Source of the DNA: Janibacter indicus
GTDB taxonomy: Bacteria; Actinomycetota; Actinomycetes; Actinomycetales; Dermatophilaceae
Assembly (NCBI RefSeq): GCF_900176385.1
Contig: NZ_FWXN01000001.1
Coordinates: 1 to 64,000 of the forward strand
DNA: 64,000 nt
Reading direction: 5' to 3'
Below are positions 1 through 64,000 of this stretch, one piece after another. The position numbers were made by a program, and so were the translations under genes. The notes under the pieces were generated by a model. It was not told the DNA's origin. It searched no databases and saw only the letters and a program-made list of their open reading frames with translations. Within the stretch, counting starts at the first letter, position 1. The number at the start of each line of letters is the position of its first letter.

Positions 1-711
1 GTGTGCGGGTCGGGAGTTCTTCTGGGTCACGCCCAGGGCGGCCAGGTGGGTTTCGAGGGCGTTCTTGCCGCCGCGGCCGCCGGCCAGTCGGGTGGTGAAG
101 ACCATCCCGTTGTCGGTCAGTGTGCTTGCGGGGCAACCGTGTTCGTCGATGGTGGCTTGGAACGCGGCCAGCACGATCGGGCCGGTGACTCGGGTGTGGG
201 CACTGATGTGCAGGGCGCAGCGGGAGTGGTCGTCCAGCCAGGTGAGGATTTCCACGTCGCGGCCGGTGACCAGACGGTAGTGGGTGAAATCGGACTGCCA
301 GGTCTCGTTGGGTTGCTCGGCTTCGAAGCGGATGTAGGAGGACTTCGGGCGCTTCTTCGGCTCTGGCACCACGCGTCCTGCTCGGGTCAGGATGCGGTTG
401 ATCGTGGCTCGGGAGGTCGTGACGTCGTGGTGGTGACGCAGGTGCCAGCCGATGGTCTCGGCGCCGGCGTCCAGGCCCCGCGCGCTCAGCTGGTCACGTA
501 GCTGCAGCACGAGGGCGACCGTGGCCTGCGGGGTCGCGTTCGTGGAGGTTGCGGGGCGACGGGAGCGAGGCTCGAAGGCCTGCTCGCCCTCGGCGCGGTA
601 GCGGGCCATCAGCTTGCTGATCCAGCCCTGAGAGACGCCATAGGTCCGGGCAACCTCGGACTGTGACTGGCCGGCCAGGACCGCGGTGATCACGAGACGA
701 CGTTTCGACAT
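1..711 (-). CDS. IS481-family transposase, 3' end cut off by window edge
   Basis: The minus strand is open from an ATG at 711 to the left edge, 237 codons without a stop, so the C-terminus lies outside. The protein begins with helix-turn-helix segments (MSKRRLVITAVLAGQ, then SEVARTYGVSQGWISKL) and continues into an rve integrase core. DFTHY carries the first catalytic Asp (about residue 141) and TDNG the second (about residue 200); the final Glu would be beyond the edge. This order is that of IS481 transposases, which cut and join IS ends with a DDE active site. Whether the element is intact cannot be judged here. It lies just upstream of an acquired-looking defence cassette. Confidence 0.88.
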   Translation of the reverse strand, partial: MSKRRLVITAVLAGQSQSEVARTYGVSQGWISKLMARYRAEGEQAFEPRSRRPATSTNATPQATVALVLQLRDQLSARGLDAGAETIGWHLRHHHDVTTSRATINRILTRAGRVVPEPKKRPKSSYIRFEAEQPNETWQSDFTHYRLVTGRDVEILTWLDDHSRCALHISAHTRVTGPIVLAAFQATIDEHGCPASTLTDNGMVFTTRLAGGRGGKNALETHLAALGVTQKNSRPAH

Positions 712-730
712 GCCCCAGCATCAGGACCCA

Positions 731-800
731 CACCATGCCGATGTCGTGAGACACCCCTATTCCAATGACTCGAGACACCCCATTCCGATGTCCTGAGCCA
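731..800. repeat. Iterated repeats at IS481 end
   Basis: Three imperfect 23-24 bp direct repeats follow one another at 731-753, 754-777 and 778-800. Read on the minus strand they share the core TCTC..G.CAT.GG.AT with a following GGTG. They sit directly upstream of the transposase start, so they are probably the terminal transposase-binding region, with the outer IS tip near 798-800. No target duplication can be checked because the other end is outside the window. Confidence 0.55.
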
Positions 801-825
801 GCACACTGCCCCCGCTACCAAGTAG

Positions 826-860
826 GGCCCCTGACCAGCGGAAACGTTCGGTCAGGGGCC
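826..860. terminator. Perfect 11-bp hairpin, probable terminator
   Basis: Arms GGCCCCTGACC (826-836) and GGTCAGGGGCC (850-860) pair perfectly around a 13-nt loop, followed by GTTCGTTTGT. The location just outside the IS end suggests it is the terminator of the gene that the IS landed beside. There is no long T tract. Confidence 0.5.
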
Positions 861-1435
861 GTTCGTTTGTCTGTGGGTGAGACATCCCTGACAGGTTTGC
901 AGAACCTCTACGCCATGCAGCGGATCGACCCCTCCGTCGCAGCGCCGGCGATCGCGCCGGAGCTGCCAAGCCTCGGCAGTCAGCGCCCTACCGCCATCTG
1001 CGTGAACGCCTCGCGATGTCTCGGCTCGAACTCACCTTGCACACTGAGTTCCTTCACGAGCGTCTTGAGGTGCATGTCCAAGTATCGCTCGAAGCTCGTC
1101 CGGTACCACCCCCCTTCGAGTCCCTCCGATGCGGGGAAGTCGTCGCCGAGCTGTGGCGTCATCGCTCTTGCTCAAGCGATGATTGCCTGCCTGGGCGCGC
1201 CGCTTGGGCAGTTGAGTCCCTCCGCTGAGGCTCCCGCGACTCCCCTCCTTGTGGCTCCTAAGCCCTCCGTCGCGTGCTGCTGCCAGCGCAAACCTGGCGT
1301 CCCACTCGTTCGGTATTTCCGAGCGTCTCGCGGATCACGCCGCAGCTGCGAACGTGCACATGGATGGTGTCGTGATCAAGCAACCTCAACACAAGCACTG
1401 GCCCTTCGAATCGCCAGCACCGCGCTCGGTGCCCG
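861..1435. other. Gene-poor spacer between IS element and defence cassette
   Basis: No convincing gene is seen apart from one short minus-strand reading frame at 980-1162. The stretch has lower GC than the backbone and looks like remnant DNA at an island boundary. Confidence 0.4.
980..1162 (-). CDS. Hypothetical 60-residue protein or gene remnant
   Basis: A short frame with protein-like composition (GGWYRTSFERYLDMHLKTLV) ends MAVGR. An in-frame stop lies shortly upstream of its ATG. I do not recognise the family. It may be the C-terminal scrap of a larger gene broken at the island edge. No clear ribosome binding site is visible. Confidence 0.3.
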   Translation of the reverse strand: MTPQLGDDFPASEGLEGGWYRTSFERYLDMHLKTLVKELSVQGEFEPRHREAFTQMAVGR

Positions 1436-1441
1436 TAGGAT
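1436..1441 (+). promoter_or_regulatory. Putative -10 box of the defence cassette
   Basis: TAGGAT ends 6 nt before the GTG at 1448, the spacing of leaderless actinobacterial transcripts. The -35 region is not obvious. Confidence 0.4.
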
Positions 1442-1447
1442 CGATGC

Positions 1448-2779
1448 GTGCCCCATTCCCCATCGTCGATTGCAGCCGGTGCGCCGCCGTACGCGGTCGC
1501 TCTGGCTGGGCGAGCCGCTTCTGCCAGCAGGGTGGTTATTTACGCTGGCGCTGGTATTAGCGTTTCGCCTCCGACTAGCCTTCCCACGGGAGCCGGCCTT
1601 GCGAAGGCGCTTCATTCGCAGCTCAGCGAGGTCTTCGGCGTCCTGAGTGACGTTGATGATTGGGACCTCTTGGGGATCGCCGATGCCGTAGCGCGACTTC
1701 CGGGTGGCGAAGATGCGCTACGGCAAGCATCATCTCGCTCTGCCAATTTCAGGTCGGCGGTGCCCGGTTACGCACATAGAGTCTTGGCCCAGCTCATGCT
1801 TGAAGGCGCGATCGACGTACTGACGACTAACTGGGACAGTTGCATCGAGCGTAGCTCTGGAGAGGAAGAACTGCCCACGGTCACGAATGAGTCTGATCTC
1901 GCCGATGTGACACCACCCTGGGTTCTGAAGGTCCACGGATGCGCTTCAAGGCCGGGAACGCTTCTCGTGACGACGGATCATCTGGCCAATCCTCCCACTT
2001 GGGTTCAGGAGCAGACGCACGCTCGCCTTGGATCCGCTGTGGTTGTGTTCATCGGAATTGGAGACATCGCGCCGTACGTGCGGCAGCGCGTCGTCGAAGC
2101 TATCGGCGAGATCGGTTCGGTGGAAAATATCCGGGTCGTATCCCCGAGCATTAGCTCGGATTGGGACAACTCCCCATGGAAGGCCGTGGCTCCGGATCTT
2201 CGACCGGAGCACAGAATCGGAGTGTCGGCTGACCAGTTTATGGAGGAACTTGGGTCGGCTTACATTTTCGCTAGACTCGCAGAACACAGTTCGACTTGCG
2301 GCCCGGACCTGTCCGTGAAGCTCGATGATGCAAAGAGCGTTCTATTTAGGGCCGATTCATTGGCAGTACTGCAATGGTCCCGCGCCATAGACATCAACCC
2401 GCGAGCGGGTGAATCCGTCCTGAGGAGTTCAGAATTCGGCAAGCTGCTCATAGCCCTGGGCCACCTCATTGGCGACTCCGGAGAGCTCAGAAACAGCCGA
2501 GTATTCGACACCGCGATCGGTCCCGTAGAGGTCTTGGTGTCGACGCAAACCGTTCCAATGCGGAGGCTTGTTGAGGCTGCAAGGGAGCGCCTGCACGGAC
2601 ACATCAGCAAGGGTGAACCGTCGCCGCTGTTCATAGTTTCAGGTGGGATAGGGGCCATGTCCGAGCCAGATGAACTTCCGCCCAGCATCGTGGAGGATGC
2701 TGATGATGCGGATATTGTCGACGGGCCACTGGCGCTTGTGCCAAATGTTAGGCACGCGGATGAGGTGATCGCGTCGTGA
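1448..2779 (+). CDS. SIR2-domain effector of a Lamassu-Sir2 / ABC-3C defence system (LmuA-like)
   Basis: The 443-residue protein has an N-terminal SIR2-like domain. The NAD-binding signature IYAGAGIS is at residues 31-38, TTNWD at 126-130 holds the Asn used by NADase sirtuins, and KVHGC at 161-165 holds the His. In phage defence such domains hydrolyse NAD+ and cause abortive infection. The C-terminal half (about 240-443) matches nothing I recognise and is probably the part that contacts the partners. It is first in a three-gene unit; its TGA overlaps the GTG of the next gene (GTGA, 2776-2779), implying coupling. The GTG start follows a TAGGAT box and looks leaderless. Codon use is less GC-biased than the backbone, consistent with acquisition. 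Confidence 0.82.
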   Translation: MPHSPSSIAAGAPPYAVALAGRAASASRVVIYAGAGISVSPPTSLPTGAGLAKALHSQLSEVFGVLSDVDDWDLLGIADAVARLPGGEDALRQASSRSANFRSAVPGYAHRVLAQLMLEGAIDVLTTNWDSCIERSSGEEELPTVTNESDLADVTPPWVLKVHGCASRPGTLLVTTDHLANPPTWVQEQTHARLGSAVVVFIGIGDIAPYVRQRVVEAIGEIGSVENIRVVSPSISSDWDNSPWKAVAPDLRPEHRIGVSADQFMEELGSAYIFARLAEHSSTCGPDLSVKLDDAKSVLFRADSLAVLQWSRAIDINPRAGESVLRSSEFGKLLIALGHLIGDSGELRNSRVFDTAIGPVEVLVSTQTVPMRRLVEAARERLHGHISKGEPSPLFIVSGGIGAMSEPDELPPSIVEDADDADIVDGPLALVPNVRHADEVIAS

Positions 2780-3342
2780 ATGCCGAGCGAACCGACGCGC
2801 ATTCAGATGGGGACCTGCTCAATCTTGCTAAAGCCGTTCTGTCGGAGCAAGGTTTTCACATCGAGAGCGTGAACGCGAATGTAAAACTCCTTCTCGCTGA
2901 GAACAGTTACTTCGTGGTGGCCGTTGCAGCTATGAGCACCACCCGCGATCTGGTTCTTGCCGAGTCGGCCGCTTTCAATGTCCTTGTCGACCGCATCGAA
3001 TCAGTAGCGCTCGGCCCGAAGAAATGGGACACCTATCTTGTGCTGTTGACTCAGGAGAATTTGGCGGAGGATGACGACGTAACGCGTGACATATATTCAA
3101 TCAACTACGACACCTCCAGGCTTCGGCGCATAGCGCACACAGGCGTCGCTGCCACGCCGAAAGCGGTTGGTCATGCCCTCGCACCGTTCTTTGAACCGGC
3201 AAGTTCCGCGATGTCAGCGGCACAGGACGACGCACTCGACGAGCTGCTGAAAGTTCTTGTTGCGCGAGGAGTCGATCATGACCTCGCCCACCGTTCTGTT
3301 GCCGCATTCGACCAAGGGGCATCGCTCGATGACATACTCTGA
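2776..3342 (+). CDS. Small middle component of the defence cassette (LmuC-like)
   Basis: This 188-residue protein starts at a GTG overlapping the SIR2 gene stop and runs 14 bases into the ATPase gene. I see no catalytic motif. It has an alternating alpha/beta N-terminal region (LLLAENSYFVVAVAAM) and an acidic C-terminus (DQGASLDDIL). Size and place, between an effector and an SMC-like ATPase, match LmuC or the middle component of ABC-three-component systems, which bridges effector and ATPase. The function is inferred from context only; the sequence alone would be called hypothetical. Confidence 0.65.
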   Translation: MNAERTDAHSDGDLLNLAKAVLSEQGFHIESVNANVKLLLAENSYFVVAVAAMSTTRDLVLAESAAFNVLVDRIESVALGPKKWDTYLVLLTQENLAEDDDVTRDIYSINYDTSRLRRIAHTGVAATPKAVGHALAPFFEPASSAMSAAQDDALDELLKVLVARGVDHDLAHRSVAAFDQGASLDDIL

Positions 3343-5470
3343 GCCCATAATTAGCCGCATGCGCGTGGAGTCGTTTCGCGGCTTCCGGGACGCTCGCGAG
3401 TTTGATCTTTCGGCTGCATCGGTTGTCGTGACTGGCCCGAACGGCACAGGCAAAACGAGCTTCTTCGATGCGCTGCAGTGGGGCCTGCTTGGGAGCTTGG
3501 AACGACTTGAGACCCTTCGTGCTCGACGCAACACCGAACATGTGGTGAACCAATACCGGCTAGGGCGTAAGGCGTCGGTTGAGATCGACCTCATGCTTCC
3601 GTCCGGGCAAGTGACCATCCGGCGCACTGGTGACCAAGGTGGAAGTACTCTTGAGTTGCGGACGAGCGGTCAAGATCCAATCTTCGGCGTCGAAGCCGAA
3701 GGGGCGCTGCGGGGGTTGTTGCTGCCTGAATCGGAAGTGACCCTGGAATCTGCCCTGGCCACATCAGGTCTCATGCAGCAGGACGTCATGCGGCGGGTTC
3801 TTGAAGCCAAGCCTGCCGACCGCTACCGACAGTTGAGCACTGTGCTTGGGCTCGGTGCCCTCGAGGACTTCGAGGACGCGGCCAAGTCGGTCGCAAAGCT
3901 GGCATCTGATCGTGAGAAGTCTGCACGGGCGGAGCGCGAGCGGCTGGCGGGTGCACTGGCACAGGCGAGGGTCCGTTGGGAGGCCGCGAGGGCGAAACTA
4001 GCTGCACGCCCGCAGGTGGCGGCAATTAGTGCCGAGGTGGCCGCTACTTTGGCTGCGGTCCCTGTGGGCATCCACTTCGTCGGTACCGGGCTGACGTTTG
4101 ACAACCCCGACGCCGTTCGCGCCACTGCGGCCGCCTTTGCGGAGACAATTGACGCGGTGGATGCCGCGCTGGGCCTCTCCCGCAAGGCTGTTGAACTTAG
4201 TATCGATCTCGCGAACGAGCCCTCTGAGGAGCAACTCACTGCTCTACGCGCCGAAGCCGATCGAGCCGAAGCTACACGCGGCGCCGCTGAGACGACATGC
4301 GAGGTCGTGCAAGGGCAGCTGAATGCGGCACGACAAGCTGCGGCGGATGTAGCCCAGCTTGCAGCATTGGCAGTCCCGCTCCTATCGGATGATTGCCCCG
4401 TGTGCGGCCAAAGCATCGATCGCGAACATGTGGAACGTGAATTGAGGGAACGGGCCGAGGCCACCGGAGCAATTTTGGAACTTGAGCAAACTCTGGTCCG
4501 CGTGACGGGCGAATTGTCCGACGCTGCAGGCGCGGCTGAAGCGGCCCGAGAGATCCGTGACTCTGCTGAGCGACGAGCTGGCCAATGGCGGCAAGCGCGC
4601 GAGGCCGAGCGTGTGGCGGACGCGGCGGTGAGCGCTCTCGCGGAGGACGTGAGAGTGGTTCGCTTCGATCAGTACACACTGGAATCTTTCGTCGTGGCTG
4701 CTGGCCCGGCGTTGGAGTACTTCCGTCGGGCTCGTCGTGCCCTGATCGATCTGCTGGACACGTTTGACCGGCAGTCGGATCAGGGCGTCATCAATCGCGC
4801 GGATGCAGAGGTCAAGAGTTTGAAGGTCGCGCTCAAGTCGGCCGAAGCGGTGTTGGTGGCTGAGTCGGCGCGATCTCAGAAGCTTCAGACTCTGTCCGAG
4901 CAGACACTTGAGGCGCGGGTTGAGGTGACGGAGGCCCGGCTACGCTCCATGCAGCCGTTGGTTGCAAACATCTTCCAGCGGCTCGATCCTCATCCGGCGT
5001 TTAAGACTGTGGAGTTCGAACTAGCCACCTACTATCGAAGGGGTACGACCAGCCCGCTGGTAATCGATCAAGTGGAGAATGTCTCCGCCGACCCGCTCTT
5101 GATCTTCTCCACCTCGCAAGCAAATATCGTTGCGCTGTCCTACTTCATCGCAATGAGCTTGTCGTCAGGGGAGAGGGGCTTGCCTTTCCTCTTGCTTGAT
5201 GATCCCGTTCAGTCGATGGACGACGTGAATGTTCTCGGGTTTGCTGACCTCTGTCGCCATCTTCGTCTGCGTCGACAACTGATCGTCTCAACCCACGAAC
5301 GTCGGTTCGCGAGCTTGCTCGAGCGTAAACTCGCGCCGCGAGATGGAGACTCTCGAACGAAGATGATCAGGTTCACTGGCTGGGACCGCAGCGGTCCGAC
5401 AGTGGAGGAGTCCACGGTCGACGCCCAGTTGCTCGACGATCCGATTCGCCTCGTCCGCGTGGCTGGGTGA
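3329..5470 (+). CDS. SMC/Rad50-like ATPase of the defence cassette (LmuB-like)
   Basis: The 713-residue protein opens MTYSEPIISRMRVESFRGF, the usual start of RecF/SMC ATPases. It has a Walker A motif GPNGTGKTS (36-44), a long coiled coil broken by a zinc hook CPVC (356-359), and a C-terminal lobe with STSQANIVALS and Walker B LLLDDPVQSMDD (about 620-632), followed by VSTHERRF. In Lamassu the LmuB ATPase senses foreign DNA ends or structures and releases the effector. I chose ATG 3329 because AAGGGG lies 10 nt upstream; the frame is open further upstream to 3257 inside the previous gene, but that region does not look coding. Confidence 0.82.
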   Translation: MTYSEPIISRMRVESFRGFRDAREFDLSAASVVVTGPNGTGKTSFFDALQWGLLGSLERLETLRARRNTEHVVNQYRLGRKASVEIDLMLPSGQVTIRRTGDQGGSTLELRTSGQDPIFGVEAEGALRGLLLPESEVTLESALATSGLMQQDVMRRVLEAKPADRYRQLSTVLGLGALEDFEDAAKSVAKLASDREKSARAERERLAGALAQARVRWEAARAKLAARPQVAAISAEVAATLAAVPVGIHFVGTGLTFDNPDAVRATAAAFAETIDAVDAALGLSRKAVELSIDLANEPSEEQLTALRAEADRAEATRGAAETTCEVVQGQLNAARQAAADVAQLAALAVPLLSDDCPVCGQSIDREHVERELRERAEATGAILELEQTLVRVTGELSDAAGAAEAAREIRDSAERRAGQWRQAREAERVADAAVSALAEDVRVVRFDQYTLESFVVAAGPALEYFRRARRALIDLLDTFDRQSDQGVINRADAEVKSLKVALKSAEAVLVAESARSQKLQTLSEQTLEARVEVTEARLRSMQPLVANIFQRLDPHPAFKTVEFELATYYRRGTTSPLVIDQVENVSADPLLIFSTSQANIVALSYFIAMSLSSGERGLPFLLLDDPVQSMDDVNVLGFADLCRHLRLRRQLIVSTHERRFASLLERKLAPRDGDSRTKMIRFTGWDRSGPTVEESTVDAQLLDDPIRLVRVAG

Positions 5471-5838
5471 GGCAGGAAGCAGAAGTTCGATCGCTGTGTT
5501 CTCTCTCATTGGCCGCGGCGGGCCCCGCAGGGCCGGGGGCGCCCGCTGATCGGTGGGGAGTCCTGGACTGGGGCGCGACTGTGCCGCCATCCTCTACCCC
5601 GTCCCTGCGGTCCTCTGCGAGTAGGGCGCGATCGTCGTCGCGGGCCCGATGTCGGTGCGCCCGCTGCGGCATTCATCGCTTCGGCGCCTTCGACGACCCG
5701 TCGGCGGCGCTGCTCGCCGACAAGGCGGAGTTCCAGCGCAACCGTGCCGCCGGTGGTTCGGCACGGACTGAGCCACGTCGGCGTAGCGATGGGAGAGCCT
5801 TCGTCAAGAATTCACCTTGGTGGGGGATCCTTCCCGCC
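5471..5838. other. No gene recognised
   Basis: The plus frame of the downstream gene stays open through this stretch, but the first half reads as Arg/Ser-rich noise. A protein-like fragment (FGAFDDPSAALLADKAEFQR, about 5690-5750) has no recognised family. It is probably a remnant at the right border of the defence cassette. Confidence 0.35.
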
Positions 5839-7008
5839 GTGACCACGCCACCGGCCCTGCTCCCTTCGCTCCTCGCGAGTGACCGCGCGCCCGCGCCCCG
5901 CACGCTCGTCGACATCTTCATGGGCGTCGTCGAGGAGCACCCCGACGCGCCGGCCGTCGACAGCGGCCAGGAGATGCTCACCTATGCCGAGCTGGCCGAG
6001 GCCGCGACGGCGCTCGCCGAGTCGCTCGCGGAGCTGGGCATCGGGCCGGGGGACAAGGTCGGGGTGCGCATCCGCTCCGGCTCGACCGACCTCTACGCCG
6101 CGATCATCGGCACGATCCTCGCGGGCGCCGCCTACGTGCCCGTCGACGCCGACGACCCCGACGAGCGGGCCCGGGTGGTCTTCGAGGAGTCGGCGGCCGC
6201 CGCGATCATCGGCAACGATCTCGTCATCACGACCACCGCTGTGGGACAGGGGCGCTCGCTGATCGAGCCCGCGCCGCCAGGGACCGACGACGACGCCTGG
6301 GTGATCTTCACCTCCGGGTCCACCGGCAAGCCGAAGGGGGTCGCCGTCACCTACCGCAATGCCGCCGCCTTCGGCGGGCCGGGCCTGCTGACCCCCTTCG
6401 AGATGGCGGTCCGCGAGCCCGAGGGGGTGGTCCGTGACCTCTTCCTCGAGCAGGGGCCGCTCGCGACGCGGCAGCGACCGGACCCGCTGTGGGCGGACCT
6501 GCAGGAGGGTCGCCTCAGCGAACGGGAGTACTGGGCGCGCAAGGCGCAGGCATGGCACGAGGCCGGGGGTTCGGCCCCCGACGTGCCGGTGATGTTCGCG
6601 TCGCTCTACTCGCCGCCCGGCCCGCGGATGATTCGCCCGCAGGCCCGCGCGCTGCTCGCCGACGCCCTCGCGGCCGGTCGTCGCACGGCGATCCTCGCCA
6701 ACGACATGCGCGCCTTCCACACCCAGGACTGGATCGACGGCACGGAGATCATCCACACCGTCGACGTCATGGTCGACGGGTCCGTCGAGGGCGTGCTCAA
6801 GCCTGACCCTGAGCTGTACCGCAGACTCGCGCAGCGGCTCGGCGTGGACTTCGCCGACATGGTCTTCGTCGACGACCAGCCGCACAACATCGCGGGTGCC
6901 GAGGCACTCGGCATCCCGGCGGTGTGGTTGGACGTGACGGATCCGGACGCGTCCTTCGACCGGGCGCGCACACTCATGGGACTGGACGAGGTGGTCCGCG
7001 ATGGCTGA
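5839..7008 (+). CDS. Chimeric protein: truncated adenylation domain fused to HAD-like hydrolase
   Basis: From the GTG at 5839 the protein is 389 residues. Residues 1-177 are the start of an NRPS-type AMP-binding domain (LTYAELAEAA, PGDKVGVRI, GAAYVPVDADD, core A3 TSGSTGKPKG at 158-167). From about 178 it becomes a HAD-IA-like hydrolase (FGGPGLLTPFEMA, then FVDDQPHNIAGAEALG). The rest of the adenylation domain and everything after A3 are missing. The HAD nucleophile Asp, expected just before FGG, is replaced by Ala (NAAAFGG). It looks like an in-frame deletion between two neighbouring genes, and the product is probably inactive in both reactions. It overlaps the reductase gene by 8 bases. The start is uncertain because the frame is open back to 5467. 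Confidence 0.6.
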   Translation: MTTPPALLPSLLASDRAPAPRTLVDIFMGVVEEHPDAPAVDSGQEMLTYAELAEAATALAESLAELGIGPGDKVGVRIRSGSTDLYAAIIGTILAGAAYVPVDADDPDERARVVFEESAAAAIIGNDLVITTTAVGQGRSLIEPAPPGTDDDAWVIFTSGSTGKPKGVAVTYRNAAAFGGPGLLTPFEMAVREPEGVVRDLFLEQGPLATRQRPDPLWADLQEGRLSEREYWARKAQAWHEAGGSAPDVPVMFASLYSPPGPRMIRPQARALLADALAAGRRTAILANDMRAFHTQDWIDGTEIIHTVDVMVDGSVEGVLKPDPELYRRLAQRLGVDFADMVFVDDQPHNIAGAEALGIPAVWLDVTDPDASFDRARTLMGLDEVVRDG

Positions 7009-7969
7009 GCAGAGAGAGGTCCGGGTCTCCCGGATGCAGTGGGAGGCCGAGGGAGTGCTGTCCCTGCGGCTGACCCGGATCGAGAGCGCGGACCCCATGC
7101 CCGAGTGGGCGCCGGGTGACCACATCGACGTCTACGTGCCCGACGGCACGACCCGGCAGTACTCGCTGTGCGGTGACCCGACCGACCGCGGCCACTGGGA
7201 GATCGCGGTCCTGCGTGAGCACGAAGGGCGTGGTGGCTCGGCCTACATCCACGACGAGCTGCGGGTCGGGGACCGACTGCTCGTCACCCGGCCGAGGAAC
7301 ACCTTCGCCCTTGAGGACGCGTCGTACCACGCGCTCGTCGCGGGCGGGATCGGCATCACGCCGATGATGGCCATGGCCGAGCACCTCGCCCGGGAGGACC
7401 GACCCTTCCACCTGACGTACGGCGGCCGTACGAGCGGGGCCATGGCCTTCCGGGACCGGTTGGCGGTGCTCGGGGATCGGGTGAGCTTCCTCGCCGAGGA
7501 CGCGCAGGGTCGCCCCGACCTGGAGGCCCTCGTGCGTGACCTGCCCGAGGGCGGGCTCGTCTACGTGTGCGGGCCCCTCGGGCTGCTCCAGGCCGTGCAG
7601 GCCGCGGCCGAGGCCGTGCACGGACCCGACCACGACGTCGTGCGCTTCGAGCTCTTCAGCCGTGACGGCCTCGAACCGGTGGTGGGCCAGGCACTCGACG
7701 CCGACGACTACGAGCTCGTGCTGGCGCGCTCCGGCCACACCCTGCGTCTGGCTCCCGAGGACAGCATCCTCGACAAGGCCCTCGCCCTGGGGATCGACGT
7801 CGACAACGACTGCCGAGAGGGCATCTGCGGCTCGTGCGTCACGGCGATCATCTCGGGCGAGGTCGACCACCGCGACCTCGTGATGACGAAGAAGGAGCAC
7901 GCGGCGATGAAGGAGATGATGATCTGCGTCTCTCGGCCGACGTGCGCGCGGCTCGAGCTCGACCTGTGA
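7001..7969 (+). CDS. PDR/VanB-family oxidoreductase (flavin, NAD(P)H and 2Fe-2S domains)
   Basis: The 322-residue protein has the phthalate dioxygenase reductase layout. An N-terminal flavin barrel has RQYSLCGDP, the NAD(P) domain has GGIGITPMMAMAEHL and VYVCGPLGLL, and a C-terminal plant-type ferredoxin domain has cluster ligands C271, C276, C279 (CREGICGSC) and C309. Such enzymes pass electrons from NAD(P)H to an oxygenase. No oxygenase is adjacent, so the partner is unknown. Its ATG lies inside the end of the adenylation-HAD chimera, so the two are translated from one message. Confidence 0.88.
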   Translation: MAEQREVRVSRMQWEAEGVLSLRLTRIESADPMPEWAPGDHIDVYVPDGTTRQYSLCGDPTDRGHWEIAVLREHEGRGGSAYIHDELRVGDRLLVTRPRNTFALEDASYHALVAGGIGITPMMAMAEHLAREDRPFHLTYGGRTSGAMAFRDRLAVLGDRVSFLAEDAQGRPDLEALVRDLPEGGLVYVCGPLGLLQAVQAAAEAVHGPDHDVVRFELFSRDGLEPVVGQALDADDYELVLARSGHTLRLAPEDSILDKALALGIDVDNDCREGICGSCVTAIISGEVDHRDLVMTKKEHAAMKEMMICVSRPTCARLELDL

Positions 7970-8064
7970 CGGCCCGCGAGCGGCCCTCTGTGGCCCCTAT
8001 CAGGTCGGATGTGCCGGTGGACACAGGGGAGGGGCGCGATTTCTCCCTTCGCCATGGGCTGGGC

Positions 8065-8070
8065 CACAAT
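8065..8070 (+). promoter_or_regulatory. Putative -10 box of ndh
   Basis: CACAAT ends 7 nt before the GTG at 8078, pointing to a leaderless transcript. This decides the start: the GGAAGG immediately before the GTG is too close to serve as a ribosome binding site. An ATG at 8069 is an alternative. Confidence 0.4.
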
Positions 8071-8077
8071 GGAAGGC

Positions 8078-9451
8078 GTGAGCGCTAACTCTGGCAAGCA
8101 CCGCGTCGTCATCATCGGTTCCGGCTTCGGCGGCCTGTTCGCCGCGAAGTCCCTGAGCGGCAAGGACGTCGAGGTCACCCTCATCTCGCGCACCGGCCAC
8201 CACCTCTTCCAGCCGCTGCTCTACCAGGTGGCCACGGGCATCCTCTCCGAGGGCGACATCGCCCCGGCGACCCGCGACATCCTCGCCCGCGACAAGAACG
8301 TCCGCACGATCCTCGGCGACGTCCACGAGATCGACATCGAGGCGCGCACCGTCACCTCCCGCTCGCTGAGCCAGGAGACGGTCACGCCCTACGACAGCCT
8401 GATCATCGCCGCCGGTGCCGGCCAGTCGTACTTCGGCAACGACCACTTCGCCCGCTACGCGCCGGGCATGAAGGACATCGACAACGCCCTCGAGCTGCGC
8501 GGCCGCATCTTCGGCGCCTTCGAGCTGGCCGAGACCACGACCGACCCCGAGGACCGCGAGCGGCTGCTCACCTTCGTCGTCGTCGGCGCCGGCCCGACCG
8601 GTGTCGAGATGGCCGGCCAGATCGCCGAGCTGTCGCACAAGACCCTCGCCCACGAGTTCCGCTGCATCAACCCCCGCGACGCGCGCGTCATCCTGCTCGA
8701 CGGCGCCGACCAGGTGCTGCCCTCCTTCGGAGACCGCCTCGGCGGCAAGACCCGGGCCAGCCTCGAGAAGCGCGGCGTCGAGGTCCAGCTCGGGGCCATG
8801 GTCACCGACGTCGACGGCAGCGGCATCGACGTCAAGTACAAGGACGGCTCCACCCAGCGCATCGAGGCCATGACCAAGGTCTGGGCCGCCGGTGTCGCCG
8901 CCTCGCCGCTCGGCAAGCTCGTCGCCGAGCAGGCCGGTGCCGAGATCGACCGCGCCGGGCGCGTCCAGGTCGAGGAGGACCTGACCCTCAAGGGTCACCC
9001 GGAGATCTTCCTCGTCGGCGACATGATCAACCTCAAGGGCTACCCGGGCGTCGCGCAGCTGGCGATCCAGGGCGGCCGCTACGCGGCCAAGGAGATCCTC
9101 GGGCGCCTCGAGGGCAAGGAGCCGCAGGCCCCCTTCGTCTACAAGGACAAGGGCTCGATGGCGACGATCTCGAAGTACTCCGCCGTCGCGAGCATCGGCA
9201 AGATCAAGCTCACCGGCTTCATCGCCTGGCTCGCCTGGCTGGCCGTGCACCTCATGGCGATGGTCGGCTTCAAGAACCGCGTCTCCACGCTGCTCAACTG
9301 GATCATCACCTTCGTCGGCAACAACCGCAACGAGCGTGCGACGACGATGCAGCAGGTCTTCGCCCGCCGGGCCATCGAGGACCTCGGCGAGGACGCCTTC
9401 CCCGAGCTGCCGCGCACCGGTGAGCAGGAGCAGCGGCGCGACGCCTCCTGA
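8078..9451 (+). CDS. ndh: Type II NADH dehydrogenase (NDH-2)
   Basis: The 457-residue flavoprotein starts with the FAD Rossmann motif VVIIGSGFGGLFAAKSL, followed by GHHLFQPLLYQVATGILSEG, typical of NDH-2. A second Rossmann motif for NADH is VVVGAGPTGVEMAGQIAEL, and VFLVGD-type FAD contact appears as IFLVGDMINLKG. The C-terminus has an amphipathic or membrane-contact segment (FIAWLAWLAVHLMAMVGF). It oxidises NADH and reduces menaquinone at the inner membrane face without pumping protons. The length is normal for the family. It is transcribed alone. Confidence 0.92.
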   Translation: MSANSGKHRVVIIGSGFGGLFAAKSLSGKDVEVTLISRTGHHLFQPLLYQVATGILSEGDIAPATRDILARDKNVRTILGDVHEIDIEARTVTSRSLSQETVTPYDSLIIAAGAGQSYFGNDHFARYAPGMKDIDNALELRGRIFGAFELAETTTDPEDRERLLTFVVVGAGPTGVEMAGQIAELSHKTLAHEFRCINPRDARVILLDGADQVLPSFGDRLGGKTRASLEKRGVEVQLGAMVTDVDGSGIDVKYKDGSTQRIEAMTKVWAAGVAASPLGKLVAEQAGAEIDRAGRVQVEEDLTLKGHPEIFLVGDMINLKGYPGVAQLAIQGGRYAAKEILGRLEGKEPQAPFVYKDKGSMATISKYSAVASIGKIKLTGFIAWLAWLAVHLMAMVGFKNRVSTLLNWIITFVGNNRNERATTMQQVFARRAIEDLGEDAFPELPRTGEQEQRRDAS

Positions 9452-9483
9452 CGGCTGACGGGACTCCTCCCGGGCGCGCGTCG

Positions 9484-9489
9484 TAGGGT
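9484..9489 (+). promoter_or_regulatory. Putative -10 box of the M16 peptidase pair
   Basis: TAGGGT ends 6 nt before the ATG at 9496, with no Shine-Dalgarno sequence, so a leaderless transcript is likely. Confidence 0.45.
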
Positions 9490-9495
9490 GCGTTC

Positions 9496-10791
9496 ATGCC
9501 CTTGGACTTCACCCTCGAGGACCACACCCTCCCCAACGGCCTGCGCGTCGTCGTGCAGCCGGACGACACGACCCCGACCGTCACGGTCAACCTGTGGGTC
9601 GGGGTCGGTTCACGTCACGAGGAGCCCGGGCGCACCGGCTTCGCGCACCTCTTCGAGCACCTGATGTTCCAGGGCAGCGCGCACGTGGCAAACGGCGAGC
9701 ACTTCCAGGCGCTCATGGGGGTCGGTGGCCGGCTCAACGCGACGACGTGGTTCGACCGGACCAACTACTTCGAGACCATCCCTTCGGGGGCGCTCGAGCT
9801 CGCACTCTGGCTCGAGGCCGACCGTCACGCCAACCTGCTGGCCGCGGTCAACCAGGCCAACCTCGACAACCAGCGCGACGTGGTCAAGGAGGAGAAGCGC
9901 CAGCGCTACGACAACCAGCCTTACGGTCAGGCGCTGACCCGCGTCTACGCGACGGTCTTCCCGCAGGGGCACCCCTACCACCACCCGACGATCGGGTCGA
10001 TGGAGGACCTCGACGCCGCGTCCGTGCAGGACGTCCACGACTTCTTCGCCCGGCACTACGCCCCCGACAACACCGTCCTGACGATCGTCGGTGACGTGAG
10101 CGCCGAGCGGGCGCTCGAGCTGGCGGAGCGCTACTTCGGGCACATCACCCACCGGGCCGAGCCGCGGCGGGCGCCGGTCGCGCCCCTGCCGCCGCTGCCG
10201 GAGCCGCTGCGGGAGGAGGTCGTCGACGAGGTGCCCAACGACCGGATCCACCTGGCCTTCCGGCTCCCTGCCGAAGGGGGTGACACCCGTGACGAGTTCC
10301 TCGCCGCCTCGATGGCCCTGGACTGCCTCGGCGGGCTGAGCTTCTCGCCGCTGGAGCAGCGCCTCGTGCGTGAGGAGCAGGTGGCCAACAGCGTCGACGT
10401 CGGGGCGATGGGCTTCGTCGACGGCGTCTCGCTCGGGCTCGTCGTCGTCGACGTCGCCGAGGGCGTCGACACCGATGCGCTCGAGGAGCGGGTGTGTGCC
10501 GAGCTGAGCGCCTTTGCCGACGAGGGGCCGACGCCCGAGCAGCTGGAGGCGGTGCGGGCGCAGGCCGAGCGCGCCTGGCTGTCGGCGCTCGCGGCCAAGG
10601 ACGAGCGGGCCGACCTCATCGGGCACTACACCTGCCTGCACGACGACCCGGGCTTCATCAACACCTTCCTCGACCGGCTGGCCGAGGTGACGCCGCAGCA
10701 GGTGCAGGCGGCTGCCGACCGGTGGCTGCGGCCGCAGAGTCGAGCCGCCGTCGTCTACCGGGCGGCCCAGGAGCAGGAGGAGGTCGCGTGA
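9496..10791 (+). CDS. M16-family zinc peptidase, catalytic subunit
   Basis: The 431-residue protein has the inverted zinc motif HLFEH (residues 51-55) after LPNGLRVVV and GSRHEEPGRTGFAHL, the usual N-terminus of pitrilysin/MPP-like peptidases. The distal Glu ligand should lie in the NQRDVVKEEKRQRY segment. Half-size M16 proteins work as pairs, forming a closed chamber that degrades peptides. The next gene supplies a motif-lacking partner through a GTGA overlap, so the two probably form a heterodimer. Cytoplasmic, as no signal peptide is seen. Confidence 0.9.
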   Translation: MPLDFTLEDHTLPNGLRVVVQPDDTTPTVTVNLWVGVGSRHEEPGRTGFAHLFEHLMFQGSAHVANGEHFQALMGVGGRLNATTWFDRTNYFETIPSGALELALWLEADRHANLLAAVNQANLDNQRDVVKEEKRQRYDNQPYGQALTRVYATVFPQGHPYHHPTIGSMEDLDAASVQDVHDFFARHYAPDNTVLTIVGDVSAERALELAERYFGHITHRAEPRRAPVAPLPPLPEPLREEVVDEVPNDRIHLAFRLPAEGGDTRDEFLAASMALDCLGGLSFSPLEQRLVREEQVANSVDVGAMGFVDGVSLGLVVVDVAEGVDTDALEERVCAELSAFADEGPTPEQLEAVRAQAERAWLSALAAKDERADLIGHYTCLHDDPGFINTFLDRLAEVTPQQVQAAADRWLRPQSRAAVVYRAAQEQEEVA

Positions 10792-12164
10792 GCGAGGTCG
10801 AGAGCACGAGCACGCCCGTTGTCCCACGGCCCGAGGTGGCGGCGCCGGGGGAGTGGGCCTTCCCCGAGCCGCGCGAGGTCGAGCTGCCCAACGGCATCCG
10901 GGCACTCGTCCACGACGTGCCCGGCCAGTACGTCATCTCGGTGCGGGTCACCGTGCCGGCGGCCCTGCGGCACGAGCCGCGCGAGGTCGAGGGCGTCGCG
11001 TGGATCATGGCGCGGCTGCTCGACGAGGGCACGAGCACGCACGGGCAGCGCGAGCTGTCGGAGCTGCTCGAGCGGCGCGGCATCGCGCTCGGGGCCGGCA
11101 TGAGCGAGGCGGCGCTGGGCGTCGATCTCGACGTGCCGCAGCGCTTCCTGCCCGAGGCGCTCGAGCTGCTCACCGAGTGCCTGTCCGAGCCGACCTTCGA
11201 GGAGGGCGAGGTCACGCGGGTGGTGCGCACCCGGCTGGCCGAGATCGAGCAGGAGCGCGCCTCCGCCGGGCGGCGCGCCTTCAAGGAGTGGGCGGCGAGC
11301 TACTACGACCGGGACACCCGGGCCAGCCGGCCGGCCTCCGGATCGGCCGAGACGGTCGCGGCGATCCGTCGTGAGCACGTCGTCGACTACCACGCCACAC
11401 ACGTGCACCCCGAGGGCTCGACGGTGGTCGTCGCCGGCGACCTCACCGGGATCGACGTCGACGCGCTCCTCGGCGAGACGATCGGTGCGTGGGAGACCGC
11501 CGGCCGTGCCGTCTCGACCGACCGTGCGCCCGCGCCGCGGGCCGACGACGCCGCTCGCGTGGTGCTCGTCGACCGGCCCGGCTCGGTGCAGTCGGAGATC
11601 CTCATCGGCGGGCCGGGCCCGGACCGACGGGTCGACTCGGGGTGGGCTCCCTTCCCCGTCCTGGCCTGGGTCGTCGGCGGTGCGCCCAATGCCCGCATCG
11701 ACCAGGTGCTGCGCGAGGACAAGGGCTACACCTACGGCATCCGGGCCGGCTTCCGCCCGCGTCAGGTGGGCTCCGCCTTCACCGTGTCTGGGTCAGTCCG
11801 CGCCGACTCGACGGTCGACTCCCTTCGCCTGCTCTCGCAGATCCTCACCGGTGTCGGTGAGGGCTTCACCGAGGCCGAGACCCGGGCCGGGGTCGACTTC
11901 ATGACGCTCACCGCGCCGGGGCGCTACGACACCGCCGACGCGATCGCCGACGAGACGAGCGGGCTGGCGGGCGACAACCTGCCGCTGAGCTTCACCAGCG
12001 ACATGATCGCTGCGATGCGCCGGCTCACCGCTGCTGACCTCGACGCCGCGTGGCGCGACCACGTCCGGCCCGAGTGGACCATCGTCGTCGTCGGCGACGC
12101 CGCGCTCTACCGCGACGAGGTCGAGGAGCTCGGGCTCGGGCCGGTGACCGTCGTCCCGAACTGA
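10788..12164 (+). CDS. M16-family peptidase-like protein, non-catalytic subunit
   Basis: This 458-residue homologue of the preceding gene starts at a GTG overlapping its stop codon. The position matching HxxEH reads MARLLDEGTS, so zinc cannot be bound. It keeps the C-terminal substrate-holding element DKGYTYGIRAGF. Pairs of an active and an inactive M16 subunit are well known, and the coupled translation supports a one-to-one complex. No signal peptide is visible. Confidence 0.88.
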   Translation: MSEVESTSTPVVPRPEVAAPGEWAFPEPREVELPNGIRALVHDVPGQYVISVRVTVPAALRHEPREVEGVAWIMARLLDEGTSTHGQRELSELLERRGIALGAGMSEAALGVDLDVPQRFLPEALELLTECLSEPTFEEGEVTRVVRTRLAEIEQERASAGRRAFKEWAASYYDRDTRASRPASGSAETVAAIRREHVVDYHATHVHPEGSTVVVAGDLTGIDVDALLGETIGAWETAGRAVSTDRAPAPRADDAARVVLVDRPGSVQSEILIGGPGPDRRVDSGWAPFPVLAWVVGGAPNARIDQVLREDKGYTYGIRAGFRPRQVGSAFTVSGSVRADSTVDSLRLLSQILTGVGEGFTEAETRAGVDFMTLTAPGRYDTADAIADETSGLAGDNLPLSFTSDMIAAMRRLTAADLDAAWRDHVRPEWTIVVVGDAALYRDEVEELGLGPVTVVPN

Positions 12165-12180
12165 CCCGTGCACGAGGGGT

Positions 12181-12264
12181 GGTGTGTTGAACCGGTAGCC
12201 CTGGATGCCGGCAGCCTCTGACGAGGCTCGCCGGCAGGCTGGACTCCCACTTCAACGCACAACC
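12181..12264. repeat. Hairpin repeat, copy 1 (upstream of nuclease-like gene)
   Basis: An 84-bp element begins GGTGTGTTGAACC and ends TTCAACGCACAACC, so its ends pair. A second stem inside pairs TGCCGGCAGCCTC with GAGGCTCGCCGGCA. The same element recurs at 13150-13236 in the same orientation, about 75 percent identical by eye with outer arms and inner stem conserved. Confidence 0.75.
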
Positions 12265-12341
12265 ATGTGGAGCCTCTCGAGGTTGTCCACACATCTCGCG
12301 GGCCCGTGGAAGGCAGCGCTCGCTCCGGCTGTGCTGGCGGG

Positions 12342-13145
12342 ATGATCTATACGAGCCGCCAGATCCACGACCGGGTCACTGCACGCGAGATCCCGCGCGT
12401 CCTGGGCCGCGGCGAGCTGGTCCGCGCAGGCCGCTACTACGTCACACCCGACACGGACGAAGGGGTGCGCGCAGCACTGGCGCTGGGCCTGCGCCCGACC
12501 TGTGTCACGGCGGCCCGGGAGCACGGGCTGTGGGTGCCGCCCGTACCCGGGCTGCACGTCTACACGAGGCGCGGGAGCCCGAGGGCGGGGTGGGTCGGCC
12601 ACGGGTGGCATCCTTCGTGGCCGGAGTCGAGTCCGATCGCCTCGCCTCGGCTGCTGCTCGAGCACGCCATCAGATGCCTCGACCCGCTCGAGGTCGGCAT
12701 CTTGGCCGACAGTGCCCTGCACAACGAGTTGGTGGACCAGGACACCGTGGCCGAGCTCGCCGCGACTGCGCCACGCGCCGTGCGACGGGTCCTCGAGCGG
12801 GCATCCGGCAAGGCCCAGTCGGGGACGGAGAGCAAGGTCAGGCTCTTCCTGCTGCTCCACAACGTCAGGGTCACCCCGCAGGTGAAGATTCCGGGAGTCG
12901 GCTTCGTGGACAATCTCGCGGGCCGACGGTGGATCATCGAGTGCGACAGCCGTCAGCACCACACGGGCAAGGACACCTACGCCAAGGACCGGGCGCGTGA
13001 TCTGCGAGCCCTCGAGCTGGGCTACTTCACGACCCGGCTGACGCACGAGATGACCTTCGCCGGCTGGGCGAGGACGTCGGCCACCCTGCTAGAGGTGATC
13101 CGGTCCGGTCGACACCTGGATCCGCCGGACCGCTGGGCCCTCTGA
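12342..13145 (+). CDS. DUF559/AbiEi-like protein with PD-(D/E)XK nuclease-like C-terminus
   Basis: The 267-residue protein starts at ATG 12342 (IYTSRQIHDRV), after GGCGGG. The N-terminal half is a winged-helix region of the kind annotated AbiEi-like in actinobacteria. The C-terminal domain shows the restriction-endonuclease pattern: E163 (ESKVRLFL), D190 (GVGFVDNL), E200-C-D202 (RWIIECDSRQHH), then TTRLTHEMTF. Vsr/DUF559-type domains of this kind are common and their roles mostly unknown; DNA cleavage is inferred. The gene stands alone, bracketed by two copies of one hairpin repeat. A second, diverged member at 60014 is also bracketed by palindromes. Confidence 0.75.
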   Translation: MIYTSRQIHDRVTAREIPRVLGRGELVRAGRYYVTPDTDEGVRAALALGLRPTCVTAAREHGLWVPPVPGLHVYTRRGSPRAGWVGHGWHPSWPESSPIASPRLLLEHAIRCLDPLEVGILADSALHNELVDQDTVAELAATAPRAVRRVLERASGKAQSGTESKVRLFLLLHNVRVTPQVKIPGVGFVDNLAGRRWIIECDSRQHHTGKDTYAKDRARDLRALELGYFTTRLTHEMTFAGWARTSATLLEVIRSGRHLDPPDRWAL

Positions 13146-13149
13146 GCAT

Positions 13150-13236
13150 GGTTGTGTGTTGAACCAGTCGTTCTGTGTGCCGGGAGGCTCTGGTGAGGCT
13201 CGCCGGCTGGCTGGACTACCACTTCAACGCACAGCC
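13150..13236. repeat. Hairpin repeat, copy 2 (downstream of nuclease-like gene)
   Basis: An 87-bp element begins GGTTGTGTGTTGAACC and ends TTCAACGCACAGCC, and keeps the inner stem TGCCGGGAGGCTC / GAGGCTCGCCGG. It starts 4 bp after the nuclease-like gene stop and could also act as its terminator. Confidence 0.75.
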
Positions 13237-13270
13237 AGCGGACGGATCGCGCCCGGGCGGCCCGGCCGGG

Positions 13271-14068
13271 TCAGGCGTCAGGCGCCAGCCGGCGCAGGAC
13301 CTCGTCGTGGAGCAGGCCGTTGGAGGCGAGGGCATTGCCGCCCCAGGGGCCGGGGGCCCCGTCGAGCGAGGTGAAGCGCCCACCGGCCTCCTCGACGATG
13401 GCCACGAGCGCGGCCATGTCGTAGAGCTCCAGCTCGGGCTCGGCGGCGAGGTCGACCGCGCCCTCGGCGACGAGCATGTAGGACCAGAAGTCCCCGTAGG
13501 CCCGCGTGCGCCACAGGTCGGACGTGAGGTTGAGGAAGTTGCGGGCCCGGCCGAGCCCACGCCAGCCGTCGAGCGAGCTGTAGGACAGCGATGCGTCGGC
13601 CACCTGCGAGACCCGCGAGACGTGGATCTGCTTGGCCTGGGCGAGGGAGCGGCCGGTCCAGGCGCCGGCGCCCTTCGCCGCCCACCAGCGACGGCCGAGG
13701 GCGGGGGCCGCGACGAGCCCGACGACGCAGTCCTCGCCGTCGACGAGCCCGATGAGGGTGGCCCAGACGGGGACGCCGCGGACGTAGTTCTTCGTGCCGT
13801 CGATCGGGTCGATGATCCAGCGGCGCTGCGAGTTGCCGACGCTGCCGAACTCCTCACCCAGCACGGCGTCCCGCCCGCGAGAACGAGCCAGCTGCGCGCG
13901 GATCGCCTCCTCGCAGGAGCGGTCGGCGTCGCTGACAGGCGTCAGGTCGGGCTTGGACTCGACGACGAGGTCGGCCGCCTGGAAGCGGGCCATGGTGATC
14001 CGCTCGACCTGGTCGGCCAGCACGTGGGCCAGGCGCAGGTCATCGGCGTAGGGGGAGCTGTCGGCCAT
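13271..14068 (-). CDS. hisN: Histidinol-phosphatase / inositol monophosphatase family
   Basis: The 265-residue protein has the IMPase metal sites: LGEEFGS for the first Glu, DPIDGTKNYVRG for the Asp cluster, and WSYMLVAEGAVDLAAEPELELYD for the last Asp. WRGLGRARNFLNL is typical of the actinobacterial histidinol-phosphate phosphatase branch, which makes histidinol from its phosphate. Substrate assignment rests on family resemblance. It is the last gene of an aroA-rsgA-hisN operon, 43 bp after rsgA. Confidence 0.85.
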   Translation of the reverse strand: MADSSPYADDLRLAHVLADQVERITMARFQAADLVVESKPDLTPVSDADRSCEEAIRAQLARSRGRDAVLGEEFGSVGNSQRRWIIDPIDGTKNYVRGVPVWATLIGLVDGEDCVVGLVAAPALGRRWWAAKGAGAWTGRSLAQAKQIHVSRVSQVADASLSYSSLDGWRGLGRARNFLNLTSDLWRTRAYGDFWSYMLVAEGAVDLAAEPELELYDMAALVAIVEEAGGRFTSLDGAPGPWGGNALASNGLLHDEVLRRLAPDA

Positions 14069-14111
14069 CCGGTCAACGTACCCGCACCGGCGGCCCCGGC
14101 GGGGGACCGGG

Positions 14112-15212
14112 TCAGCGCTCGTCCGACTCGCCGGACCGCGCCCGCAGCAGACGACGAAGGGAGTCCAGCCGCTGCTCCCCGCCCGGCCCGGCGTGCCCCG
14201 CGGCGACCCAGGCGTCGAGGGCGCAGTCCGGTTCGTCGTGGGTGCAGCCGCGCGGGCAGCCCTCGTCGGCGCCCTCGGCCAGCTCGGGGAAGTGCCCGAT
14301 GATCCGGTCCGGATCGACGTGCGCCAGCCCGAAGGAGCGGATGCCCGGGGTGTCGATGATCCAGCCCGCGGCGTCCGGGTCCACCGGTTCGGCCTCCTGG
14401 GCCCGCACGTCCTCACGGTCGTGCGAAGGGGGGAGAGGCGGCAGCCGCAGGCCGAGGGCACTGGTCGAGGTGTGCCGGCCCCGGCCGGTGACGTCGTTGA
14501 CGTGCCCGGTGGCCCGGTCGGCGTCGGGGCACAGCGCGTTGACCAGGGTCGACTTGCCGACGCCCGAGTGCCCGACGAGCACCGAGACGCGGCCGGCGAG
14601 GCGACGGCGCAGCTCGGCCAGCCCTTCGCTGCCCTCGGTGAGTACCGAGGTGACGACGTGCGGGACGTCGAGGGGGGCGTACTGCGCGAGGAAGTCCTCG
14701 GCGGAGGCGAGGTCGGACTTGGTGAGCACGAGCAGCGGGTCCATGCCGGCGTCGTATGCCGCGACGAGGCAGCGGTCGATGAGGCGCGGGCGCGGCTCGG
14801 GGTCGGCGAGGGCGGCCACGACGACGAGCTGGTCGGCGTTGGCGACGATGACCCGCTCGACGGGGTCGGTGTCGTCGGCGGTGCGCCGCAGCACGGTGGC
14901 CCGCTCCTCGATGCGCACGATCCGGGCGAGGGTGTCGGGCGCACCCGAGGTGTCACCGACCATCGCGACCCGGTCGCCGACGACGACGGGGGAGCGGCCG
15001 AGCTCGCGCGCCCGCATGGCGATGACCACGCGCTCGGGCAGGCCCTCCCCGGCGGGCACGAGCGTCGTCCACCGACCCCGGTCGACGGCCGTCACCCGGC
15101 CGACGATCGCGTCCTCGTGCTTGGGGCGGTCCTTGGTCCGTGGCCGGGAGCCGCGGCGGTTGGGGCGCACGCGGACGTCGGACTCGTCCCAGCTGCGCGC
15201 GGACCGGCCCAT
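14112..15212 (-). CDS. rsgA: Ribosome small-subunit GTPase RsgA
   Basis: The 366-residue protein is a circularly permuted GTPase. G4 appears as LTKSDL, then G1 as GHSGVGKSTL, G2 around GRGRHTST and G3 as DTPGIRSFG. The zinc-binding tail has CPRGCTHDEPDC, as in RsgA/YjeQ, which checks late 30S subunit assembly. An N-terminal OB-fold precedes the GTPase (VGRVTAVDRGRW). The ATG overlaps the aroA stop (TGATG), so the two are coupled. Confidence 0.92.
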   Translation of the reverse strand: MGRSARSWDESDVRVRPNRRGSRPRTKDRPKHEDAIVGRVTAVDRGRWTTLVPAGEGLPERVVIAMRARELGRSPVVVGDRVAMVGDTSGAPDTLARIVRIEERATVLRRTADDTDPVERVIVANADQLVVVAALADPEPRPRLIDRCLVAAYDAGMDPLLVLTKSDLASAEDFLAQYAPLDVPHVVTSVLTEGSEGLAELRRRLAGRVSVLVGHSGVGKSTLVNALCPDADRATGHVNDVTGRGRHTSTSALGLRLPPLPPSHDREDVRAQEAEPVDPDAAGWIIDTPGIRSFGLAHVDPDRIIGHFPELAEGADEGCPRGCTHDEPDCALDAWVAAGHAGPGGEQRLDSLRRLLRARSGESDER

Positions 15213-16510
15213 CAGCCCTCCGACGCCTCGAGCATGCCCTGCCACAGGTCGACGAAGCGCGGCAGCGTCTTGCCGACGGTCGCGGGGTCCTCGATGACCG
15301 TGCCGGGGGCACGCAGGGCGAGGACCGCTCCGGCCATGACCATGCGGTGGTCGGCATAGGTGTGGAAGGTGCTGGGGCGCAAGGGTGCCGGGTCGATCCG
15401 CAGGCCGTCGTCGAACTCGGTGACCTCGACGCCCATGCCGCCCAGCTCCCGCGAGAGCGCGCTGATCCGGTCGGTCTCGTGCCCGCGGATGTGGGCGACC
15501 CCGCGGATGATCGACGGCCCGTCGGCGCACGCCGCGACGGCGGCGACGACCGGCGTCAGCTCGGCGGCGTCGTGCAGGTCGACGTCGATGCCGCTGGGGT
15601 GACCGTCGCCGGCGACGGTGAGCGTGCGGGAGTCGAGGCTGACCTCGGCGCCCATCCGGTCGAGGACGTCGCGGATCATGTCGCCGGCTTGGGTCGTGTG
15701 GCCGGGCCAGTCCGGGACCGACACCCGGCCCCCGGCGACGAGCGCGGCGGCGAGGAAGGGCGCGGCATTGGACAGGTCGGGCTCAACGGTCACGTCGAGC
15801 GGCAGCAGCTCGCCCGGCTCGACCCGCCACGTGTTGGCCTCGGAGTCGTCGACCGCGGCGCCGGCGTCACGCAACGTCTCGACGGTCATCTCGACGTGGG
15901 GCAGCGAGGGCAGCGGCTTGCCGTCGTGGACGACCGTCACGCCCTCGTCGAAGAGCGACCCGGCGAGCAGCAGCGCGGAGACGAACTGGGAGGACGCGGA
16001 GGCGTCGATCACGACCCGCCCACCCCGCACGGAGCCCGTTCCCTCCACGACGAAGGGGAGGGTGCCTCTCCCTTCGTCCTTGACGGTGACGCCGAGGTCC
16101 CGCAGCGCGTCGATGATCGCGGCCATGGGCCGCACCCGCGCGTGCTCGTCACCGTCGAAGGTCACCGGACCGCTGGCCAGCGCCGCGACCGGGGGCAGGA
16201 AGCGCATGACCGTGCCGGCGAGGCCGCAGTCGACGGGGCGGCCGCCGCGCAGGGTCGCGGGGTGGATGATCCAGTCGGGGGAGCCGGAGGCCGTGGACGT
16301 GGCGTCGTCGATGCTCGCGCCGAGCTGGCGCAGCGCCTGGGCCATGAGCTCGGTGTCCCGGGAGCGAAGGGGGCGTCGCAGGCGGGAGATGTCGGAGGCG
16401 AGAGCCGCGAGGACGAGGTAGCGGTTGGTGAGGGACTTGCTCCCCGGCAGCGTCACGGTCGCGTCGAGGCGACCGGACGCTGCCGGGGCATGCCAATCAG
16501 GACTGGTCAT
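15212..16510 (-). CDS. aroA: 3-phosphoshikimate 1-carboxyvinyltransferase (EPSP synthase)
   Basis: The 432-residue enzyme makes EPSP from shikimate 3-phosphate and PEP, the sixth step of the shikimate pathway. It shows LPGSKSLTNRYLVLAAL, GLAGTVMRFLPP, DASASSQFVSALLLA and FHTYADHRMVMAGAVLALR, all standard EPSP synthase blocks. The length is normal. It heads the operon with rsgA and hisN. Confidence 0.95.
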   Translation of the reverse strand: MTSPDWHAPAASGRLDATVTLPGSKSLTNRYLVLAALASDISRLRRPLRSRDTELMAQALRQLGASIDDATSTASGSPDWIIHPATLRGGRPVDCGLAGTVMRFLPPVAALASGPVTFDGDEHARVRPMAAIIDALRDLGVTVKDEGRGTLPFVVEGTGSVRGGRVVIDASASSQFVSALLLAGSLFDEGVTVVHDGKPLPSLPHVEMTVETLRDAGAAVDDSEANTWRVEPGELLPLDVTVEPDLSNAAPFLAAALVAGGRVSVPDWPGHTTQAGDMIRDVLDRMGAEVSLDSRTLTVAGDGHPSGIDVDLHDAAELTPVVAAVAACADGPSIIRGVAHIRGHETDRISALSRELGGMGVEVTEFDDGLRIDPAPLRPSTFHTYADHRMVMAGAVLALRAPGTVIEDPATVGKTLPRFVDLWQGMLEASEG

Positions 16511-16516
16511 CGCCGG

Positions 16517-17032
16517 TCAGGACACCGCCTGCTTCGCCTGGAGGGCGGCGAGCTTGGCCTCGCGGGCCGCGGACTTGCGGGCCTGGCGGGCGGTGCGCTC
16601 GATGCCTTCGCCGGCGAGCTTGGCGCGGTAGGCGACGCCGGGCTTGCCCTCGGTGTCGACCGCGGCGAGGATCAGCCCGCCCATGAGGCTGACGTCCTTG
16701 ATGAACTGGGTGAGCTTGTCCGCCTTGGCCTGCGGGTCGGACTCAGCCCAGAAGTTGTGGGTCGCGGTCGTCGGGACCATCGTCCCGAGGAGCAGCGCGG
16801 AGGCCAGGCGGGGAGCCTTGCCGGTGGCGAGGAGCGCGCCGCCGGCGACCATCGCGGCGCCGTTGGCGCGCACGAGCAGCTCGGTGTCGTCGGGCAGCTG
16901 GGTCTTGGCCGCCAGGGGCTTGGTGACAGGCTCGGCCGCAGGGGCATGGGCGGTGGGGTAGCGCAGGGCGTTGATGCCGCCCCAGACGAAGATTCCGGCG
17001 AGCATGGGACGGGCGATGCGACGAACGATCAT
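16517..17032 (-). CDS. DoxX-family membrane protein
   Basis: The 171-residue protein has the DoxX opening (ARPMLAGIFVWGGINALRYP) and hydrophobic helices around GGALLATGKAPRLASALLLG and DVSLMGGLILAAVD, with a basic Ala/Lys-rich tail (ARQARKSAAREAKLAALQAK). DoxX proteins are small membrane proteins linked to redox and detoxification complexes; the specific role here is unknown. It is 6 bp upstream of aroA and probably co-transcribed. Confidence 0.8.
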   Translation of the reverse strand: MIVRRIARPMLAGIFVWGGINALRYPTAHAPAAEPVTKPLAAKTQLPDDTELLVRANGAAMVAGGALLATGKAPRLASALLLGTMVPTTATHNFWAESDPQAKADKLTQFIKDVSLMGGLILAAVDTEGKPGVAYRAKLAGEGIERTARQARKSAAREAKLAALQAKQAVS

Positions 17033-17117
17033 GGGTGATGGCTCCTTGTCGTCGTGTGGTCACCGGGAGTCTCCCGGCGGGTACGCCTCCTACCGTAGTC
17101 GGGATCGGCCGTGGGCC

Positions 17118-17123
17118 TAGTCT
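17118..17123 (+). promoter_or_regulatory. Putative -10 box of the SRAP gene
   Basis: TAGTCT ends 7 nt before the GTG at 17131. The mature protein must begin with Met-Cys, so this start is firm and the transcript is probably leaderless. Confidence 0.45.
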
Positions 17124-17130
17124 CGGAGGG

Positions 17131-18009
17131 GTGTGCGGACGATATGCGGCCACGGCCAACCCCGACGACCTGATCGAGGAGTTCGAGATCGACGCGGACC
17201 GCGTCGGTGAGCCCTCGCGCTCGATCCTCAAGTCGCCCCAGGACCCACCGGCGGGGACGCCCGACTACAACATGGCGCCGACCAAGCAGGCTCCGGTCGT
17301 CCTCACCCGCGTGCCGAAGGGGGCCCTTCGAGTCTCGGGCCCGGAGGCCCTCGCACCTCAGGAACCGGGGGTGGGGGTGCGTCAGCTGCGACTGCTCACC
17401 TGGGGTCTCGTGCCGTCGTGGGCGAAGGAGACCAAGGTCGGCCTGCGGATGACCAATGCCCGCGCCGAGACCCTCCTCGACAAGCCGGCCTTCGCCAAGG
17501 CGGCGGCCAGCCGCCGGTGCATCGTCCCGGCCGCGGGCTGGTACGAGTGGCAGGTCTCGCCGGTGGCCAAGGACGCCAAGGGCAAGCCGCGCAAGCAGCC
17601 CTTCTTCATCCACCGCGGCGACGACGCGCCGGTCGCCTTCGCGGGGCTCTACGAGTTCTGGCGCGACCCGGCGGTCGCGGCCGGCGACGACCCCGACGCG
17701 TGGCTCACGACCTTCACGATCATCACCACCGCCGCGGACCCGGGCATGGACCGCATCCACGACCGGCAGCCGCTCGTGCTCGAGCGCGAGGACTGGGGCC
17801 GCTGGCTCGACCCGACGCTCACGGACACGGGCGAGGTGGGGGAGCTGCTCGCCTTCGCGCAGCCAGGGCGCTTCGCGGCCCACCCGATCTCGCCGGCTGT
17901 CGGCGCCACGCGCAACAACGGCCCCGGCCTGCTCGAGCCGCTCTCCCGCGACCAGCTCGTCGGCGTCGTCGACCCCGAGACCGGCGAGGTGATCAACCCT
18001 GATGGTTGA
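17131..18009 (+). CDS. SRAP (YedK/HMCES-type) abasic-site DNA-protein crosslink enzyme
   Basis: The 292-residue protein starts V-C-G-R-Y: after Met processing the Cys2 becomes the N-terminal nucleophile that crosslinks to abasic sites in single-stranded DNA. Other conserved parts are TWGLVPSWAK, TNARAETLLDKPAF, GWYEW with the catalytic Glu, and the late His in RFAAHPISPAVG. The role is shielding abasic lesions at replication forks. The start is fixed by Cys2. It overlaps the next gene by 8 bases. Confidence 0.92.
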   Translation: MCGRYAATANPDDLIEEFEIDADRVGEPSRSILKSPQDPPAGTPDYNMAPTKQAPVVLTRVPKGALRVSGPEALAPQEPGVGVRQLRLLTWGLVPSWAKETKVGLRMTNARAETLLDKPAFAKAAASRRCIVPAAGWYEWQVSPVAKDAKGKPRKQPFFIHRGDDAPVAFAGLYEFWRDPAVAAGDDPDAWLTTFTIITTAADPGMDRIHDRQPLVLEREDWGRWLDPTLTDTGEVGELLAFAQPGRFAAHPISPAVGATRNNGPGLLEPLSRDQLVGVVDPETGEVINPDG

Positions 18010-18622
18010 GCTCGAAACCCCCACCGCCCAGGGCCCCGCCCGCGTCCACCTGCACGAGGCGACGGGCACCCCCTTCGGCACGCTGATGCTCACCCACGGT
18101 GCCGGCGGCGGGATCGGTGCCAAGGACCTCGCGGCCATCGCGACCCGCCTGCCCGAGGCCGGCTGGCAGGTGGCGCTCGTCGAGATGCCGTGGCGGGTCG
18201 CGGGCAAGAAGGTCGCGCCCATGCCGCCCAAGCTCGACGCCGCGTGGCGCGAGATCGTCGCGGGTGTGCGGGACTTGCTGGCGGAGCGGGTCGTCTTCGG
18301 CGGCCGCAGTGCCGGCGCGCGGGTCGCGTGCCGGCTGGCGGCGGAGCTCGGGGCCGAGGGTGTGCTCGCCTTGAGCTTCCCGCTCGTGCCGCCCGGTAAG
18401 GGGCCGGACAAGTCCCGCATCCACGAGCTGCTCCTGCCGGTCGAGGCGGGGCTGCCCGTGCAGGTGGTGCAGGGGGCGAAGGACCCCTTCGGGACGCCGG
18501 ATGACGTGCGAGCAGCCTTGGGGGACAAGGCTGCCGACGTGCGCGTCGACGAGGCCCCCGGCACCCACTCCTTCACCGGCGGCGGCGCGGTCGCCGACGC
18601 CGTGCTCGCGCACTGGACCTGA
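18002..18622 (+). CDS. Alpha/beta-hydrolase family protein (KANL3/Tex30-like)
   Basis: The 206-residue protein has an alpha/beta-hydrolase core. The LTHGAGGG oxyanion loop comes first, then nucleophile Ser in FGGRSAGARVACRLAAELG, acid Asp in VQGAKDPFG and His in APGTHSFTGGG. It belongs to the small dienelactone-hydrolase-like group; the substrate is unknown. Its ATG lies inside the SRAP gene, so expression is coupled. Confidence 0.8.
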   Translation: MVELETPTAQGPARVHLHEATGTPFGTLMLTHGAGGGIGAKDLAAIATRLPEAGWQVALVEMPWRVAGKKVAPMPPKLDAAWREIVAGVRDLLAERVVFGGRSAGARVACRLAAELGAEGVLALSFPLVPPGKGPDKSRIHELLLPVEAGLPVQVVQGAKDPFGTPDDVRAALGDKAADVRVDEAPGTHSFTGGGAVADAVLAHWT

Positions 18623-18703
18623 ACTCGCGGGTCGAGGATCGAGGCCCGAAGACGGCGGCTACGGCCCTGACTCGTGCGATGAATCAGCGGGCTCGGCCCG
18701 GTC

Positions 18704-18803
18704 GAATGGCCGGGAAGCACCAGCATGGCCGGGAAATCCGGACATGGCCGAGCTATTGCCCGGCCATCCTCTGTCTTCCCGGCCATCCGCACTCTTCCCG
18801 GCC
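18704..18803. repeat. Short inverted repeats around GGCCGGGAA
   Basis: ATGGCCGGGAA occurs at 18706-18716 and 18725-18735, and its complement TTCCCGGCC twice near 18775-18803, in the gap between convergent genes. The block can fold into stems and may end transcription from both sides. Nothing else is seen in 18623-18861. Confidence 0.45.
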
Positions 18804-18861
18804 CTGAGCCTGCCTGCCCCTGAGGAGCGGGGCCGCCCGCGGCCGCAGCGTCTCGAAGGAG

Positions 18862-20061
18862 TCACCGCCCCAGCGCGAGCACCAGCGCGAACACCTCGTC
18901 GGGGTCGGCGAGGCGCTCGCCGTAGAGGTCGCGGACCTGGTTCATCCGGTAGCGCACGGTCTGCGGGTGCACGTGCAGCGTCTCGGCGACGAGCTCGCGC
19001 CGCCCCTGCAGGAGCAGCCAGGCGCGCAGCGTGTCCTTGAGCCGCTCGGCGGTCTCCTCCGGCAGGTCGGCGAAGGGAGCCAACGTCACGTCGCGCAGGT
19101 CGGACAGGGCGGTCGGGTCGGCGTGGAGGACGAGCTCCGGCAGGACGGCGTCGGTGTCGAGGACACCTGAGCGCCCGAGCGCCACGGCCGAGAGGGCGCG
19201 GGCGTAGGACCCGGAGACCTCGCCCCAGGGTCGGGCAGGTCCGACGACCGCGTCGTGCCCCGCGAGGACCTCGAGCAGTCGCGCCCGCGAGCGCCCGCCG
19301 CTGTCGGGGACGAGCAGCACGGCGTGGTCGTCGACGCCGGGCAGGTCCTCGGCGAGGGTCAGCGTGCGCGGGTCGAGCACGCCGGCGGTGGTGAGCACCC
19401 GATCGCGCTCGACGAGCACCGCCGTCAGGGTGCGTGGCGGCACCCAGCCGGCCGCGGCGACCGCTTCGTCGAGGGCCGACTCCGCCAGCCCCGTGAGCAG
19501 TCCCCGGGTCAGGCGGTCGAGCTGGACGAGGCGCTCGCGCTCGGCGCTGCTCGTCTGCTGGTTGTGCCCGGCGACCGATGCGGCCGACAGCTCGTCGATG
19601 TAGGTGAAGACCAGCTCGGCGAAGCGCCCCAGGGTCGCGGCGTCGACCCCGGCCGCGATGGCCTCGACCGACAGCTCGCGCCACGCGGCGCTCGCGCCGA
19701 CGCGATAGGCGGACAGCAGCGCCTCGACGGGGCGGCCCCGCTGGGCCTCGGCCTGCCCCAGCTCGCGCGCGGCGGCGACACCCACCCCGACGGGGGCGCC
19801 CTGCGGCGCGGCGCCGGCGGCGAGCGTGACGAAGCTGGCGAGCGAGACCTGCACCGCCCGCTCGATGATCTTGCCCATCCGTCCCTGGAAGGGCACGTCG
19901 TAGGCCGGGACCTGCTGCATGACCTCGGCGACGACGACCGAGGCAACCCTCGGCAGCTGTGCGCGAAGGGCGTCGACCGTCGCCTCGTCGAGCACCAGCC
20001 CGGCCGCCTGCCGGGCCGTGCGCCCGGACCCTGCTGCTGCCACTGCTGCTCCCTTCGTCAC
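18862..20061 (-). CDS. PucR-family transcriptional regulator (likely controls the desaturase operon)
   Basis: The 399-residue protein ends with the PucR helix-turn-helix: LRAWLLLQGRRELVAETLHV, then HPQTVRYRMNQVRDLYG. The middle has the GGDEF-like CdaR domain (VGPARPWGEVSGSYARALSA), and the N-terminus an RsbRD-like helical region. It is divergent from the ferredoxin reductase/desaturase operon, which starts 168 bp away. PucR genes beside such operons are common in actinobacteria, so local control is the best guess. Confidence 0.85.
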   Translation of the reverse strand: MTKGAAVAAAGSGRTARQAAGLVLDEATVDALRAQLPRVASVVVAEVMQQVPAYDVPFQGRMGKIIERAVQVSLASFVTLAAGAAPQGAPVGVGVAAARELGQAEAQRGRPVEALLSAYRVGASAAWRELSVEAIAAGVDAATLGRFAELVFTYIDELSAASVAGHNQQTSSAERERLVQLDRLTRGLLTGLAESALDEAVAAAGWVPPRTLTAVLVERDRVLTTAGVLDPRTLTLAEDLPGVDDHAVLLVPDSGGRSRARLLEVLAGHDAVVGPARPWGEVSGSYARALSAVALGRSGVLDTDAVLPELVLHADPTALSDLRDVTLAPFADLPEETAERLKDTLRAWLLLQGRRELVAETLHVHPQTVRYRMNQVRDLYGERLADPDEVFALVLALGR

Positions 20062-20070
20062 CGGCCCTCG

Positions 20071-20142
20071 TCGGTCGAGGTGCGAGGCCGCCCACCCCGT
20101 TGGTCGAGGTGCGAGGCCGCCCGCGGCCGAGCCTCGAGACCC
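20071..20142. repeat. Palindromic repeat family, two units
   Basis: Two units of GGTCGAGGTGCGAGGCCGCC; the second is complete through the palindromic CCGCGGCC centre to GCCTCGAGACC. They lie in the divergent promoter region of PucR and the desaturase operon. Confidence 0.8.
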
Positions 20143-20228
20143 CCTTGTCCCGAGCGAACAAAACCCTGCCCCAAACCCTACCCGCCAAGGACAGCGAAGG
20201 GCAGGGGTTGAGCCGAGAGGATGGAGTC

Positions 20229-21341
20229 ATGACAGCAACTGCGTCTCGTCCCCGCACCGTGGGCAGTGCACGCTCGCTCCGCGACACCGCCGCCCGCATC
20301 GCCCGCGGCCTGGCCACCCCGGTGATCCCGGAGGACTACCTCGACCTCTTCGCCCCCCTTCGCTCCGGGGCCGACCTGCGCGGCCGGATCGTGGCGATCA
20401 CGCCCGAGACCCGCGACGCCGCGACGATCACCATCCGCCCCGGCCGCGACTGGCAGGGCCACGCCCCGGGCCAGTACATCCGCGTCGGCGTCGACGTCGA
20501 CGGCGTGCGCCACTGGCGCGCCTACTCCCTGACCTCCGACACGAGCGCCCGCGACGGCCTGATCTCGATCACCGTCAAGGCGATGCCCGACGGCCTCGTC
20601 TCCCAGCACCTCGTCCACCGCGCGACGCCGGGCACGATCATCCAGATCGACCAGGCGAGCGGTGACTTCGTCCTGCCGCAGTCGGTCCCGGCCAAGGTCC
20701 TCTTCCTCACCGGCGGCTCCGGCATCACGCCGGTCATGGGCATGCTGCGCAACCACGACTTCGACGGTCTCGACGTCGTCCACGCGCACTCCGCGCCTAC
20801 GGCCGACGATGTGATCTTCGCCCGCGAGCTCGCCGACGCCCCGACCGGTGTGCGCGCCATCGTGCGGCACACCGACGACGAGGGCATGCTCACCCCCGAC
20901 GAGCTCGACAGCGTCGTCCCCGACTGGCGCGAGCGCGAGACGTGGATCTGCGGGCCCACCCCGATGCTCGACGCCTTCGAGGAGCACTACGCCACGCACG
21001 GCCACACCGAGCTGCTCCACGTGGAGCGCTTCCGGCCGAGCATCGTCGAGGCGGGCGAAGGGGGGACCGCCTCCCTTCGCGTCGGTCCGGAGACGACCAC
21101 GCTCGACCTCGACGGCGGCACCACCATCCTCGACGCCGCCGAGGACGCCGGCGTCCTCATGCCGAGCGGCTGCCGCATGGGCATCTGCTTCGGCTGCGTC
21201 CTGCCCATGACCGACGGCTCCGTGCGCGACCTGCGCACCGGCGAGCTGACCACGACCACGCCCGACGACCCCGCGGTCAAGGTGCAGACCTGCATCTCCG
21301 CGGTCGCCGGCTCCTGCACGATCGAGACGACGGAGAGCTGA
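20229..21341 (+). CDS. Ferredoxin reductase partner of the fatty acid desaturase
   Basis: The 370-residue protein has a flavin domain (GQYIRVGV, WRAYSLTSD), an NAD(P) domain (FLTGGSGITPVMGMLRNH, WICGPTPMLDAFEEHY) and a C-terminal 2Fe-2S ferredoxin domain with C315, C320, C323 (CRMGICFGC) and C355 (QTCIS). The gene order matches the mycobacterial Rv3230c-DesA3 type, in which this protein feeds electrons to the acyl-CoA desaturase that follows after 1 bp. ATG 20229 is preceded by GGATGGAG. Confidence 0.9.
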   Translation: MTATASRPRTVGSARSLRDTAARIARGLATPVIPEDYLDLFAPLRSGADLRGRIVAITPETRDAATITIRPGRDWQGHAPGQYIRVGVDVDGVRHWRAYSLTSDTSARDGLISITVKAMPDGLVSQHLVHRATPGTIIQIDQASGDFVLPQSVPAKVLFLTGGSGITPVMGMLRNHDFDGLDVVHAHSAPTADDVIFARELADAPTGVRAIVRHTDDEGMLTPDELDSVVPDWRERETWICGPTPMLDAFEEHYATHGHTELLHVERFRPSIVEAGEGGTASLRVGPETTTLDLDGGTTILDAAEDAGVLMPSGCRMGICFGCVLPMTDGSVRDLRTGELTTTTPDDPAVKVQTCISAVAGSCTIETTES

Positions 21342-21342
21342 C

Positions 21343-22584
21343 ATGACTGCCACCCTCGAGCGCACCCCCCGCACCACCGACGCCCGCATCACCGGCGGAC
21401 GGTCCGAGGTCGTCCACACCCGCGTCAACGCGACGGACGACCCCATCGCCCACCTCACCCCCGAGGACATCGAGGAAATCGGGCGCGAGCTCGACGAGAT
21501 CCGCGCCTCGGTCATGGACGACCTCGGCGAGACCGACGCCCGCTACATCCGCCGGATGATCACCACCCAGCGCTACCTCGAGATGGGCTCGCGCGCGGTG
21601 CTGCTCTTCAGCGGCAACCCCATCGCCTGGGTCGCCGGAACCGCCGGGCTGAGCGTCGCCAAGATCCTCGACAACATGGAGATCGGGCACAACATCATCC
21701 ACGGCCAGTGGGACTGGATGCGCGACCCCAAGATCCACTCCTCGGTCTGGGAGTGGGACAACGTCACCCCCGCCGACCACTGGAAGAACAGCCACAACAA
21801 GGTCCACCACACCTACACCAACGTCGTCGGCCACGACAACGACCTCGGCTACGGGATCATGCGGGTCGACGACGCCCAGAAGTGGTACCCGGCCTACCTC
21901 GCGCAGCCGCTGCTCAACTTCGTCAACGCGACCTTCTTCGAGTACGGGATCGCCGCCTACGACCTCGAGCTCGGCGCCAACTGGAAGACGCGCAAGGACA
22001 ACCCGCAGTGGCAGGCCGAGGCCAAGCAGGTGGTCAACAAGATCAAGAAGCAGGCCGCGAAGGACTACCTGCTCTTCCCGCTGCTGTCCGGCCCGAACTT
22101 CTTCTCCACGCTCGCCGCGAACTTCGTCTCCAACATCGTGCGCAACTACTGGACGCACTCGGTCATCATGTGCGGCCACTTCCCGGCGGGGGTCAAGACC
22201 TTCACCAAGACCTCGATCGACGGGGAGACCCGCGGCGAGTGGTACCTGCGCCAGATGCTCGGCTCCGCCAACATCTCGGGGTCCAAGGCCATGCACATCG
22301 CGACCGGCAACCTCAGCTACCAGATCGAGCACCACCTCTTCCCGGACATGCCGAGCCGCCGCTACCAGGAGATCGCGCCGCGCATCCAGGCGCTCTTCGA
22401 CCGCTACGGCCTCGACTACGTCACGGGCCCGCTGCACCGCCAGGTCGGCTCGGCGTGGAGCGAGATCATCCGCCTCTCCCTGCCCAACGACACCTCGCTG
22501 CGCCAGACGGTCCAGATCCTGGCGACGAAGGGGATGAAGGGCCTCAAGGCGCGCGCCCGCGCCACCCGCTTCCGCCCGGCCTGA
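21343..22584 (+). CDS. Membrane acyl-CoA (Delta9-type) fatty acid desaturase
   Basis: The 413-residue diiron membrane enzyme has three histidine boxes: H116-NII-H120 in GHNIIHGQWDW, HNKVHH at 151-156, and QIEHHLFP with H330-H331. Hydrophobic segments lie between (NPIAWVAGTAGLSVAKIL, FSTLAANFVSNIVRNYW). It inserts a double bond in acyl chains to adjust membrane fluidity, using electrons from the reductase encoded just upstream. The C-terminus is basic (KGLKARARATRFRPA). Confidence 0.92.
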   Translation: MTATLERTPRTTDARITGGRSEVVHTRVNATDDPIAHLTPEDIEEIGRELDEIRASVMDDLGETDARYIRRMITTQRYLEMGSRAVLLFSGNPIAWVAGTAGLSVAKILDNMEIGHNIIHGQWDWMRDPKIHSSVWEWDNVTPADHWKNSHNKVHHTYTNVVGHDNDLGYGIMRVDDAQKWYPAYLAQPLLNFVNATFFEYGIAAYDLELGANWKTRKDNPQWQAEAKQVVNKIKKQAAKDYLLFPLLSGPNFFSTLAANFVSNIVRNYWTHSVIMCGHFPAGVKTFTKTSIDGETRGEWYLRQMLGSANISGSKAMHIATGNLSYQIEHHLFPDMPSRRYQEIAPRIQALFDRYGLDYVTGPLHRQVGSAWSEIIRLSLPNDTSLRQTVQILATKGMKGLKARARATRFRPA

Positions 22585-22594
22585 CCCGACCCCC

Positions 22595-22734
22595 ACGTTG
22601 GTCGAGGTGCGACGAGCGCAGCGAGGAGCCTCGAGACCAGGCCCGCGCCAACGTTGGTCGAGGTGCGAGGTACGAGCCTCGAGACCAGGCTCGCGCCAAC
22701 GTTGGTCGAGGTGCGAGGTACGAGCCTCGAGACC
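22595..22734. repeat. Palindromic repeat family, three units
   Basis: Three successive units run from ACGTTGGTCGAGGTGCGA to GCCTCGAGACCA. The second and third are nearly identical, with a short GTAC centre. They lie between the desaturase stop and its terminator. Confidence 0.85.
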
Positions 22735-22751
22735 ACCGGGCGAAGGCCAAC

Positions 22752-22785
22752 AAAGGGCGGCTACTCCCTCGAGTAGCCGCCCTTT
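22752..22785 (+). terminator. Rho-independent-like terminator of the desaturase operon
   Basis: AAAGGGCGGCTACT (22752-22765) pairs perfectly with AGTAGCCGCCCTTT (22772-22785) across a 6-nt loop. The stem is 14 bp and the 3' end is T-rich. Confidence 0.75.
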
Positions 22786-22831
22786 GCCGTGTCCGGGCGG
22801 ACACGACCTGCCCAAGCTGACCCGTCGTGGC

Positions 22832-22923
22832 GTGTCGCGCTGCAGTTCGAGCGCGGCCCTCGACTCCTGCCCCGGAATACCGGGGGTCTTCCCCCTTCGT
22901 CCGGGTGAACTGCAGTCCGACAC
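22832..22923. repeat. Long inverted repeat between convergent genes
   Basis: GTGTCGCGCTGCAGTTC (22832-22848) pairs 15 of 17 with GAACTGCAGTCCGACAC (22907-22923). An inner CCCGGAATACCGGGGG stem is also present. It may be a terminator for galE or a small non-autonomous element. Confidence 0.5.
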
Positions 22924-22949
22924 GCTGCCAGCGGATCAGTCCAGCGGCC

Positions 22950-23966
22950 TCAGCCCGGGTAGCCCTGCGGGTTGCCCGACTGCCACCGCCAGGTGTCGGC
23001 GCACATCTGCTCGATGGTGCGCTCGGCCCGCCAGCCCAGCTCGGTCTCGGCGCGGCTCGGGTCGGCGTAGACGGCCGCCAGATCGCCCGGGCGTCGACTG
23101 ACGACGTCGTAGGGCACCTCGCGTCCGCTGCCCGCCTCGAAGGCCGCGATCATCTCGAGCACCGATGTACCGTGCCCGGTCCCGAGGTTCCACTCGCGCA
23201 CGGCGACGTCCGGGTGCGCGTCGAGGTACTGCAGGGCGGCGACGTGGCCGGCCGCAAGGTCCTCGACGTGGATGTAGTCACGAAGGGGGGTCCCGTCCGG
23301 CGTGGGGTAGTCGTCGCCGAAGACCTGGAGCCGCTCCCTTCGCCCGACCGCGACCTGCGCGATGAAGGGCATGAGGTTGTTGGGCACGCCCTGCGGGTCC
23401 TCGCCGATGCGGCCGGAGGGGTGCGCGCCGACGGGGTTGAAGTAGCGCAGCAGGGCTACTTGCGCAGCGCCGGTCGCCGCAACGTCCCGCAGGATCTGCT
23501 CCTGCATGACCTTGGTCCAGCCATAGGGGTTGGTGGCGCTGGTCGGGAGGTCCTCGGGCATGGGGACGGTCTCTGTCTCGCCGTAGACGGTTGCTGACGA
23601 GGAGAAGACGAGTCGACGCACCCCGTGGTGCTCCATCGCCCGCATGAGCGAAAAGGTCGTGCCGAGGTTGTTGTCGTAGTACTCCAGCGGGATCTGCGAG
23701 GACTCGCCGACGGCCTTGAGCCCGGCGAAGTGGATCACGGCGTCGAAGCCGCCTTCGGCGAAGAGCGCCGACGTCTTGTCGGCGTCGCGCAGGTCGAAGG
23801 AGTGGGTCTCGATCTGCTCGCCGGTCAGCTCCTCGAGGCGCGCGATGACGCTCGGGCGGGAGTTGACGAAGCTGTCGACGACGACGGGCTGGTGGCCCGC
23901 GGCGACGAGTTGGACGACGGTGTGGGAGCCGATGTAGCCGGCTCCGCCGGTGACGAGGACGCGCAT
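22950..23966 (-). CDS. galE: UDP-glucose 4-epimerase
   Basis: The 338-residue SDR enzyme interconverts UDP-glucose and UDP-galactose. It has the NAD motif VTGGAGYIGSHTVVQLV, the catalytic Ser in FSSSATVYGE, YGWTK with Tyr and Lys, and substrate-loop sequences typical of GalE (RYFNPVGAHPSGRIGEDP, TPDGTPLRDYIHV). It may feed galactose to the surface polysaccharide made elsewhere in the window. It is transcribed alone. Confidence 0.93.
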   Translation of the reverse strand: MRVLVTGGAGYIGSHTVVQLVAAGHQPVVVDSFVNSRPSVIARLEELTGEQIETHSFDLRDADKTSALFAEGGFDAVIHFAGLKAVGESSQIPLEYYDNNLGTTFSLMRAMEHHGVRRLVFSSSATVYGETETVPMPEDLPTSATNPYGWTKVMQEQILRDVAATGAAQVALLRYFNPVGAHPSGRIGEDPQGVPNNLMPFIAQVAVGRRERLQVFGDDYPTPDGTPLRDYIHVEDLAAGHVAALQYLDAHPDVAVREWNLGTGHGTSVLEMIAAFEAGSGREVPYDVVSRRPGDLAAVYADPSRAETELGWRAERTIEQMCADTWRWQSGNPQGYPG

Positions 23967-24009
23967 GCGCTCACTGTAATGAGACCGGCTTTGTCCCCGC
24001 TGTGCGCCT

Positions 24010-24078
24010 TCGGTGGTCGAGGTGCGAGCTTGTGGCCCCCCGGTGGTCGAGGTGCGAGCTTGCGAGCCTCGAGACCCC
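24010..24078. repeat. Palindromic repeat family, two units
   Basis: GGTGGTCGAGGTGCGAGCTTG occurs twice; the second runs on to GCGAGCCTCGAGACCCCC. They lie between the galE start and the rsrA stop. Confidence 0.8.
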
Positions 24079-24081
24079 CGC

Positions 24082-24384
24082 TCAGCCCTCGGTCGAGATG
24101 TGCCGGACCTGTGTCACCTCTGTCCACGACCCGTTGTCGCAGATCGTCGTGATGCGCTGCATGATCGTCGCGCGCAGCTGCGGCGGCGCCTGCTCCTGGG
24201 CGCAGGAGCGGTGGACGACGTCACGCAGGACCTTGTCGAGGTCGTGCTCGGCGAGGCACGGGGCGCAGGAGGTGAGGTGCTCAGCGAGGAGCCGGGTGTC
24301 GTCGGCGGTCATCTCGCCGTCGACGTACTCCATCATGCGGTAGAGCGCCTGGGAGCAGTCCATGTGCTCGGCGTCGTGGCTCAT
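24082..24384 (-). CDS. rsrA: Zinc-binding anti-sigma factor RsrA
   Basis: The 100-residue protein has the ZAS motif H-x3-C-x2-C (EHLTSCAPC), an early Cys (MDCSQAL) and a later one (HRSCAQE), the four-residue redox set of RsrA. In reduced cells it holds SigR; disulfide formation releases it. Its ATG overlaps the sigR stop (ATGA), so the pair is made together. Length and order match actinobacterial sigR-rsrA. Confidence 0.9.
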
Positions 24385-25031
24385 GCCTGGCTCTCCTTCG
24401 CCGCGGCGACGCCGCGCTCGGCGGCGTAGTCGGTGAGCTTTTCGCGGAGCTGGCGACGGCCACGGTGCAGGCGCGACATGACGGTGCCGATGGGCGTGCC
24501 CATGATCTCGGCGATCTCCTTGTAGGCGAAGCCCTCGACGTCGGCGAGGTAGACCGCCATCCGGAAGTCGTCGGGCAGCTCCTGCAGGGCGCGCTTGACC
24601 TGCGTGTCGGGCATGCGGTCCAGCGCCTCGACCTCCGCCGAGCGCAGGCCACGGCTGGTGTGCTGCTCCGCCTTGTGCAGCTGGTAGTCCTCGACCTCGG
24701 GGGCGTCGGACTGCTTCGGCTCGCGCTGCTTCTTGCGGTAGGTGTTGATGTAGGTGTTGGTGAGGATGCGGTACATCCACGCCTTGAGGTTGGTCCCCGG
24801 CCGGTACTGGTGGAAGGCCGCGAAGGCCTTGGCGTAGGTCTCCTGGACGAGGTCCTCGGCGTCGGTGGGGTTGCGCGTGGTGCGCAGGGCCGCCGAGTAC
24901 AACTGGTCGAGCAGCGGCATCGCCTCGCGCTCGAAGCGCGCGCGTCGCTGCTCGGTGGTCTCGGAGGCGACGTCGACGGCGGCATCGGCCTCGGCCTGTG
25001 CGGCCACCTCGTCGGTAGTGGGCTCAGTCAT
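24381..25031 (-). CDS. sigR: ECF sigma factor SigR/SigH, thiol-oxidative stress
   Basis: The 216-residue protein has sigma region 2 ([54 protein letters not shown]) and region 4 ([40 protein letters not shown]). It directs RNA polymerase to thiol-stress genes. The start at ATG 25031 (MTEPTTDEV) is supported by a leaderless TAGGGT box and by family length. It is followed by rsrA and preceded by an exact SigR consensus promoter, so it is self-activating. Confidence 0.92.
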
Positions 25032-25039
25032 CGCGCTCC

Positions 25040-25045
25040 ACCCTA
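25040..25045 (-). promoter_or_regulatory. Housekeeping -10 box of sigR
   Basis: On the minus strand TAGGGT ends 8 nt before the ATG at 25031, giving a leaderless transcript in addition to the upstream SigR-type promoter. Confidence 0.45.
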
Positions 25046-25124
25046 GCGGGGTGGCGGTGCGCTCTCCGGCGTGCAGTACGAGCACCTGGACTCCTGTCCT
25101 TCGCGGCATGTCTTCCCGCTGTCC

Positions 25125-25150
25125 AACAGCCCGACACCCGTCCCCATTCC
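25125..25150 (-). promoter_or_regulatory. SigR-dependent promoter upstream of sigR
   Basis: The minus strand reads GGAAT (25150-25146), exactly 18 nt, then GTT (25127-25125). GGAAT-N18-GTT is the established SigR consensus in Streptomyces. The -10 end lies about 94 nt from the start codon, giving positive autoregulation. Confidence 0.75.
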
Positions 25151-25156
25151 CGGCCC

Positions 25157-25221
25157 CCCACGTTGGTCGAGGTGGCCCGAGCTCTGCGAGGGCCCTCGAG
25201 ACCCGGTGAGGCTCGAGACCG
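25157..25221. repeat. Palindromic repeat family, one unit plus a half
   Basis: CCCACGTTGGTCGAGGTGG, then CTCTGCGAGG, then CCTCGAGACC, followed by a second GGCTCGAGACC end. It lies between sigR and the GIY-YIG gene. Confidence 0.75.
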
Positions 25222-25275
25222 GCCGCCTGTGGAAAACCGCCCGCCGCCTCCACGCCCTTCGGGTGCAATCAGGAC

Positions 25276-25569
25276 ATGCCCCACGTCTACATCCTCGAAT
25301 GCTCCGATGGCTCCTACTACGTCGGCAGCACATGGGACCTCGAGGCGAGGTTGCAGCAGCACGCGTCCGGCAAGGGAGCGAAGTACACCAGTCGTCGGCT
25401 GCCCGTCACGCTTCGCTGGGCACAGGCGACGGACAGCATCGCCGAGGCCTATGCGTGGGAGAAGAAGATCCAAGGGTGGTCTCGCAAGAAGCGCGAGGCA
25501 CTGATGCGCGGTGATTGGGAGGCGATCCAGCAGGCGTCACGGCGAAGGGGAGGTCGCCCGCCGGCCTGA
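25276..25569 (+). CDS. GIY-YIG nuclease superfamily protein (UPF0213-like)
   Basis: The 97-residue protein is a lone GIY-YIG domain: VYILECSDGSYYVGST carries the two-strand signature, followed by DLEARLQQHASGKGAKYTSR with the conserved Arg, and the Glu in AYAWEKKIQGWSRKKREALM. Small stand-alone members probably cut or repair DNA, but targets are unknown. It has its own start 55 bp after a repeat and ends just before the tandem array. Confidence 0.88.
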   Translation: MPHVYILECSDGSYYVGSTWDLEARLQQHASGKGAKYTSRRLPVTLRWAQATDSIAEAYAWEKKIQGWSRKKREALMRGDWEAIQQASRRRGGRPPA

Positions 25570-25570
25570 C

Positions 25571-26187
25571 GCCCCACGTTGGTCGAGGTGGCCACACGTT
25601 GGTCGAGGTGGTCCGAGCTCTGCGAGGACCCTCGAGACCCCAACGTTGGTCGAGGTGACCCTCGAGACCTGGTGGGCCTGCGGATGCGTCTCACCAGGTC
25701 TCGAGGCTCAGCCGCGGGCGGCCTTGCACCTCGACCAGCGTGGGACCGGGTTTCGAGGCTCGGCCGCGGACGGCCTTGCACCTCGACCAGCGTGGGACCG
25801 GGTCTCGAGGCTCGGCCGCGGACGGCCTTGCACCTCGACCAGCGTGGTGCGGGGTCTCGAGGCTCGGCCGCGGACGGCCTTGCACCTCGACCAGCGTGGG
25901 ACCGGGTCTCGAGGCTCGGCCGCGGGCGGCCTCGCTCCTCGACCAGCGTGGTGCGGGGTCTCGAGGCTCGGCCGCGGGCGGCCTTGCACCTCGACCAGCG
26001 TGGGACCGGGTCTCGAGGCTCGGCCGCGGGCGGCCTCGCTCCTCGACCAGCGTGGTGCGGGGTCTCGAGGCTCGGCCGCGGGCGGCCTTGCACCTCGACC
26101 AGCGTGGGACCAGGTCTCGAGGCTCGGCCGCGGGCGGCCTTGCTCCTCGACCAACGTGGTGGACGGCCTTGCACCTCGACCAACGTG
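25571..26187. repeat. 52-bp tandem array of the palindromic repeat
   Basis: From about 25699 the unit TCTCGAGGCTCGGCCGCGG...CACCTCGACCAGCGTGG repeats with a 52-bp period (unit starts 25699, 25751, 25803, 25855, 25907, 25959, 26011, 26063, 26115) plus a partial copy at 26160. That is nine full copies. Units differ mainly in GGGCGGCC versus GGACGGCC, CTTGCACC versus CTCGCTCC, and GTGGGACCGG versus GTGGTGCGGG. At 25571-25670 several units stand in the opposite orientation. There are no unique spacers, so it is not a CRISPR array. The period is not a multiple of three, so frames running through it are not genes. Confidence 0.9.
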
Positions 26188-26223
26188 AAGGGGGCCGCAC
26201 CGGTGATCCGGTGCGGCCCCCTT
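26188..26223. terminator. Strong 16-bp hairpin terminator
   Basis: AAGGGGGCCGCACCGG (26188-26203) pairs perfectly with CCGGTGCGGCCCCCTT (26208-26223) around TGAT. It lies 18 bp past the bL37 stop and marks the edge of the array. Confidence 0.75.
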
Positions 26224-26241
26224 CGACAGGTGGTGCAGTGC

Positions 26242-26316
26242 TCAGCTGTTGGGCTTCTTGCCGTGGTTGGCGGCCTTGCCCTTGCGGGAGCGACGCTTGC
26301 GGGCGCGCTTGCTCAT
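26242..26316 (-). CDS. Ribosomal protein bL37 (24 residues)
   Basis: The minus strand encodes a 24-residue, very basic peptide beginning MSKRARKRRSRKGKAANHGK and ending in KPNS. Its ATG is preceded at good spacing by AAGGAG. The composition and the ANHGK-x-PN tail match bL37, the tiny actinobacterial large-subunit protein known from mycobacterial ribosome structures. It is easily missed because of its size. A strong terminator follows. Confidence 0.82.
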   Translation of the reverse strand: MSKRARKRRSRKGKAANHGKKPNS

Positions 26317-26435
26317 GGTGACTCCTTGACTGTGGTGTCCCAGCCGACTGGGACCGAATACAGGCGGTCATTCTGACACAACGCTCGGATCACGACTCAC
26401 GTCGTGCTAGTGATGACGGCCCATGAGGTGGCATC

Positions 26436-26603
26436 ATGGGCCTCGTGAAGAAGATCACCATCATGCTCGCGTCGGCCACCATGGCTTTCTCCCTCGCCGG
26501 CCTCCTTGGTTTCAGGGCAGCCAGTTACGACTGGGCCGGCGTGACCGAGCCCAGCTGGGACTGGGCGCTGCCGGAAGCCGGCACCGCATCTGACCTCGAC
26601 TGA
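26436..26603 (+). CDS. Small 55-residue membrane or exported peptide
   Basis: The ATG frame MGLVKKITIMLASATMAFSL begins with a Lys pair and a hydrophobic segment (to AGLLGF), then a Trp-rich acidic tail (DWAGVTEPSWDWALPEAG). This looks like a signal anchor with a short outer part. Its stop overlaps a possible CTG start of the next gene, and no terminator separates them, so it may be part of that operon. I do not recognise a family. Confidence 0.5.
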   Translation: MGLVKKITIMLASATMAFSLAGLLGFRAASYDWAGVTEPSWDWALPEAGTASDLD

Positions 26604-26680
26604 GCGTCGCCGCGCGTAAGGACACCCCGGAGTCGGCCGGTCAACGGTCGGCCCGTCCTTATGTCCTGACTGTTGCTGCG

Positions 26681-27850
26681 GTGGCCGTTGCCGCGACCAT
26701 CGGCACAGTAGTAGTGATCGGTCCACCCAAGCCCCTCACTTGGGTTGTTGCGATGCTTGCTGTCGCGATGGTTGCCGCCGTCGGGCGTCCTCAGGCCATC
26801 GGGCCGGTGCAGGTTTCGGCGTCAGGCATCGTCCAGATCGCGGCGATACCGCTCTTGGGCCCGGTCGGTGCAGCCCTTGTCGGTGGCCTCCCGGTCATCG
26901 TGGACCGCAACGAGCCGCTCAAGCGATTGTTCAACGCCAGCCAGCGCGTCCTCTTCCTCCTCGCCGGGTCGCTCGCCTATTGGTTGGCGGGCGGGGAGAT
27001 CCTCACCAGTGGCACCGACGACCCCGGGCCGGTCGCCTTGGCCGTCGCGATGACCGCTGCGGCCCTCGTCGCCGCCGTCGTCAACGCAGGGCTCCTCTCG
27101 GTGGTCCTGCAACGCAGCAACGCCGGATCCCTGCGGGTGATCTCGCTGGAGCTGGTCAGGCAGGTCATCCCCTCCTACGCCAGCTACGGCATTGCCGCCT
27201 ACCTCTTGGTCATCCTCTGGGCCCCCGCCGGTCTCGGCCTGGCCTCCGCGGTCCTCTTCCTCCCCGCCATCCTCGTCATCCAGTGGGGTCTGCACACGCA
27301 CGCCACGGAGTGGTCCACCCGTCACGCGCTGCTCACCCCCTTCGTCGAAGCCCTCGACCTGCGCCACCCCGGAGCGGCCGAGGAGACCCGGCTCGTGACC
27401 GGGGCGGCGAGTGCTGTCGCCACGGGCATGGGCATGGGTTCGGCCGAGGTCGACGAGATCGCCACGGCGGCCCGCCTGCGCGACGTCGGCATGCTCGCCC
27501 TCGACGGGGCGCCGCCGGCGATCGTCCGGCGTGACCACCCGGAGGCCGCTGCCCAGGTCGTGGGGTCGGTGACCTTCCTGCGCGAGCCACTCGACCTCAT
27601 CGCCGCCCACCACGAGCGCGTCGACGGCCTCGGGCACCCGCACGGTCTGCGCGGCGCCGACATCCCGCCCGGTGGCCGGGTGCTCGCCGTCGCCGACACG
27701 TGGGGCCACCACGTGGCCGAAGGGGGGTCCCCGGCAGACGCCGTGGCCCACTGCGAGCGGATGGTCGGGGAGAGTCTCGACGAGCACTGCGTGGCCGCCC
27801 TGCGGCGCGCGCTCGAGCGTGACCAGCTCCCGCGGCGGGGAGTCGTCTGA
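26681..27850 (+). CDS. Membrane protein with degenerate HD-GYP-like domain (first of pair)
   Basis: The N-terminal half has several hydrophobic helices (VVAMLAVAMVAAVG, LLAGSLAYWLAGG, VALAVAMTAAALVAAVVNAG, YGIAAYLLVILWAPAGLGLA). The C-terminal half resembles HD-GYP phosphodiesterases: HHERVDGLGHPHGLRG (HHE at 310-312) and GGRVLAVADTW are kept, but the HD pair reads R267-D268 (LRDVGM), so the first metal His is missing. Cyclic-di-GMP hydrolysis alone is unlikely. GTG 26681 is the first standard start; the frame is open to a CTG at 26600 overlapping the upstream stop. It overlaps the next, complementary gene (TGATG). Confidence 0.65.
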   Translation: MAVAATIGTVVVIGPPKPLTWVVAMLAVAMVAAVGRPQAIGPVQVSASGIVQIAAIPLLGPVGAALVGGLPVIVDRNEPLKRLFNASQRVLFLLAGSLAYWLAGGEILTSGTDDPGPVALAVAMTAAALVAAVVNAGLLSVVLQRSNAGSLRVISLELVRQVIPSYASYGIAAYLLVILWAPAGLGLASAVLFLPAILVIQWGLHTHATEWSTRHALLTPFVEALDLRHPGAAEETRLVTGAASAVATGMGMGSAEVDEIATAARLRDVGMLALDGAPPAIVRRDHPEAAAQVVGSVTFLREPLDLIAAHHERVDGLGHPHGLRGADIPPGGRVLAVADTWGHHVAEGGSPADAVAHCERMVGESLDEHCVAALRRALERDQLPRRGVV

Positions 27851-29109
27851 TGGCCGCGGTGGCTCGCCGGCCGGGCCTGGTGCTCTTCGCCGTCGCCGTC
27901 CTGCTCGGGTCGGTCGCAGCACTGCGCGCCGACGTCACCGAGGAACAGATCAGACCGCTGACGCTCGTCGCCCTGGTCGCGATCGTCCTCGGGGAGCAGC
28001 TGCCGATGCGTATCTCGGGCAGGGTCATCGCGCCGCTGACGACGGCGCCGGCGCTCGGGTTCATCCTCACCCCACTGGCCGCCAGCGGCGTGCGGCTCTC
28101 GGCGTGGACGGTGCTCGCCGTGGTGTGGCTGTGCATCCTGCTCGGCGGTCTCATCGCGCGCCTGCGGGGGCTGTCGGTCGTCGAGGGCTCGTTGGGCTCG
28201 CGCTTCCTCGGCATGGCCGTGACGACACTCATCGCTCGCGGCATCGTCACCGACGGGCAAACGCTCGTCGAGTGGGCCTTCGACGTGCAGACCCATGCGG
28301 CTCTCGGGGCACTCGGCCTGCTCCTCGCCGCGCTCGCGGGCGGCCTCGTCGAGCGGGTGCTCGACAACCTCGTCGTGTGGATCGGGCAGCGCGGCTCGTT
28401 TGCCCACATCGTGGCGGCGGAGGTGGGCCCCCTTGCCGGCATCTCGATGGCCACGGTCGCCACCGGCCCGCTCATCGCGCTCGCCAGCCCGGTGCTCGAC
28501 TGGGCCGCCACCCCGCTCCTCATCCTCCCGGTGCTGCTCAGTTACCTCTCGGTCCAGCGCGTCGTCGCCACCCGACAGGCCATGGAGGAAGCCGTGATCG
28601 CCCTGTCCCGCTTCAGCGAGATCACCGAGCTGACCCGTGCCGGGCACGTCCAGCGGGTCGCCGACCTCAGCGTCTCCATCGGCCGGGAGATGGCTGTCGA
28701 CGTCGCGATGCTGCGCGACATCGAGCGCACCGCGCTGCTGCACGACGTGGGCCAGCTCGGGCTCGACGAGCCGCTGCGCACCGGCGCGACGATCCACGCG
28801 AGCACCTCGGAGGAGGCGGTGATGGCCCGCTCGGTCAAACGGGTCATCGCGGGCACCCCGCAGCTCGCCGAGCTCACGCCCTATCTCGACCAGGTGCGCA
28901 CCCCCTTCCGTCGGGCCCGCGAGTTCGGCGAACGGATCCCGCTCCCTTCGCGCATCGTGCGGGTCGCCAACGCCTGGGACGACATCACCGAGGGCGCGGT
29001 CTCACCCCGCGCCCGCGCCGTCGCCCTCGAGCGCCTGCACCTGGGCCTCGGTTACGACTACGACCCCGAGGTCGTCGCCGCCCTCGAGCGCGCCCTGAGC
29101 GCCCACTGA
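27850..29109 (+). CDS. Membrane protein with HD domain lacking the GYP part (second of pair)
   Basis: The 419-residue protein has a six- or seven-helix N-terminus (LVLFAVAVLLGSVAALRA, LSAWTVLAVVWLCILLGGLI, LGALGLLLAALAGGLVERVL, SPVLDWAATPLLILPVLLSY). Its C-terminal domain keeps the HD pair H298-D299 (LLHDVGQLGL), but the HHExxDGxGYP block is replaced by PYLDQVRTPFRRAREFGERI. It therefore has what the preceding protein lacks and lacks what that protein has. The start overlaps its neighbour's stop. A membrane signalling heterodimer is plausible but inferred. Confidence 0.7.
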   Translation: MAAVARRPGLVLFAVAVLLGSVAALRADVTEEQIRPLTLVALVAIVLGEQLPMRISGRVIAPLTTAPALGFILTPLAASGVRLSAWTVLAVVWLCILLGGLIARLRGLSVVEGSLGSRFLGMAVTTLIARGIVTDGQTLVEWAFDVQTHAALGALGLLLAALAGGLVERVLDNLVVWIGQRGSFAHIVAAEVGPLAGISMATVATGPLIALASPVLDWAATPLLILPVLLSYLSVQRVVATRQAMEEAVIALSRFSEITELTRAGHVQRVADLSVSIGREMAVDVAMLRDIERTALLHDVGQLGLDEPLRTGATIHASTSEEAVMARSVKRVIAGTPQLAELTPYLDQVRTPFRRAREFGERIPLPSRIVRVANAWDDITEGAVSPRARAVALERLHLGLGYDYDPEVVAALERALSAH

Positions 29110-29125
29110 GCGCCCGCCGACCGCG

Positions 29126-31126
29126 CTACTGCACCGTCTTGCTGTAGGTCGTCACGATGCCCGTGGAGTAGCCGGACCGGCGGGCGATGACCTTGACCTG
29201 GAGCCGCTTGCCCCGGTCGAAGGAGCGCGCCGTGTAGGTCTTGGCTGTCGCGCCGCTGATCGCCACGCCGTTGCGGTACCACTGGTAGGAGTAGCTCTTC
29301 GGCGTGGGCGTCCACGACCCGACCATGACCGTCGAGGTGCGCCCGACCTTGGGCGTGCCGGAGATGTAGGGGCGGGTCGTCGCGTGGATCGGGACCCCGA
29401 CCTTGCCCGAGGTCACTGCGCGCGAGGTGTAGCCGCTGCGCTTGGCGGTCACCGTCACGGTGAGGTAGCGACCGGCGTCGGCGGTCTTGGCCGTGTAGGT
29501 GCGGCCGGTCGCCCCGGAGATCGCGACGCCGTTGCGCTTCCACCGGTAGGAGTAGGACGAGGGCGTCGGCGACCACGAGCCGGTCGATGCGGTGAGGGTC
29601 TTGCCGACCCCCTTGGTCCCGCTGATGCGCGGCGAGGCCTTGACGGTGAACGTGCCGAGCGTGGTGTTGTTGCTGATGTCGATGACCGCCTGCGTCGACG
29701 AGGTCGACACGGTCGTCACCCGTACCCGACCGCCGTAGCTCGTCACGGTGCGGCCTGCGGTGAGCACCGCGTCGGGGTCCCAGCCGCCGGTGGGTGTGGG
29801 GTCGAGCAGAACGGAGGACTGGTCGGGCCCGACGCGCAGCACGCGCACGCCGGTCGCCATGTCCCAGACGTTGGAGGCGTCGCGCCCGGTCGGCGTGCGG
29901 TACTCGACGTAGTAGGTGACGCCGGTCGAGACGTCCTTGACCTTCGCCGCGCGGATGCCCGCGCGACCCGACATCGGCTGCAGGGTCACGCGTGTCGTGC
30001 CCGACCCCGCCGTGACCGTGGCCGCCGAGGAGAGCATGCCGGTGCGGATCGCGTGCGGGGAGGAGAGCATCGGTGCGTGGGGCTCGTCGGAGCCGGCCCC
30101 GCCCATGTTGTCGAGGCTGTCGCCGTAGGGGTCCTCGAAGCACCCGCTCGCCCACCCGCTGCCGGAGCGGGCCGCGTCGCTGCGGCCGCTGCACACGAGG
30201 AAGTTGGCGTGGCCGAGCGACATGTTGTGCCCGATCTCGTGGGTCAGGACGGGGTGGAGTCGGTCGGCGACGTTGACGAAGCCGGCGCTGTTGGGGGAGC
30301 CACCGATCGACCCGAGCCCGTAGCCGCAGTAGGTGTCGGAGGCCGCGGGCGGCATCGACAGCACGAGGCTGGAGTTGGCGCTGCCGGTCCAGCCGGTGCG
30401 CTCCATCGCCTCGTTCCAGATGACCCACGGGTCGGTGTCGCACGAGTAGGCCGAGGTGTAGCGCGGCTTGACCGTCGGGGCCGCGATCTTGAGCTCGCTG
30501 CGGGACTGGTCGCGCCAGTAGGCGTCGGCACCAGCGACCTGGGTCGTGGCCTCCGCGCTCGTCACCGGGTGGCGCGTCATGCCCCGCGGCGTGACCTCGA
30601 CATAGGTGATCCGGCGGGTGGCCGGCGTGTAGGCGGCGGTCGAGGCCCGGGTCGTGACGAGCCGGTCGACGCTCAGGGCGCTGGCGCCCGGAGCGAAGGC
30701 GGCATCGCGGGTCGCCCGCCCGATGGCCGACGACGCGGGTGCCGGGCTGCTGTCGGAGGCGGCCGCGAGGTCGGCTGGCCCGAGGTCGTGTCGGGTGTCC
30801 TCCCCGCCGAGCGAGGTGATCGTCGAGGTGCCGTCGGCCTCGGCGGCCTCGGTGACGACCTGCGGCACGGCGACGTCGACCGTCGCGGTGGCCCCGACAG
30901 GGACGTCGTCGACCCCGGCCCCGGTCACGGGGACGAAGCGATCACCCACGCGCAGCGCGGTGAAGGCGGTGCCCCCCTTCGTCTCGACGGAGGTGCGCAT
31001 CACCTCGCCGGTGAGCCGCACGAGGGCGTCGTCGGCAGTCCCGGGGGCGGCCTGCGCACTCGTGGCGAGGGCGCCGCCGGCAAGTCCGCAGGAGAGGAGC
31101 AGGGCAAGGAGGGGGCGGGCGTGCAT
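29126..31126 (-). CDS. Secreted zinc metalloprotease (gametolysin/reprolysin-like) with two repeat domains
   Basis: The 666-residue protein starts with a signal peptide (RPLLALLLSCGLAGGALATS, cleavage near AQA-AP). The zinc site HEIGHNMSLGH is at 296-306, the metzincin HExxHxxGxxH pattern; a Met in HAPMLSSPHAIRTG could form the Met-turn. The C-terminus carries two roughly 85-residue units (about 490-665), each with ISGT-x-G-x-T, SWSPTPSSYSYRWKRNG or SWTPTPKSYSYQWYRNG, and SGYTS, probably a surface- or polymer-binding fold. It acts outside the cell. The AraC-type regulator lies directly upstream on the same strand. Confidence 0.85.
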   Translation of the reverse strand: MHARPLLALLLSCGLAGGALATSAQAAPGTADDALVRLTGEVMRTSVETKGGTAFTALRVGDRFVPVTGAGVDDVPVGATATVDVAVPQVVTEAAEADGTSTITSLGGEDTRHDLGPADLAAASDSSPAPASSAIGRATRDAAFAPGASALSVDRLVTTRASTAAYTPATRRITYVEVTPRGMTRHPVTSAEATTQVAGADAYWRDQSRSELKIAAPTVKPRYTSAYSCDTDPWVIWNEAMERTGWTGSANSSLVLSMPPAASDTYCGYGLGSIGGSPNSAGFVNVADRLHPVLTHEIGHNMSLGHANFLVCSGRSDAARSGSGWASGCFEDPYGDSLDNMGGAGSDEPHAPMLSSPHAIRTGMLSSAATVTAGSGTTRVTLQPMSGRAGIRAAKVKDVSTGVTYYVEYRTPTGRDASNVWDMATGVRVLRVGPDQSSVLLDPTPTGGWDPDAVLTAGRTVTSYGGRVRVTTVSTSSTQAVIDISNNTTLGTFTVKASPRISGTKGVGKTLTASTGSWSPTPSSYSYRWKRNGVAISGATGRTYTAKTADAGRYLTVTVTAKRSGYTSRAVTSGKVGVPIHATTRPYISGTPKVGRTSTVMVGSWTPTPKSYSYQWYRNGVAISGATAKTYTARSFDRGKRLQVKVIARRSGYSTGIVTTYSKTVQ

Positions 31127-31195
31127 GGGGTGCTCCGTGGCGAAGGGGGAGGCGCCGACTGTGCCTCGATCACAGGATCGTAGACCCGTGCAGCG

Positions 31196-32095
31196 TCACT
31201 GACCATCACCTGCGGCATCGGGCGCGTGGCGGGAGCGGTTGGCGGCGCGGTGCCGCTGTGCGGCCAAGGTCCGCATGGCCGAAGGGGAGGTCCGGTCGTT
31301 GGCGCGGAAGGCACGGCGCATCGCCTGCAGCGACGAGAAGCCGCTCTTGGTGCTGACCTCGGCCAACCCGAGGTCCGGCTGCTGGGTGATGAGGGCGGCC
31401 GCGACGTTGACCCGGATCGAGGCGATGCTCGCACTGACGGTCGTGGCCTGCTCCTGGAAGGCGCGGGAGAGGTGGCGCGTCGAGACGTTGAAGACGGCCG
31501 CGATGGACTCGGGCCCAAGGCCCCGGTCGGTGTAGTGGTCGGCGATGTGGTGCACGACCGCCGAGTAGAGGCTGTGCTCGGGCGCGCTCGTCGGCCGCAG
31601 CCGGCTGTCGAGGAAGAGGCCGCCCAGCAGGTCGCGCAGCGTGCGCTCGATGAGGTGGCGGGCGAAGGTCCCGGTCGGCGGCTCGGCAAGCACCGAGGCG
31701 AGGACGACCTCGGTGATCCGGGTCAGGGCCGGGTCGACGGGGGCGATCTGCCTCAGCCCGGGCGCGGTCTCGAGCAGACCGGGGCCGGAGGCGACCGACA
31801 CGAAGCTCGCCAGCCCGAGGCGTGCCCCGTCGAGCACCTCGATCGTCGCGTGGACGGGCTCGATGACGAGCGTGGAGTGGGGGAGCGGGACGAGCGTGCC
31901 GTCGTGGCGTCGCAGCCGGCAGGTGCCCTCGAGGACGAGGGCCATGTGGACGGGGTAGCGCTGCCGGTCGATGTCGACGGTTGCGGGTCCCGCCACGTGG
32001 CGGCCCCGGATGTCATCCGTCACGGGGCGCCACGCGGCCGCCGGTGCGCTCGGCGTCTCCCCCCGGAGGCTGGTGTGCTGCCCTTCAAGATTCAA
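31196..32095 (-). CDS. AraC-family transcriptional regulator
   Basis: The C-terminal 100 residues form the AraC double helix-turn-helix (LGPESIAAVFNVSTRHLSRA, FQEQATTVSASIASIRVNVA, LAEVSTKSGFSSLQAMRRAF). The N-terminal part resembles the AraC-binding-like domain (VALVLEGTCRLRRHDGTLVP as a cupin-like strand set). TTG 32095 is chosen because GGAGA precedes it by 7 nt; the frame is open upstream through repeats. The metalloprotease gene follows after 69 bp and may be its target. Confidence 0.78.
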   Translation of the reverse strand: MNLEGQHTSLRGETPSAPAAAWRPVTDDIRGRHVAGPATVDIDRQRYPVHMALVLEGTCRLRRHDGTLVPLPHSTLVIEPVHATIEVLDGARLGLASFVSVASGPGLLETAPGLRQIAPVDPALTRITEVVLASVLAEPPTGTFARHLIERTLRDLLGGLFLDSRLRPTSAPEHSLYSAVVHHIADHYTDRGLGPESIAAVFNVSTRHLSRAFQEQATTVSASIASIRVNVAAALITQQPDLGLAEVSTKSGFSSLQAMRRAFRANDRTSPSAMRTLAAQRHRAANRSRHAPDAAGDGQ

Positions 32096-32166
32096 CTGAC
32101 CATCTCCTGACTCTTCGCCGTGTGTCCGAAATTGACCAGATCGTGTCCGAAGTCGATCATCGCACC

Positions 32167-32390
32167 TTCTCCGCTGGTTGAGGTGCGACGACCTCCGCTG
32201 GTTGAGGAGCGACGACCTCCGCTGGTTGAGGTGCGACGACCTCCGCTGGTTGAGGTGCGATGACCTCCGCTGGTTGAGGTGCGACGACCTCCGCTGGTTG
32301 AGGTGCGACGACCTCCGCTGGTTGAGGAGCGACGAAGGAGCCTCGAAACCAGCCCGCCCGACGTGTGACGAAGGAGCCTCGAAACCCGCT
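32167..32390. repeat. 24-bp tandem repeats and palindromic repeat ends
   Basis: CTCCGCTGGTTGAGGTGCGA, followed by CGAC, repeats seven times with a 24-bp period (about 32168-32335). Then come two ends of the family type (GGAGCCTCGAAACC). It lies between the divergent araC-type gene and the malic enzyme gene; the rest of 32096-32507 holds only their promoters. Since 24 is a multiple of three, frames cross it, but they are not convincing as protein. Confidence 0.85.
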
Positions 32391-32507
32391 CGCCCGATGT
32401 GCGAGGATTGCGCTCGGCTCACCCGCCGCCCGTCGTGGCCCCACCCGGCCGCTGCAGGGCGCCCCCCCACCATCTGCTTCACCGAGTTCTGCCGAGGTTT
32501 GTCTGCC

Positions 32508-33668
<1,161 letters not shown>

Positions 33669-33672
33669 CCGT

Positions 33673-33794
33673 ACGGTGGTCGAGGTGCGGGGCCGCCCGC
33701 GAACTGACCGCACGTTGGTCGAGGTGCGAGGCCGCCCGCGAACTGACCGCACGTTGGTCGAGGTGCGAGGCCGCCCGCGGCCGAGCCTCGAGAC
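33673..33794. repeat. Palindromic repeat family, three units
   Basis: Three units start GGTCGAGGTGCG(A/G)GGCCGCCCGCG. The first two are truncated (AACTGACCG) and the third is complete to GCCTCGAGACC. They separate the malic enzyme gene from the PqqD-like gene. Confidence 0.85.
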
Positions 33795-33815
33795 CCCACG
33801 ACGAAGGGAGCGCCG

Positions 33816-34091
33816 GTGACCCACTGGCGGATCGCCCCCGGCGTCGCCTGGGTGGGTGATGCCCACCGCGTCGCGTTGGTCGACACCCGGCGCGGGGCGC
33901 AGGCGGTGCCGATGCATGTGCAGGCGCCCTTCGCCGCGCTGTGGACCGCCCTCGGGGACGGACCGGTCGCGCAGGCGGACCTCGAGGTCGCTGCCGCGGG
34001 CGTCGTGGACGAAGGGGAGGTAGTCGCCTTCGTCGCGAGCTTCGTCGAGTCCCTCGGCGGGCTCGGTGTCGTCGAGGAGGTCACGCCGTGA
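33816..34091 (+). CDS. PqqD-like small protein
   Basis: The 91-residue protein has the short winged-helix layout of PqqD-like peptide chaperones: a beta region (RIAPGVAWVGDAHRVALVDT) then FAALWTALGDGPVAQADLE and a C-terminal helix (VVAFVASFVESLGGLGVVEE). It overlaps the following nucleotidyltransferase gene by GTGA. PqqD-like proteins present precursor peptides to modifying enzymes, but no precursor peptide or radical SAM gene is seen nearby. The assignment is by shape and context. Confidence 0.5.
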   Translation: MTHWRIAPGVAWVGDAHRVALVDTRRGAQAVPMHVQAPFAALWTALGDGPVAQADLEVAAAGVVDEGEVVAFVASFVESLGGLGVVEEVTP

Positions 34092-34936
34092 GCAGCATCC
34101 CGCTGACCCTCGCCGAAGCCGTGCCCCTGGGTACGGTGTGGCTGCAGCGGTTGCTCGCCGACGCGGGGATCCGATCCCTCGCCATCAAGGGCCCGGCCTT
34201 CGTGGAGCTCGGGGTGCGTCGGCCGAGGCAGAGCAACGACATCGACCTACTGGTCGCGCCGGAGGTGTACGCAACTGCGACTGACGTCTTGGTGGCTGGC
34301 GGCTGGAAGGTGGTGTCGTACAACCTGCCGCCCGGCCTGGAACACACGAAGTACTCGGTGACGCTTCGGCACGACCAGATGCCCGCGACCGTGGACCTGC
34401 ACCAGCGGTTCGAGGGGATGCTCGCACAAGATGTCTTCGACACCTTGTGGCATGAGCGCGAGAGCGTCGTCATTGCGCATCAGGAGGTGACCACGGTCGG
34501 TCGAGACCACGCACTGATCATGGAGTTGCTGAACGCGGTGAAGCCGCAGCCGCCCACCGCTCGTGCAGTGGCGGCCGGTCAGGTGGTTGATCGTGCCGCG
34601 GTCACCTGCGATCCCCATGACCTTGCTGCGGCTGCTCGTGCGGTGGGAGCCCGGCACACCGCGGCGGACCTGATCGTCGCACTCGGGGGAGAGCGACCGA
34701 CGGACCCGCCATCGTCCGAAGAAGCCGAGTGGATCGCCAACCCGTTCAGCTACAACCGGCTTGACCTGTTGCGGGACACCATGCGACAGGCTCCTCACCA
34801 CCTGCCCCAGGTGCTGTTGGAACAACTCTTGCTGACTCCCGACGCGGCCAAGTTCTGGGCACTGACCAACGACCTCGAGTACCGGGGCCGAGTGCAGGTC
34901 CTGTGGCATCGCGTGCGTCGACAGATGGCTCGCTAG
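34088..34936 (+). CDS. Nucleotidyltransferase-fold family protein (NTP_transf_5-like)
   Basis: The 282-residue protein contains IRSLAIKGPAFVELGVRRPR, then QSNDIDLLVAP, the Gly-x-DxD catalytic pattern of the nucleotidyltransferase fold, and a further acidic residue in ATVDLHQRFEG. Members of this family often sit with PqqD-like proteins in peptide or polysaccharide gene sets; their substrates are mostly unknown. The GTG start overlaps the upstream stop. Codon use is less GC-biased than neighbours, suggesting acquisition. Confidence 0.72.
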   Translation: MSSIPLTLAEAVPLGTVWLQRLLADAGIRSLAIKGPAFVELGVRRPRQSNDIDLLVAPEVYATATDVLVAGGWKVVSYNLPPGLEHTKYSVTLRHDQMPATVDLHQRFEGMLAQDVFDTLWHERESVVIAHQEVTTVGRDHALIMELLNAVKPQPPTARAVAAGQVVDRAAVTCDPHDLAAAARAVGARHTAADLIVALGGERPTDPPSSEEAEWIANPFSYNRLDLLRDTMRQAPHHLPQVLLEQLLLTPDAAKFWALTNDLEYRGRVQVLWHRVRRQMAR

Positions 34937-34965
34937 CGTTCTTTCGTTCTTACGAGAGCCTGATG

Positions 34966-35393
34966 TCAGTTCAGGGAGCGGCTGAGGGCGGGGGCAGGCG
35001 CGAGCTCGTCCAACCATTCCAGATCAGATCTGGCGTTCGTTCCCACTGCACGTGCTGCTGCGGTGGAACGCCACTCAGCCAGCTCACCAACAGGGGCCGA
35101 AGCTCCCGAATGGCAGCACAGGCTCGCATCGTCTCAGCATCTCGCGTGCGAACTCTCCTTGGTCATTTCCGCCGAGGAAACGCAGCAACGGGGAAGCGCT
35201 GCTGAAGACGCATCACCAGTGGGCTTTCGCCAGGGCTAGCGACGAGGCGATGAGGTCCGCCGCCATCGAGACGGCGGCGTAGTGCTCCTCGTACTCACTC
35301 TTGCGCGTGAGCACGAGGGTCTCGCCGTCGCGCGGACTGACCTCGACGGGCCACGGTGGGCGGACCGGAAGACGTTGGGGCGTGGGATACCCG
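34966..35393 (-). pseudogene. Decayed prevent-host-death-type antitoxin gene
   Basis: Three pieces in different minus frames read like one protein. The first is LPVRPPWPVEVSPRDGETLV...LTRKSEYEEHYAAVSMAADL, ending at a stop near 35217. The second is GEFAREMLRRCE near 35150. The third is VGELAEWRSTAAARAVG...SDLEWLDELAPAPAL, ending at 34966. The order matches actinobacterial PHD-family proteins as I remember them. At least two frameshifts and no start codon show it is dead. It begins right after the cysN stop. Confidence 0.55.
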
Positions 35394-36818
35394 TCAGATC
35401 GTGTACTCGACCCCGTGTGTACCCGAGATCATCCCGGCGCCGACTGTGTTGCCGGTGGCCGGGTCGATGAGGATGAAGGACCCCGTCGCCCGGTGGGTCG
35501 CGTAGGCGTCGACTGCCAGTGGCTGCGACAGGCGCAGGGAGACCGTGCCCACCTCGTTGAGCCCCAGCTCGCTGACCTCGCCGTCACGCTCGAGCGTGTT
35601 GACGTCCAGGCGCGCGCCGAGGCCGTCGACGATCGCCTTGACCGTGCGGGTGGTGTGCTTGAGGAGGAGCTTCTGCCGGCTGTGCAGCGTGCCGGTCGTC
35701 ATCCAGCAGACGGTCGCGGTGATTTCGCGGGTCACCTCGGGGGCGTGCTCGGCATCGGCGATGAGGTCGCCGCGGGAGACGTCGACCTCGTCGCCCAGAC
35801 GCAGGGTCACGGACTGCCCGGTGACCGCTTGGTCGTGCGTGGCGTCGAGGGTGTCGATGCCGGCGACCGTCGTGCGCACCCCACTGGGGAGGACGACGAC
35901 GTCCTGGCCGACGCGGAAGCTCCCGGCTTCGACGCGGCCGGCGTAGCCGCGGTAGTCGCGGTGCTCGCCCTGCTGCGGACGGATGACGTACTGGACGGGG
36001 AAGCGGTCGCCCTTCGTCTCGAAGAGGTCGGCGCTGTCGGCGGTCTCGAGGTGCTCGAGCAGACTCGTGCCCGTGTACCAGGGCATCGCGTCGCTGGTCT
36101 CGACGACGTTGTCGCCGACGAGCGCGCTGATGGGGAAGGTCGCGACGGCCGGCACCTGCAGCTGCTCGGTGAAGGCGAGGAAATCCTCGCGGATCTGCGC
36201 GTAGACGGACTCGTCGTAGTCGACGAGGTCCATCTTGTTGACCACGAGCGTGATGTGGGGGACCTGCAGCAGGGACAGCAGGACGGTGTGCCGGCGGGAC
36301 TGCTCGGTCAGCCCGTGGCGGGCGTCGACGAGCACCAGGCCCAGGTCGGCGGTGGAGGCGCCGGTGACCATGTTGCGCGTGTACTGCGCGTGGCCGGGGG
36401 TGTCGGCGAGGATGAACTTGCGACGCGGCGTCGCGAAGTAGCGGTAGGCGACATCGATGGTGATGCCCTGCTCCCTCTCGCTGCGCAGGCCGTCGGTCAG
36501 CAGCGCGAGGTCGGTGTGGTCGTGGCCCTTGGCCTTGCTCGTCGCCTCGACGGCCTCGAGCTGGTCCTCGAAGATCGCCTTGCTGTCGAGCAGCAGCCGC
36601 CCGATGAGCGTCGACTTGCCGTCGTCGACCGACCCGGCCGTCGCGACGCGCAGCAGCCCCAGGTCCACCCGCTCGTCGAGGTGCGACGACCTCTGCCTCT
36701 CTTCCCGTTCGTCGAGGGGCGAGGAGCTCTGCGTCCGCCCACGTTCGTCGAGGTGCGAGGAGCTCTGCGACGAGCCTCGAGACGTGTCGTCGATCAACTC
36801 TTCAGTCTGGATACCCAT
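35394..36818 (-). CDS. cysN: Sulfate adenylyltransferase subunit 1 (GTPase)
   Basis: The 474-residue GTPase drives ATP sulfurylase (CysD) in sulfate assimilation. It has the P-loop AGSVDDGKSTL, switch GITIDVAYRYF, DTPGHAQYTRNM and NKMDLVDY, followed by EF-Tu-like beta-barrel domains. The N-terminus is unusual: residues 13-51 are Ser/Arg/Asp-rich (SRGSSQSSSHLDER) and are encoded by copies of the palindromic repeat. Normal CysN would begin close to the P-loop. The ATG overlaps the cysD stop (TGATG). Confidence 0.93.
   Translation of the reverse strand: MGIQTEELIDDTSRGSSQSSSHLDERGRTQSSSPLDEREERQRSSHLDERVDLGLLRVATAGSVDDGKSTLIGRLLLDSKAIFEDQLEAVEATSKAKGHDHTDLALLTDGLRSEREQGITIDVAYRYFATPRRKFILADTPGHAQYTRNMVTGASTADLGLVLVDARHGLTEQSRRHTVLLSLLQVPHITLVVNKMDLVDYDESVYAQIREDFLAFTEQLQVPAVATFPISALVGDNVVETSDAMPWYTGTSLLEHLETADSADLFETKGDRFPVQYVIRPQQGEHRDYRGYAGRVEAGSFRVGQDVVVLPSGVRTTVAGIDTLDATHDQAVTGQSVTLRLGDEVDVSRGDLIADAEHAPEVTREITATVCWMTTGTLHSRQKLLLKHTTRTVKAIVDGLGARLDVNTLERDGEVSELGLNEVGTVSLRLSQPLAVDAYATHRATGSFILIDPATGNTVGAGMISGTHGVEYTI
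36668..36782. repeat. Palindromic repeat family inside the 5' end of cysN
   Basis: Three units with CGTTCGTCGAGG(T/G)GCGA ending in GAGCCTCGAGACG lie in frame within cysN. On the coding strand they translate to SSQSSSHLDER-like peptides. Confidence 0.85.
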
Positions 36819-37732
36819 CAGAAGTACCCCTCCTTCTTGCGGTCCTCCATGGCGGCCTCGCTGAAGCGGTCGTCGCCACGTGTGGCGCCCCGCTCGGTAA
36901 GACGGGCGACGGAGATCTCGTCGATGATCTCGTCCACGGTGCTGGCGTCGGACTCGACGCAGCCGGTGAGCGTGAGGTCACCGACGGTGCGGAAGCGCAC
37001 GGTTCGCTCGTGGGCCTCTTCGCCGGGACGAAGGGGGTTGTGCTCGCTCGCGGTGAGCAGCATGCCGTCGCGCTCGAAGACGCTGCGCTGGTGCGAGTAG
37101 TAGATCTCGGGGATGTCGAGCTGCTCACGGCCGATGTACTGCCAGATGTCGAGCTCGGTCCAGTTGGACAGCGGGAAGATCCGCATGTGCTCGCCCTCGT
37201 GGATGCGTCCGTTGTAGAGCGACCACAGCTCGGGGCGCTGGTTCTTGGGGTCCCACTGGCCGAAGTCGTCGCGGTGTGAGTAGATGCGCTCCTTGGCGCG
37301 CGCCTTCTCCTCGTCGCGTCGACCGCCACCGAAGGCTGCGGTGTAGCCACGCTCCTCGATGGCGTGGAGCAGCGTGCCGATCTGCAGCCGGTTGCGCGAG
37401 GTCTTGCCGTCGTCGATGACGATGCCGTCGGCGATCGCCTGCTCGACGGAGGCGACGTGCAGCTCGATGCCGAGGCGCTCGACCCAGCGGTCGCGGGTAG
37501 CGAGCACCTCGGGGAAGTCGAAGCCCGTGTCGACCTGGAGCAGTCCGAACGGGATCTTGGCCGGGGCGAAGGCTCGCTCGGCCAGCCGGAGCATGACGAT
37601 CGAGTCCTTGCCGCCGGAGAACATCAGGACGGGGCGCTCGAACTCCGCAGCGACCTCACGGATGATGTGGATCGACTCGGACTCGAGCACGTCGAGGTGC
37701 GTCAGGGCAGCCTGTGGGGCAGCAGTGGGCAC
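36818..37732 (-). CDS. cysD: Sulfate adenylyltransferase subunit 2
   Basis: The 304-residue enzyme makes APS from sulfate and ATP. It has the PP-loop MFSGGKDSIVMLRL, LLQVDTGFDFPE, GGGRRDEEKARAKERIYSHR, and PLSNWTELDIWQYI. GTG 37732 is chosen because GAGAGG lies 8 nt upstream; an ATG at 37768 is possible. It leads the cysDN operon. No cysC or cysH gene is present here. Confidence 0.92.
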   Translation of the reverse strand: MPTAAPQAALTHLDVLESESIHIIREVAAEFERPVLMFSGGKDSIVMLRLAERAFAPAKIPFGLLQVDTGFDFPEVLATRDRWVERLGIELHVASVEQAIADGIVIDDGKTSRNRLQIGTLLHAIEERGYTAAFGGGRRDEEKARAKERIYSHRDDFGQWDPKNQRPELWSLYNGRIHEGEHMRIFPLSNWTELDIWQYIGREQLDIPEIYYSHQRSVFERDGMLLTASEHNPLRPGEEAHERTVRFRTVGDLTLTGCVESDASTVDEIIDEISVARLTERGATRGDDRFSEAAMEDRKKEGYF

Positions 37733-37763
37733 GAGGGAACCTCTCTTCGGACGGGACCCCCGG

Positions 37764-37791
37764 AGCATAACTGGATGTTATGGATGGCCAA
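37764..37791 (-). promoter_or_regulatory. cysDN promoter with dyad
   Basis: The minus strand shows TTGGCC (37791-37786), 16 nt, then TATGCT (37769-37764). Between and overlapping the -10 lies ATAAC-N5-GTTAT (37767-37781), a perfect 5-bp dyad suited to a repressor or activator of sulfur genes. Confidence 0.45.
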
Positions 37792-37911
37792 ACTGATGCT
37801 CAGGTGTTGGATGGTGAGACGGCGTCTTCGGCCGCTCGCGACTACGCGAACCGACGACGGCTAGCTCTGCGGGTAGTGGAGTCTGCTGGGACAGAGTGCA
37901 GGCTGCGACGG

Positions 37912-39147
37912 TCACGTCGTCGCGAGCGCTCGCTGCAACACCGCAGAATTCTGCTCTTCTAGGGCTACTACATCAACGTCAGGAGAATAGGCAGCAGCAG
38001 CCATAGCTTCCTCTGCCGTCAGATTCTCCAATCTGAAAACATTGCCAGCCACTCCGAACATGCCTGACGCCCCAATAAGCTTCTGATCGTAATAGGCGTC
38101 GAACGAAATTCCCACAGTTGGAGTTCCTTCAGCCAAGGCGAAGATCATGGGGTGGTAACGAGTAGTGAACAAAGCGGCACTTTCGGCGAGAAGTGCTCGG
38201 GTAACGCGTGGCCCTACCTGGTCGCGTAGTACATGAACATGCTGACGAGATCCGGCTCCCCATTGGGCTGCCAACTTGTCGAAAGTTTGCCGATCGTCAG
38301 AGTAGGCCGAACCGGTCATGTTGGGGATGAAAGCAACACCCCAACCGCGCGCCCTGGCCAGATCGACCAAGCCCTGACCTAGGCGCGACAAGTTCTCGAG
38401 GTATTTGCGGGACGTGCTGTGCCGTCGGTGAAGCGATAAAGCGATGAAGGGCGTGTCGCCAAACCACTCGTCGACCTGTGCGGAGGCGATAGCGCGATCG
38501 TTGGTCTCGGGCCTGTTGACGATGGCCCAGTCTGGCGTTACCGAGACCGTCGTGTCCACACCCAAACCACGAACCACCTCTGCCGAATGTTCCTCACGGA
38601 CATTGATCGTGGTCGCGAGGCGAAGCATGCGAGCCGCGTAGCGACGATTGCGCTCATCGACGAGCGGGCCGATGCCCTGACCCAAGAAGTGAACGGGCAC
38701 CCCGCTCGAATGAGCCCACTCCGTTGCCAGCCACCATGAAGCAATGCCATGAGGGGCGTAATCGTCGGTTATGGCTCCGGCGCCACTGAAGATGACGCCA
38801 GCGGAGTTACTGAGCTCCTCGAACCACGTGCGGGATAATTCGTCCCGCGGGCCGGTTCGGAGCTTTTCCGCTAACTCAAACGCGAGGCTCGATCTGCGGG
38901 GGTAACTCAATAGCCTCTCCAAGTAGTGTGGTAAGGCGGCAGTCCCCCGGCGCAGTGTCTGATGGAGAAAGGGGAGGAGTGAAACGTCCGAGAATGGTGA
39001 TGTAAAACTAGGATGCGAATCGCTGGTGACGTGGACCGGTCTAGCGAGCCTTCTGAGTTCCTGAACAGTGGCTTCCCACATGCTTTCGTCACCCAGGTTG
39101 GTGCTGCCGTTCGCGCTGGAGAGGACAGCCCAGTCGTTGCGGATCAT
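37912..39147 (-). CDS. Polysaccharide pyruvyl transferase family protein
   Basis: The 411-residue protein fits the PF04230 family: SSANGSTNLGDESMWEATVQ near the start, SGAGAITDDYAPHGIASWW, FLGQGIGPLVDERNRRYAAR, and near the end TTRYHPMIFALAEGTPTVGI. Such enzymes add pyruvate ketals to sugars of surface polymers; some relatives have other roles. ATG 39147 is taken, with GGAGG 12 nt upstream; ATG 39159 is equally possible. GC is lower than the backbone. It is the last gene of the polysaccharide operon. Confidence 0.82.
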   Translation of the reverse strand: MIRNDWAVLSSANGSTNLGDESMWEATVQELRRLARPVHVTSDSHPSFTSPFSDVSLLPFLHQTLRRGTAALPHYLERLLSYPRRSSLAFELAEKLRTGPRDELSRTWFEELSNSAGVIFSGAGAITDDYAPHGIASWWLATEWAHSSGVPVHFLGQGIGPLVDERNRRYAARMLRLATTINVREEHSAEVVRGLGVDTTVSVTPDWAIVNRPETNDRAIASAQVDEWFGDTPFIALSLHRRHSTSRKYLENLSRLGQGLVDLARARGWGVAFIPNMTGSAYSDDRQTFDKLAAQWGAGSRQHVHVLRDQVGPRVTRALLAESAALFTTRYHPMIFALAEGTPTVGISFDAYYDQKLIGASGMFGVAGNVFRLENLTAEEAMAAAAYSPDVDVVALEEQNSAVLQRALATT

Positions 39148-39214
39148 TGTGAGAATCATCCTCCGCGATGTGTTTAGGACTACGGCGTGAGTGCTGGTCG
39201 AAATGTTCGGGACA

Positions 39215-40315
39215 TTAGGGCAAGGTCCCACTGAGGGGGCCCGCCGCAAAGGCGATAAAGACGCTCCCGAGTAGCACAAGAGCGCCGAAATTTCTCGAAC
39301 GACGCGAGTTAGTCGCATATGCTGGTGCAGCAAGCAGAATCGGCGCCAAGAACCAACTGAAAGCGGCGAGTCGGTCGGAGTAGTAAACGTAACCCATTAG
39401 TAAGAAAAGCGAGTTCATCGCCCAGTAGGACTTCAAGAGACTGCCGTACCAACGAGGAACCTCGAGCATCTTCTGGAAGATCAGGAAAATAACACCAAGT
39501 CCCAAGCTGGCTAGAAGGAAGTCTGTTCGATTAGTCCCGCCAGTATAGACCTCGGCGAGTTCGCTCGATGTGTAGTCCCCGTACTTGGGGATATATCGGA
39601 CGAGCGGGCCGAGGGCCGCCTCCTGTGTGTTCGTAACGAATAGAATGGCCATGCCGGCCCAGGCTGTCAGTACTAGGCGCGGCTTTATCCATGGACGCAC
39701 GGATATCAGTGCGACTGCCGCGAAGGGCAGAGCCGACCAATGGAACAAGCATCCGATTATGGCGAGAAGCAGGCCGAGTTTCCTGCGCTCCAGAGCCGAA
39801 GCTACGATCAGGCTAGCGAATATCAGGGACATGGATATTCCCTGACGCGCAACGATGCTTGTGTACGAGGTGAAGATTCCTAGGGCGATGGTAGTGAGCA
39901 TGACAAACGCGACCTGCCACGAGTTGAGAATCTTACTGAGGCTCCAGATGTAGACAAATAGGCAGGCGATGGCTACCCCTGAGAAAAAGGCTTCCGTGGT
40001 AGTTCCGAACCGAGAAAGGACGCCTATGAAGGCCACGTAAAGCAGATCGTCGCCTGCTCGGGTCTGGAAGATGTTGGAATTCAGTGTGTCGCTGAAGCTG
40101 ACGTAGCTGGCGCGTTCTAGGTCTTCCGTATAGAACCGCCGGTCAAGGACGTCATTGTTCGACACTGCGGAGAACCACACCACGTAAAGCGCAAAAACTG
40201 CGACACCGATGCGATGTGCCGCGGAGGCGCGAAGCTCCGATCCGTCAGGCGAGGCCATGGCCGCCAGCGTTGTGAGCCCAGCTACTGTTACCGCGACCAC
40301 GAGTAGGGACATCAT
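39215..40315 (-). CDS. EpsG-like polysaccharide polymerase (Wzy type)
   Basis: The 366-residue membrane protein has about ten hydrophobic helices. It carries the EpsG hallmarks ARQGISMSLIFASLIVASAL and GCLFHWSALPFAAVALIS, the Arg and His of which are conserved in this polymerase family. It likely joins lipid-linked repeat units outside the membrane, after the flippase encoded 2 bp upstream has exported them. GC is low. Confidence 0.8.
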   Translation of the reverse strand: MMSLLVVAVTVAGLTTLAAMASPDGSELRASAAHRIGVAVFALYVVWFSAVSNNDVLDRRFYTEDLERASYVSFSDTLNSNIFQTRAGDDLLYVAFIGVLSRFGTTTEAFFSGVAIACLFVYIWSLSKILNSWQVAFVMLTTIALGIFTSYTSIVARQGISMSLIFASLIVASALERRKLGLLLAIIGCLFHWSALPFAAVALISVRPWIKPRLVLTAWAGMAILFVTNTQEAALGPLVRYIPKYGDYTSSELAEVYTGGTNRTDFLLASLGLGVIFLIFQKMLEVPRWYGSLLKSYWAMNSLFLLMGYVYYSDRLAAFSWFLAPILLAAPAYATNSRRSRNFGALVLLGSVFIAFAAGPLSGTLP

Positions 40316-40317
40316 TC

Positions 40318-41535
40318 TTACGAGATCCTAAGAGTTCTGCGAGCGAGGCTGCTGCGGTAGGCGCGACGTGTCAGGAATATTCGCGTCAGTACCCCTAGGG
40401 TAGTTGCGATAAGTCCTCCGGCTGCCCCCCAGGGTGGGACTGTCACAACCGAGGCGCCGGCGACCATGGCTGCCGCGGCCAGACTCGTGATGAGCGCCGA
40501 GGAGTATCGGTTCAATACTTGGAGGGCGGCAGAGCCGAGGAACAGGGCGGGCTCGCACGACAGCAGGATGGCTAGTGTCAGCATTTCTGTCGAATCTAGC
40601 TTATATTCGGGCCCAAAAGCTGTGGGAAGAAAAATGGCTGTGATCGCCACGAGTAGACCAGAGACAGGAAGGCTGAAAAGGGGTGACAAGACTGTCGCAC
40701 GATCTATGATGCGCTGCACCGCAGGGTCCCCCGCCTCGGAGCGAATCTTGGCTCCAATGGGGAGCCAAACTTGTGTGAGTGCGTTGAGTATTAGTTCTGC
40801 ACCGAGCACTACGTAGAGCACCACGGCATAACGTCCCGACTCTGCGGTTGAAAATGCCAGAGATATCGCGTACTGGGGGATCCCTGCAGCGAGAGAGAGT
40901 ACTCCTGATGACATTCCGATCGCACTACCTGCGCGCAAGAGTTTATTGTTCTCGACGAGCGAAGTGGTCGATGGCTCGATGCGCTGGGCGCTAGAGCGGC
41001 CGATGACGAGCGCGCATATGCCCATAAACGCTGTAGGAATCGCTAACCCCAGCCACAGTGCTGAAACTGCATCCTCTCGCGTGGCTAAAAGAGCGACGGC
41101 CGCAGAGGAGCCAATATAGGTGCCGGCACTCAGCCAGCCGATCCTGTGTAAGTTATGACCCATCTGGGCAGGTGCAAGCGCCAGCTCTACGAAGGCATCT
41201 GCTGCCTTAGTGATTGCCACGATCGGTAGCAAGTCTCCCAAGTAGCCCGGCGTGAAGGCGATTGCGGAGCATGCGAATACAGCTGCGGCACTGGCTATGA
41301 GTCGGATGCGCAGCAATTGGTTGAAGCCCACGCGTGGGGTAAAGGTCAAGTAGAGGGTGCGGAGGCCGAGGTCGCTGAGGATGAATACCGGCGCGGATAG
41401 GGCGAGAGCAAGAGCCATGGCGCCGGCAACGTCGGGATTGAAGAATCTCGCTAGCACCAAGATGACGACAAACTGTGCTGCCATGCGTGAAGCGCGAATA
41501 CCCACCAGCCACATGGCCAACGACCGGTTGGTCAT
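40318..41535 (-). CDS. Wzx-type flippase (oligosaccharide translocase)
   Basis: The 405-residue protein has roughly 12 hydrophobic helices, with the family start WLVGIRASRMAAQFVVILVL and DLGLRTLYLTF. It probably moves undecaprenyl-linked repeat units across the membrane. ATG 41535 overlaps the GT2 stop (ATGA), which fixes the start; the frame is open upstream within the GT2 gene. GC is low. Confidence 0.85.
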   Translation of the reverse strand: MTNRSLAMWLVGIRASRMAAQFVVILVLARFFNPDVAGAMALALALSAPVFILSDLGLRTLYLTFTPRVGFNQLLRIRLIASAAAVFACSAIAFTPGYLGDLLPIVAITKAADAFVELALAPAQMGHNLHRIGWLSAGTYIGSSAAVALLATREDAVSALWLGLAIPTAFMGICALVIGRSSAQRIEPSTTSLVENNKLLRAGSAIGMSSGVLSLAAGIPQYAISLAFSTAESGRYAVVLYVVLGAELILNALTQVWLPIGAKIRSEAGDPAVQRIIDRATVLSPLFSLPVSGLLVAITAIFLPTAFGPEYKLDSTEMLTLAILLSCEPALFLGSAALQVLNRYSSALITSLAAAAMVAGASVVTVPPWGAAGGLIATTLGVLTRIFLTRRAYRSSLARRTLRIS

Positions 41536-42326
41536 CCGCGCAGATACCCCGACTGCCGCCATCCCCGGTGTCGCATGGCTTGCGCCCCCCACCAGAGGAT
41601 ATTTCGACCCAGTTGCGGGACCCTGGGGTAGCCAAGCGCCGCGGCCAAGCGCACGCGGCCCTCGAGCACCCCGTGGATGTGCGCTCCTGTCGGGCCGGCG
41701 CCGCGACTCATCTGCCGGGAGTGGACGCGATACGCGACGAGTTCCTGCTGGATAACGACGACGTCGCCGTGTCGCGCCATCCGAAGCCACAGTTCGTAGT
41801 CTTCCATCTGCCGTAGGGCGGAGTCGTACCCGCCCAACTGCTCGAAGAGCTCCCTGCGGAACATAGTTGAGGAATGGATCAAACAGTTGCGGGTCAACAT
41901 CAACGGTCGCACGTCGCCGTCCCGACGGACACCCAGGGTGCCAGTGACTTTGCCTGTCTCATCGATTCTGCGGGCCAGAGTGCCAGCGACTGCAATCTCT
42001 GGAGAATCGTCGAGTAGCCGGACTTGCGCCGTCAGCCTCCCGTCGAGGCAGAGGTCGTCGCCGTCAAGGCGCGCCAAGTATTCGCCGTGGGCCGACCTCG
42101 CCCCGACGTTGAGGGCGTGGGCCAGACCATGGCTGGTCTCGTTGACTACGCAAGTGACGCGCGGGTCGTGGACCCAGGGGCGGCCAAGGTCGGTTTCGAT
42201 GCCGTCATGAATGACGATGAGCTCGAAGGCGACGCCAGTCTGGCGCAGCACGCTATCGACGGCTTCGTCAAGCCACGGGTTGAGAACGTTGGTTGGGAGG
42301 AGGATGCTGAGTTTGGGCGTTGTCAT
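41532..42326 (-). CDS. Glycosyltransferase family 2
   Basis: The 264-residue enzyme has a GT-A fold: LSILLPTNVLNPWLDEAVDS, DGIETDLG, LARLDGDDLCLDGRL with the DxD-like metal site, and the late QMEDYELWLRM, the ED acid motif. It transfers a sugar to the lipid-linked repeat unit in the cytoplasm. The start overlaps the upstream stop (ATGA). Confidence 0.88.
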   Translation of the reverse strand: MTTPKLSILLPTNVLNPWLDEAVDSVLRQTGVAFELIVIHDGIETDLGRPWVHDPRVTCVVNETSHGLAHALNVGARSAHGEYLARLDGDDLCLDGRLTAQVRLLDDSPEIAVAGTLARRIDETGKVTGTLGVRRDGDVRPLMLTRNCLIHSSTMFRRELFEQLGGYDSALRQMEDYELWLRMARHGDVVVIQQELVAYRVHSRQMSRGAGPTGAHIHGVLEGRVRLAAALGYPRVPQLGRNILWWGAQAMRHRGWRQSGYLRG

Positions 42327-44410
42327 GATTGGGCTCCCTGCATCATGGAGGTGAAGTACTCGCGCCACCGTCGGTGGACGGTTGGTCGTTCGTAGGTGCG
42401 AGCATGCCGTCTCGCTGCATCGCCCAGGGTCGCCCGTCGCGTGGGGTCCTCCAGGAGCTCCAGGAGTACTCGCGTCAGGCCAGCGGTGTCCTTGACGTCG
42501 AACATGAGGCCGGTAACCCCGTCGACCACCGACTCCCGCACTCCAGTCGCATTGCTCACCACGGCGGGGATGCCAAAAGTCGCGGCCTCGAGCACGACAG
42601 TTGGGTAACCTTCGCGATGGCTCGGGAGAACCAAGAGGTCCGTGGCGGAGTACAGGTCTGTCAGGTCATCGAGGTGACCCAACTCGATGACTCCTGGAGT
42701 TTCGTGGATGAGTGAGCGGAGAGGGTCCTGATCAGCGTCGGGTTCCCGCATTCCAGCAAGCGCTAGGACAGCCCCCGTTTTCGACTGGACGTCGCGCCAA
42801 GCGGTGAGAAGCTCAAGCATGCCCTTGTCCTTGGTCAGCCTGCCCACGAAGGACACTATGGGTTGATCCTCGGGCAGGCCCAGACGTGAGCGCGCATTTT
42901 CTCGCCGAGGATGGAACTCGACACCGTTCGCTGAGCCTGGCCCCAACACTCTGATCTTGCGGGCCGGAGCGAGGTGTCGCTCGATTGCCTCATGGCGAAG
43001 ATCGTGGCTCACTGCGACCACCTCGTGGGCCGACGCTGCCGCCACGCGTTCACACCAGGTGAGAAGGCGCTGCTGCGGACCCACGGCGGTCTCGAGCCTT
43101 AGACCATGCAGGACATAGAGGTTGGTGACCCGTGTCAGTCGGCTTGCAAGTGTCCCCAGCAGGCCGACCTTCGGGGTGCCCCACACAGCGATCGTCGGAC
43201 GGATCTCGCGCAAGATGCGCAGCAACGCCCAGAGTGTCCGGGCGTCCATACGCGGACTCGGGTCGCGAGTGGCAGTGATCTCGACGAAGGTAGCGCCCTC
43301 GCGTTCCGCTACCATCCGCGCGTCACCTTCATCAGTCGTGACGAGGACGACATCCCAACCGGCTTGGCGGAGCATGGCAAATTGCCCCGAGAAAAAGCCT
43401 TTCACGGACATTCCCGTTGTGACGCCGAACAGGATTGTCGGTCGCTTGTTGTCGCTGTCGTGTGCTGTGGGGCCGGAGGACGCGGAACGCACTTCTCTGC
43501 CGAGGTCGCGCCAGCCTTCATGGCCGACGACTGCCTCCCAACCACCAGGCGATGTCAGCCATGAAACAGACTGTCTCTGACCAAACCAGACCATTTCGAC
43601 CCTACGAACGTGTGCGCTCAGAGCGGGCCACCCTCTAGCGAACGACCGGCCAACGCGAACCAACACTCTTGCGATAATCCTCGGTATAGACCGAGGTTCA
43701 CGACCCCCTAGCAGTTCAAGAACGGACCTCGTCGTCAGGCCCTCGGAGGGGTGTGTAACGACAGGAGGCGGGAGTTGCGGGGTGACCGCGAGAAAGGCGA
43801 TTGCGCTCCCAACGTTCACGGCTAGCGCTTGGGGTGACGGGTCATTTCCTTCGCCGGGGACCGTGGAAAGCGGAGATGTCGCGATCTTCGTGAGTGTCTG
43901 GGTGACACGACGACTGGCCGCGTGGACTCCGGGGGGACGGTACACCGTCGTAGTCCGTGGACGGATCTGGAGAACCAGCCGCTCGCCTTCAGCCTTGCTC
44001 CGGCTGTATTCAGAGAAGGGCTCAATTTCTAACGTCTCGTTCAACTCCGGCATCCGACCCTGTACCGCGGCGCTGGATAGGTGCACGAGGCGCGGCACCT
44101 GGGCTTGTTCGCAGGCGATGGCCACCAGTGCGGGCAGTAGGGCATTCGCTCCCATGAGCCCCGCACGGTCTCGGCTCGCGGCATTCGAATCCCCAGCGGC
44201 GTTGACGACCGCATCGACACCGATCAACTGCTCCGCGAGCTCGTTGATAACGCTCCGGTAGTCCCGGACGATTTCGGCGGGGATGATGCTTCCGGTGTGC
44301 GTCAATCGAGGGGCCCGGATACGGCGCACTGCAACGCCAGATGCTTCGAGTGCCTCGCACACGAAGGTGCCGATGAATCCCGTCGAGCCGATGACGCATA
44401 CGGTGGTCAT
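42323..44410 (-). CDS. Fusion of SDR epimerase/dehydratase and GT4 glycosyltransferase
   Basis: The 695-residue protein is two enzymes in one. Residues 1 to about 320 are an extended SDR: VIGSTGFIGTFVCEAL for NAD, LSSAAVQG, and YSRSK with Tyr and Lys. From about 345 a GT4 follows: TILFGVTTGMSVKGFF, HGLRLETAVGPQQRL, SFVGRLTKDKGMLELLTAW and HREGYPTVVLEAATFG with E-x7-E. The SDR probably finishes the sugar nucleotide that the GT4 uses, or reduces the product. It is set in the operon by ATGA overlaps at both ends, so a simple frameshift artefact is unlikely. Confidence 0.85.
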   Translation of the reverse strand: MTTVCVIGSTGFIGTFVCEALEASGVAVRRIRAPRLTHTGSIIPAEIVRDYRSVINELAEQLIGVDAVVNAAGDSNAASRDRAGLMGANALLPALVAIACEQAQVPRLVHLSSAAVQGRMPELNETLEIEPFSEYSRSKAEGERLVLQIRPRTTTVYRPPGVHAASRRVTQTLTKIATSPLSTVPGEGNDPSPQALAVNVGSAIAFLAVTPQLPPPVVTHPSEGLTTRSVLELLGGREPRSIPRIIARVLVRVGRSFARGWPALSAHVRRVEMVWFGQRQSVSWLTSPGGWEAVVGHEGWRDLGREVRSASSGPTAHDSDNKRPTILFGVTTGMSVKGFFSGQFAMLRQAGWDVVLVTTDEGDARMVAEREGATFVEITATRDPSPRMDARTLWALLRILREIRPTIAVWGTPKVGLLGTLASRLTRVTNLYVLHGLRLETAVGPQQRLLTWCERVAAASAHEVVAVSHDLRHEAIERHLAPARKIRVLGPGSANGVEFHPRRENARSRLGLPEDQPIVSFVGRLTKDKGMLELLTAWRDVQSKTGAVLALAGMREPDADQDPLRSLIHETPGVIELGHLDDLTDLYSATDLLVLPSHREGYPTVVLEAATFGIPAVVSNATGVRESVVDGVTGLMFDVKDTAGLTRVLLELLEDPTRRATLGDAARRHARTYERPTVHRRWREYFTSMMQGAQS

Positions 44411-45411
44411 AGGGTCTCCGCTCCGCACTGGGCCCCATAGTTCCTTGCCCAATCGCAAGAGGCCTGACCCGCGAATGTCTTCGTCTGGGCGATCACGGGT
44501 AACAGAACATACCCGCAGGCCAGTGCCGCGGCTGACGCCACGCCAGCCGCGGGACGCATCGTGCGGGTTGCCGCAGCGATGAGCGAAGCGATGCCGGCGT
44601 GCATGGCCGATACCTGAGCGTGAGAGAGCCCGTGGTCGTCCACGAGGCGTTGGTAGACGTGTTCCCGATGGGCCTCGGTCAAGGAATGCCCGGCACGCCA
44701 GCGACGGACAAGGGCTTGAGCAGCGTCGAGCCCGTAGGGGAGCAGGGGTGCCGTGATGACCCACCCCTTCGATGGGGTGGCTGCGACATGAGTGATGCCC
44801 GCGGCCATCAGCGCCCCGAAGAGGTAGCTCCCGACGTCTCCGAGGAACAGGTGGGCGGTGGGTGCGTTCCACGGCAGGAAGCCGACGCCGGCGCCAGCCG
44901 TGATCGCACCCACGACCTGGAGCAGGGCGTCTCGATCGGCTCGCCCACTGAGCAATGTGGCCACGCCCCAGACCGCGGCCGTGGACCCAGTCATCCCGTT
45001 GATCCCGTCCATGAAGTTCACGACATTGACCACGCCTGCAGTGATAACGCTTCCCATCGGGGCAAAGGCGGCTGATGGAGCGAACGCCGCACCAGACACC
45101 GCTTGGACGGCCAACCGGAGCCGTGGGTCCAGGCCGCCGGACAGATCATCGGCCAATCCGATGGCTGTGACGGACGCGATGCCAGCGAGGGTTGCTATAG
45201 GCAGTCGCGAACTCCGTCCGGCGACCACCAGCCCGATGGCCACACCTGCAGTGCACGCCAACCCACCACCACGGGGGGTGGGTTGGGCATGGGACGACCG
45301 GTGGTTGGGGACGTCCACCGAGCCTCGGCGGAGCAGGTACCGACGCACCCATGGCGCGGTGGTGTAGGTGACGACGCCGCATGCGACGCCAGCGAAGAGG
45401 GATGCACGCAC
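44407..45411 (-). CDS. Undecaprenyl-phosphate sugar-1-phosphate transferase (WecA/TagO/MraY family)
   Basis: The 334-residue membrane enzyme starts the repeat unit by moving a sugar phosphate to undecaprenyl phosphate. Motifs are RSSHAQPTPRGGGLA, GLADDLSGGLDPRLRL, VNVVNFMDGINGMTG, and APTAHLFLGDVGSYLFGAL. GTG 45411 is chosen: it lies 1 nt after the upstream stop and the helices begin right after it. The tail carries two Cys (ASCDWARNYGAQCGA). Confidence 0.87.
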   Translation of the reverse strand: MRASLFAGVACGVVTYTTAPWVRRYLLRRGSVDVPNHRSSHAQPTPRGGGLACTAGVAIGLVVAGRSSRLPIATLAGIASVTAIGLADDLSGGLDPRLRLAVQAVSGAAFAPSAAFAPMGSVITAGVVNVVNFMDGINGMTGSTAAVWGVATLLSGRADRDALLQVVGAITAGAGVGFLPWNAPTAHLFLGDVGSYLFGALMAAGITHVAATPSKGWVITAPLLPYGLDAAQALVRRWRAGHSLTEAHREHVYQRLVDDHGLSHAQVSAMHAGIASLIAAATRTMRPAAGVASAAALACGYVLLPVIAQTKTFAGQASCDWARNYGAQCGAETL

Positions 45412-45412
45412 T

Positions 45413-47245
45413 TCAACGACCTCGCACGTCAGAGAATCGCTCGCCTGCGTCGTCGGCGGGACGGGCGGTTGCGGCATCGCGCATCCACGTAGCGGCGTCG
45501 GTGGGCGAGAGGTGCCTGAGGGTGGTGACCTTCTCGGGGTCGAGGCCAGGGACGTCGACACTGGTCACCAGATCGTGGTCGGTGGCGCGAATGTCCTCAC
45601 CCGGCGTGAAGAGCTCCTCGGAGAGTTTTTCGCCCGGGCGCAGGCCCGTGTAGACGATCTCCACGTCGTCCCGCCCGGACAGGTCGATGAGGGTCGTGGC
45701 CACGTCATTGATCTTCGCAGGAGTCCCCATGTCGAGCACCATGACCTGCCCGTCGGTGCCGATCGCCGCGGCCTGGAGCACCAGCTGGCAGGCCTCGGGG
45801 ATGAGCATGAAGTAGCGCTCGACGTCGGGGTGGGTGACCGTGACCGGGCCGCCGGCCTCGATCTGGGCGGTGAAGGCTGTGATCACGGACCCACGGGAGC
45901 CGAGGACGTTGCCGAAGCGGACGCTCACGTAGGTGTTGGCGTCGCGAGCGGCGAAGTCGGAGGTCAGGCGCTCGGTGAGGCGTTTGCTGTAGCCCAGGAC
46001 ACTGGTCGGGTTGGCTGCCTTGTCCGTCGAGATGTTGACGAAAGTCTCGACCCCGTGGTCGAAGGCGGCCTGAAGCACGTTGAGCGTTCCGATGACGTTG
46101 GTCTTCCACGCCTCCATCGGGTAGCGCTCGAGCAGGGGCAGGTGCTTGAGCGCCGCAGCGTGGAAGACCACCTGGGGCTGGTGCTCGGTGAAGATCTCCT
46201 GCAAACGCCCCGGGTCGCGGATGTCGGCCAGAATGGTGTCGTCGCCGTCGAGCAGCCCTCGGCCGGACATGCTGATCTGGGTGCCGTGCAGGGCGGACTC
46301 GTCGCGGTCGAGCAGAAGCAGCTTGCGTGGGCCGAACTTCGCGATCTGGCGGCACAGCTCGGACCCGATCGAGCCGCCGGCGCCGGTGACCAGGACGACC
46401 TTGCCGTTGATGGACTCGGCGATGGCCGCGGGGTCGAGCTCGATGGGGCGGCGCCCGAGGAGGTCGGCGAGATCCAGCGCGCGCAGGTCGCGACCGGTCG
46501 GGCGGCGGAAGAGCTCGCTCGTCGGGGGGAGGACGAGGATGTCGAGATCGGCGTCGCGCGTGAGCTCGCGTACCTCCGTCAGGAGCGAGGAGTCGGCGGA
46601 GGGGATGGCCACGGCCACCGTCGACGCATTGGTCTGGTCGGCGAGGGCAGCGATGTCACGCCGCGTGCCCCTCACCCGCACCCCGTCGATGCTGAGGCGA
46701 GCCTTGGCCGGGTCATCGTCGACGAGCGCGACCGGCAGGAGACCCGCCCTGGGGTCCCGGAGCATCGTGCGCACGAGCTGGCGGCCACCCTCTCCGGCGC
46801 CGAGGACGATGACGCGTCGGGCGTCATCAGCACCGTGGTGCCGAGCACGTCGCGTGCGCAGCACGGTGCGTGCGGCCAGCATGGCCATGACCGCAACAAG
46901 CGCTGCGGTCAAGGGCACCGAACGTGGGACCAGTTGCACTGGGAGTACCGCGTTGACCACGAGCCCGAGCAGACCCACGATCATTGCCGTCTTCGTCAGG
47001 TCGACGATCTCCTCGAAGGACCCACGGGAGTGCCCGACGGCGTATGGGCCGGCGATCCCTCCAAGAGCCAAGTACGCGGCCGCGGAGGTCACCGCGAACA
47101 GCAGAGTGCTCGCCGCGAATGCCTCGGTGACACTGAAGTCGAACCGAAGAAACACCGCCGCGATGGTCGCCCCTAGCCACAAGCCCCCGTCGATCCCCGC
47201 CCAGCGCCACCGTGTCGATGTAGATGTCGGCTCAGCCTTGCCCAC
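45413..47245 (-). CDS. CapD/WbpM-like nucleotide-sugar 4,6-dehydratase
   Basis: The 610-residue protein has an N-terminal membrane part with four helices (GGLWLGATIAAVFLRF through AALVAVMAMLAARTV), a CoA-binding-like fold (VIVLGAGEGGRQLVRTML) and a C-terminal SDR (VLVTGAGGSIGSELCRQI, STDKAANPTSVLGYSKRLTE, RFGNVLGSRGSVI). WbpM-like enzymes convert UDP-GlcNAc to a 4-keto-6-deoxy sugar, the start for many bacterial amino sugars. GTG 47245 is preceded by AGGGAGG at 8 nt. It is the first gene of the minus-strand operon. Confidence 0.87.
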   Translation of the reverse strand: MGKAEPTSTSTRWRWAGIDGGLWLGATIAAVFLRFDFSVTEAFAASTLLFAVTSAAAYLALGGIAGPYAVGHSRGSFEEIVDLTKTAMIVGLLGLVVNAVLPVQLVPRSVPLTAALVAVMAMLAARTVLRTRRARHHGADDARRVIVLGAGEGGRQLVRTMLRDPRAGLLPVALVDDDPAKARLSIDGVRVRGTRRDIAALADQTNASTVAVAIPSADSSLLTEVRELTRDADLDILVLPPTSELFRRPTGRDLRALDLADLLGRRPIELDPAAIAESINGKVVLVTGAGGSIGSELCRQIAKFGPRKLLLLDRDESALHGTQISMSGRGLLDGDDTILADIRDPGRLQEIFTEHQPQVVFHAAALKHLPLLERYPMEAWKTNVIGTLNVLQAAFDHGVETFVNISTDKAANPTSVLGYSKRLTERLTSDFAARDANTYVSVRFGNVLGSRGSVITAFTAQIEAGGPVTVTHPDVERYFMLIPEACQLVLQAAAIGTDGQVMVLDMGTPAKINDVATTLIDLSGRDDVEIVYTGLRPGEKLSEELFTPGEDIRATDHDLVTSVDVPGLDPEKVTTLRHLSPTDAATWMRDAATARPADDAGERFSDVRGR

Positions 47246-47303
47246 CCTTTGTGCCTCCCTCGCTCGCGTGCCAACCACCAAGTTGGGGCGTTGCGAGCGC
47301 CAT

Positions 47304-47373
47304 CGTATAGGTCATCAGAGGCACTTTCAGACCATGTCTCAGCACGTCCCTGCGGTGGTCTCGGACCTATACT
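47304..47373. promoter_or_regulatory. Divergent promoter dyad of the polysaccharide locus
   Basis: TATAGGTC (47306-47313) and GACCTATA (47364-47371) face each other. On the plus strand TATACT (47368-47373) and on the minus strand TATACG (47309-47304) are good -10 boxes, each about 55-59 nt from the start codon on its side. The symmetry suggests linked control of both units. Confidence 0.45.
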
Positions 47374-47427
47374 GACCGTCGGCCAACGCGCACGACTTGG
47401 GGGGCGCGACACCGACGAGGAGACCGC

Positions 47428-48906
47428 GTGACCCTGGAAGATCTCTGGAAGCTGACCCGGCGGCAGTTCGTCGTCATCGTCGTCGCAGCACTGGTGGGGC
47501 TGCTGCTCGCCTTCGTCTGGATGAGCCTGCAGCCCAAGGTCTACACCGCGACGGCGGCCGGCTATGTCACGGCCGGTGGGGGCTCGAGCATCGGCGAGTC
47601 GTACTCGTCGCAGACGCTGGCCCAGCAGAAGGCACAGGCCTACGTCACCCTCTTCACCAACCGACGCGTGACCGAGGCGGTGATCAAGGATCTCGGCCTC
47701 GACGCCACGCCGCAAGCGCTCGCCGCGCGCATCACCGCGACGGTCCCACCGGAGGGCGTGTCGATCAGCGTCACCGCCTCAGGACCCTCACCGCAGGAGG
47801 CGAAGTCGATCGCCGACTCGGTCGTCACTGCAGCGGCGGCGGAGGCCAAGCGGATCGAGGAGTCCGGGCCGACCAGGCGCGTCGTCCAGGCGGACGGCAG
47901 TACGCGCACGGTCAAGTCGCAGGCCCAGGTGCTCATCGAGCCCAACGAGTCGGCGATCCTGCCGACGTCCCCTTCGTCGCCGAACCCCACCCGCATCCTG
48001 CCGCTTGGCCTCGTGCTCGGCCTGCTCGTCGGCTACGGCATCGCCGCGCTCCGGCACTACAACGACACCAAGCTGCGGCACGTCGACGACGTCGAGGAGA
48101 CCGCCGGTGCGGGCGTCCTCGGGGTGCTGCCGATGAGCAAGGACCTCGGGTCGGAGCGCGGGGAAGCACGCCGGTCCAAGGCCTTCCACGAGCGGGAGGC
48201 GCTGCGGAAGCTGCGGACCAACCTCCGCTTCGTCGATGTCGACAACCAGCCCCGGTCGATCGTCGTCACCAGCGCCAACCAGGGCGAGGGCAAATCGACC
48301 GTGGCCGCCAACCTCGCCACCGTCCTCGCCGAGTCGGGGGAGCGGGTCGTGCTCATCGACGCCGACCTGCGCCGCTCGGCCGTGGCCCGCGCCTTCGACC
48401 TCGACGGCGAGGTGGGCCTCACCGAGGTGCTCGCCGGCACCATCACCCTGGCTGACGCCCTCCAGGACACCGACGTGCCGGGCCTGCAGATCCTCGCGGC
48501 CGGCGCGACCCCGCCCAACCCGTCGGAGCTGCTCGGCTCGCACCGCATGGAGCAGCTCATCGAGGAGCTGAGCCAGCGGCACTTCGTCATCCTCGACGCG
48601 CCCCCGCTGCTGCCGGTCACGGATGCAGTGCTGCTGACCCGCAGCGCGGACGGGGCTGTCCTCGTCGTCGCGGCCGGCCGGACGCACCGGGAGGCGCTCG
48701 ATCGAGCTGCGGCGTCCCTCCGTGCGGTCGACGCCAAGGTGCTCGGCGCGGTCCTCAACCAGGCATCGACGAAGAAGGTCGACCGGATCCGCTACGGCGA
48801 CGTCGAGTACGGCCATGTCACGTCCTACGAGAAGGACTACGCCGCCGAGTCGGACGGGGCCGTCAGCCGACGCGACGTGAAGGCCGCACGCCGAGGTCGC
48901 ACCTGA
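47428..48906 (+). CDS. Wzz-like co-polymerase with bacterial tyrosine-kinase domain (first copy)
   Basis: The 492-residue protein has a Wzz domain between two helices (FVVIVVAALVGLLLAFVW near the start, LPLGLVLGLLVGYGIAAL near 195), then a BY-kinase domain: Walker A NQGEGKST (K289), Walker A' LIDADLRR and Walker B VILDAPPLL. The tail has a few Tyr (RIRYGDVEYGHVTSYEKDYA) for autophosphorylation. It sets chain length and polymerase activity at the membrane. GTG 47428 follows AGGAGA. A paralogue lies convergently downstream. Confidence 0.88.
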   Translation: MTLEDLWKLTRRQFVVIVVAALVGLLLAFVWMSLQPKVYTATAAGYVTAGGGSSIGESYSSQTLAQQKAQAYVTLFTNRRVTEAVIKDLGLDATPQALAARITATVPPEGVSISVTASGPSPQEAKSIADSVVTAAAAEAKRIEESGPTRRVVQADGSTRTVKSQAQVLIEPNESAILPTSPSSPNPTRILPLGLVLGLLVGYGIAALRHYNDTKLRHVDDVEETAGAGVLGVLPMSKDLGSERGEARRSKAFHEREALRKLRTNLRFVDVDNQPRSIVVTSANQGEGKSTVAANLATVLAESGERVVLIDADLRRSAVARAFDLDGEVGLTEVLAGTITLADALQDTDVPGLQILAAGATPPNPSELLGSHRMEQLIEELSQRHFVILDAPPLLPVTDAVLLTRSADGAVLVVAAGRTHREALDRAAASLRAVDAKVLGAVLNQASTKKVDRIRYGDVEYGHVTSYEKDYAAESDGAVSRRDVKAARRGRT

Positions 48907-48929
48907 CCGGGCTCGGCGTGCGACCCGAG

Positions 48930-50354
48930 TCAGCGCTTGGAGCCCCGACCCGGCAGCCGGAGCTGACGCTTCCCTCGCCGCTCCGAGCGGGGGGCCGTCT
49001 CGGGGTCGTAGTAGCCGTAGTAGCCGGCGCCGTAGCCGCCCGCCGACTTGTGGCCGACGCGGTTGAGGACGAGCCCGAGCAGGGTGTTGTCCACGCCGCG
49101 GAGGGACTCGAGAGTCGCCTTGAGCTGCTCCTTGCGGACGATGGTCGTGCCGACGAGGACGATGACGCCGTCGACCTTGGTGCTCAGCACGACGGCGTCG
49201 GTCACGGGGAGCACAGGCGGGGTGTCGATGAGCACGTAGTCGAAGCGCGTCGACAGGTGGGTCAGGACGCGACTCATGGCGTCGGAGGCGAGCAGCTCGC
49301 TCGGGTTGGGCGGGATGGCACCCGCGCCGATCACCTCGAGACGGTCCTGCCCGTAGGGCTGGAGCACGTCGTTGATGTCGGCCCGCTCGATGAGCACGTC
49401 GGTCAGGCCGGCCGCGCCCTCCAGGCCGAGGTACTCGAGCAGGCGCGGGCGCCGCAGGTCGGCCTCGATGAGGCAGACCGTCGAGCCCGACTGGGCCAGC
49501 GTGAGCGCGAGGTTGGCGATCGTCGTCGACTTGCCCTCGCCGGGGATCGACGAGGTGAGCAGGATCGTGCGCGGGTGGTTGGCCGCGTCGAGGAACATGA
49601 GGTTGGTCCGCACCGCGCGGAAGGCCTCGGAACGCGGCGAGCTCGGGTCCGACTCGACGATGAGCGGCTCCTTGCCTGCGCGAGGGTCGTAGTGGACCGC
49701 CCCGATGACCGGCTCCTCGGTGATCTCCTCGACGTCGTCATCGGTGCGGACCGTGGTGTCGAGCAGGTGCCGCAGCATCGCCAGACCCAGGCCGAGCAGG
49801 AGACCCAGGACGACGCCGAGCGCGAGGTTGCGGGCGGGCACCGGGCTCGTGGGCGTCTCGCTCGTCGACGCGGGCTCGACGAGGGACACCTTGATCGGCG
49901 AGGTGCGGTTGGACCCCTCGGGTCGCTCGACCTCGGAGACGACCTGGGGGAAGGTTTCGCCGATCGCCGTGGCGATCTCTTGCGCGTGTGCCGCATCCGT
50001 GTCAGTCACCGCGACTTCCAGGATGACCGTCTCCGGGGGAGTGGTGACGGTCAGCTGGCCAGCGAGGTCAGCCGTCGTCGTGTCATCGCCGAGCTCCTCG
50101 ACGACCGGGTTCAAAGCGCGCGGGGTCTTGAGGAGCTCCGCATAGGACTTCACGCGCTGTTGGGTGAAGGTGCTGCCCTGGCTCAGTTGCGTCGTGTCGG
50201 CGCCGGACACAGAGACGAAGAACTGCGTCGACGAGGTGTACCGCTTCGTCTGGAGCGCGGTGACGGCAGCGGCGAGGCCGACGACGACAAGGGTGGTGAC
50301 GACGATCGTCACCCAGCGCTTGCGCACGATCCTCAGGTAGTCCTGCAGCTCCAC
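48930..50354 (-). CDS. Wzz-like co-polymerase with bacterial tyrosine-kinase domain (second copy)
   Basis: The 474-residue paralogue has the same order: Wzz helices (WVTIVVTTLVVVGLAAAVTA and NLALGVVLGLLLGLGLAMLR), Walker A SIPGEGKSTTIANLA, A' LIEADLRRPRL, Walker B VLIDTPPVLP. The tail is Gly/Tyr-rich (GGYGAGYYGYYDPE), a stronger Tyr cluster than the first copy has. GTG 50354 fits the family start (VELQDYLRIVRKRW). The low-molecular-weight phosphatase gene, its likely reverse enzyme, is divergent 85 bp away. Confidence 0.9.
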   Translation of the reverse strand: MELQDYLRIVRKRWVTIVVTTLVVVGLAAAVTALQTKRYTSSTQFFVSVSGADTTQLSQGSTFTQQRVKSYAELLKTPRALNPVVEELGDDTTTADLAGQLTVTTPPETVILEVAVTDTDAAHAQEIATAIGETFPQVVSEVERPEGSNRTSPIKVSLVEPASTSETPTSPVPARNLALGVVLGLLLGLGLAMLRHLLDTTVRTDDDVEEITEEPVIGAVHYDPRAGKEPLIVESDPSSPRSEAFRAVRTNLMFLDAANHPRTILLTSSIPGEGKSTTIANLALTLAQSGSTVCLIEADLRRPRLLEYLGLEGAAGLTDVLIERADINDVLQPYGQDRLEVIGAGAIPPNPSELLASDAMSRVLTHLSTRFDYVLIDTPPVLPVTDAVVLSTKVDGVIVLVGTTIVRKEQLKATLESLRGVDNTLLGLVLNRVGHKSAGGYGAGYYGYYDPETAPRSERRGKRQLRLPGRGSKR

Positions 50355-50439
50355 GCTCTCGGTGCCTCTCTCGGGTGGGCGAAATGATGACAGCAGACGC
50401 GAGTCTGGCACAGGGGCGAGCATCCGGCAGGATTGCCCC

Positions 50440-51027
50440 ATGAGCGTGCGCATCATGACTGTCTGCACCGGCAACATCTGCCGATCGCCCTATGCCCAGC
50501 TGGCCCTCGGCCACGCCCTCGAGTCCGTGCGGCCGGGAGCCTTCGAGGTGATGAGCGCGGGGACACAGGCGCTCATCGGCAACCCGGTCGAGCCGGGCAG
50601 CGCCTCGATCCTCGACGCGAAGGGCATCACCCACGACCACTTCGCTGCGCGGCAGATCAGCGAGCGCATGCTCGACGACATCGACATCGTCCTGCCGCTC
50701 GAGGTGGCCCACCGCAAGATCGTGCTCTCCTACTCGCCGCGCCACCTAAAGCGGGCCTACACGGTCAAGGAGCTGGCCCGGTTGCTCGACTCCGCCGACG
50801 AGCGGCAACCGTGGACCGAGCGTCTCGCCGGGCTGGCCACACCCGAGGAGCGGTGGGCGGCGCTCCCTTCGCACCTGGCGCGGGAGCGTGGGCTGAGCCG
50901 GGCCCCTGAGGGGGCCGACGACATCGACGACCCCTACCGGCAGTCGCAGGAGGTCTTCGACCGGATGGCGGCTGAGGTTGACGCGGCGGTGGAGCGGATC
51001 GTGGCGTTTGAGCGGCAGTTCGATTAG
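50440..51027 (+). CDS. Low-molecular-weight protein-tyrosine phosphatase
   Basis: The 195-residue enzyme has the catalytic P-loop CTGNICRS (Cys9, Arg15) and the general-acid region DDIDDPYRQSQEVF. It removes phosphate from the BY-kinase tyrosine clusters encoded on either side, so kinase and phosphatase probably set polysaccharide output together. It is somewhat longer than the usual 150 residues because of an insert near AGLATPEERWAAL. ATG 50440 starts at the first strand (SVRIMTVC). Confidence 0.9.
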   Translation: MSVRIMTVCTGNICRSPYAQLALGHALESVRPGAFEVMSAGTQALIGNPVEPGSASILDAKGITHDHFAARQISERMLDDIDIVLPLEVAHRKIVLSYSPRHLKRAYTVKELARLLDSADERQPWTERLAGLATPEERWAALPSHLARERGLSRAPEGADDIDDPYRQSQEVFDRMAAEVDAAVERIVAFERQFD

Positions 51028-51039
51028 CGAGGGGTGGGG

Positions 51040-51159
51040 GCTGGTTTCGAGGCTCCTTCGTCGCACCTCAACCAGCGTGGGGCTCCTTCGTCGCACCTCA
51101 ACCAGCGTGGGGAACGTGGTTTCGAGGCTCGCTGGCGCTCGCATCTCAACCAACGTGGG
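51040..51159. repeat. Palindromic repeat family spanning the ligase start
   Basis: Units GGTTTCGAGGCTCCTTCGTC...CACCTCAACCAGCGTGG and GGTTTCGAGGCTCGCTGGCG...CATCTCAACCAACGTGGG. The final ACGTGG supplies the GTG that I take as the ligase start. Confidence 0.85.
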
Positions 51160-52417
51160 GCCGGCGGTTAAGGCGGGGGCGGTCGTGGCCTTCCTGCTGA
51201 CGGTCGGGCCGCCGGCGACGAATGTCGGGCCGGGGCCGCTGGGCTATGTGTGGGTGCTCGTCGTGCTCACGGGCGCCCTGTGGTGGTTTGCCGCTGCCGG
51301 GCGCGGGCGTGGGGGAGTTGTCCGGGCCGAGATGTGGGCTGGGGGCGCGCTGCTCGCGTGGCTCTGGCTGTCGTTGCTGCGGTCGGGGGAGCGGTGGGAC
51401 ACGGCTCTGGCCGCCACGGCGCTGGCGACCTTGGCGCTGCTCACCGCATGGGCCTGGGCTCGGGCGATCGAGCCTGAGGAGAGGCAGCAGGGGCTCGTCC
51501 TGGTGCTCGGGGCGGCAGCCGTCGGTACGGCGCTCGCGGCGTGGGTGGTCCCGCTTGTCCTCAACCAAGGCGTCGGGTGGCGGCCGGGGCTGCCGATCGG
51601 TGGTGCCTCCAACAACGCGGTCGGCCTGACCCTCGTGCTGGCCGGTGCGCTCACCGGGCGGCGGCTGTGGCCCGAGCAGCGGTGGCTGTGGCTGGGCGTC
51701 GCCGTCGTCACGGCGCTGCTCATCGTGCAGAGCCTGTCGCGTGCGGCATGGGTGCTCGCGCTCGTCCTCGTCGTCGCGGCGATCGTGCGACACCGCCACT
51801 GGAACCTGCGGTGGGGCGGGCCCGCCGTCCTGCTCGTCGTCGCCGTCGTCCTCGGGGAGCTCACCCGACGGCGCGGGCTGAGCCTGCTCATCGACGAGTC
51901 GCGCTGGCACAACGCGGCCGTGGGTGTGGAGGCGTGGTCAGGGTCGGTCGGCACGGTGCTCTTCGGTGTCGGCCCGATGCGGATGTGGCCGTGGATGGAG
52001 CTGGAGCGTGGGCGGCCGGGGGAGCAGTTCGACGGGCCGCTGCAGTACGACGGGCCATGGGGAGCGGTGCTCTACCACGCCCACTCGACCTATCTGGAGC
52101 TGCTCGTCGAGTACGGGATCGTGGGGCTCGCGCTGCTGGTCGTCGTGCTCGCGCTCGTCGTGCGGCGGTGCGCGCTGGAGATCCGGCGAGGTGGGCAGCT
52201 CGAGCTCGTCGCGGTCGCGGTGCTGCTGGCGCTGCCGGCGATGTTGGTGGAGACCTATCTCGTGCGGGGGTTTCCTTCGGCGTGGCTCTTCTGGTGTGCG
52301 GTGCTGGTGGTGGGGGCTGGTTTCGAGGCTCCTTCGTCGCACCTCAACCAGCGGGGTGCTCAGGGAGCGGGGTCTCGAGGCTCCTCGCAGAGCTCGTCGC
52401 ACCTCGACCAGCGGTAG
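51155..52417 (+). CDS. O-antigen ligase/polymerase-like membrane protein
   Basis: The 420-residue protein has about ten helices and the Wzy_C-type loop with HNAAVGVEAWSGS, VGPMRMWPWMELERG and YHAHSTYLELLVEYGIVGLA, whose HSTYLE-type motif marks O-antigen ligases. It attaches or joins polymer units on the outer face. Its first codon lies in one palindromic repeat and its last 32 residues (about 389-420, FEAPSSHLNQRG...SRGSSQSSSHLDQR) are translated from others. The true start could be further in, at GTG 51182. Confidence 0.75.
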   Translation: MGPAVKAGAVVAFLLTVGPPATNVGPGPLGYVWVLVVLTGALWWFAAAGRGRGGVVRAEMWAGGALLAWLWLSLLRSGERWDTALAATALATLALLTAWAWARAIEPEERQQGLVLVLGAAAVGTALAAWVVPLVLNQGVGWRPGLPIGGASNNAVGLTLVLAGALTGRRLWPEQRWLWLGVAVVTALLIVQSLSRAAWVLALVLVVAAIVRHRHWNLRWGGPAVLLVVAVVLGELTRRRGLSLLIDESRWHNAAVGVEAWSGSVGTVLFGVGPMRMWPWMELERGRPGEQFDGPLQYDGPWGAVLYHAHSTYLELLVEYGIVGLALLVVVLALVVRRCALEIRRGGQLELVAVAVLLALPAMLVETYLVRGFPSAWLFWCAVLVVGAGFEAPSSHLNQRGAQGAGSRGSSQSSSHLDQR

Positions 52418-52550
52418 CTCGTCGCACCTCACCCAGCGGGGTGCTCAGGGAGCGGGGTCTCGAGGCTCCTCGCAGAGCTCGTCGCACCTCGACCAGCGGT
52501 AGCTCGTCGTACCTCGACCAGCGGTAGATCGTCGCACCTCGACCGGCGAT
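52318..52550. repeat. Palindromic repeat family, several units at the ligase 3' end
   Basis: Units of GGTTTCGAGGCTCCTTCG and GGTCTCGAGGCTCCTCGCAG...CACCTCGACCAGCGGTAG follow in series, and one 60-odd bp stretch is duplicated (52366-52425 and 52442-52501). The first part codes for the ligase tail. Confidence 0.85.
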
Positions 52551-52556
52551 AGGCCG

Positions 52557-52562
52557 TAGGTT
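52557..52562 (+). promoter_or_regulatory. Putative -10 box of the SGNH gene
   Basis: TAGGTT ends 7 nt before the ATG at 52570, directly after the repeats. A leaderless transcript is likely. Confidence 0.4.
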
Positions 52563-52569
52563 CTAGGCC

Positions 52570-53340
52570 ATGTCGAAAGCATGGAGCTCGCCGGTCGTGG
52601 TCGGGGCGGCGCTGCTGGCGCTCGTGCTGGCGGTCGGGGGAGCGTGGGCGTGGGTCTTCGCCGAGCAGGGCACGGCGCCGGCCGGGGTGACGGCGGCAGC
52701 ACCCCCTTCGTCCTCGTCGTCGACCTCGGAGGCTGCCGCGGAGCCAACCTGGACCATCGACCAGGCGCGTGAGGCGCTCGCCGGCGACGGGTCGCGGGTG
52801 CTCGTGCTCGGGGACTCGACCGGCAACGGCAGCGAGGACTGGGTAAGCCAGTGGGGGCAGCAGACGCAGATGCCCGTCGCGCTCTGGGACACGGCGGGCG
52901 AGGCGGGCTACGTCGACGAGACCGAGGAGACGCGGATCTGGTCGGGCGCCATGAACAGGGGCACTGCCGACTACCCGCTCGACCACGACGCGATGTGGCC
53001 CGCGCAGGACCCGGACCTCGTGCTGCTCAACTACGGCCACTTCGAGGAGTCGGGCGACGCCGCAGCGGAGGGGCTCGAGGAGCTCAGCGAGCAGGTTGCC
53101 GACCGCTACCCCGAGGCGCCGGTCGTCGTCGTCCTGCAGAACCCGCAGGCCGACGACGCCAACGAGCCGACCCGCACCGCCATCGCCGACTGGGCGGAGG
53201 GCGCGGGGCTGCCGACGATCGACGTCGCGGCGGCCTTCGAGGACGCCGACTCGGCGCAGGAGCTGCTCGACGGTGAGATCAACCCGTCGGTGGCGGGCTC
53301 GCAGCTGTGGGCGGAGACGGTGGCGGAGGCGCTGGGGTAG
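52570..53340 (+). CDS. Membrane-anchored SGNH/GDSL-like hydrolase
   Basis: The 256-residue protein has an N-terminal anchor (SPVVVGAALLALVLAVGGAW), a Ser/Thr/Ala linker and an outer SGNH-like domain: VLVLGDSTGNGSED (block I with the Ser), LVLLNYGHFEE in place of block III, and a weak block V near NPSVAGSQLW in which the usual DxxH is not obvious. SGNH proteins in such loci remove or add acetyl groups on polysaccharides. Missing block V residues leave activity in doubt. Confidence 0.7.
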   Translation: MSKAWSSPVVVGAALLALVLAVGGAWAWVFAEQGTAPAGVTAAAPPSSSSSTSEAAAEPTWTIDQAREALAGDGSRVLVLGDSTGNGSEDWVSQWGQQTQMPVALWDTAGEAGYVDETEETRIWSGAMNRGTADYPLDHDAMWPAQDPDLVLLNYGHFEESGDAAAEGLEELSEQVADRYPEAPVVVVLQNPQADDANEPTRTAIADWAEGAGLPTIDVAAAFEDADSAQELLDGEINPSVAGSQLWAETVAEALG

Positions 53341-53349
53341 GGGGGGCCG

Positions 53350-53492
53350 AGGCTCCGCAGGGTCTCGAGGCTCGTCGCAGAGCTCCTCGCACCTCGACCA
53401 ACGCGGGCTCCTTTGTCGCTCCTCAACCAGCGGGGGTTCCGAAGGGTCTCGAGGCTCGTCGCAGAGCTCCTCGCACCTCGACCAGCGGGGGA
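53350..53492. repeat. Palindromic repeat family between SGNH gene and rfbA
   Basis: Two units GGTCTCGAGGCTCGTCGCAG...CTCCTCGCACCTCGACCA plus a partial CCTTTGTCGCTCCTCAACCA unit lie between the convergent genes. Confidence 0.85.
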
Positions 53493-53508
53493 TCAGGGAC
53501 CGTAGGGG

Positions 53509-54369
53509 TCAGGCGAGGAGGTCGAGGAGGTACTGGCCGTAGCCGCTCTTGACGAGGGGCTCGGCGCGCTGACGCAGGCCGTCGTCGTCGACGAAGCCCA
53601 TGCGCCAGGCGACCTCCTCGGGGCAGCCGATCTTCAGGCCCTGCCGGTTCTCGAGGGTGCGCACGTAGTTGCTCGCGTCGTTGAGCGCGGCAAAGGTGCC
53701 TGTGTCGAGCCAGGCCGTGCCGCGGGGGAGCACCTCGACGTGGAGGCGACCCTCGTCGAGATAGGTGCGGTTGAGGTCGGTGATCTCCAGCTCGCCGCGC
53801 GCCGACGGGCGCAGCCCGCGCGCCCGTTCGACGACGGTCTCGTCGTAGAAGTACAGGCCCGGGACGGCGAAGCGGGAGCGCGGGCGGGTCGGCTTCTCCT
53901 CGAGGTGACGGGCCCTCCCTTCGTCGTCGAAGTCGACCACGCCGTAGGCGGACGGGTCCGCGACCTGGTAGCCGAAGACGGCGGCGCCCTCGATGTCGTC
54001 GAAGTGCCGCAGCTGGGTGCCCAGGCCCGGTCCGTAGAAGATGTTGTCGCCGAGGACGAGGGCCGACGTGTCGCCGGCGACGTGCTCCTCGCCGATGACG
54101 AAGGCCTGCGCCAGCCCGTCGGGGCTGGGCTGCTGGGCATAGGTGATGGTGATGCCGAACTGGCTCCCGTCGCCGAGCAGCCGCTCGAACTGGGGGGCCT
54201 CGTGCGGGGTGGTGATGACGAGGACCTCGCGGATGCCGGCGAGCATGAGGGTGCTCAGCGGGTAGTAGATCATCGGCTTGTCGTAGACCGGCACGAGCTG
54301 CTTGGAGATGCCCTGGGTGATCGGGTGGAGCCGGCTGCCTGTGCCCCCCGCGAGGATGATGCCGCGCAT
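53509..54369 (-). CDS. rfbA: Glucose-1-phosphate thymidylyltransferase
   Basis: The 286-residue enzyme makes dTDP-glucose, the first step to dTDP-rhamnose. It has [66 protein letters not shown] and the tail [17 protein letters not shown]. The length is normal. It lies apart from rfbCD and rfbB, separated by a toxin-antitoxin-like pair on the same strand. Confidence 0.95.
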
Positions 54370-54397
54370 GGAGGGAGCCTAGCGAGCCGCTGGAGGG

Positions 54398-54946
54398 TTA
54401 AGCGGGCTCGATGAGCCCCTGCTCCAGCGCCCAGGTGCGGAAGCCTCCGCCCCCGAAGGGCAGGTGGTACTCGCCCGAGATCAGGTCGTCGGCGAGTGCC
54501 TCGACCATGGCCACCGTGAGCTGCTCCTCGCGGATGGCCTGACACAGGAGCGGCAAGGTGGCCGTGACGTTCAGGCCCTCGGACTCGCCGATGGCGTAGG
54601 CCTCTCGGTCGTCGAGGACCAGCTCGTAGCCGTGCACCTTGCCCAGCGCGAGGACTCCGCACTCGCCGCGGTTCCGGTCGCCCACGGCCAGCCGACGCTC
54701 ATAGTCGGCGAAGGCCATCACGACGGCCAGGTCGTCACTGCGATCCACCCGGATCCACTCGGCGTCCAGCACTTGCTGAAGCTCGGGAACGTCGGGCACC
54801 TGACGCCGGATCTCGCCGTCGACGCTGTCCGGGATGAGGACTGGTCGGCCCGCAGCGAGAAACTTGAGAACTCCGAGCCAGCCGTGTTGGGCGAAATGAC
54901 GCATCGGTCCCGTATCGAAGACGAGCGCGTCGTCCCCTGCCGTCAC
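54398..54946 (-). CDS. PIN-like protein, probable toxin of a XRE/IrrE-PIN module
   Basis: The 182-residue protein has the PIN acid set: Asp in LVFDTGPMRHFA, a Glu in SVDGEIRRQ, Glu in NRGECGVLALG, and Asp pair in ELVLDDREAYAIG. PIN proteins cleave RNA. GTG 54946 overlaps the XRE gene stop (GTGA); an ATG at 54961 is possible. The C-terminal extension (FGGGGFRTWALEQGL) is not part of the core PIN fold. Pairing with a XRE/COG2856 protein is a known toxin-antitoxin arrangement. Confidence 0.72.
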   Translation of the reverse strand: MTAGDDALVFDTGPMRHFAQHGWLGVLKFLAAGRPVLIPDSVDGEIRRQVPDVPELQQVLDAEWIRVDRSDDLAVVMAFADYERRLAVGDRNRGECGVLALGKVHGYELVLDDREAYAIGESEGLNVTATLPLLCQAIREEQLTVAMVEALADDLISGEYHLPFGGGGFRTWALEQGLIEPA

Positions 54947-56064
54947 GACACAAACTTCCACAGCTCGTTTCGGGACCGGGTGCGGATGGGCGGCAGGTCG
55001 TCCTCCGAGTAGGTGCCGTGAAGCAGCTCCAGCGCTCGCGCTCGGCTGATGCGCTCGTCCTTGATCGCCTGGATGACCGCACGCTGATATCGGGCCGGCA
55101 GGCTCACCTCCTCCATGTCCTCAGGGACAAGGAGGTTGAACTCGATGATGTCGGCCTTCGTCGTCTTGCTGCGGCGGATGGCCGTGAGGTCCTCTCCGGA
55201 GGCGAGGCCAACCTCGTCGAGTCGGCGCGCAAGGGTGGCCATATCCACCCGGAACTCGCTCGCCACGATGACGGCCCGGTCGCGAACGCCGTGAGACGTG
55301 AGTCGAGCCCAGCTGTGACGAAGCCCCATCTCGGGAAGCAAGAGCGAGCGGGCAAATCGGTCGAGCTTGGACTCGATGCCAGACCCGGACTGGTCGCTCA
55401 CGCGCCAGTCGATGGTGTAGTCGTCGGCAACGACGAAGTGCCCCAATTCGTGGGCCAACGCCAAGCGGCGGCGTCCTACCTTGTTGTGGCTGTTGATCAG
55501 ACTCACCGCTCCACGGCGGAGCAGGATGGTGCCTGCGTCGGCGGTGTCCACTCCCAGGTCGGCGGAGAACGCCAAGAGGCCGAGAGAAGCACACGCGTCC
55601 ACGAGGTCGCGGATGGGGGACTCCCCGTCCAGGCCCAGCCCCGAGCGGACCTGCGCCGCCAAGAGGTCCGCCTCGGCCATCGAGGTGGGGTGGTCGAGCG
55701 GCGGATCAGTCTGCGCCGGCAAGGGCAGTGCCTCGGGGGCCAGGTCGTGCAAAAACTCGACATCTTCGGCGATGCGAGCCAGTCGACGGTCTATCTGGGA
55801 GTCGACGACTTCGAGGCCCTGATGGGATCGGTGCGAGACGAGAGCCGGCAGGGGTTCCTCGAAGAAGGTGGCCATCCGGACGCCCAGTGCGCCTGCGATC
55901 TCGGACAGCTCGATCGCCGTCACCCGGCGTTGGCCGTTCTCGATCTTGTTGATCACGGTCCGGTCGAGCCCCACGAGGCGCGCCAGTTCACCTTGGGCCA
56001 TGCCAGCGCGTTGCCGACTCTCGCGGACGCGCACGCCGAGGGTGTTCTCGTCGAGATCTGCCAT
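54943..56064 (-). CDS. XRE-family regulator with ImmA/IrrE metallopeptidase domain
   Basis: The 373-residue protein has an N-terminal helix-turn-helix (VRVRESRQRAGMAQGELARL, VINKIENGQRRV) and a C-terminal IrrE/ImmA domain with the zinc motif HELGH in RRLALAHELGHFVVADDY. Such proteins act as antitoxin-regulators and may be cleaved or cleave on signal. ATG 56064 is chosen; an upstream in-frame ATG at 56085 lies in the operator. The start codon sits in a perfect 23-bp palindrome, so it very likely represses itself. It is divergent from rfbCD. Confidence 0.85.
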   Translation of the reverse strand: MADLDENTLGVRVRESRQRAGMAQGELARLVGLDRTVINKIENGQRRVTAIELSEIAGALGVRMATFFEEPLPALVSHRSHQGLEVVDSQIDRRLARIAEDVEFLHDLAPEALPLPAQTDPPLDHPTSMAEADLLAAQVRSGLGLDGESPIRDLVDACASLGLLAFSADLGVDTADAGTILLRRGAVSLINSHNKVGRRRLALAHELGHFVVADDYTIDWRVSDQSGSGIESKLDRFARSLLLPEMGLRHSWARLTSHGVRDRAVIVASEFRVDMATLARRLDEVGLASGEDLTAIRRSKTTKADIIEFNLLVPEDMEEVSLPARYQRAVIQAIKDERISRARALELLHGTYSEDDLPPIRTRSRNELWKFVS

Positions 56065-56085
56065 GTGTGCGAGTTTCGCACACAT
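56063..56085. promoter_or_regulatory. Perfect 23-bp operator palindrome
   Basis: ATGTGTGCGA (56063-56072), GTT, TCGCACACAT (56076-56085) is a perfect dyad. It covers the XRE gene start and touches the likely -35 region of rfbCD, so one protein could control both directions. Confidence 0.75.
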
Positions 56086-56110
56086 TCAAACTTTGCGTCT
56101 GGGCGATCTG

Positions 56111-56116
56111 TAGCCT
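56111..56116 (+). promoter_or_regulatory. Putative -10 box of rfbCD
   Basis: TAGCCT ends 6 nt before the ATG at 56123, giving a leaderless message. The -35 position falls at about 56085-56093, against the operator. Confidence 0.45.
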
Positions 56117-56122
56117 CCGACT

Positions 56123-58688
<2,566 letters not shown>

Positions 58689-58724
58689 TTCCCCTTCGCC
58701 CTCGGTTTTTGGGACCATGCCGGG

Positions 58725-59696
58725 ATGCGCAACGGCTATCTCGACCTGCTGCGGGTCGTCGGCACGGTCGCGATCGTCCTCGGTCACATCGAGGGCCTCA
58801 AGCCGCTGCCGGACTACGTCTACCCCTGGCACGTGCCGCTGTACTTCATGCTGTCGGGGTGGCTGTGGCGGCCGGGGTCGCGCGACTTCGGCAGCGAGGT
58901 CAAGGTCCGCGCCAAGACCCTGCTGCTGCCGTACGTCCCGTGGTTCGTCATCGTGTCCGTGGTCTACGGCATCGAGCTGTGGCGAAGGGGGCGTGACAGC
59001 ACCGGCAAGGTCGAGGAGCAGCTGCCCGGCGGGGCCTATGCGATCGAGCCGTACTCCGCCTTCTGGTTCATCACGGCGCTCTTCGTCGCGGTCGTCACCG
59101 TCCGCGGGCTCGAGGCGCTGCGGCTGCCGCTGTGGCTGCAGATCGGGGTGGGCGTGGGTCTGTGCGCGCTCGTGCAGACCTACCAGGACATCTCGGTGAA
59201 CTCGCCCTTCGCGATCGCGCAGGGGCTGGGGTGCGTGATCTTCGTGCAGGCGGGCTACCTCGCGCGGCTGCTCACCGGACGCTCCGGGCAGCGCTCGCGG
59301 TGGGGGCGCCGGACGCTGTGGGTCGTGGCGATCGCGACCTTTGCCCTCGGGGTGTGGATCACGACCCGGCCCGGGGTGGGCAACCTCAACCTGAAGTTCG
59401 CGCAGTTCAACGAGCCGGTGTGGGCGGTCCTCGCCGGGATCCTCATCAGCGCCGGCATGATCATGGCCCCGATCTACATCGGCGGGGTGTGGTCGCACCG
59501 GATCAGCACCCTCGCCCAGTCGGGCATGGCGGTGATCCTCCTGCACGCGCTCTTCGTGTGGTTGGGCAAGGGGCACAACCCGTATCTCGTCGCCGTGGTG
59601 GCGGTCGTCGTGCCCTGGACCCTCGGGCTGCTGCTCGCGCGCACCCGGTGGGGGTGGGTCTTCGGCTGCTCGCGCCCCAAGCCCATGGCGGCGTAG
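58725..59696 (+). CDS. Acyltransferase family 3 membrane protein
   Basis: The 323-residue protein has about ten helices with the family signature YLDLLRVVGTVAIVLGHIEG, FYMLSG-type YFMLSGWLWRP, and KTLLLPYVPWFVIVSVVYG. Such proteins O-acetylate or otherwise acylate surface sugars. It follows rfbB by 36 bp and probably decorates the polysaccharide. Confidence 0.85.
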   Translation: MRNGYLDLLRVVGTVAIVLGHIEGLKPLPDYVYPWHVPLYFMLSGWLWRPGSRDFGSEVKVRAKTLLLPYVPWFVIVSVVYGIELWRRGRDSTGKVEEQLPGGAYAIEPYSAFWFITALFVAVVTVRGLEALRLPLWLQIGVGVGLCALVQTYQDISVNSPFAIAQGLGCVIFVQAGYLARLLTGRSGQRSRWGRRTLWVVAIATFALGVWITTRPGVGNLNLKFAQFNEPVWAVLAGILISAGMIMAPIYIGGVWSHRISTLAQSGMAVILLHALFVWLGKGHNPYLVAVVAVVVPWTLGLLLARTRWGWVFGCSRPKPMAA

Positions 59697-59767
59697 GGGC
59701 GGGGGCCCTCTCGGAGACTCCGCCCCTCCGCCCCTCCGCCCCTCGATCCCCAGCCCCCCCAGATGCT

Positions 59768-59815
59768 CGGTTGAGGTATCCCCGACCGTCTATTCGGTCG
59801 GGGATACCTCAACCG
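59768..59815. repeat. Perfect 20-bp inverted repeat (GGTATCCCCGACC family)
   Basis: CGGTTGAGGTATCCCCGACC (59768-59787) pairs perfectly with GGTCGGGGATACCTCAACCG (59796-59815) around GTCTATTC. It could end transcription after the acyltransferase gene, but related copies flank the next gene on both sides. The stretch 59697-59767 holds a CGCCCCTC triplet repeat and no gene. Confidence 0.85.
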
Positions 59816-59855
59816 CGCGAGCCTGCCGGGCGTGGTCGTCCGCGCGGTGCCGGGT

Positions 59856-59907
59856 CGAGGTGACCGCGACCGTCTATTCGGTCGGGGATACCTCGTCCGC
59901 TGATACC
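59856..59907. repeat. Second copy of the GGTATCCCCGACC inverted repeat
   Basis: CGAGGTGACCGCGACCGTCT...ATTCGGTCGGGGATACCTCG keeps the loop GTCTATTC and most of both arms, then adds CTGATACCTCGACC. It lies about 105 bp upstream of the nuclease-like gene. Confidence 0.8.
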
Positions 59908-60013
59908 TCGACCCCTCGAGGCGGCTGTCCCCAGAGCTGACCGGGGCGCGAGTGCTGTCCACTGATCGCGCGTTGGCCGCCGCGGGGAGGGTGCAGCACT
60001 CCACTGTTCGGGG

Positions 60014-61069
60014 ATGACCGACACCATGCCCGAGCAGTCAGAGGCTGTGCGCCGAGACGACGAAGGGGGCCAGCCGACGCCCACCCGCGAAGGGCCGCTG
60101 GACCGTCATCGACGGGTGCTCGCCGCCGCGGAGGACTGGGACTTCGTCATCAGCCACCGGATCTTACGCAGTCTGGGGGTGAGCCGACAGCAGGCAGCGC
60201 GTCAGGTCCTGGCTGGTCGTTGGACGAGGTGCGGCACCCAGACCTTCGCCGTGCACACCGGCCCGCTGGGCTTCCGCGCCCGGTGCTGGCGAGGGGTGTG
60301 GGAGACGGGGGAGCGGATCGCCGCTGTCGACGGAGTGAGCTCGCTCCAGCTCGCCGGGCTCAAGGGCTGGGACGAGGAAGACATCTTCGTGTCCGTCGTC
60401 CACCGGCACGACCGGACACACCGCGATGGTGTGCGGGTGCGCAAGCTCGCTCGCCGCGTCCCCAACGAGGTCATCTCGTCGGGCGTGCCCCGCACGCGTC
60501 CCGCGGTGGCAGCGATCAGGTCCGCGCACTGGGCGGTGAGCGACCGGGCGGCAGCGACACTGCTCGCGATGGCGGTGCAGCAGCGATTGGTCACACCGGA
60601 GCAGCTGGTGCAGGCTCAGCAGGTCGTGAAGGGGCGGACGCGCCGGGCCTTCATCAAGCAGATCGTCAGCGACATCGCCGCCGGCGCTCATTCGCTCAAC
60701 GAGCTCGACTTCGCGGCGGCGTGCCGGGTCCGTGGATTGCCGGAGCCCACGCGGCAGGCGGTGCGGGAGGGGCCCAGAGGGAGGGTGTACCTGGACGTGC
60801 TCTTCGAGGAGTACGGCCTCGTCGTCGAGATCGATGGCGCCGGCCACCTCTGGGGACTCAACGGTGTCGCAGACGCACTCCGGGCCAATCAGGTCGTCAT
60901 CGACGGGGACCGAGTGCTGCGCATCAACGTCCTGGGCTGGCGGCTCGATGCCGACGCCTTCATGGACCAGGTGACTGCCGCCCTTCGCTCCGAGTGGGCC
61001 CTGGACAATCTCGCCAGGCGCCAAGCCTCGCTCGAGGTGCCATCGGACGAGGTGGGCCCGACCGGATAG
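60014..61069 (+). CDS. DUF559-like protein with PD-(D/E)XK nuclease-like C-terminus (second member)
   Basis: The 351-residue protein has an N-terminal winged-helix part (VISHRILRSLGVSRQQAARQ, VLAGRW, GTQTFAVH) and a C-terminal nuclease-like core with D261 in RVYLDVLFEE, E272 and D274 in GLVVEIDGAGH, H278, then VLRINVLGWRLDADAF. It is of the same broad type as the gene at 12342 but too different to be a recent copy. Its TAG stop falls within a palindrome of the family that also lies twice upstream. Function unknown. Confidence 0.72.
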   Translation: MTDTMPEQSEAVRRDDEGGQPTPTREGPLDRHRRVLAAAEDWDFVISHRILRSLGVSRQQAARQVLAGRWTRCGTQTFAVHTGPLGFRARCWRGVWETGERIAAVDGVSSLQLAGLKGWDEEDIFVSVVHRHDRTHRDGVRVRKLARRVPNEVISSGVPRTRPAVAAIRSAHWAVSDRAAATLLAMAVQQRLVTPEQLVQAQQVVKGRTRRAFIKQIVSDIAAGAHSLNELDFAAACRVRGLPEPTRQAVREGPRGRVYLDVLFEEYGLVVEIDGAGHLWGLNGVADALRANQVVIDGDRVLRINVLGWRLDADAFMDQVTAALRSEWALDNLARRQASLEVPSDEVGPTG

Positions 61070-61088
61070 TCGGTCGGGGATACCTCGA
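61049..61088. repeat. Third copy of the GGTATCCCCGACC inverted repeat
   Basis: CGAGGTGGGCCCGACCGGAT...AGTCGGTCGGGGATACCTCG overlaps the last seven codons of the nuclease-like gene and carries its TAG stop. Confidence 0.75.
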
Positions 61089-61111
61089 CCGAGCGGTGTA
61101 GGGGCTGAGGG

Positions 61112-61756
61112 TCAGCCGATCCACTCACCCCAGCCGTGGTGGAGCACCAGCCAGGCGATGAGGCCGTAGCCGGCCTGGCCCGGGTGCACCCCGTCGGCGG
61201 AGGCGGCGATGTCGGACTCCCACTGGTCGTGACCGGCCAGGGGGGTGAAGGTGTCGACGAAGGTCACGCCCCGTCGGTCGCAGACGTCGCGCTGGGCCTC
61301 GACGACGTGGCGCAGCTGGTCGTTGGACTCGGGGTCTGCCGAAGGGGGCGGGCCGACGACGAGGGTGGCGACGCCCTGGCTCGAGGCCTCGTCGAGGATG
61401 TTGGCGAGGTTGAGCCGCAGGCGGGCGATCGAGGTGCCCGCGGCGACGTCGGCGTGGCCGACCTGCACGACGAGGCGACGCTCGGTGACGCCCTGGAAGC
61501 GGCGCGGGCCCTCGGTGAGCCACCGCTCGGCGACCCCGCCGGCGGTCTCTCCGCGCACGCCGAGGTTGTAGTGCGCGACGACCGCGTCCTTGATCTGGGT
61601 GCGGGCCATGACCCGACCGACCCACCCCAGGGCCTTGTCGTCCCCCTCACCGGCGACGAAGGAGTCGCCGATGAAGACGAGCGCGACCTCCCGGCGGCCG
61701 TCCTCCGTGCTGAAGGTGGCGCTGGGGGTGAACTCGTTGCCGGCTGCGTCCGTCAT
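61112..61756 (-). CDS. SGNH/GDSL-family hydrolase
   Basis: The 214-residue protein shows the SGNH blocks: VALVFIGDSFVAGEGDDKAL (block I Ser), NLGVRGETAGGVAERW (block II Gly), VQVGHADVAAG in the place of block III, and ASADGVHPGQAGYGLIAW with the D-x-x-H of block V. It is a small cytoplasmic esterase-like enzyme with unknown substrate. ATG 61756 (MTDAAGNEF) is the best start. Confidence 0.82.
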   Translation of the reverse strand: MTDAAGNEFTPSATFSTEDGRREVALVFIGDSFVAGEGDDKALGWVGRVMARTQIKDAVVAHYNLGVRGETAGGVAERWLTEGPRRFQGVTERRLVVQVGHADVAAGTSIARLRLNLANILDEASSQGVATLVVGPPPSADPESNDQLRHVVEAQRDVCDRRGVTFVDTFTPLAGHDQWESDIAASADGVHPGQAGYGLIAWLVLHHGWGEWIG

Positions 61757-61817
61757 CGGGTGGCCGCTCACGTGGGGTACTCCTGGGGGTGGGTCGGTCT
61801 GCGGGTCTCGGCCGACG

Positions 61818-62003
61818 TTACTCGTCGTCGAGCTCGTCGTCGTCGAGGCGTGCCAGCCACGACGCGAGTCGCTCGATCGGCGTCTCGAACTCGGGGTTGA
61901 GATCGACGAAGGTGCGGAGCTGGTCACTCACCCACTCGAGAGTGACCTGCTCCTCACCACGTCGGTCCGCGAGCTCTTCGATGCCGCGGTCCGTGAAGTA
62001 CAT
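61818..62003 (-). CDS. DUF6104-family small protein
   Basis: The 61-residue protein (MYFTDRGIEELADRRGEEQV and LRTFVDLNPEFETPIERLAS) matches the DUF6104 pattern as I recall it from actinobacteria, where it often follows kgd. Its ATG overlaps the kgd stop (TGATG), so it is translated with it. The acidic end (LDDDELDDE) is typical. Function unknown. Confidence 0.75.
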   Translation of the reverse strand: MYFTDRGIEELADRRGEEQVTLEWVSDQLRTFVDLNPEFETPIERLASWLARLDDDELDDE

Positions 62004-64000
62004 CAGCGATCGAAGGCGCGGGCGATGAGGTCCGCCTGCTCCTGCGCGTGCTTCTTTGCGGTACCGGCGGCGGGGGAGGCGCTCGGCGGGCGGGTCACCG
62101 CGGTCAGACCGCGGGTCTCGCCGTGCTTGGCCAGATCGGCCGGCAGGTTCATCGCCAGGAAGGGCCACGCACCCTGGTTCTCCGGCTCCTCCTGCACGAG
62201 CACGAGCTCGGCATCGGGGTACTTCGCCAGCTCGGCCGCGAGCTCCTCACCCGGAAGCGGGTAGAAGCGCTCGAGATGCAGGATCGCGGTCTGCTCGTCG
62301 CCGCGCTTCTTGCGCTCGGCCTCGAGGTCCCACGTGACCTTGCCCGCGGCGATGAGCACCCGGGTGACCTGGTCCCCCTTCGGCTGGGTCATGTCGGGCA
62401 GGACCGCGCGGAAGCCACCGGAAGTGAAGTCCTCGGGCTGGCTGCTCGCGGCCTTGAGGCGCAGCATCGACTTCGGGGTGAAGACGATGAGCGGACGACG
62501 CGGCCGCTGATAGGCCTGACGACGCAGCAGGTGGAAGTAGCTCGCCGGCGTCGACGGGAAGGCGACCGTCATGTTGTTTTGTGCGCACAGCGCGAGGAAG
62601 CGCTCGATGCGGGCGGAGGAGTGGTCCGGCCCCTGGCCCTCGTAGCCGTGCGGCAGGAGGAGGACGACCGAGGAGTTCTGGCCCCACTTCTGCTCGGAGG
62701 AGGAGACGAACTCGTCGATGATCGTGGCCGCGCCGTTGACGAAGTCACCGAACTGGGCCTCCCACAGCACGAGCGCGTCGGGGCGCTCGACGGAGTAGCC
62801 GTACTCGAAGCCGAGGGCCGCGAACTCCGACAGCAGCGAGTCGTAGACCCAGAAGCGGGCCTGCCCACCACCGAGGTAGTTGAGCGGCGTCCACTCCTCG
62901 CCGTTGTTCTTGTCGATGAGGACCGCGTGCCGCTGCACGAAGGTGCCGCGACGCGAGTCCTGACCGGCCAGACGCACCGGGGTGCCGTCCATGAGGAGCG
63001 AGCCGAAGGCGATCATCTCGCCGGTGCCCCAGTCGATGCCGCCCTCGCTGACCGAGGCGGCGCGCTTCTGCATGGCCTGCTGCAGCTTGGGGTGGATCGT
63101 GAAGTCGGCCGGCGGGGAGTCGAAGACGTCACCGATGTGCTTGAGGTCGGTCTCGGAGATGCCGGTCTCGTCGGCCGAGCGGGTCGTCGCGTCACTGGTC
63201 TGCGACGACGGACGCTCGAGACCGGCGTTGTCCGGCGCGTCGGAGCCGGTGTCGCCCGAGTCGCTGCTCGCGTCGGCGGGCGACGCGGGGGCCTTGAGGG
63301 CCTCCTTGGTCTCGACGAAGACCCGCTCGAGCTGCGCCTGGTAGTCGCGCAGCGCGGCGTCGGCCTCCTCCGGGGTGATGTCCTTGCGGCCGATGAGGCT
63401 CTCCGTGTAGAGCTTGCGCACCGAGCGCTTGGACTCGATGAGCTTGTACATCAGCGGCTGGGTCATCGACGGGTCGTCGCCCTCGTTGTGACCGCGGCGG
63501 CGGTAGCACACGACGTCGATGACGACGTCCTTGTGGAAGCGCTGGCGGAACTCGAAGGCGAGCTCGGCGACCCGCACGCAGGCCTCCGGGTCGTCGCCGT
63601 TGACGTGGAAGATCGGCGCCTGGATCATCCGCGCGACGTCGGTCGAGTAGACCGACGAGCGGCTCGCGGACGGCGAGGTGGTGAAGCCGACCTGGTTGTT
63701 GACGACCACGTGGATCGTGCCGCCGGTGCGGTAGCCGCGCAGCTGGCTCTGCTGCAGCGTCTCGGCCACGACACCCTGACCGGCGAAGGCCGCGTCACCG
63801 TGCATGAGGATCGGCAGCACCGGGAAGTCCTCGCCGCCGTGGTTGAGGCGGTCCTGCTTGGCGCGCGCGATGCCCTCGAGGACGGGGTTGACCGCCTCGA
63901 GGTGGCTCGGGTTGGCCGCGAGGTAGACCTTGGTCGTCTCGCCGTCCTCGCCGGTGAACTCGCCCTCGGTCCCGAGGTGGTACTTGACGTCGCCGGAGCC
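62003..64000 (-). CDS. kgd: Multifunctional 2-oxoglutarate decarboxylase/E1 (Kgd), 3' part
   Basis: The minus strand is open from the right edge to 62003, 665 codons, with the 5' part outside. The first residues read GSGDVKYHLGTEGEFTGEDG, then LAANPSHLEAVNPVLEGIAR and MHGDAAFAGQGVVAETLQQS, the ThDP-binding E1 core; later LPHGYEGQGPDHSSARIERF and FTPKSMLRLKAA are typical of 2-oxoglutarate E1. It feeds the actinobacterial TCA cycle. An Ala/Ser/Asp-rich insert (ASPADASSDSGDTGSDAPDN) is a likely linker. Confidence 0.93.
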   Translation of the reverse strand, partial: GSGDVKYHLGTEGEFTGEDGETTKVYLAANPSHLEAVNPVLEGIARAKQDRLNHGGEDFPVLPILMHGDAAFAGQGVVAETLQQSQLRGYRTGGTIHVVVNNQVGFTTSPSASRSSVYSTDVARMIQAPIFHVNGDDPEACVRVAELAFEFRQRFHKDVVIDVVCYRRRGHNEGDDPSMTQPLMYKLIESKRSVRKLYTESLIGRKDITPEEADAALRDYQAQLERVFVETKEALKAPASPADASSDSGDTGSDAPDNAGLERPSSQTSDATTRSADETGISETDLKHIGDVFDSPPADFTIHPKLQQAMQKRAASVSEGGIDWGTGEMIAFGSLLMDGTPVRLAGQDSRRGTFVQRHAVLIDKNNGEEWTPLNYLGGGQARFWVYDSLLSEFAALGFEYGYSVERPDALVLWEAQFGDFVNGAATIIDEFVSSSEQKWGQNSSVVLLLPHGYEGQGPDHSSARIERFLALCAQNNMTVAFPSTPASYFHLLRRQAYQRPRRPLIVFTPKSMLRLKAASSQPEDFTSGGFRAVLPDMTQPKGDQVTRVLIAAGKVTWDLEAERKKRGDEQTAILHLERFYPLPGEELAAELAKYPDAELVLVQEEPENQGAWPFLAMNLPADLAKHGETRGLTAVTRPPSASPAAGTAKKHAQEQADLIARAFDR

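What the first reader, a model, noticed from the sequence alone, without database searches (positions are those of the whole stretch)
1448..5470. Lamassu-Sir2-like three-gene defence cassette at an IS-bordered island
A SIR2 NADase-like protein, an unrecognised 188-residue middle protein and a Rad50-like ATPase with CPVC zinc hook are joined by overlaps of 4 and 14 bases. The order and types match Lamassu-Sir2 / ABC-three-component systems. The codon bias is weaker than in the backbone, and an IS481 element lies just upstream. The middle protein and the C-terminal half of the SIR2 protein resemble nothing I can name, so this may be a divergent branch.
Basis: partly seen in the sequence, partly recalled or inferred. 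Interest (0 to 1): 0.8.

Follow-up and report, generated by a model that had tools for sequence, protein, structure and literature searches.

The report
Actinobacterial SIR2–Lamassu-type three-gene defence cassette
This is a mobile three-gene cassette, found intact in four actinobacteria, that most likely senses foreign DNA with a Rad50-like ATPase and then destroys the cell's NAD+, a seldom-seen branch of the known Lamassu anti-phage/anti-plasmid systems.

Summary
In detail: SIR2 (1448-2779), a 188-aa middle protein (2776-3342) and a Rad50/SMC-like ATPase with a CPVC hook (3329-5470) overlap by 4 and 14 bases. The ATPase matches PADLOC LmuB (6e-50) and falls far below SbcC/Rad50 cut-offs. The middle protein matches no Pfam, PADLOC or NCBIfam model, but profile comparison links it, through rhizobial SIR2-middle-ATPase operons, to ABC-3C Middle Component 1/LmuC. 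Its moderate-confidence model weakly resembles a PD-(D/E)XK fold lacking (D/E)xK. SIR2 motifs are invariant in seven aligned proteins. The cassette is AT-richer than its surroundings, was not found in 15 same-genus genomes, and lies beside a 13-base tRNA-Met repeat and an IS481-type element, at a site that varies among relatives. Verdict: a new, divergent member of the known Lamassu/ABC-3C kind with a SIR2 effector. NAD+ depletion and defence are inferred, not shown.

The parts
1448..2779 (+). SIR2-domain effector (LmuA-like position), 443 aa
   Evidence: Pfam SIR2_2 6.1e-9 at residues 124-224; 51-65% identity to three co-operonic homologues
1547..1561 (+). SIR2 motif GAGxS (residues 34-38)
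   Evidence: G34 A35 G36 S38 invariant in 7 aligned SIR2 proteins
1823..1837 (+). SIR2 motif TTNWD (residues 126-130), putative catalytic N128
   Evidence: T127, N128, D130 invariant in 7 of 7
1925..1939 (+). SIR2 motif LKVHG (residues 160-164), putative catalytic H163
   Evidence: L160 K161 H163 G164 invariant in 7 of 7
2776..3342 (+). middle component, 188 aa, divergent ABC-3C MC1/LmuC-like
   Evidence: no library match; hhalign 97% to short-group rhizobial middle proteins, which reach MComp1; AF2 model pLDDT 72.9
3329..5470 (+). LmuB-like SMC/Rad50-type ATPase, 713 aa
   Evidence: PADLOC LmuB 6.4e-50
3434..3457 (+). Walker A GPNGTGKT (residues 36-43)
   Evidence: G36 N38 G39 G41 K42 invariant in 8
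4394..4405 (+). zinc hook CPVC (residues 356-359)
   Evidence: C356 P357 C359 invariant in 8; CPxC present in 21 of 22 ATPases in the wider set
5198..5224 (+). Walker B/D-loop DDPVQSMDD (residues 624-632); Asp where ABC ATPases usually have the catalytic Glu
   Evidence: D624 D625 P626 V627 Q628 and D631 D632 invariant in 8; a DDP motif in 20 of 22 ATPases
1..711 (-). IS481-type transposase, cut by the contig start; the element end lies near 807
   Evidence: rve 2.1e-15 and HTH domains; window 446-808 recurs at 98% on contig C27 and then diverges
808..820 (+). 13-base copy of the tRNA-Met 3' end, att-like repeat
   Evidence: identical to the end of the tRNA-Met on contig C13; the only exact match in the window
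5811..6376 (+). resumption of genus backbone (AMP-binding gene), right edge of the insertion
   Evidence: 89.6% to G008, where it follows tRNA-Met directly

Best explanation
A mobile defence cassette of the Lamassu/ABC-3C kind with a SIR2 effector. The Rad50-like ATPase (LmuB-like), dimerised through its CPVC hook, binds abnormal or foreign DNA during phage infection or plasmid entry. The middle protein bridges ATPase and effector. DNA-bound, ATP-engaged ATPase heads release the SIR2 protein, which hydrolyses NAD+ and stops or kills the infected cell (abortive infection). Shown here: gene order, conserved motifs, homology of the ATPase to LmuB, indirect homology of the middle protein to MC1/LmuC, co-inheritance, constraint, and patchy occurrence with mobile-element neighbours. 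Inferred: DNA sensing, complex formation, NADase activity, defence.
For: LmuB profile 6e-50. Four intact copies with the same order and the same 4/14-base overlaps. dN/dS 0.06-0.17 in the 12 of 18 pairwise comparisons where dS was finite. SIR2 motifs invariant in 7. Middle protein to short-group rhizobial middle proteins 97%, and from these to MC1 92%; 0 of 60 column shuffles reach either score. All three proteins match their counterparts in rhizobial plasmid operons. The Arthrobacter copy is followed by a C5-DNA methylase and a DUF1156 gene; the G830 copy lies between a coupling-protein gene and a TrwC-type relaxase gene. A review describes Lamassu as LmuA effector (sirtuin among the listed types), LmuC/MC and an LmuB of about 650 aa that often has the hook (PMC10586767, passages).
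Against: No PADLOC, Pfam or NCBIfam model recognises the middle protein, and none recognises the effector's C-terminal half. Direct hhalign of the actinobacterial middle proteins to MC1 is only 40%, and adding the long rhizobial group to the query profile drops the MC1 link to 8%. The shuffle control is lenient: the weak pair with the long rhizobial group (1.5%) also beat all 60 shuffles. C-terminal halves of actinobacterial and short-group rhizobial SIR2 proteins do not align convincingly (0.85%), although the full-length profiles do (98%). The SIR2 structure model failed (pLDDT 36.7). Walker B has Asp, not the Glu-to-Gln change the review calls general for LmuB; however L025 and L017, whose effector and middle protein match PADLOC LmuA and LmuC, also have Asp. 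tblastn of the ATPase against phage records found nothing. No functional data.
Confidence: 0.77

Rival explanations
1. The same machine, but selected mainly for competition between mobile elements: it keeps out plasmids or rival integrative elements and rides on them, rather than protecting against phages.
For: The G830 copy sits between conjugation genes; ATPase relatives occur on 54 plasmid records, 33 of them typed conjugative; the review says Lamassu also restricts plasmids.
Against: By eye I recognised no conjugation gene in the mechanical ORFs around the Arthrobacter and Mycobacterium copies; apart from the two Arthrobacter genes these ORFs were not searched with models. Both roles can hold together.
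Confidence: 0.13
2. A housekeeping DNA-repair or NAD-dependent deacylase operon with a Rad50-like ATPase.
For: Zinc hook and SMC_N domain.
Against: Not found in 15 same-genus genomes; middle protein in 2 of 394 genomes of the class, own included; NCBIfam SbcC/Rad50/CobB scores far under their cut-offs; no fourth gene in the cassette that could be an Mre11/SbcD partner; low G+C.
Confidence: 0.04
3. An independent SMC-SIR2 system that resembles Lamassu only by convergence of parts.
For: Middle protein and effector C-terminus are not recognised by LmuA/LmuC models.
Against: LmuB match 6e-50; the middle protein reaches MC1 through rhizobial intermediates; I-x-x-D-x4-R pattern with R117 at least 90% conserved over 22 middle proteins.
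Confidence: 0.06

Closest known systems
Lamassu with a sirtuin effector / ABC-three-component (ABC-3C) systems
   Same: Effector-middle-ATPase order, hook-bearing short SMC-like ATPase matching LmuB, SIR2 named among LmuA effector types (PMC10586767 passages)
   Different: Middle protein and effector C-terminus unrecognised by the library models; Asp in Walker B, though Asp is also seen in PADLOC-positive systems
Rhizobial SIR2-hypothetical-AAA operons on plasmids (e.g. Rhizobium ruizarguesonis TA1, L029)
   Same: Same order, overlapping genes, all three proteins homologous
   Different: 21-27% identity; ATPase signature FSSGQ and no STHE motif, against FSTSQ and STHE here; 4-base instead of 14-base second overlap
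ABC-3C Middle Component 1 (PF20289 MComp1) systems
   Same: Middle-protein profile link; ATPase head similarity
   Different: Other or unnamed effectors; ATPases of 982-1045 aa in the four with one intact ATPase gene
Thoeris ThsA / Dsr2 SIR2 effectors
   Same: SIR2-type domain
   Different: Scores of only 18.8 and 23 bits (Dsr2 cut-off 1400); an SMC-like ATPase as partner instead of the TIR protein of Thoeris (partner recalled)

Membership tests
Lamassu / ABC-3C | LmuB-type SMC-like ATPase | tested here: met
   PADLOC PDLC03865 6.4e-50, PDLC03859 4.3e-43
Lamassu / ABC-3C | Order effector - small middle component - ATPase in one operon | tested here: met
   4 of 4 actinobacterial copies with overlaps of 4 and 14 bases
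Lamassu / ABC-3C | Middle protein homologous to LmuC/MC | tested here: inconclusive
   No direct library match for the window protein; indirect link through rhizobial proteins 97% then 92%, with a control that is somewhat lenient
Lamassu / ABC-3C | LmuA: N-terminal effector domain of a listed type | tested here: met
   SIR2_2 6e-9; sirtuin listed in PMC10586767
Lamassu / ABC-3C | LmuA C-terminal docking domain | tested here: inconclusive
   C-terminal half conserved among the four copies but matches no Pfam/PADLOC model; docking not testable
Lamassu / ABC-3C | Zinc hook CPxC (many, not all) | tested here: met
   CPVC; CPxC in 8 of 8
Lamassu / ABC-3C | Walker B Glu-to-Gln (said to be general, not defining) | tested here: not met
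   LLLDDP, Asp; PADLOC-positive L025 and L017 also have Asp
Lamassu / ABC-3C | Restricts phage or plasmid by abortive infection | not testable with these tools
   needs experiment
SbcC/Rad50 repair ATPase | Family score above the curated cut-off | tested here: not met
   sbcc 22.5 of 478.5 bits; five Rad50 models 9.5-26.1 bits against cut-offs of 453.75-1087
Dsr2/Dsr1 | Family score above the curated cut-off | tested here: not met
   22.6 and 11.3 of 1400 bits

The most novel reading that the evidence does not exclude
A separate branch of DNA-triggered SIR2 systems, shared by Actinobacteria and rhizobia, in which the middle component is a catalytically dead PD-(D/E)XK (restriction-enzyme) fold that acts as the DNA-reading or bridging part between a Rad50-like ATPase and an NAD+-destroying effector.
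Probability: 0.3. Interest if true: 0.55.

Novelty: new member of a known kind. Interest (0 to 1): 0.42.

Why it matters
It shows a Lamassu-type system with a SIR2 effector in Actinobacteria of which the library models used here recognise the ATPase as LmuB but not the other two genes as Lamassu parts, so it may be counted as an orphan ATPase. The four intact copies and the rhizobial intermediates would allow better models of the middle component and of the SIR2-type LmuA, and offer a compact cassette for testing whether a DNA-sensing Rad50-like ATPase directly switches on an NADase.

Tried and rejected
AF2 of the SIR2 protein with 3 sequences failed (pLDDT 36.7), so no fold claim is made for its C-terminal half. 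Foldseek of the middle-protein model gave no match at E <= 0.001 and TM-scores of at most 0.45 among the 50 rows shown; the PD-(D/E)XK reading rests on the helix-strand order and weak hits (XisH, YqgP N-domain, BspD6I small subunit among the first five; later rows are mixed), whose membership in that fold I recall. A PDB profile search with 22 middle proteins gave nothing better than E 0.55. LmuC family PDLC03873 in 148 genomes and 14 controls rang nowhere, so it says nothing about absence. Single-protein viral-contig scans found no relative; the alignment scan found two distant ABC-3C-like systems (L017, L018) and two further ATPase matches, L019 and L020, not followed up. The long rhizobial middle proteins do not link to ours (1.5%), and C-terminal halves of the SIR2 proteins do not align across groups; both count against one uniform family. 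hhalign at this depth is also insensitive: the phage-contig middle proteins, one of which matches MComp1 in Pfam (2.9e-10), score 0.05% against MC1. Eight genomes among the relatives with only weak, partial ATPase matches (G020, G021, G025, G038, G045, G047, G052, G054; best E 6e-8 to 8e-4) were taken as carrying other SMC-type ATPases and not followed up. The weak G1447 middle-protein match (7.7e-5, two in-frame TAG) showed only a 78-residue match to the middle protein and none to SIR2 or the ATPase in 14 kb, and was dropped. Inserts at the same chromosomal site in G007, G009, G010 and G012 were read only as mechanical ORFs by eye; I recognised no such cassette, so I do not call the site a dedicated defence hotspot. 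Rows dropped before comparisons: ATPases of L018 and L031 (each in two pieces) and L041; middle proteins of L041 and L043; effectors of L027, L032, L041 and L043 (L032 and L041 were tested later).
Full report
Observation. SIR2: Pfam SIR2_2 6e-9. Middle protein: no match. ATPase: SMC_N 1.4e-16, AAA_23 2e-12. PADLOC places the ATPase with LmuB (6e-50, 4e-43) and gives only weak SIR2 matches (Dsr2, PDC-S65, Aga_SIR2, ThsA) for the effector. NCBIfam SbcC, Rad50, SMC and Dsr2 models are far below their cut-offs.

Co-occurrence. The middle protein was sought in 394 genomes of the class (2 matches, own included), 397 of the order of G322 (2 matches, G322 and G830) and 396 of the window's own order (2 matches: own, and a weak one with two stops, dropped). 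The genome-contig scan with the ATPase alignment gave two loci: Mycobacterium sp. GA-0227b (the same contig as G322 by length and place) and Arthrobacter sp. S39. So four distinct places carry full-length relatives, and all four carry the whole cassette: effectors 443-446 aa, middles 188-189 aa, ATPases 713 aa, overlaps exactly 4 and 14 bases. Identities to the window: SIR2 51-65%, middle 52-63%, ATPase 59-72%. Synonymous sites are near saturation; where dS was finite (12 of 18 pairs) dN/dS is 0.06-0.17, so the genes look constrained and not like remnants. The SIR2 protein alone found only its own genome among 396 of the phylum at E 1e-10.

Wider relatives. tblastn of the ATPase against plasmids gave 54 records, 30 of them Rhizobium, Agrobacterium or Ensifer, 33 typed conjugative, none with 80% coverage. 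I read 19 of these 54. Twelve of the 19 have a SIR2-middle-ATPase arrangement: eight annotated as SIR2 (L028, L029, L033, L034, L035, L038, L039, L040) and four (L032, L036, L041, L042) whose effectors match those by BLAST. L043 has an IS21 element upstream of a short ORF and the ATPase. Five (L025, L026, L027, L030, L031) are annotated as ABC-3C middle component 1 systems with other or unnamed effectors. L037 has a different two-gene layout. A separate SIR2 search gave one plasmid (L024), whose annotated neighbours do not form this cassette. BLAST links each window protein to a counterpart in the short rhizobial group (L029, L036, L040): ATPase 5e-25, SIR2 2.6e-9, middle 1e-4 (Arthrobacter middle to L029 2e-8). 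The same ATPase against phage records: no match.

What the middle protein is. hhalign: four actinobacterial middle proteins against three short-group rhizobial ones 97.2% (E 9e-11); short-group against five annotated MC1 92% (8e-8); actinobacterial plus short-group against MC1 87%; actinobacterial alone against MC1 40%; with the long rhizobial group added 8%; actinobacterial against the long group 1.5% and the phage-contig pair 0.5%. A three-sequence profile against L040 alone gives 65%. In 60 column shuffles for each of five pairs none reached the real score, and reversed profiles stayed under 0.2%; this control is lenient, since the 1.5% pair passed it too. Pfam MComp1 is met at E <= 1 by 10 of 22 middle proteins, not by the window's: L040 7e-6 (26.2 against cut-off 27.3), L036 0.003, L029 0.0043; the other three actinobacterial ones none. 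PADLOC calls LmuC on four of five MC1 proteins and weakly on L029 (0.0049), not on L036 or L040. Over 22 middle proteins R117 is at least 90% conserved, within an I-x-x-D-x4-R consensus. The AF2 model (pLDDT 72.9, pTM 0.60, three sequences) has the order helix-strand-strand-strand-helix-strand. Among the first five Foldseek rows are XisH, the YqgP N-domain and BspD6I proteins, but none has E <= 0.001 and TM-scores are at most 0.45 in the rows shown. By inspection the third strand (residues 46-53, FVVAVAAM) has no (D/E)xK, so if the fold is right it is probably not a working nuclease. This is tentative.

Effector and ATPase. GAGxS, TN128xD130 and LK161xH163G are invariant in seven SIR2 proteins, the residues expected for NAD binding and hydrolysis in SIR2 enzymes (assignment recalled). 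Full-length actinobacterial and short-group rhizobial SIR2 profiles match at 98%, their C-terminal halves alone at 0.85%. The C-terminal half is conserved among the four copies but has no model match. In the ATPase Walker A, CPxC and DDPVQ..DD are invariant in 8; in the wider set 20 of 22 have a DDP motif and 21 of 22 CPxC. The usual catalytic Glu is thus Asp, which differs from the Glu-to-Gln described as general in PMC10586767 (passages); L025 and L017, whose effector and middle protein match PADLOC LmuA and LmuC, also have Asp.

Setting. The cassette genes are 56-61% G+C against 69.4% for 5811-64000. The ATPase was not found in 15 same-genus genomes, some of them drafts. In G008 the order is UPF0182-type gene (name recalled), tRNA-Met, AMP-binding gene, with no insertion. 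In the window's genome the UPF0182-type gene and tRNA-Met end contig C13, and the AMP-binding gene resumes at window 5811. Window 808-820 repeats the last 13 bases of that tRNA; with up to one mismatch the window has two matches (the other, at 22355, has one mismatch), shuffles average 0.13, and 2 of 100 reach two. In the capped list both flanks are seen in nine of 15 relatives: three contiguous or nearly so (G008, G002, G004), three with about 4, 5 and 17 kb between them (G009, G007, G012), one with the flanks on two contigs and 20 kb of sequence upstream of the AMP-binding gene (G010), and two on separate contigs and not resolved (G011, G015). In the other six only the tRNA side was listed. 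So this is a variable insertion site beside tRNA-Met. The joining of C13 to C22 is inferred.

Literature. PMC10586767 (passages) describes Lamassu as effector, LmuC/MC and an LmuB often with a zinc hook, and lists a sirtuin domain among effectors. PMC11084316 (passages) and PMC10286901 (passages) describe Lamassu as abortive infection. PMC10952713 (passages) lists Lamassu under SMC ATPases and, in the passages seen, not among Sir2 systems. A search for 'Lamassu-Sir2' returned 0 papers and the ABC-3C terms 2. The original classification paper was not held, so I cannot say whether this exact branch is already in it.

Verdict. The cassette is real, patchily distributed with mobile-element neighbours, constrained, and most likely a Lamassu/ABC-3C system with a SIR2 effector. 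It is a divergent member of a known kind. NADase activity and defence remain inferred.

Noticed in passing
window 5467-7008: One ORF joins the first part of an AMP-binding gene to a HAD-type hydrolase; in G008 the same start belongs to a 1290-aa gene, so a deletion has apparently fused two genes here.
   Followed up: partly
L074 (G000 contig C27) 1-5817: Small contig with a tyrosine integrase, an SSB and a conjugative coupling protein, sharing 364 bases (98%) with the window's IS element end; possibly part of an integrative element at the same tRNA-Met.
   Followed up: partly
window 820-860: Hairpin-like stretch (ggcccctgacc...ggtcaggggcc) directly after the tRNA-Met 3'-end repeat, like a tRNA terminator; G008 has a different hairpin there.
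   Followed up: no
L016 6327-10692: The Arthrobacter copy is followed by a C5-DNA methylase and a DUF1156 gene, possibly a defence island.
   Followed up: no
L025 8305-10498: In Agrobacterium fabrum Kin001 plasmid pAt3 an ABC-3C system is followed by TIR, SIR2 and TIR genes.
   Followed up: no
L023 3376-4344: DUF2971 gene beside the G830 cassette inside a conjugation region.
   Followed up: no
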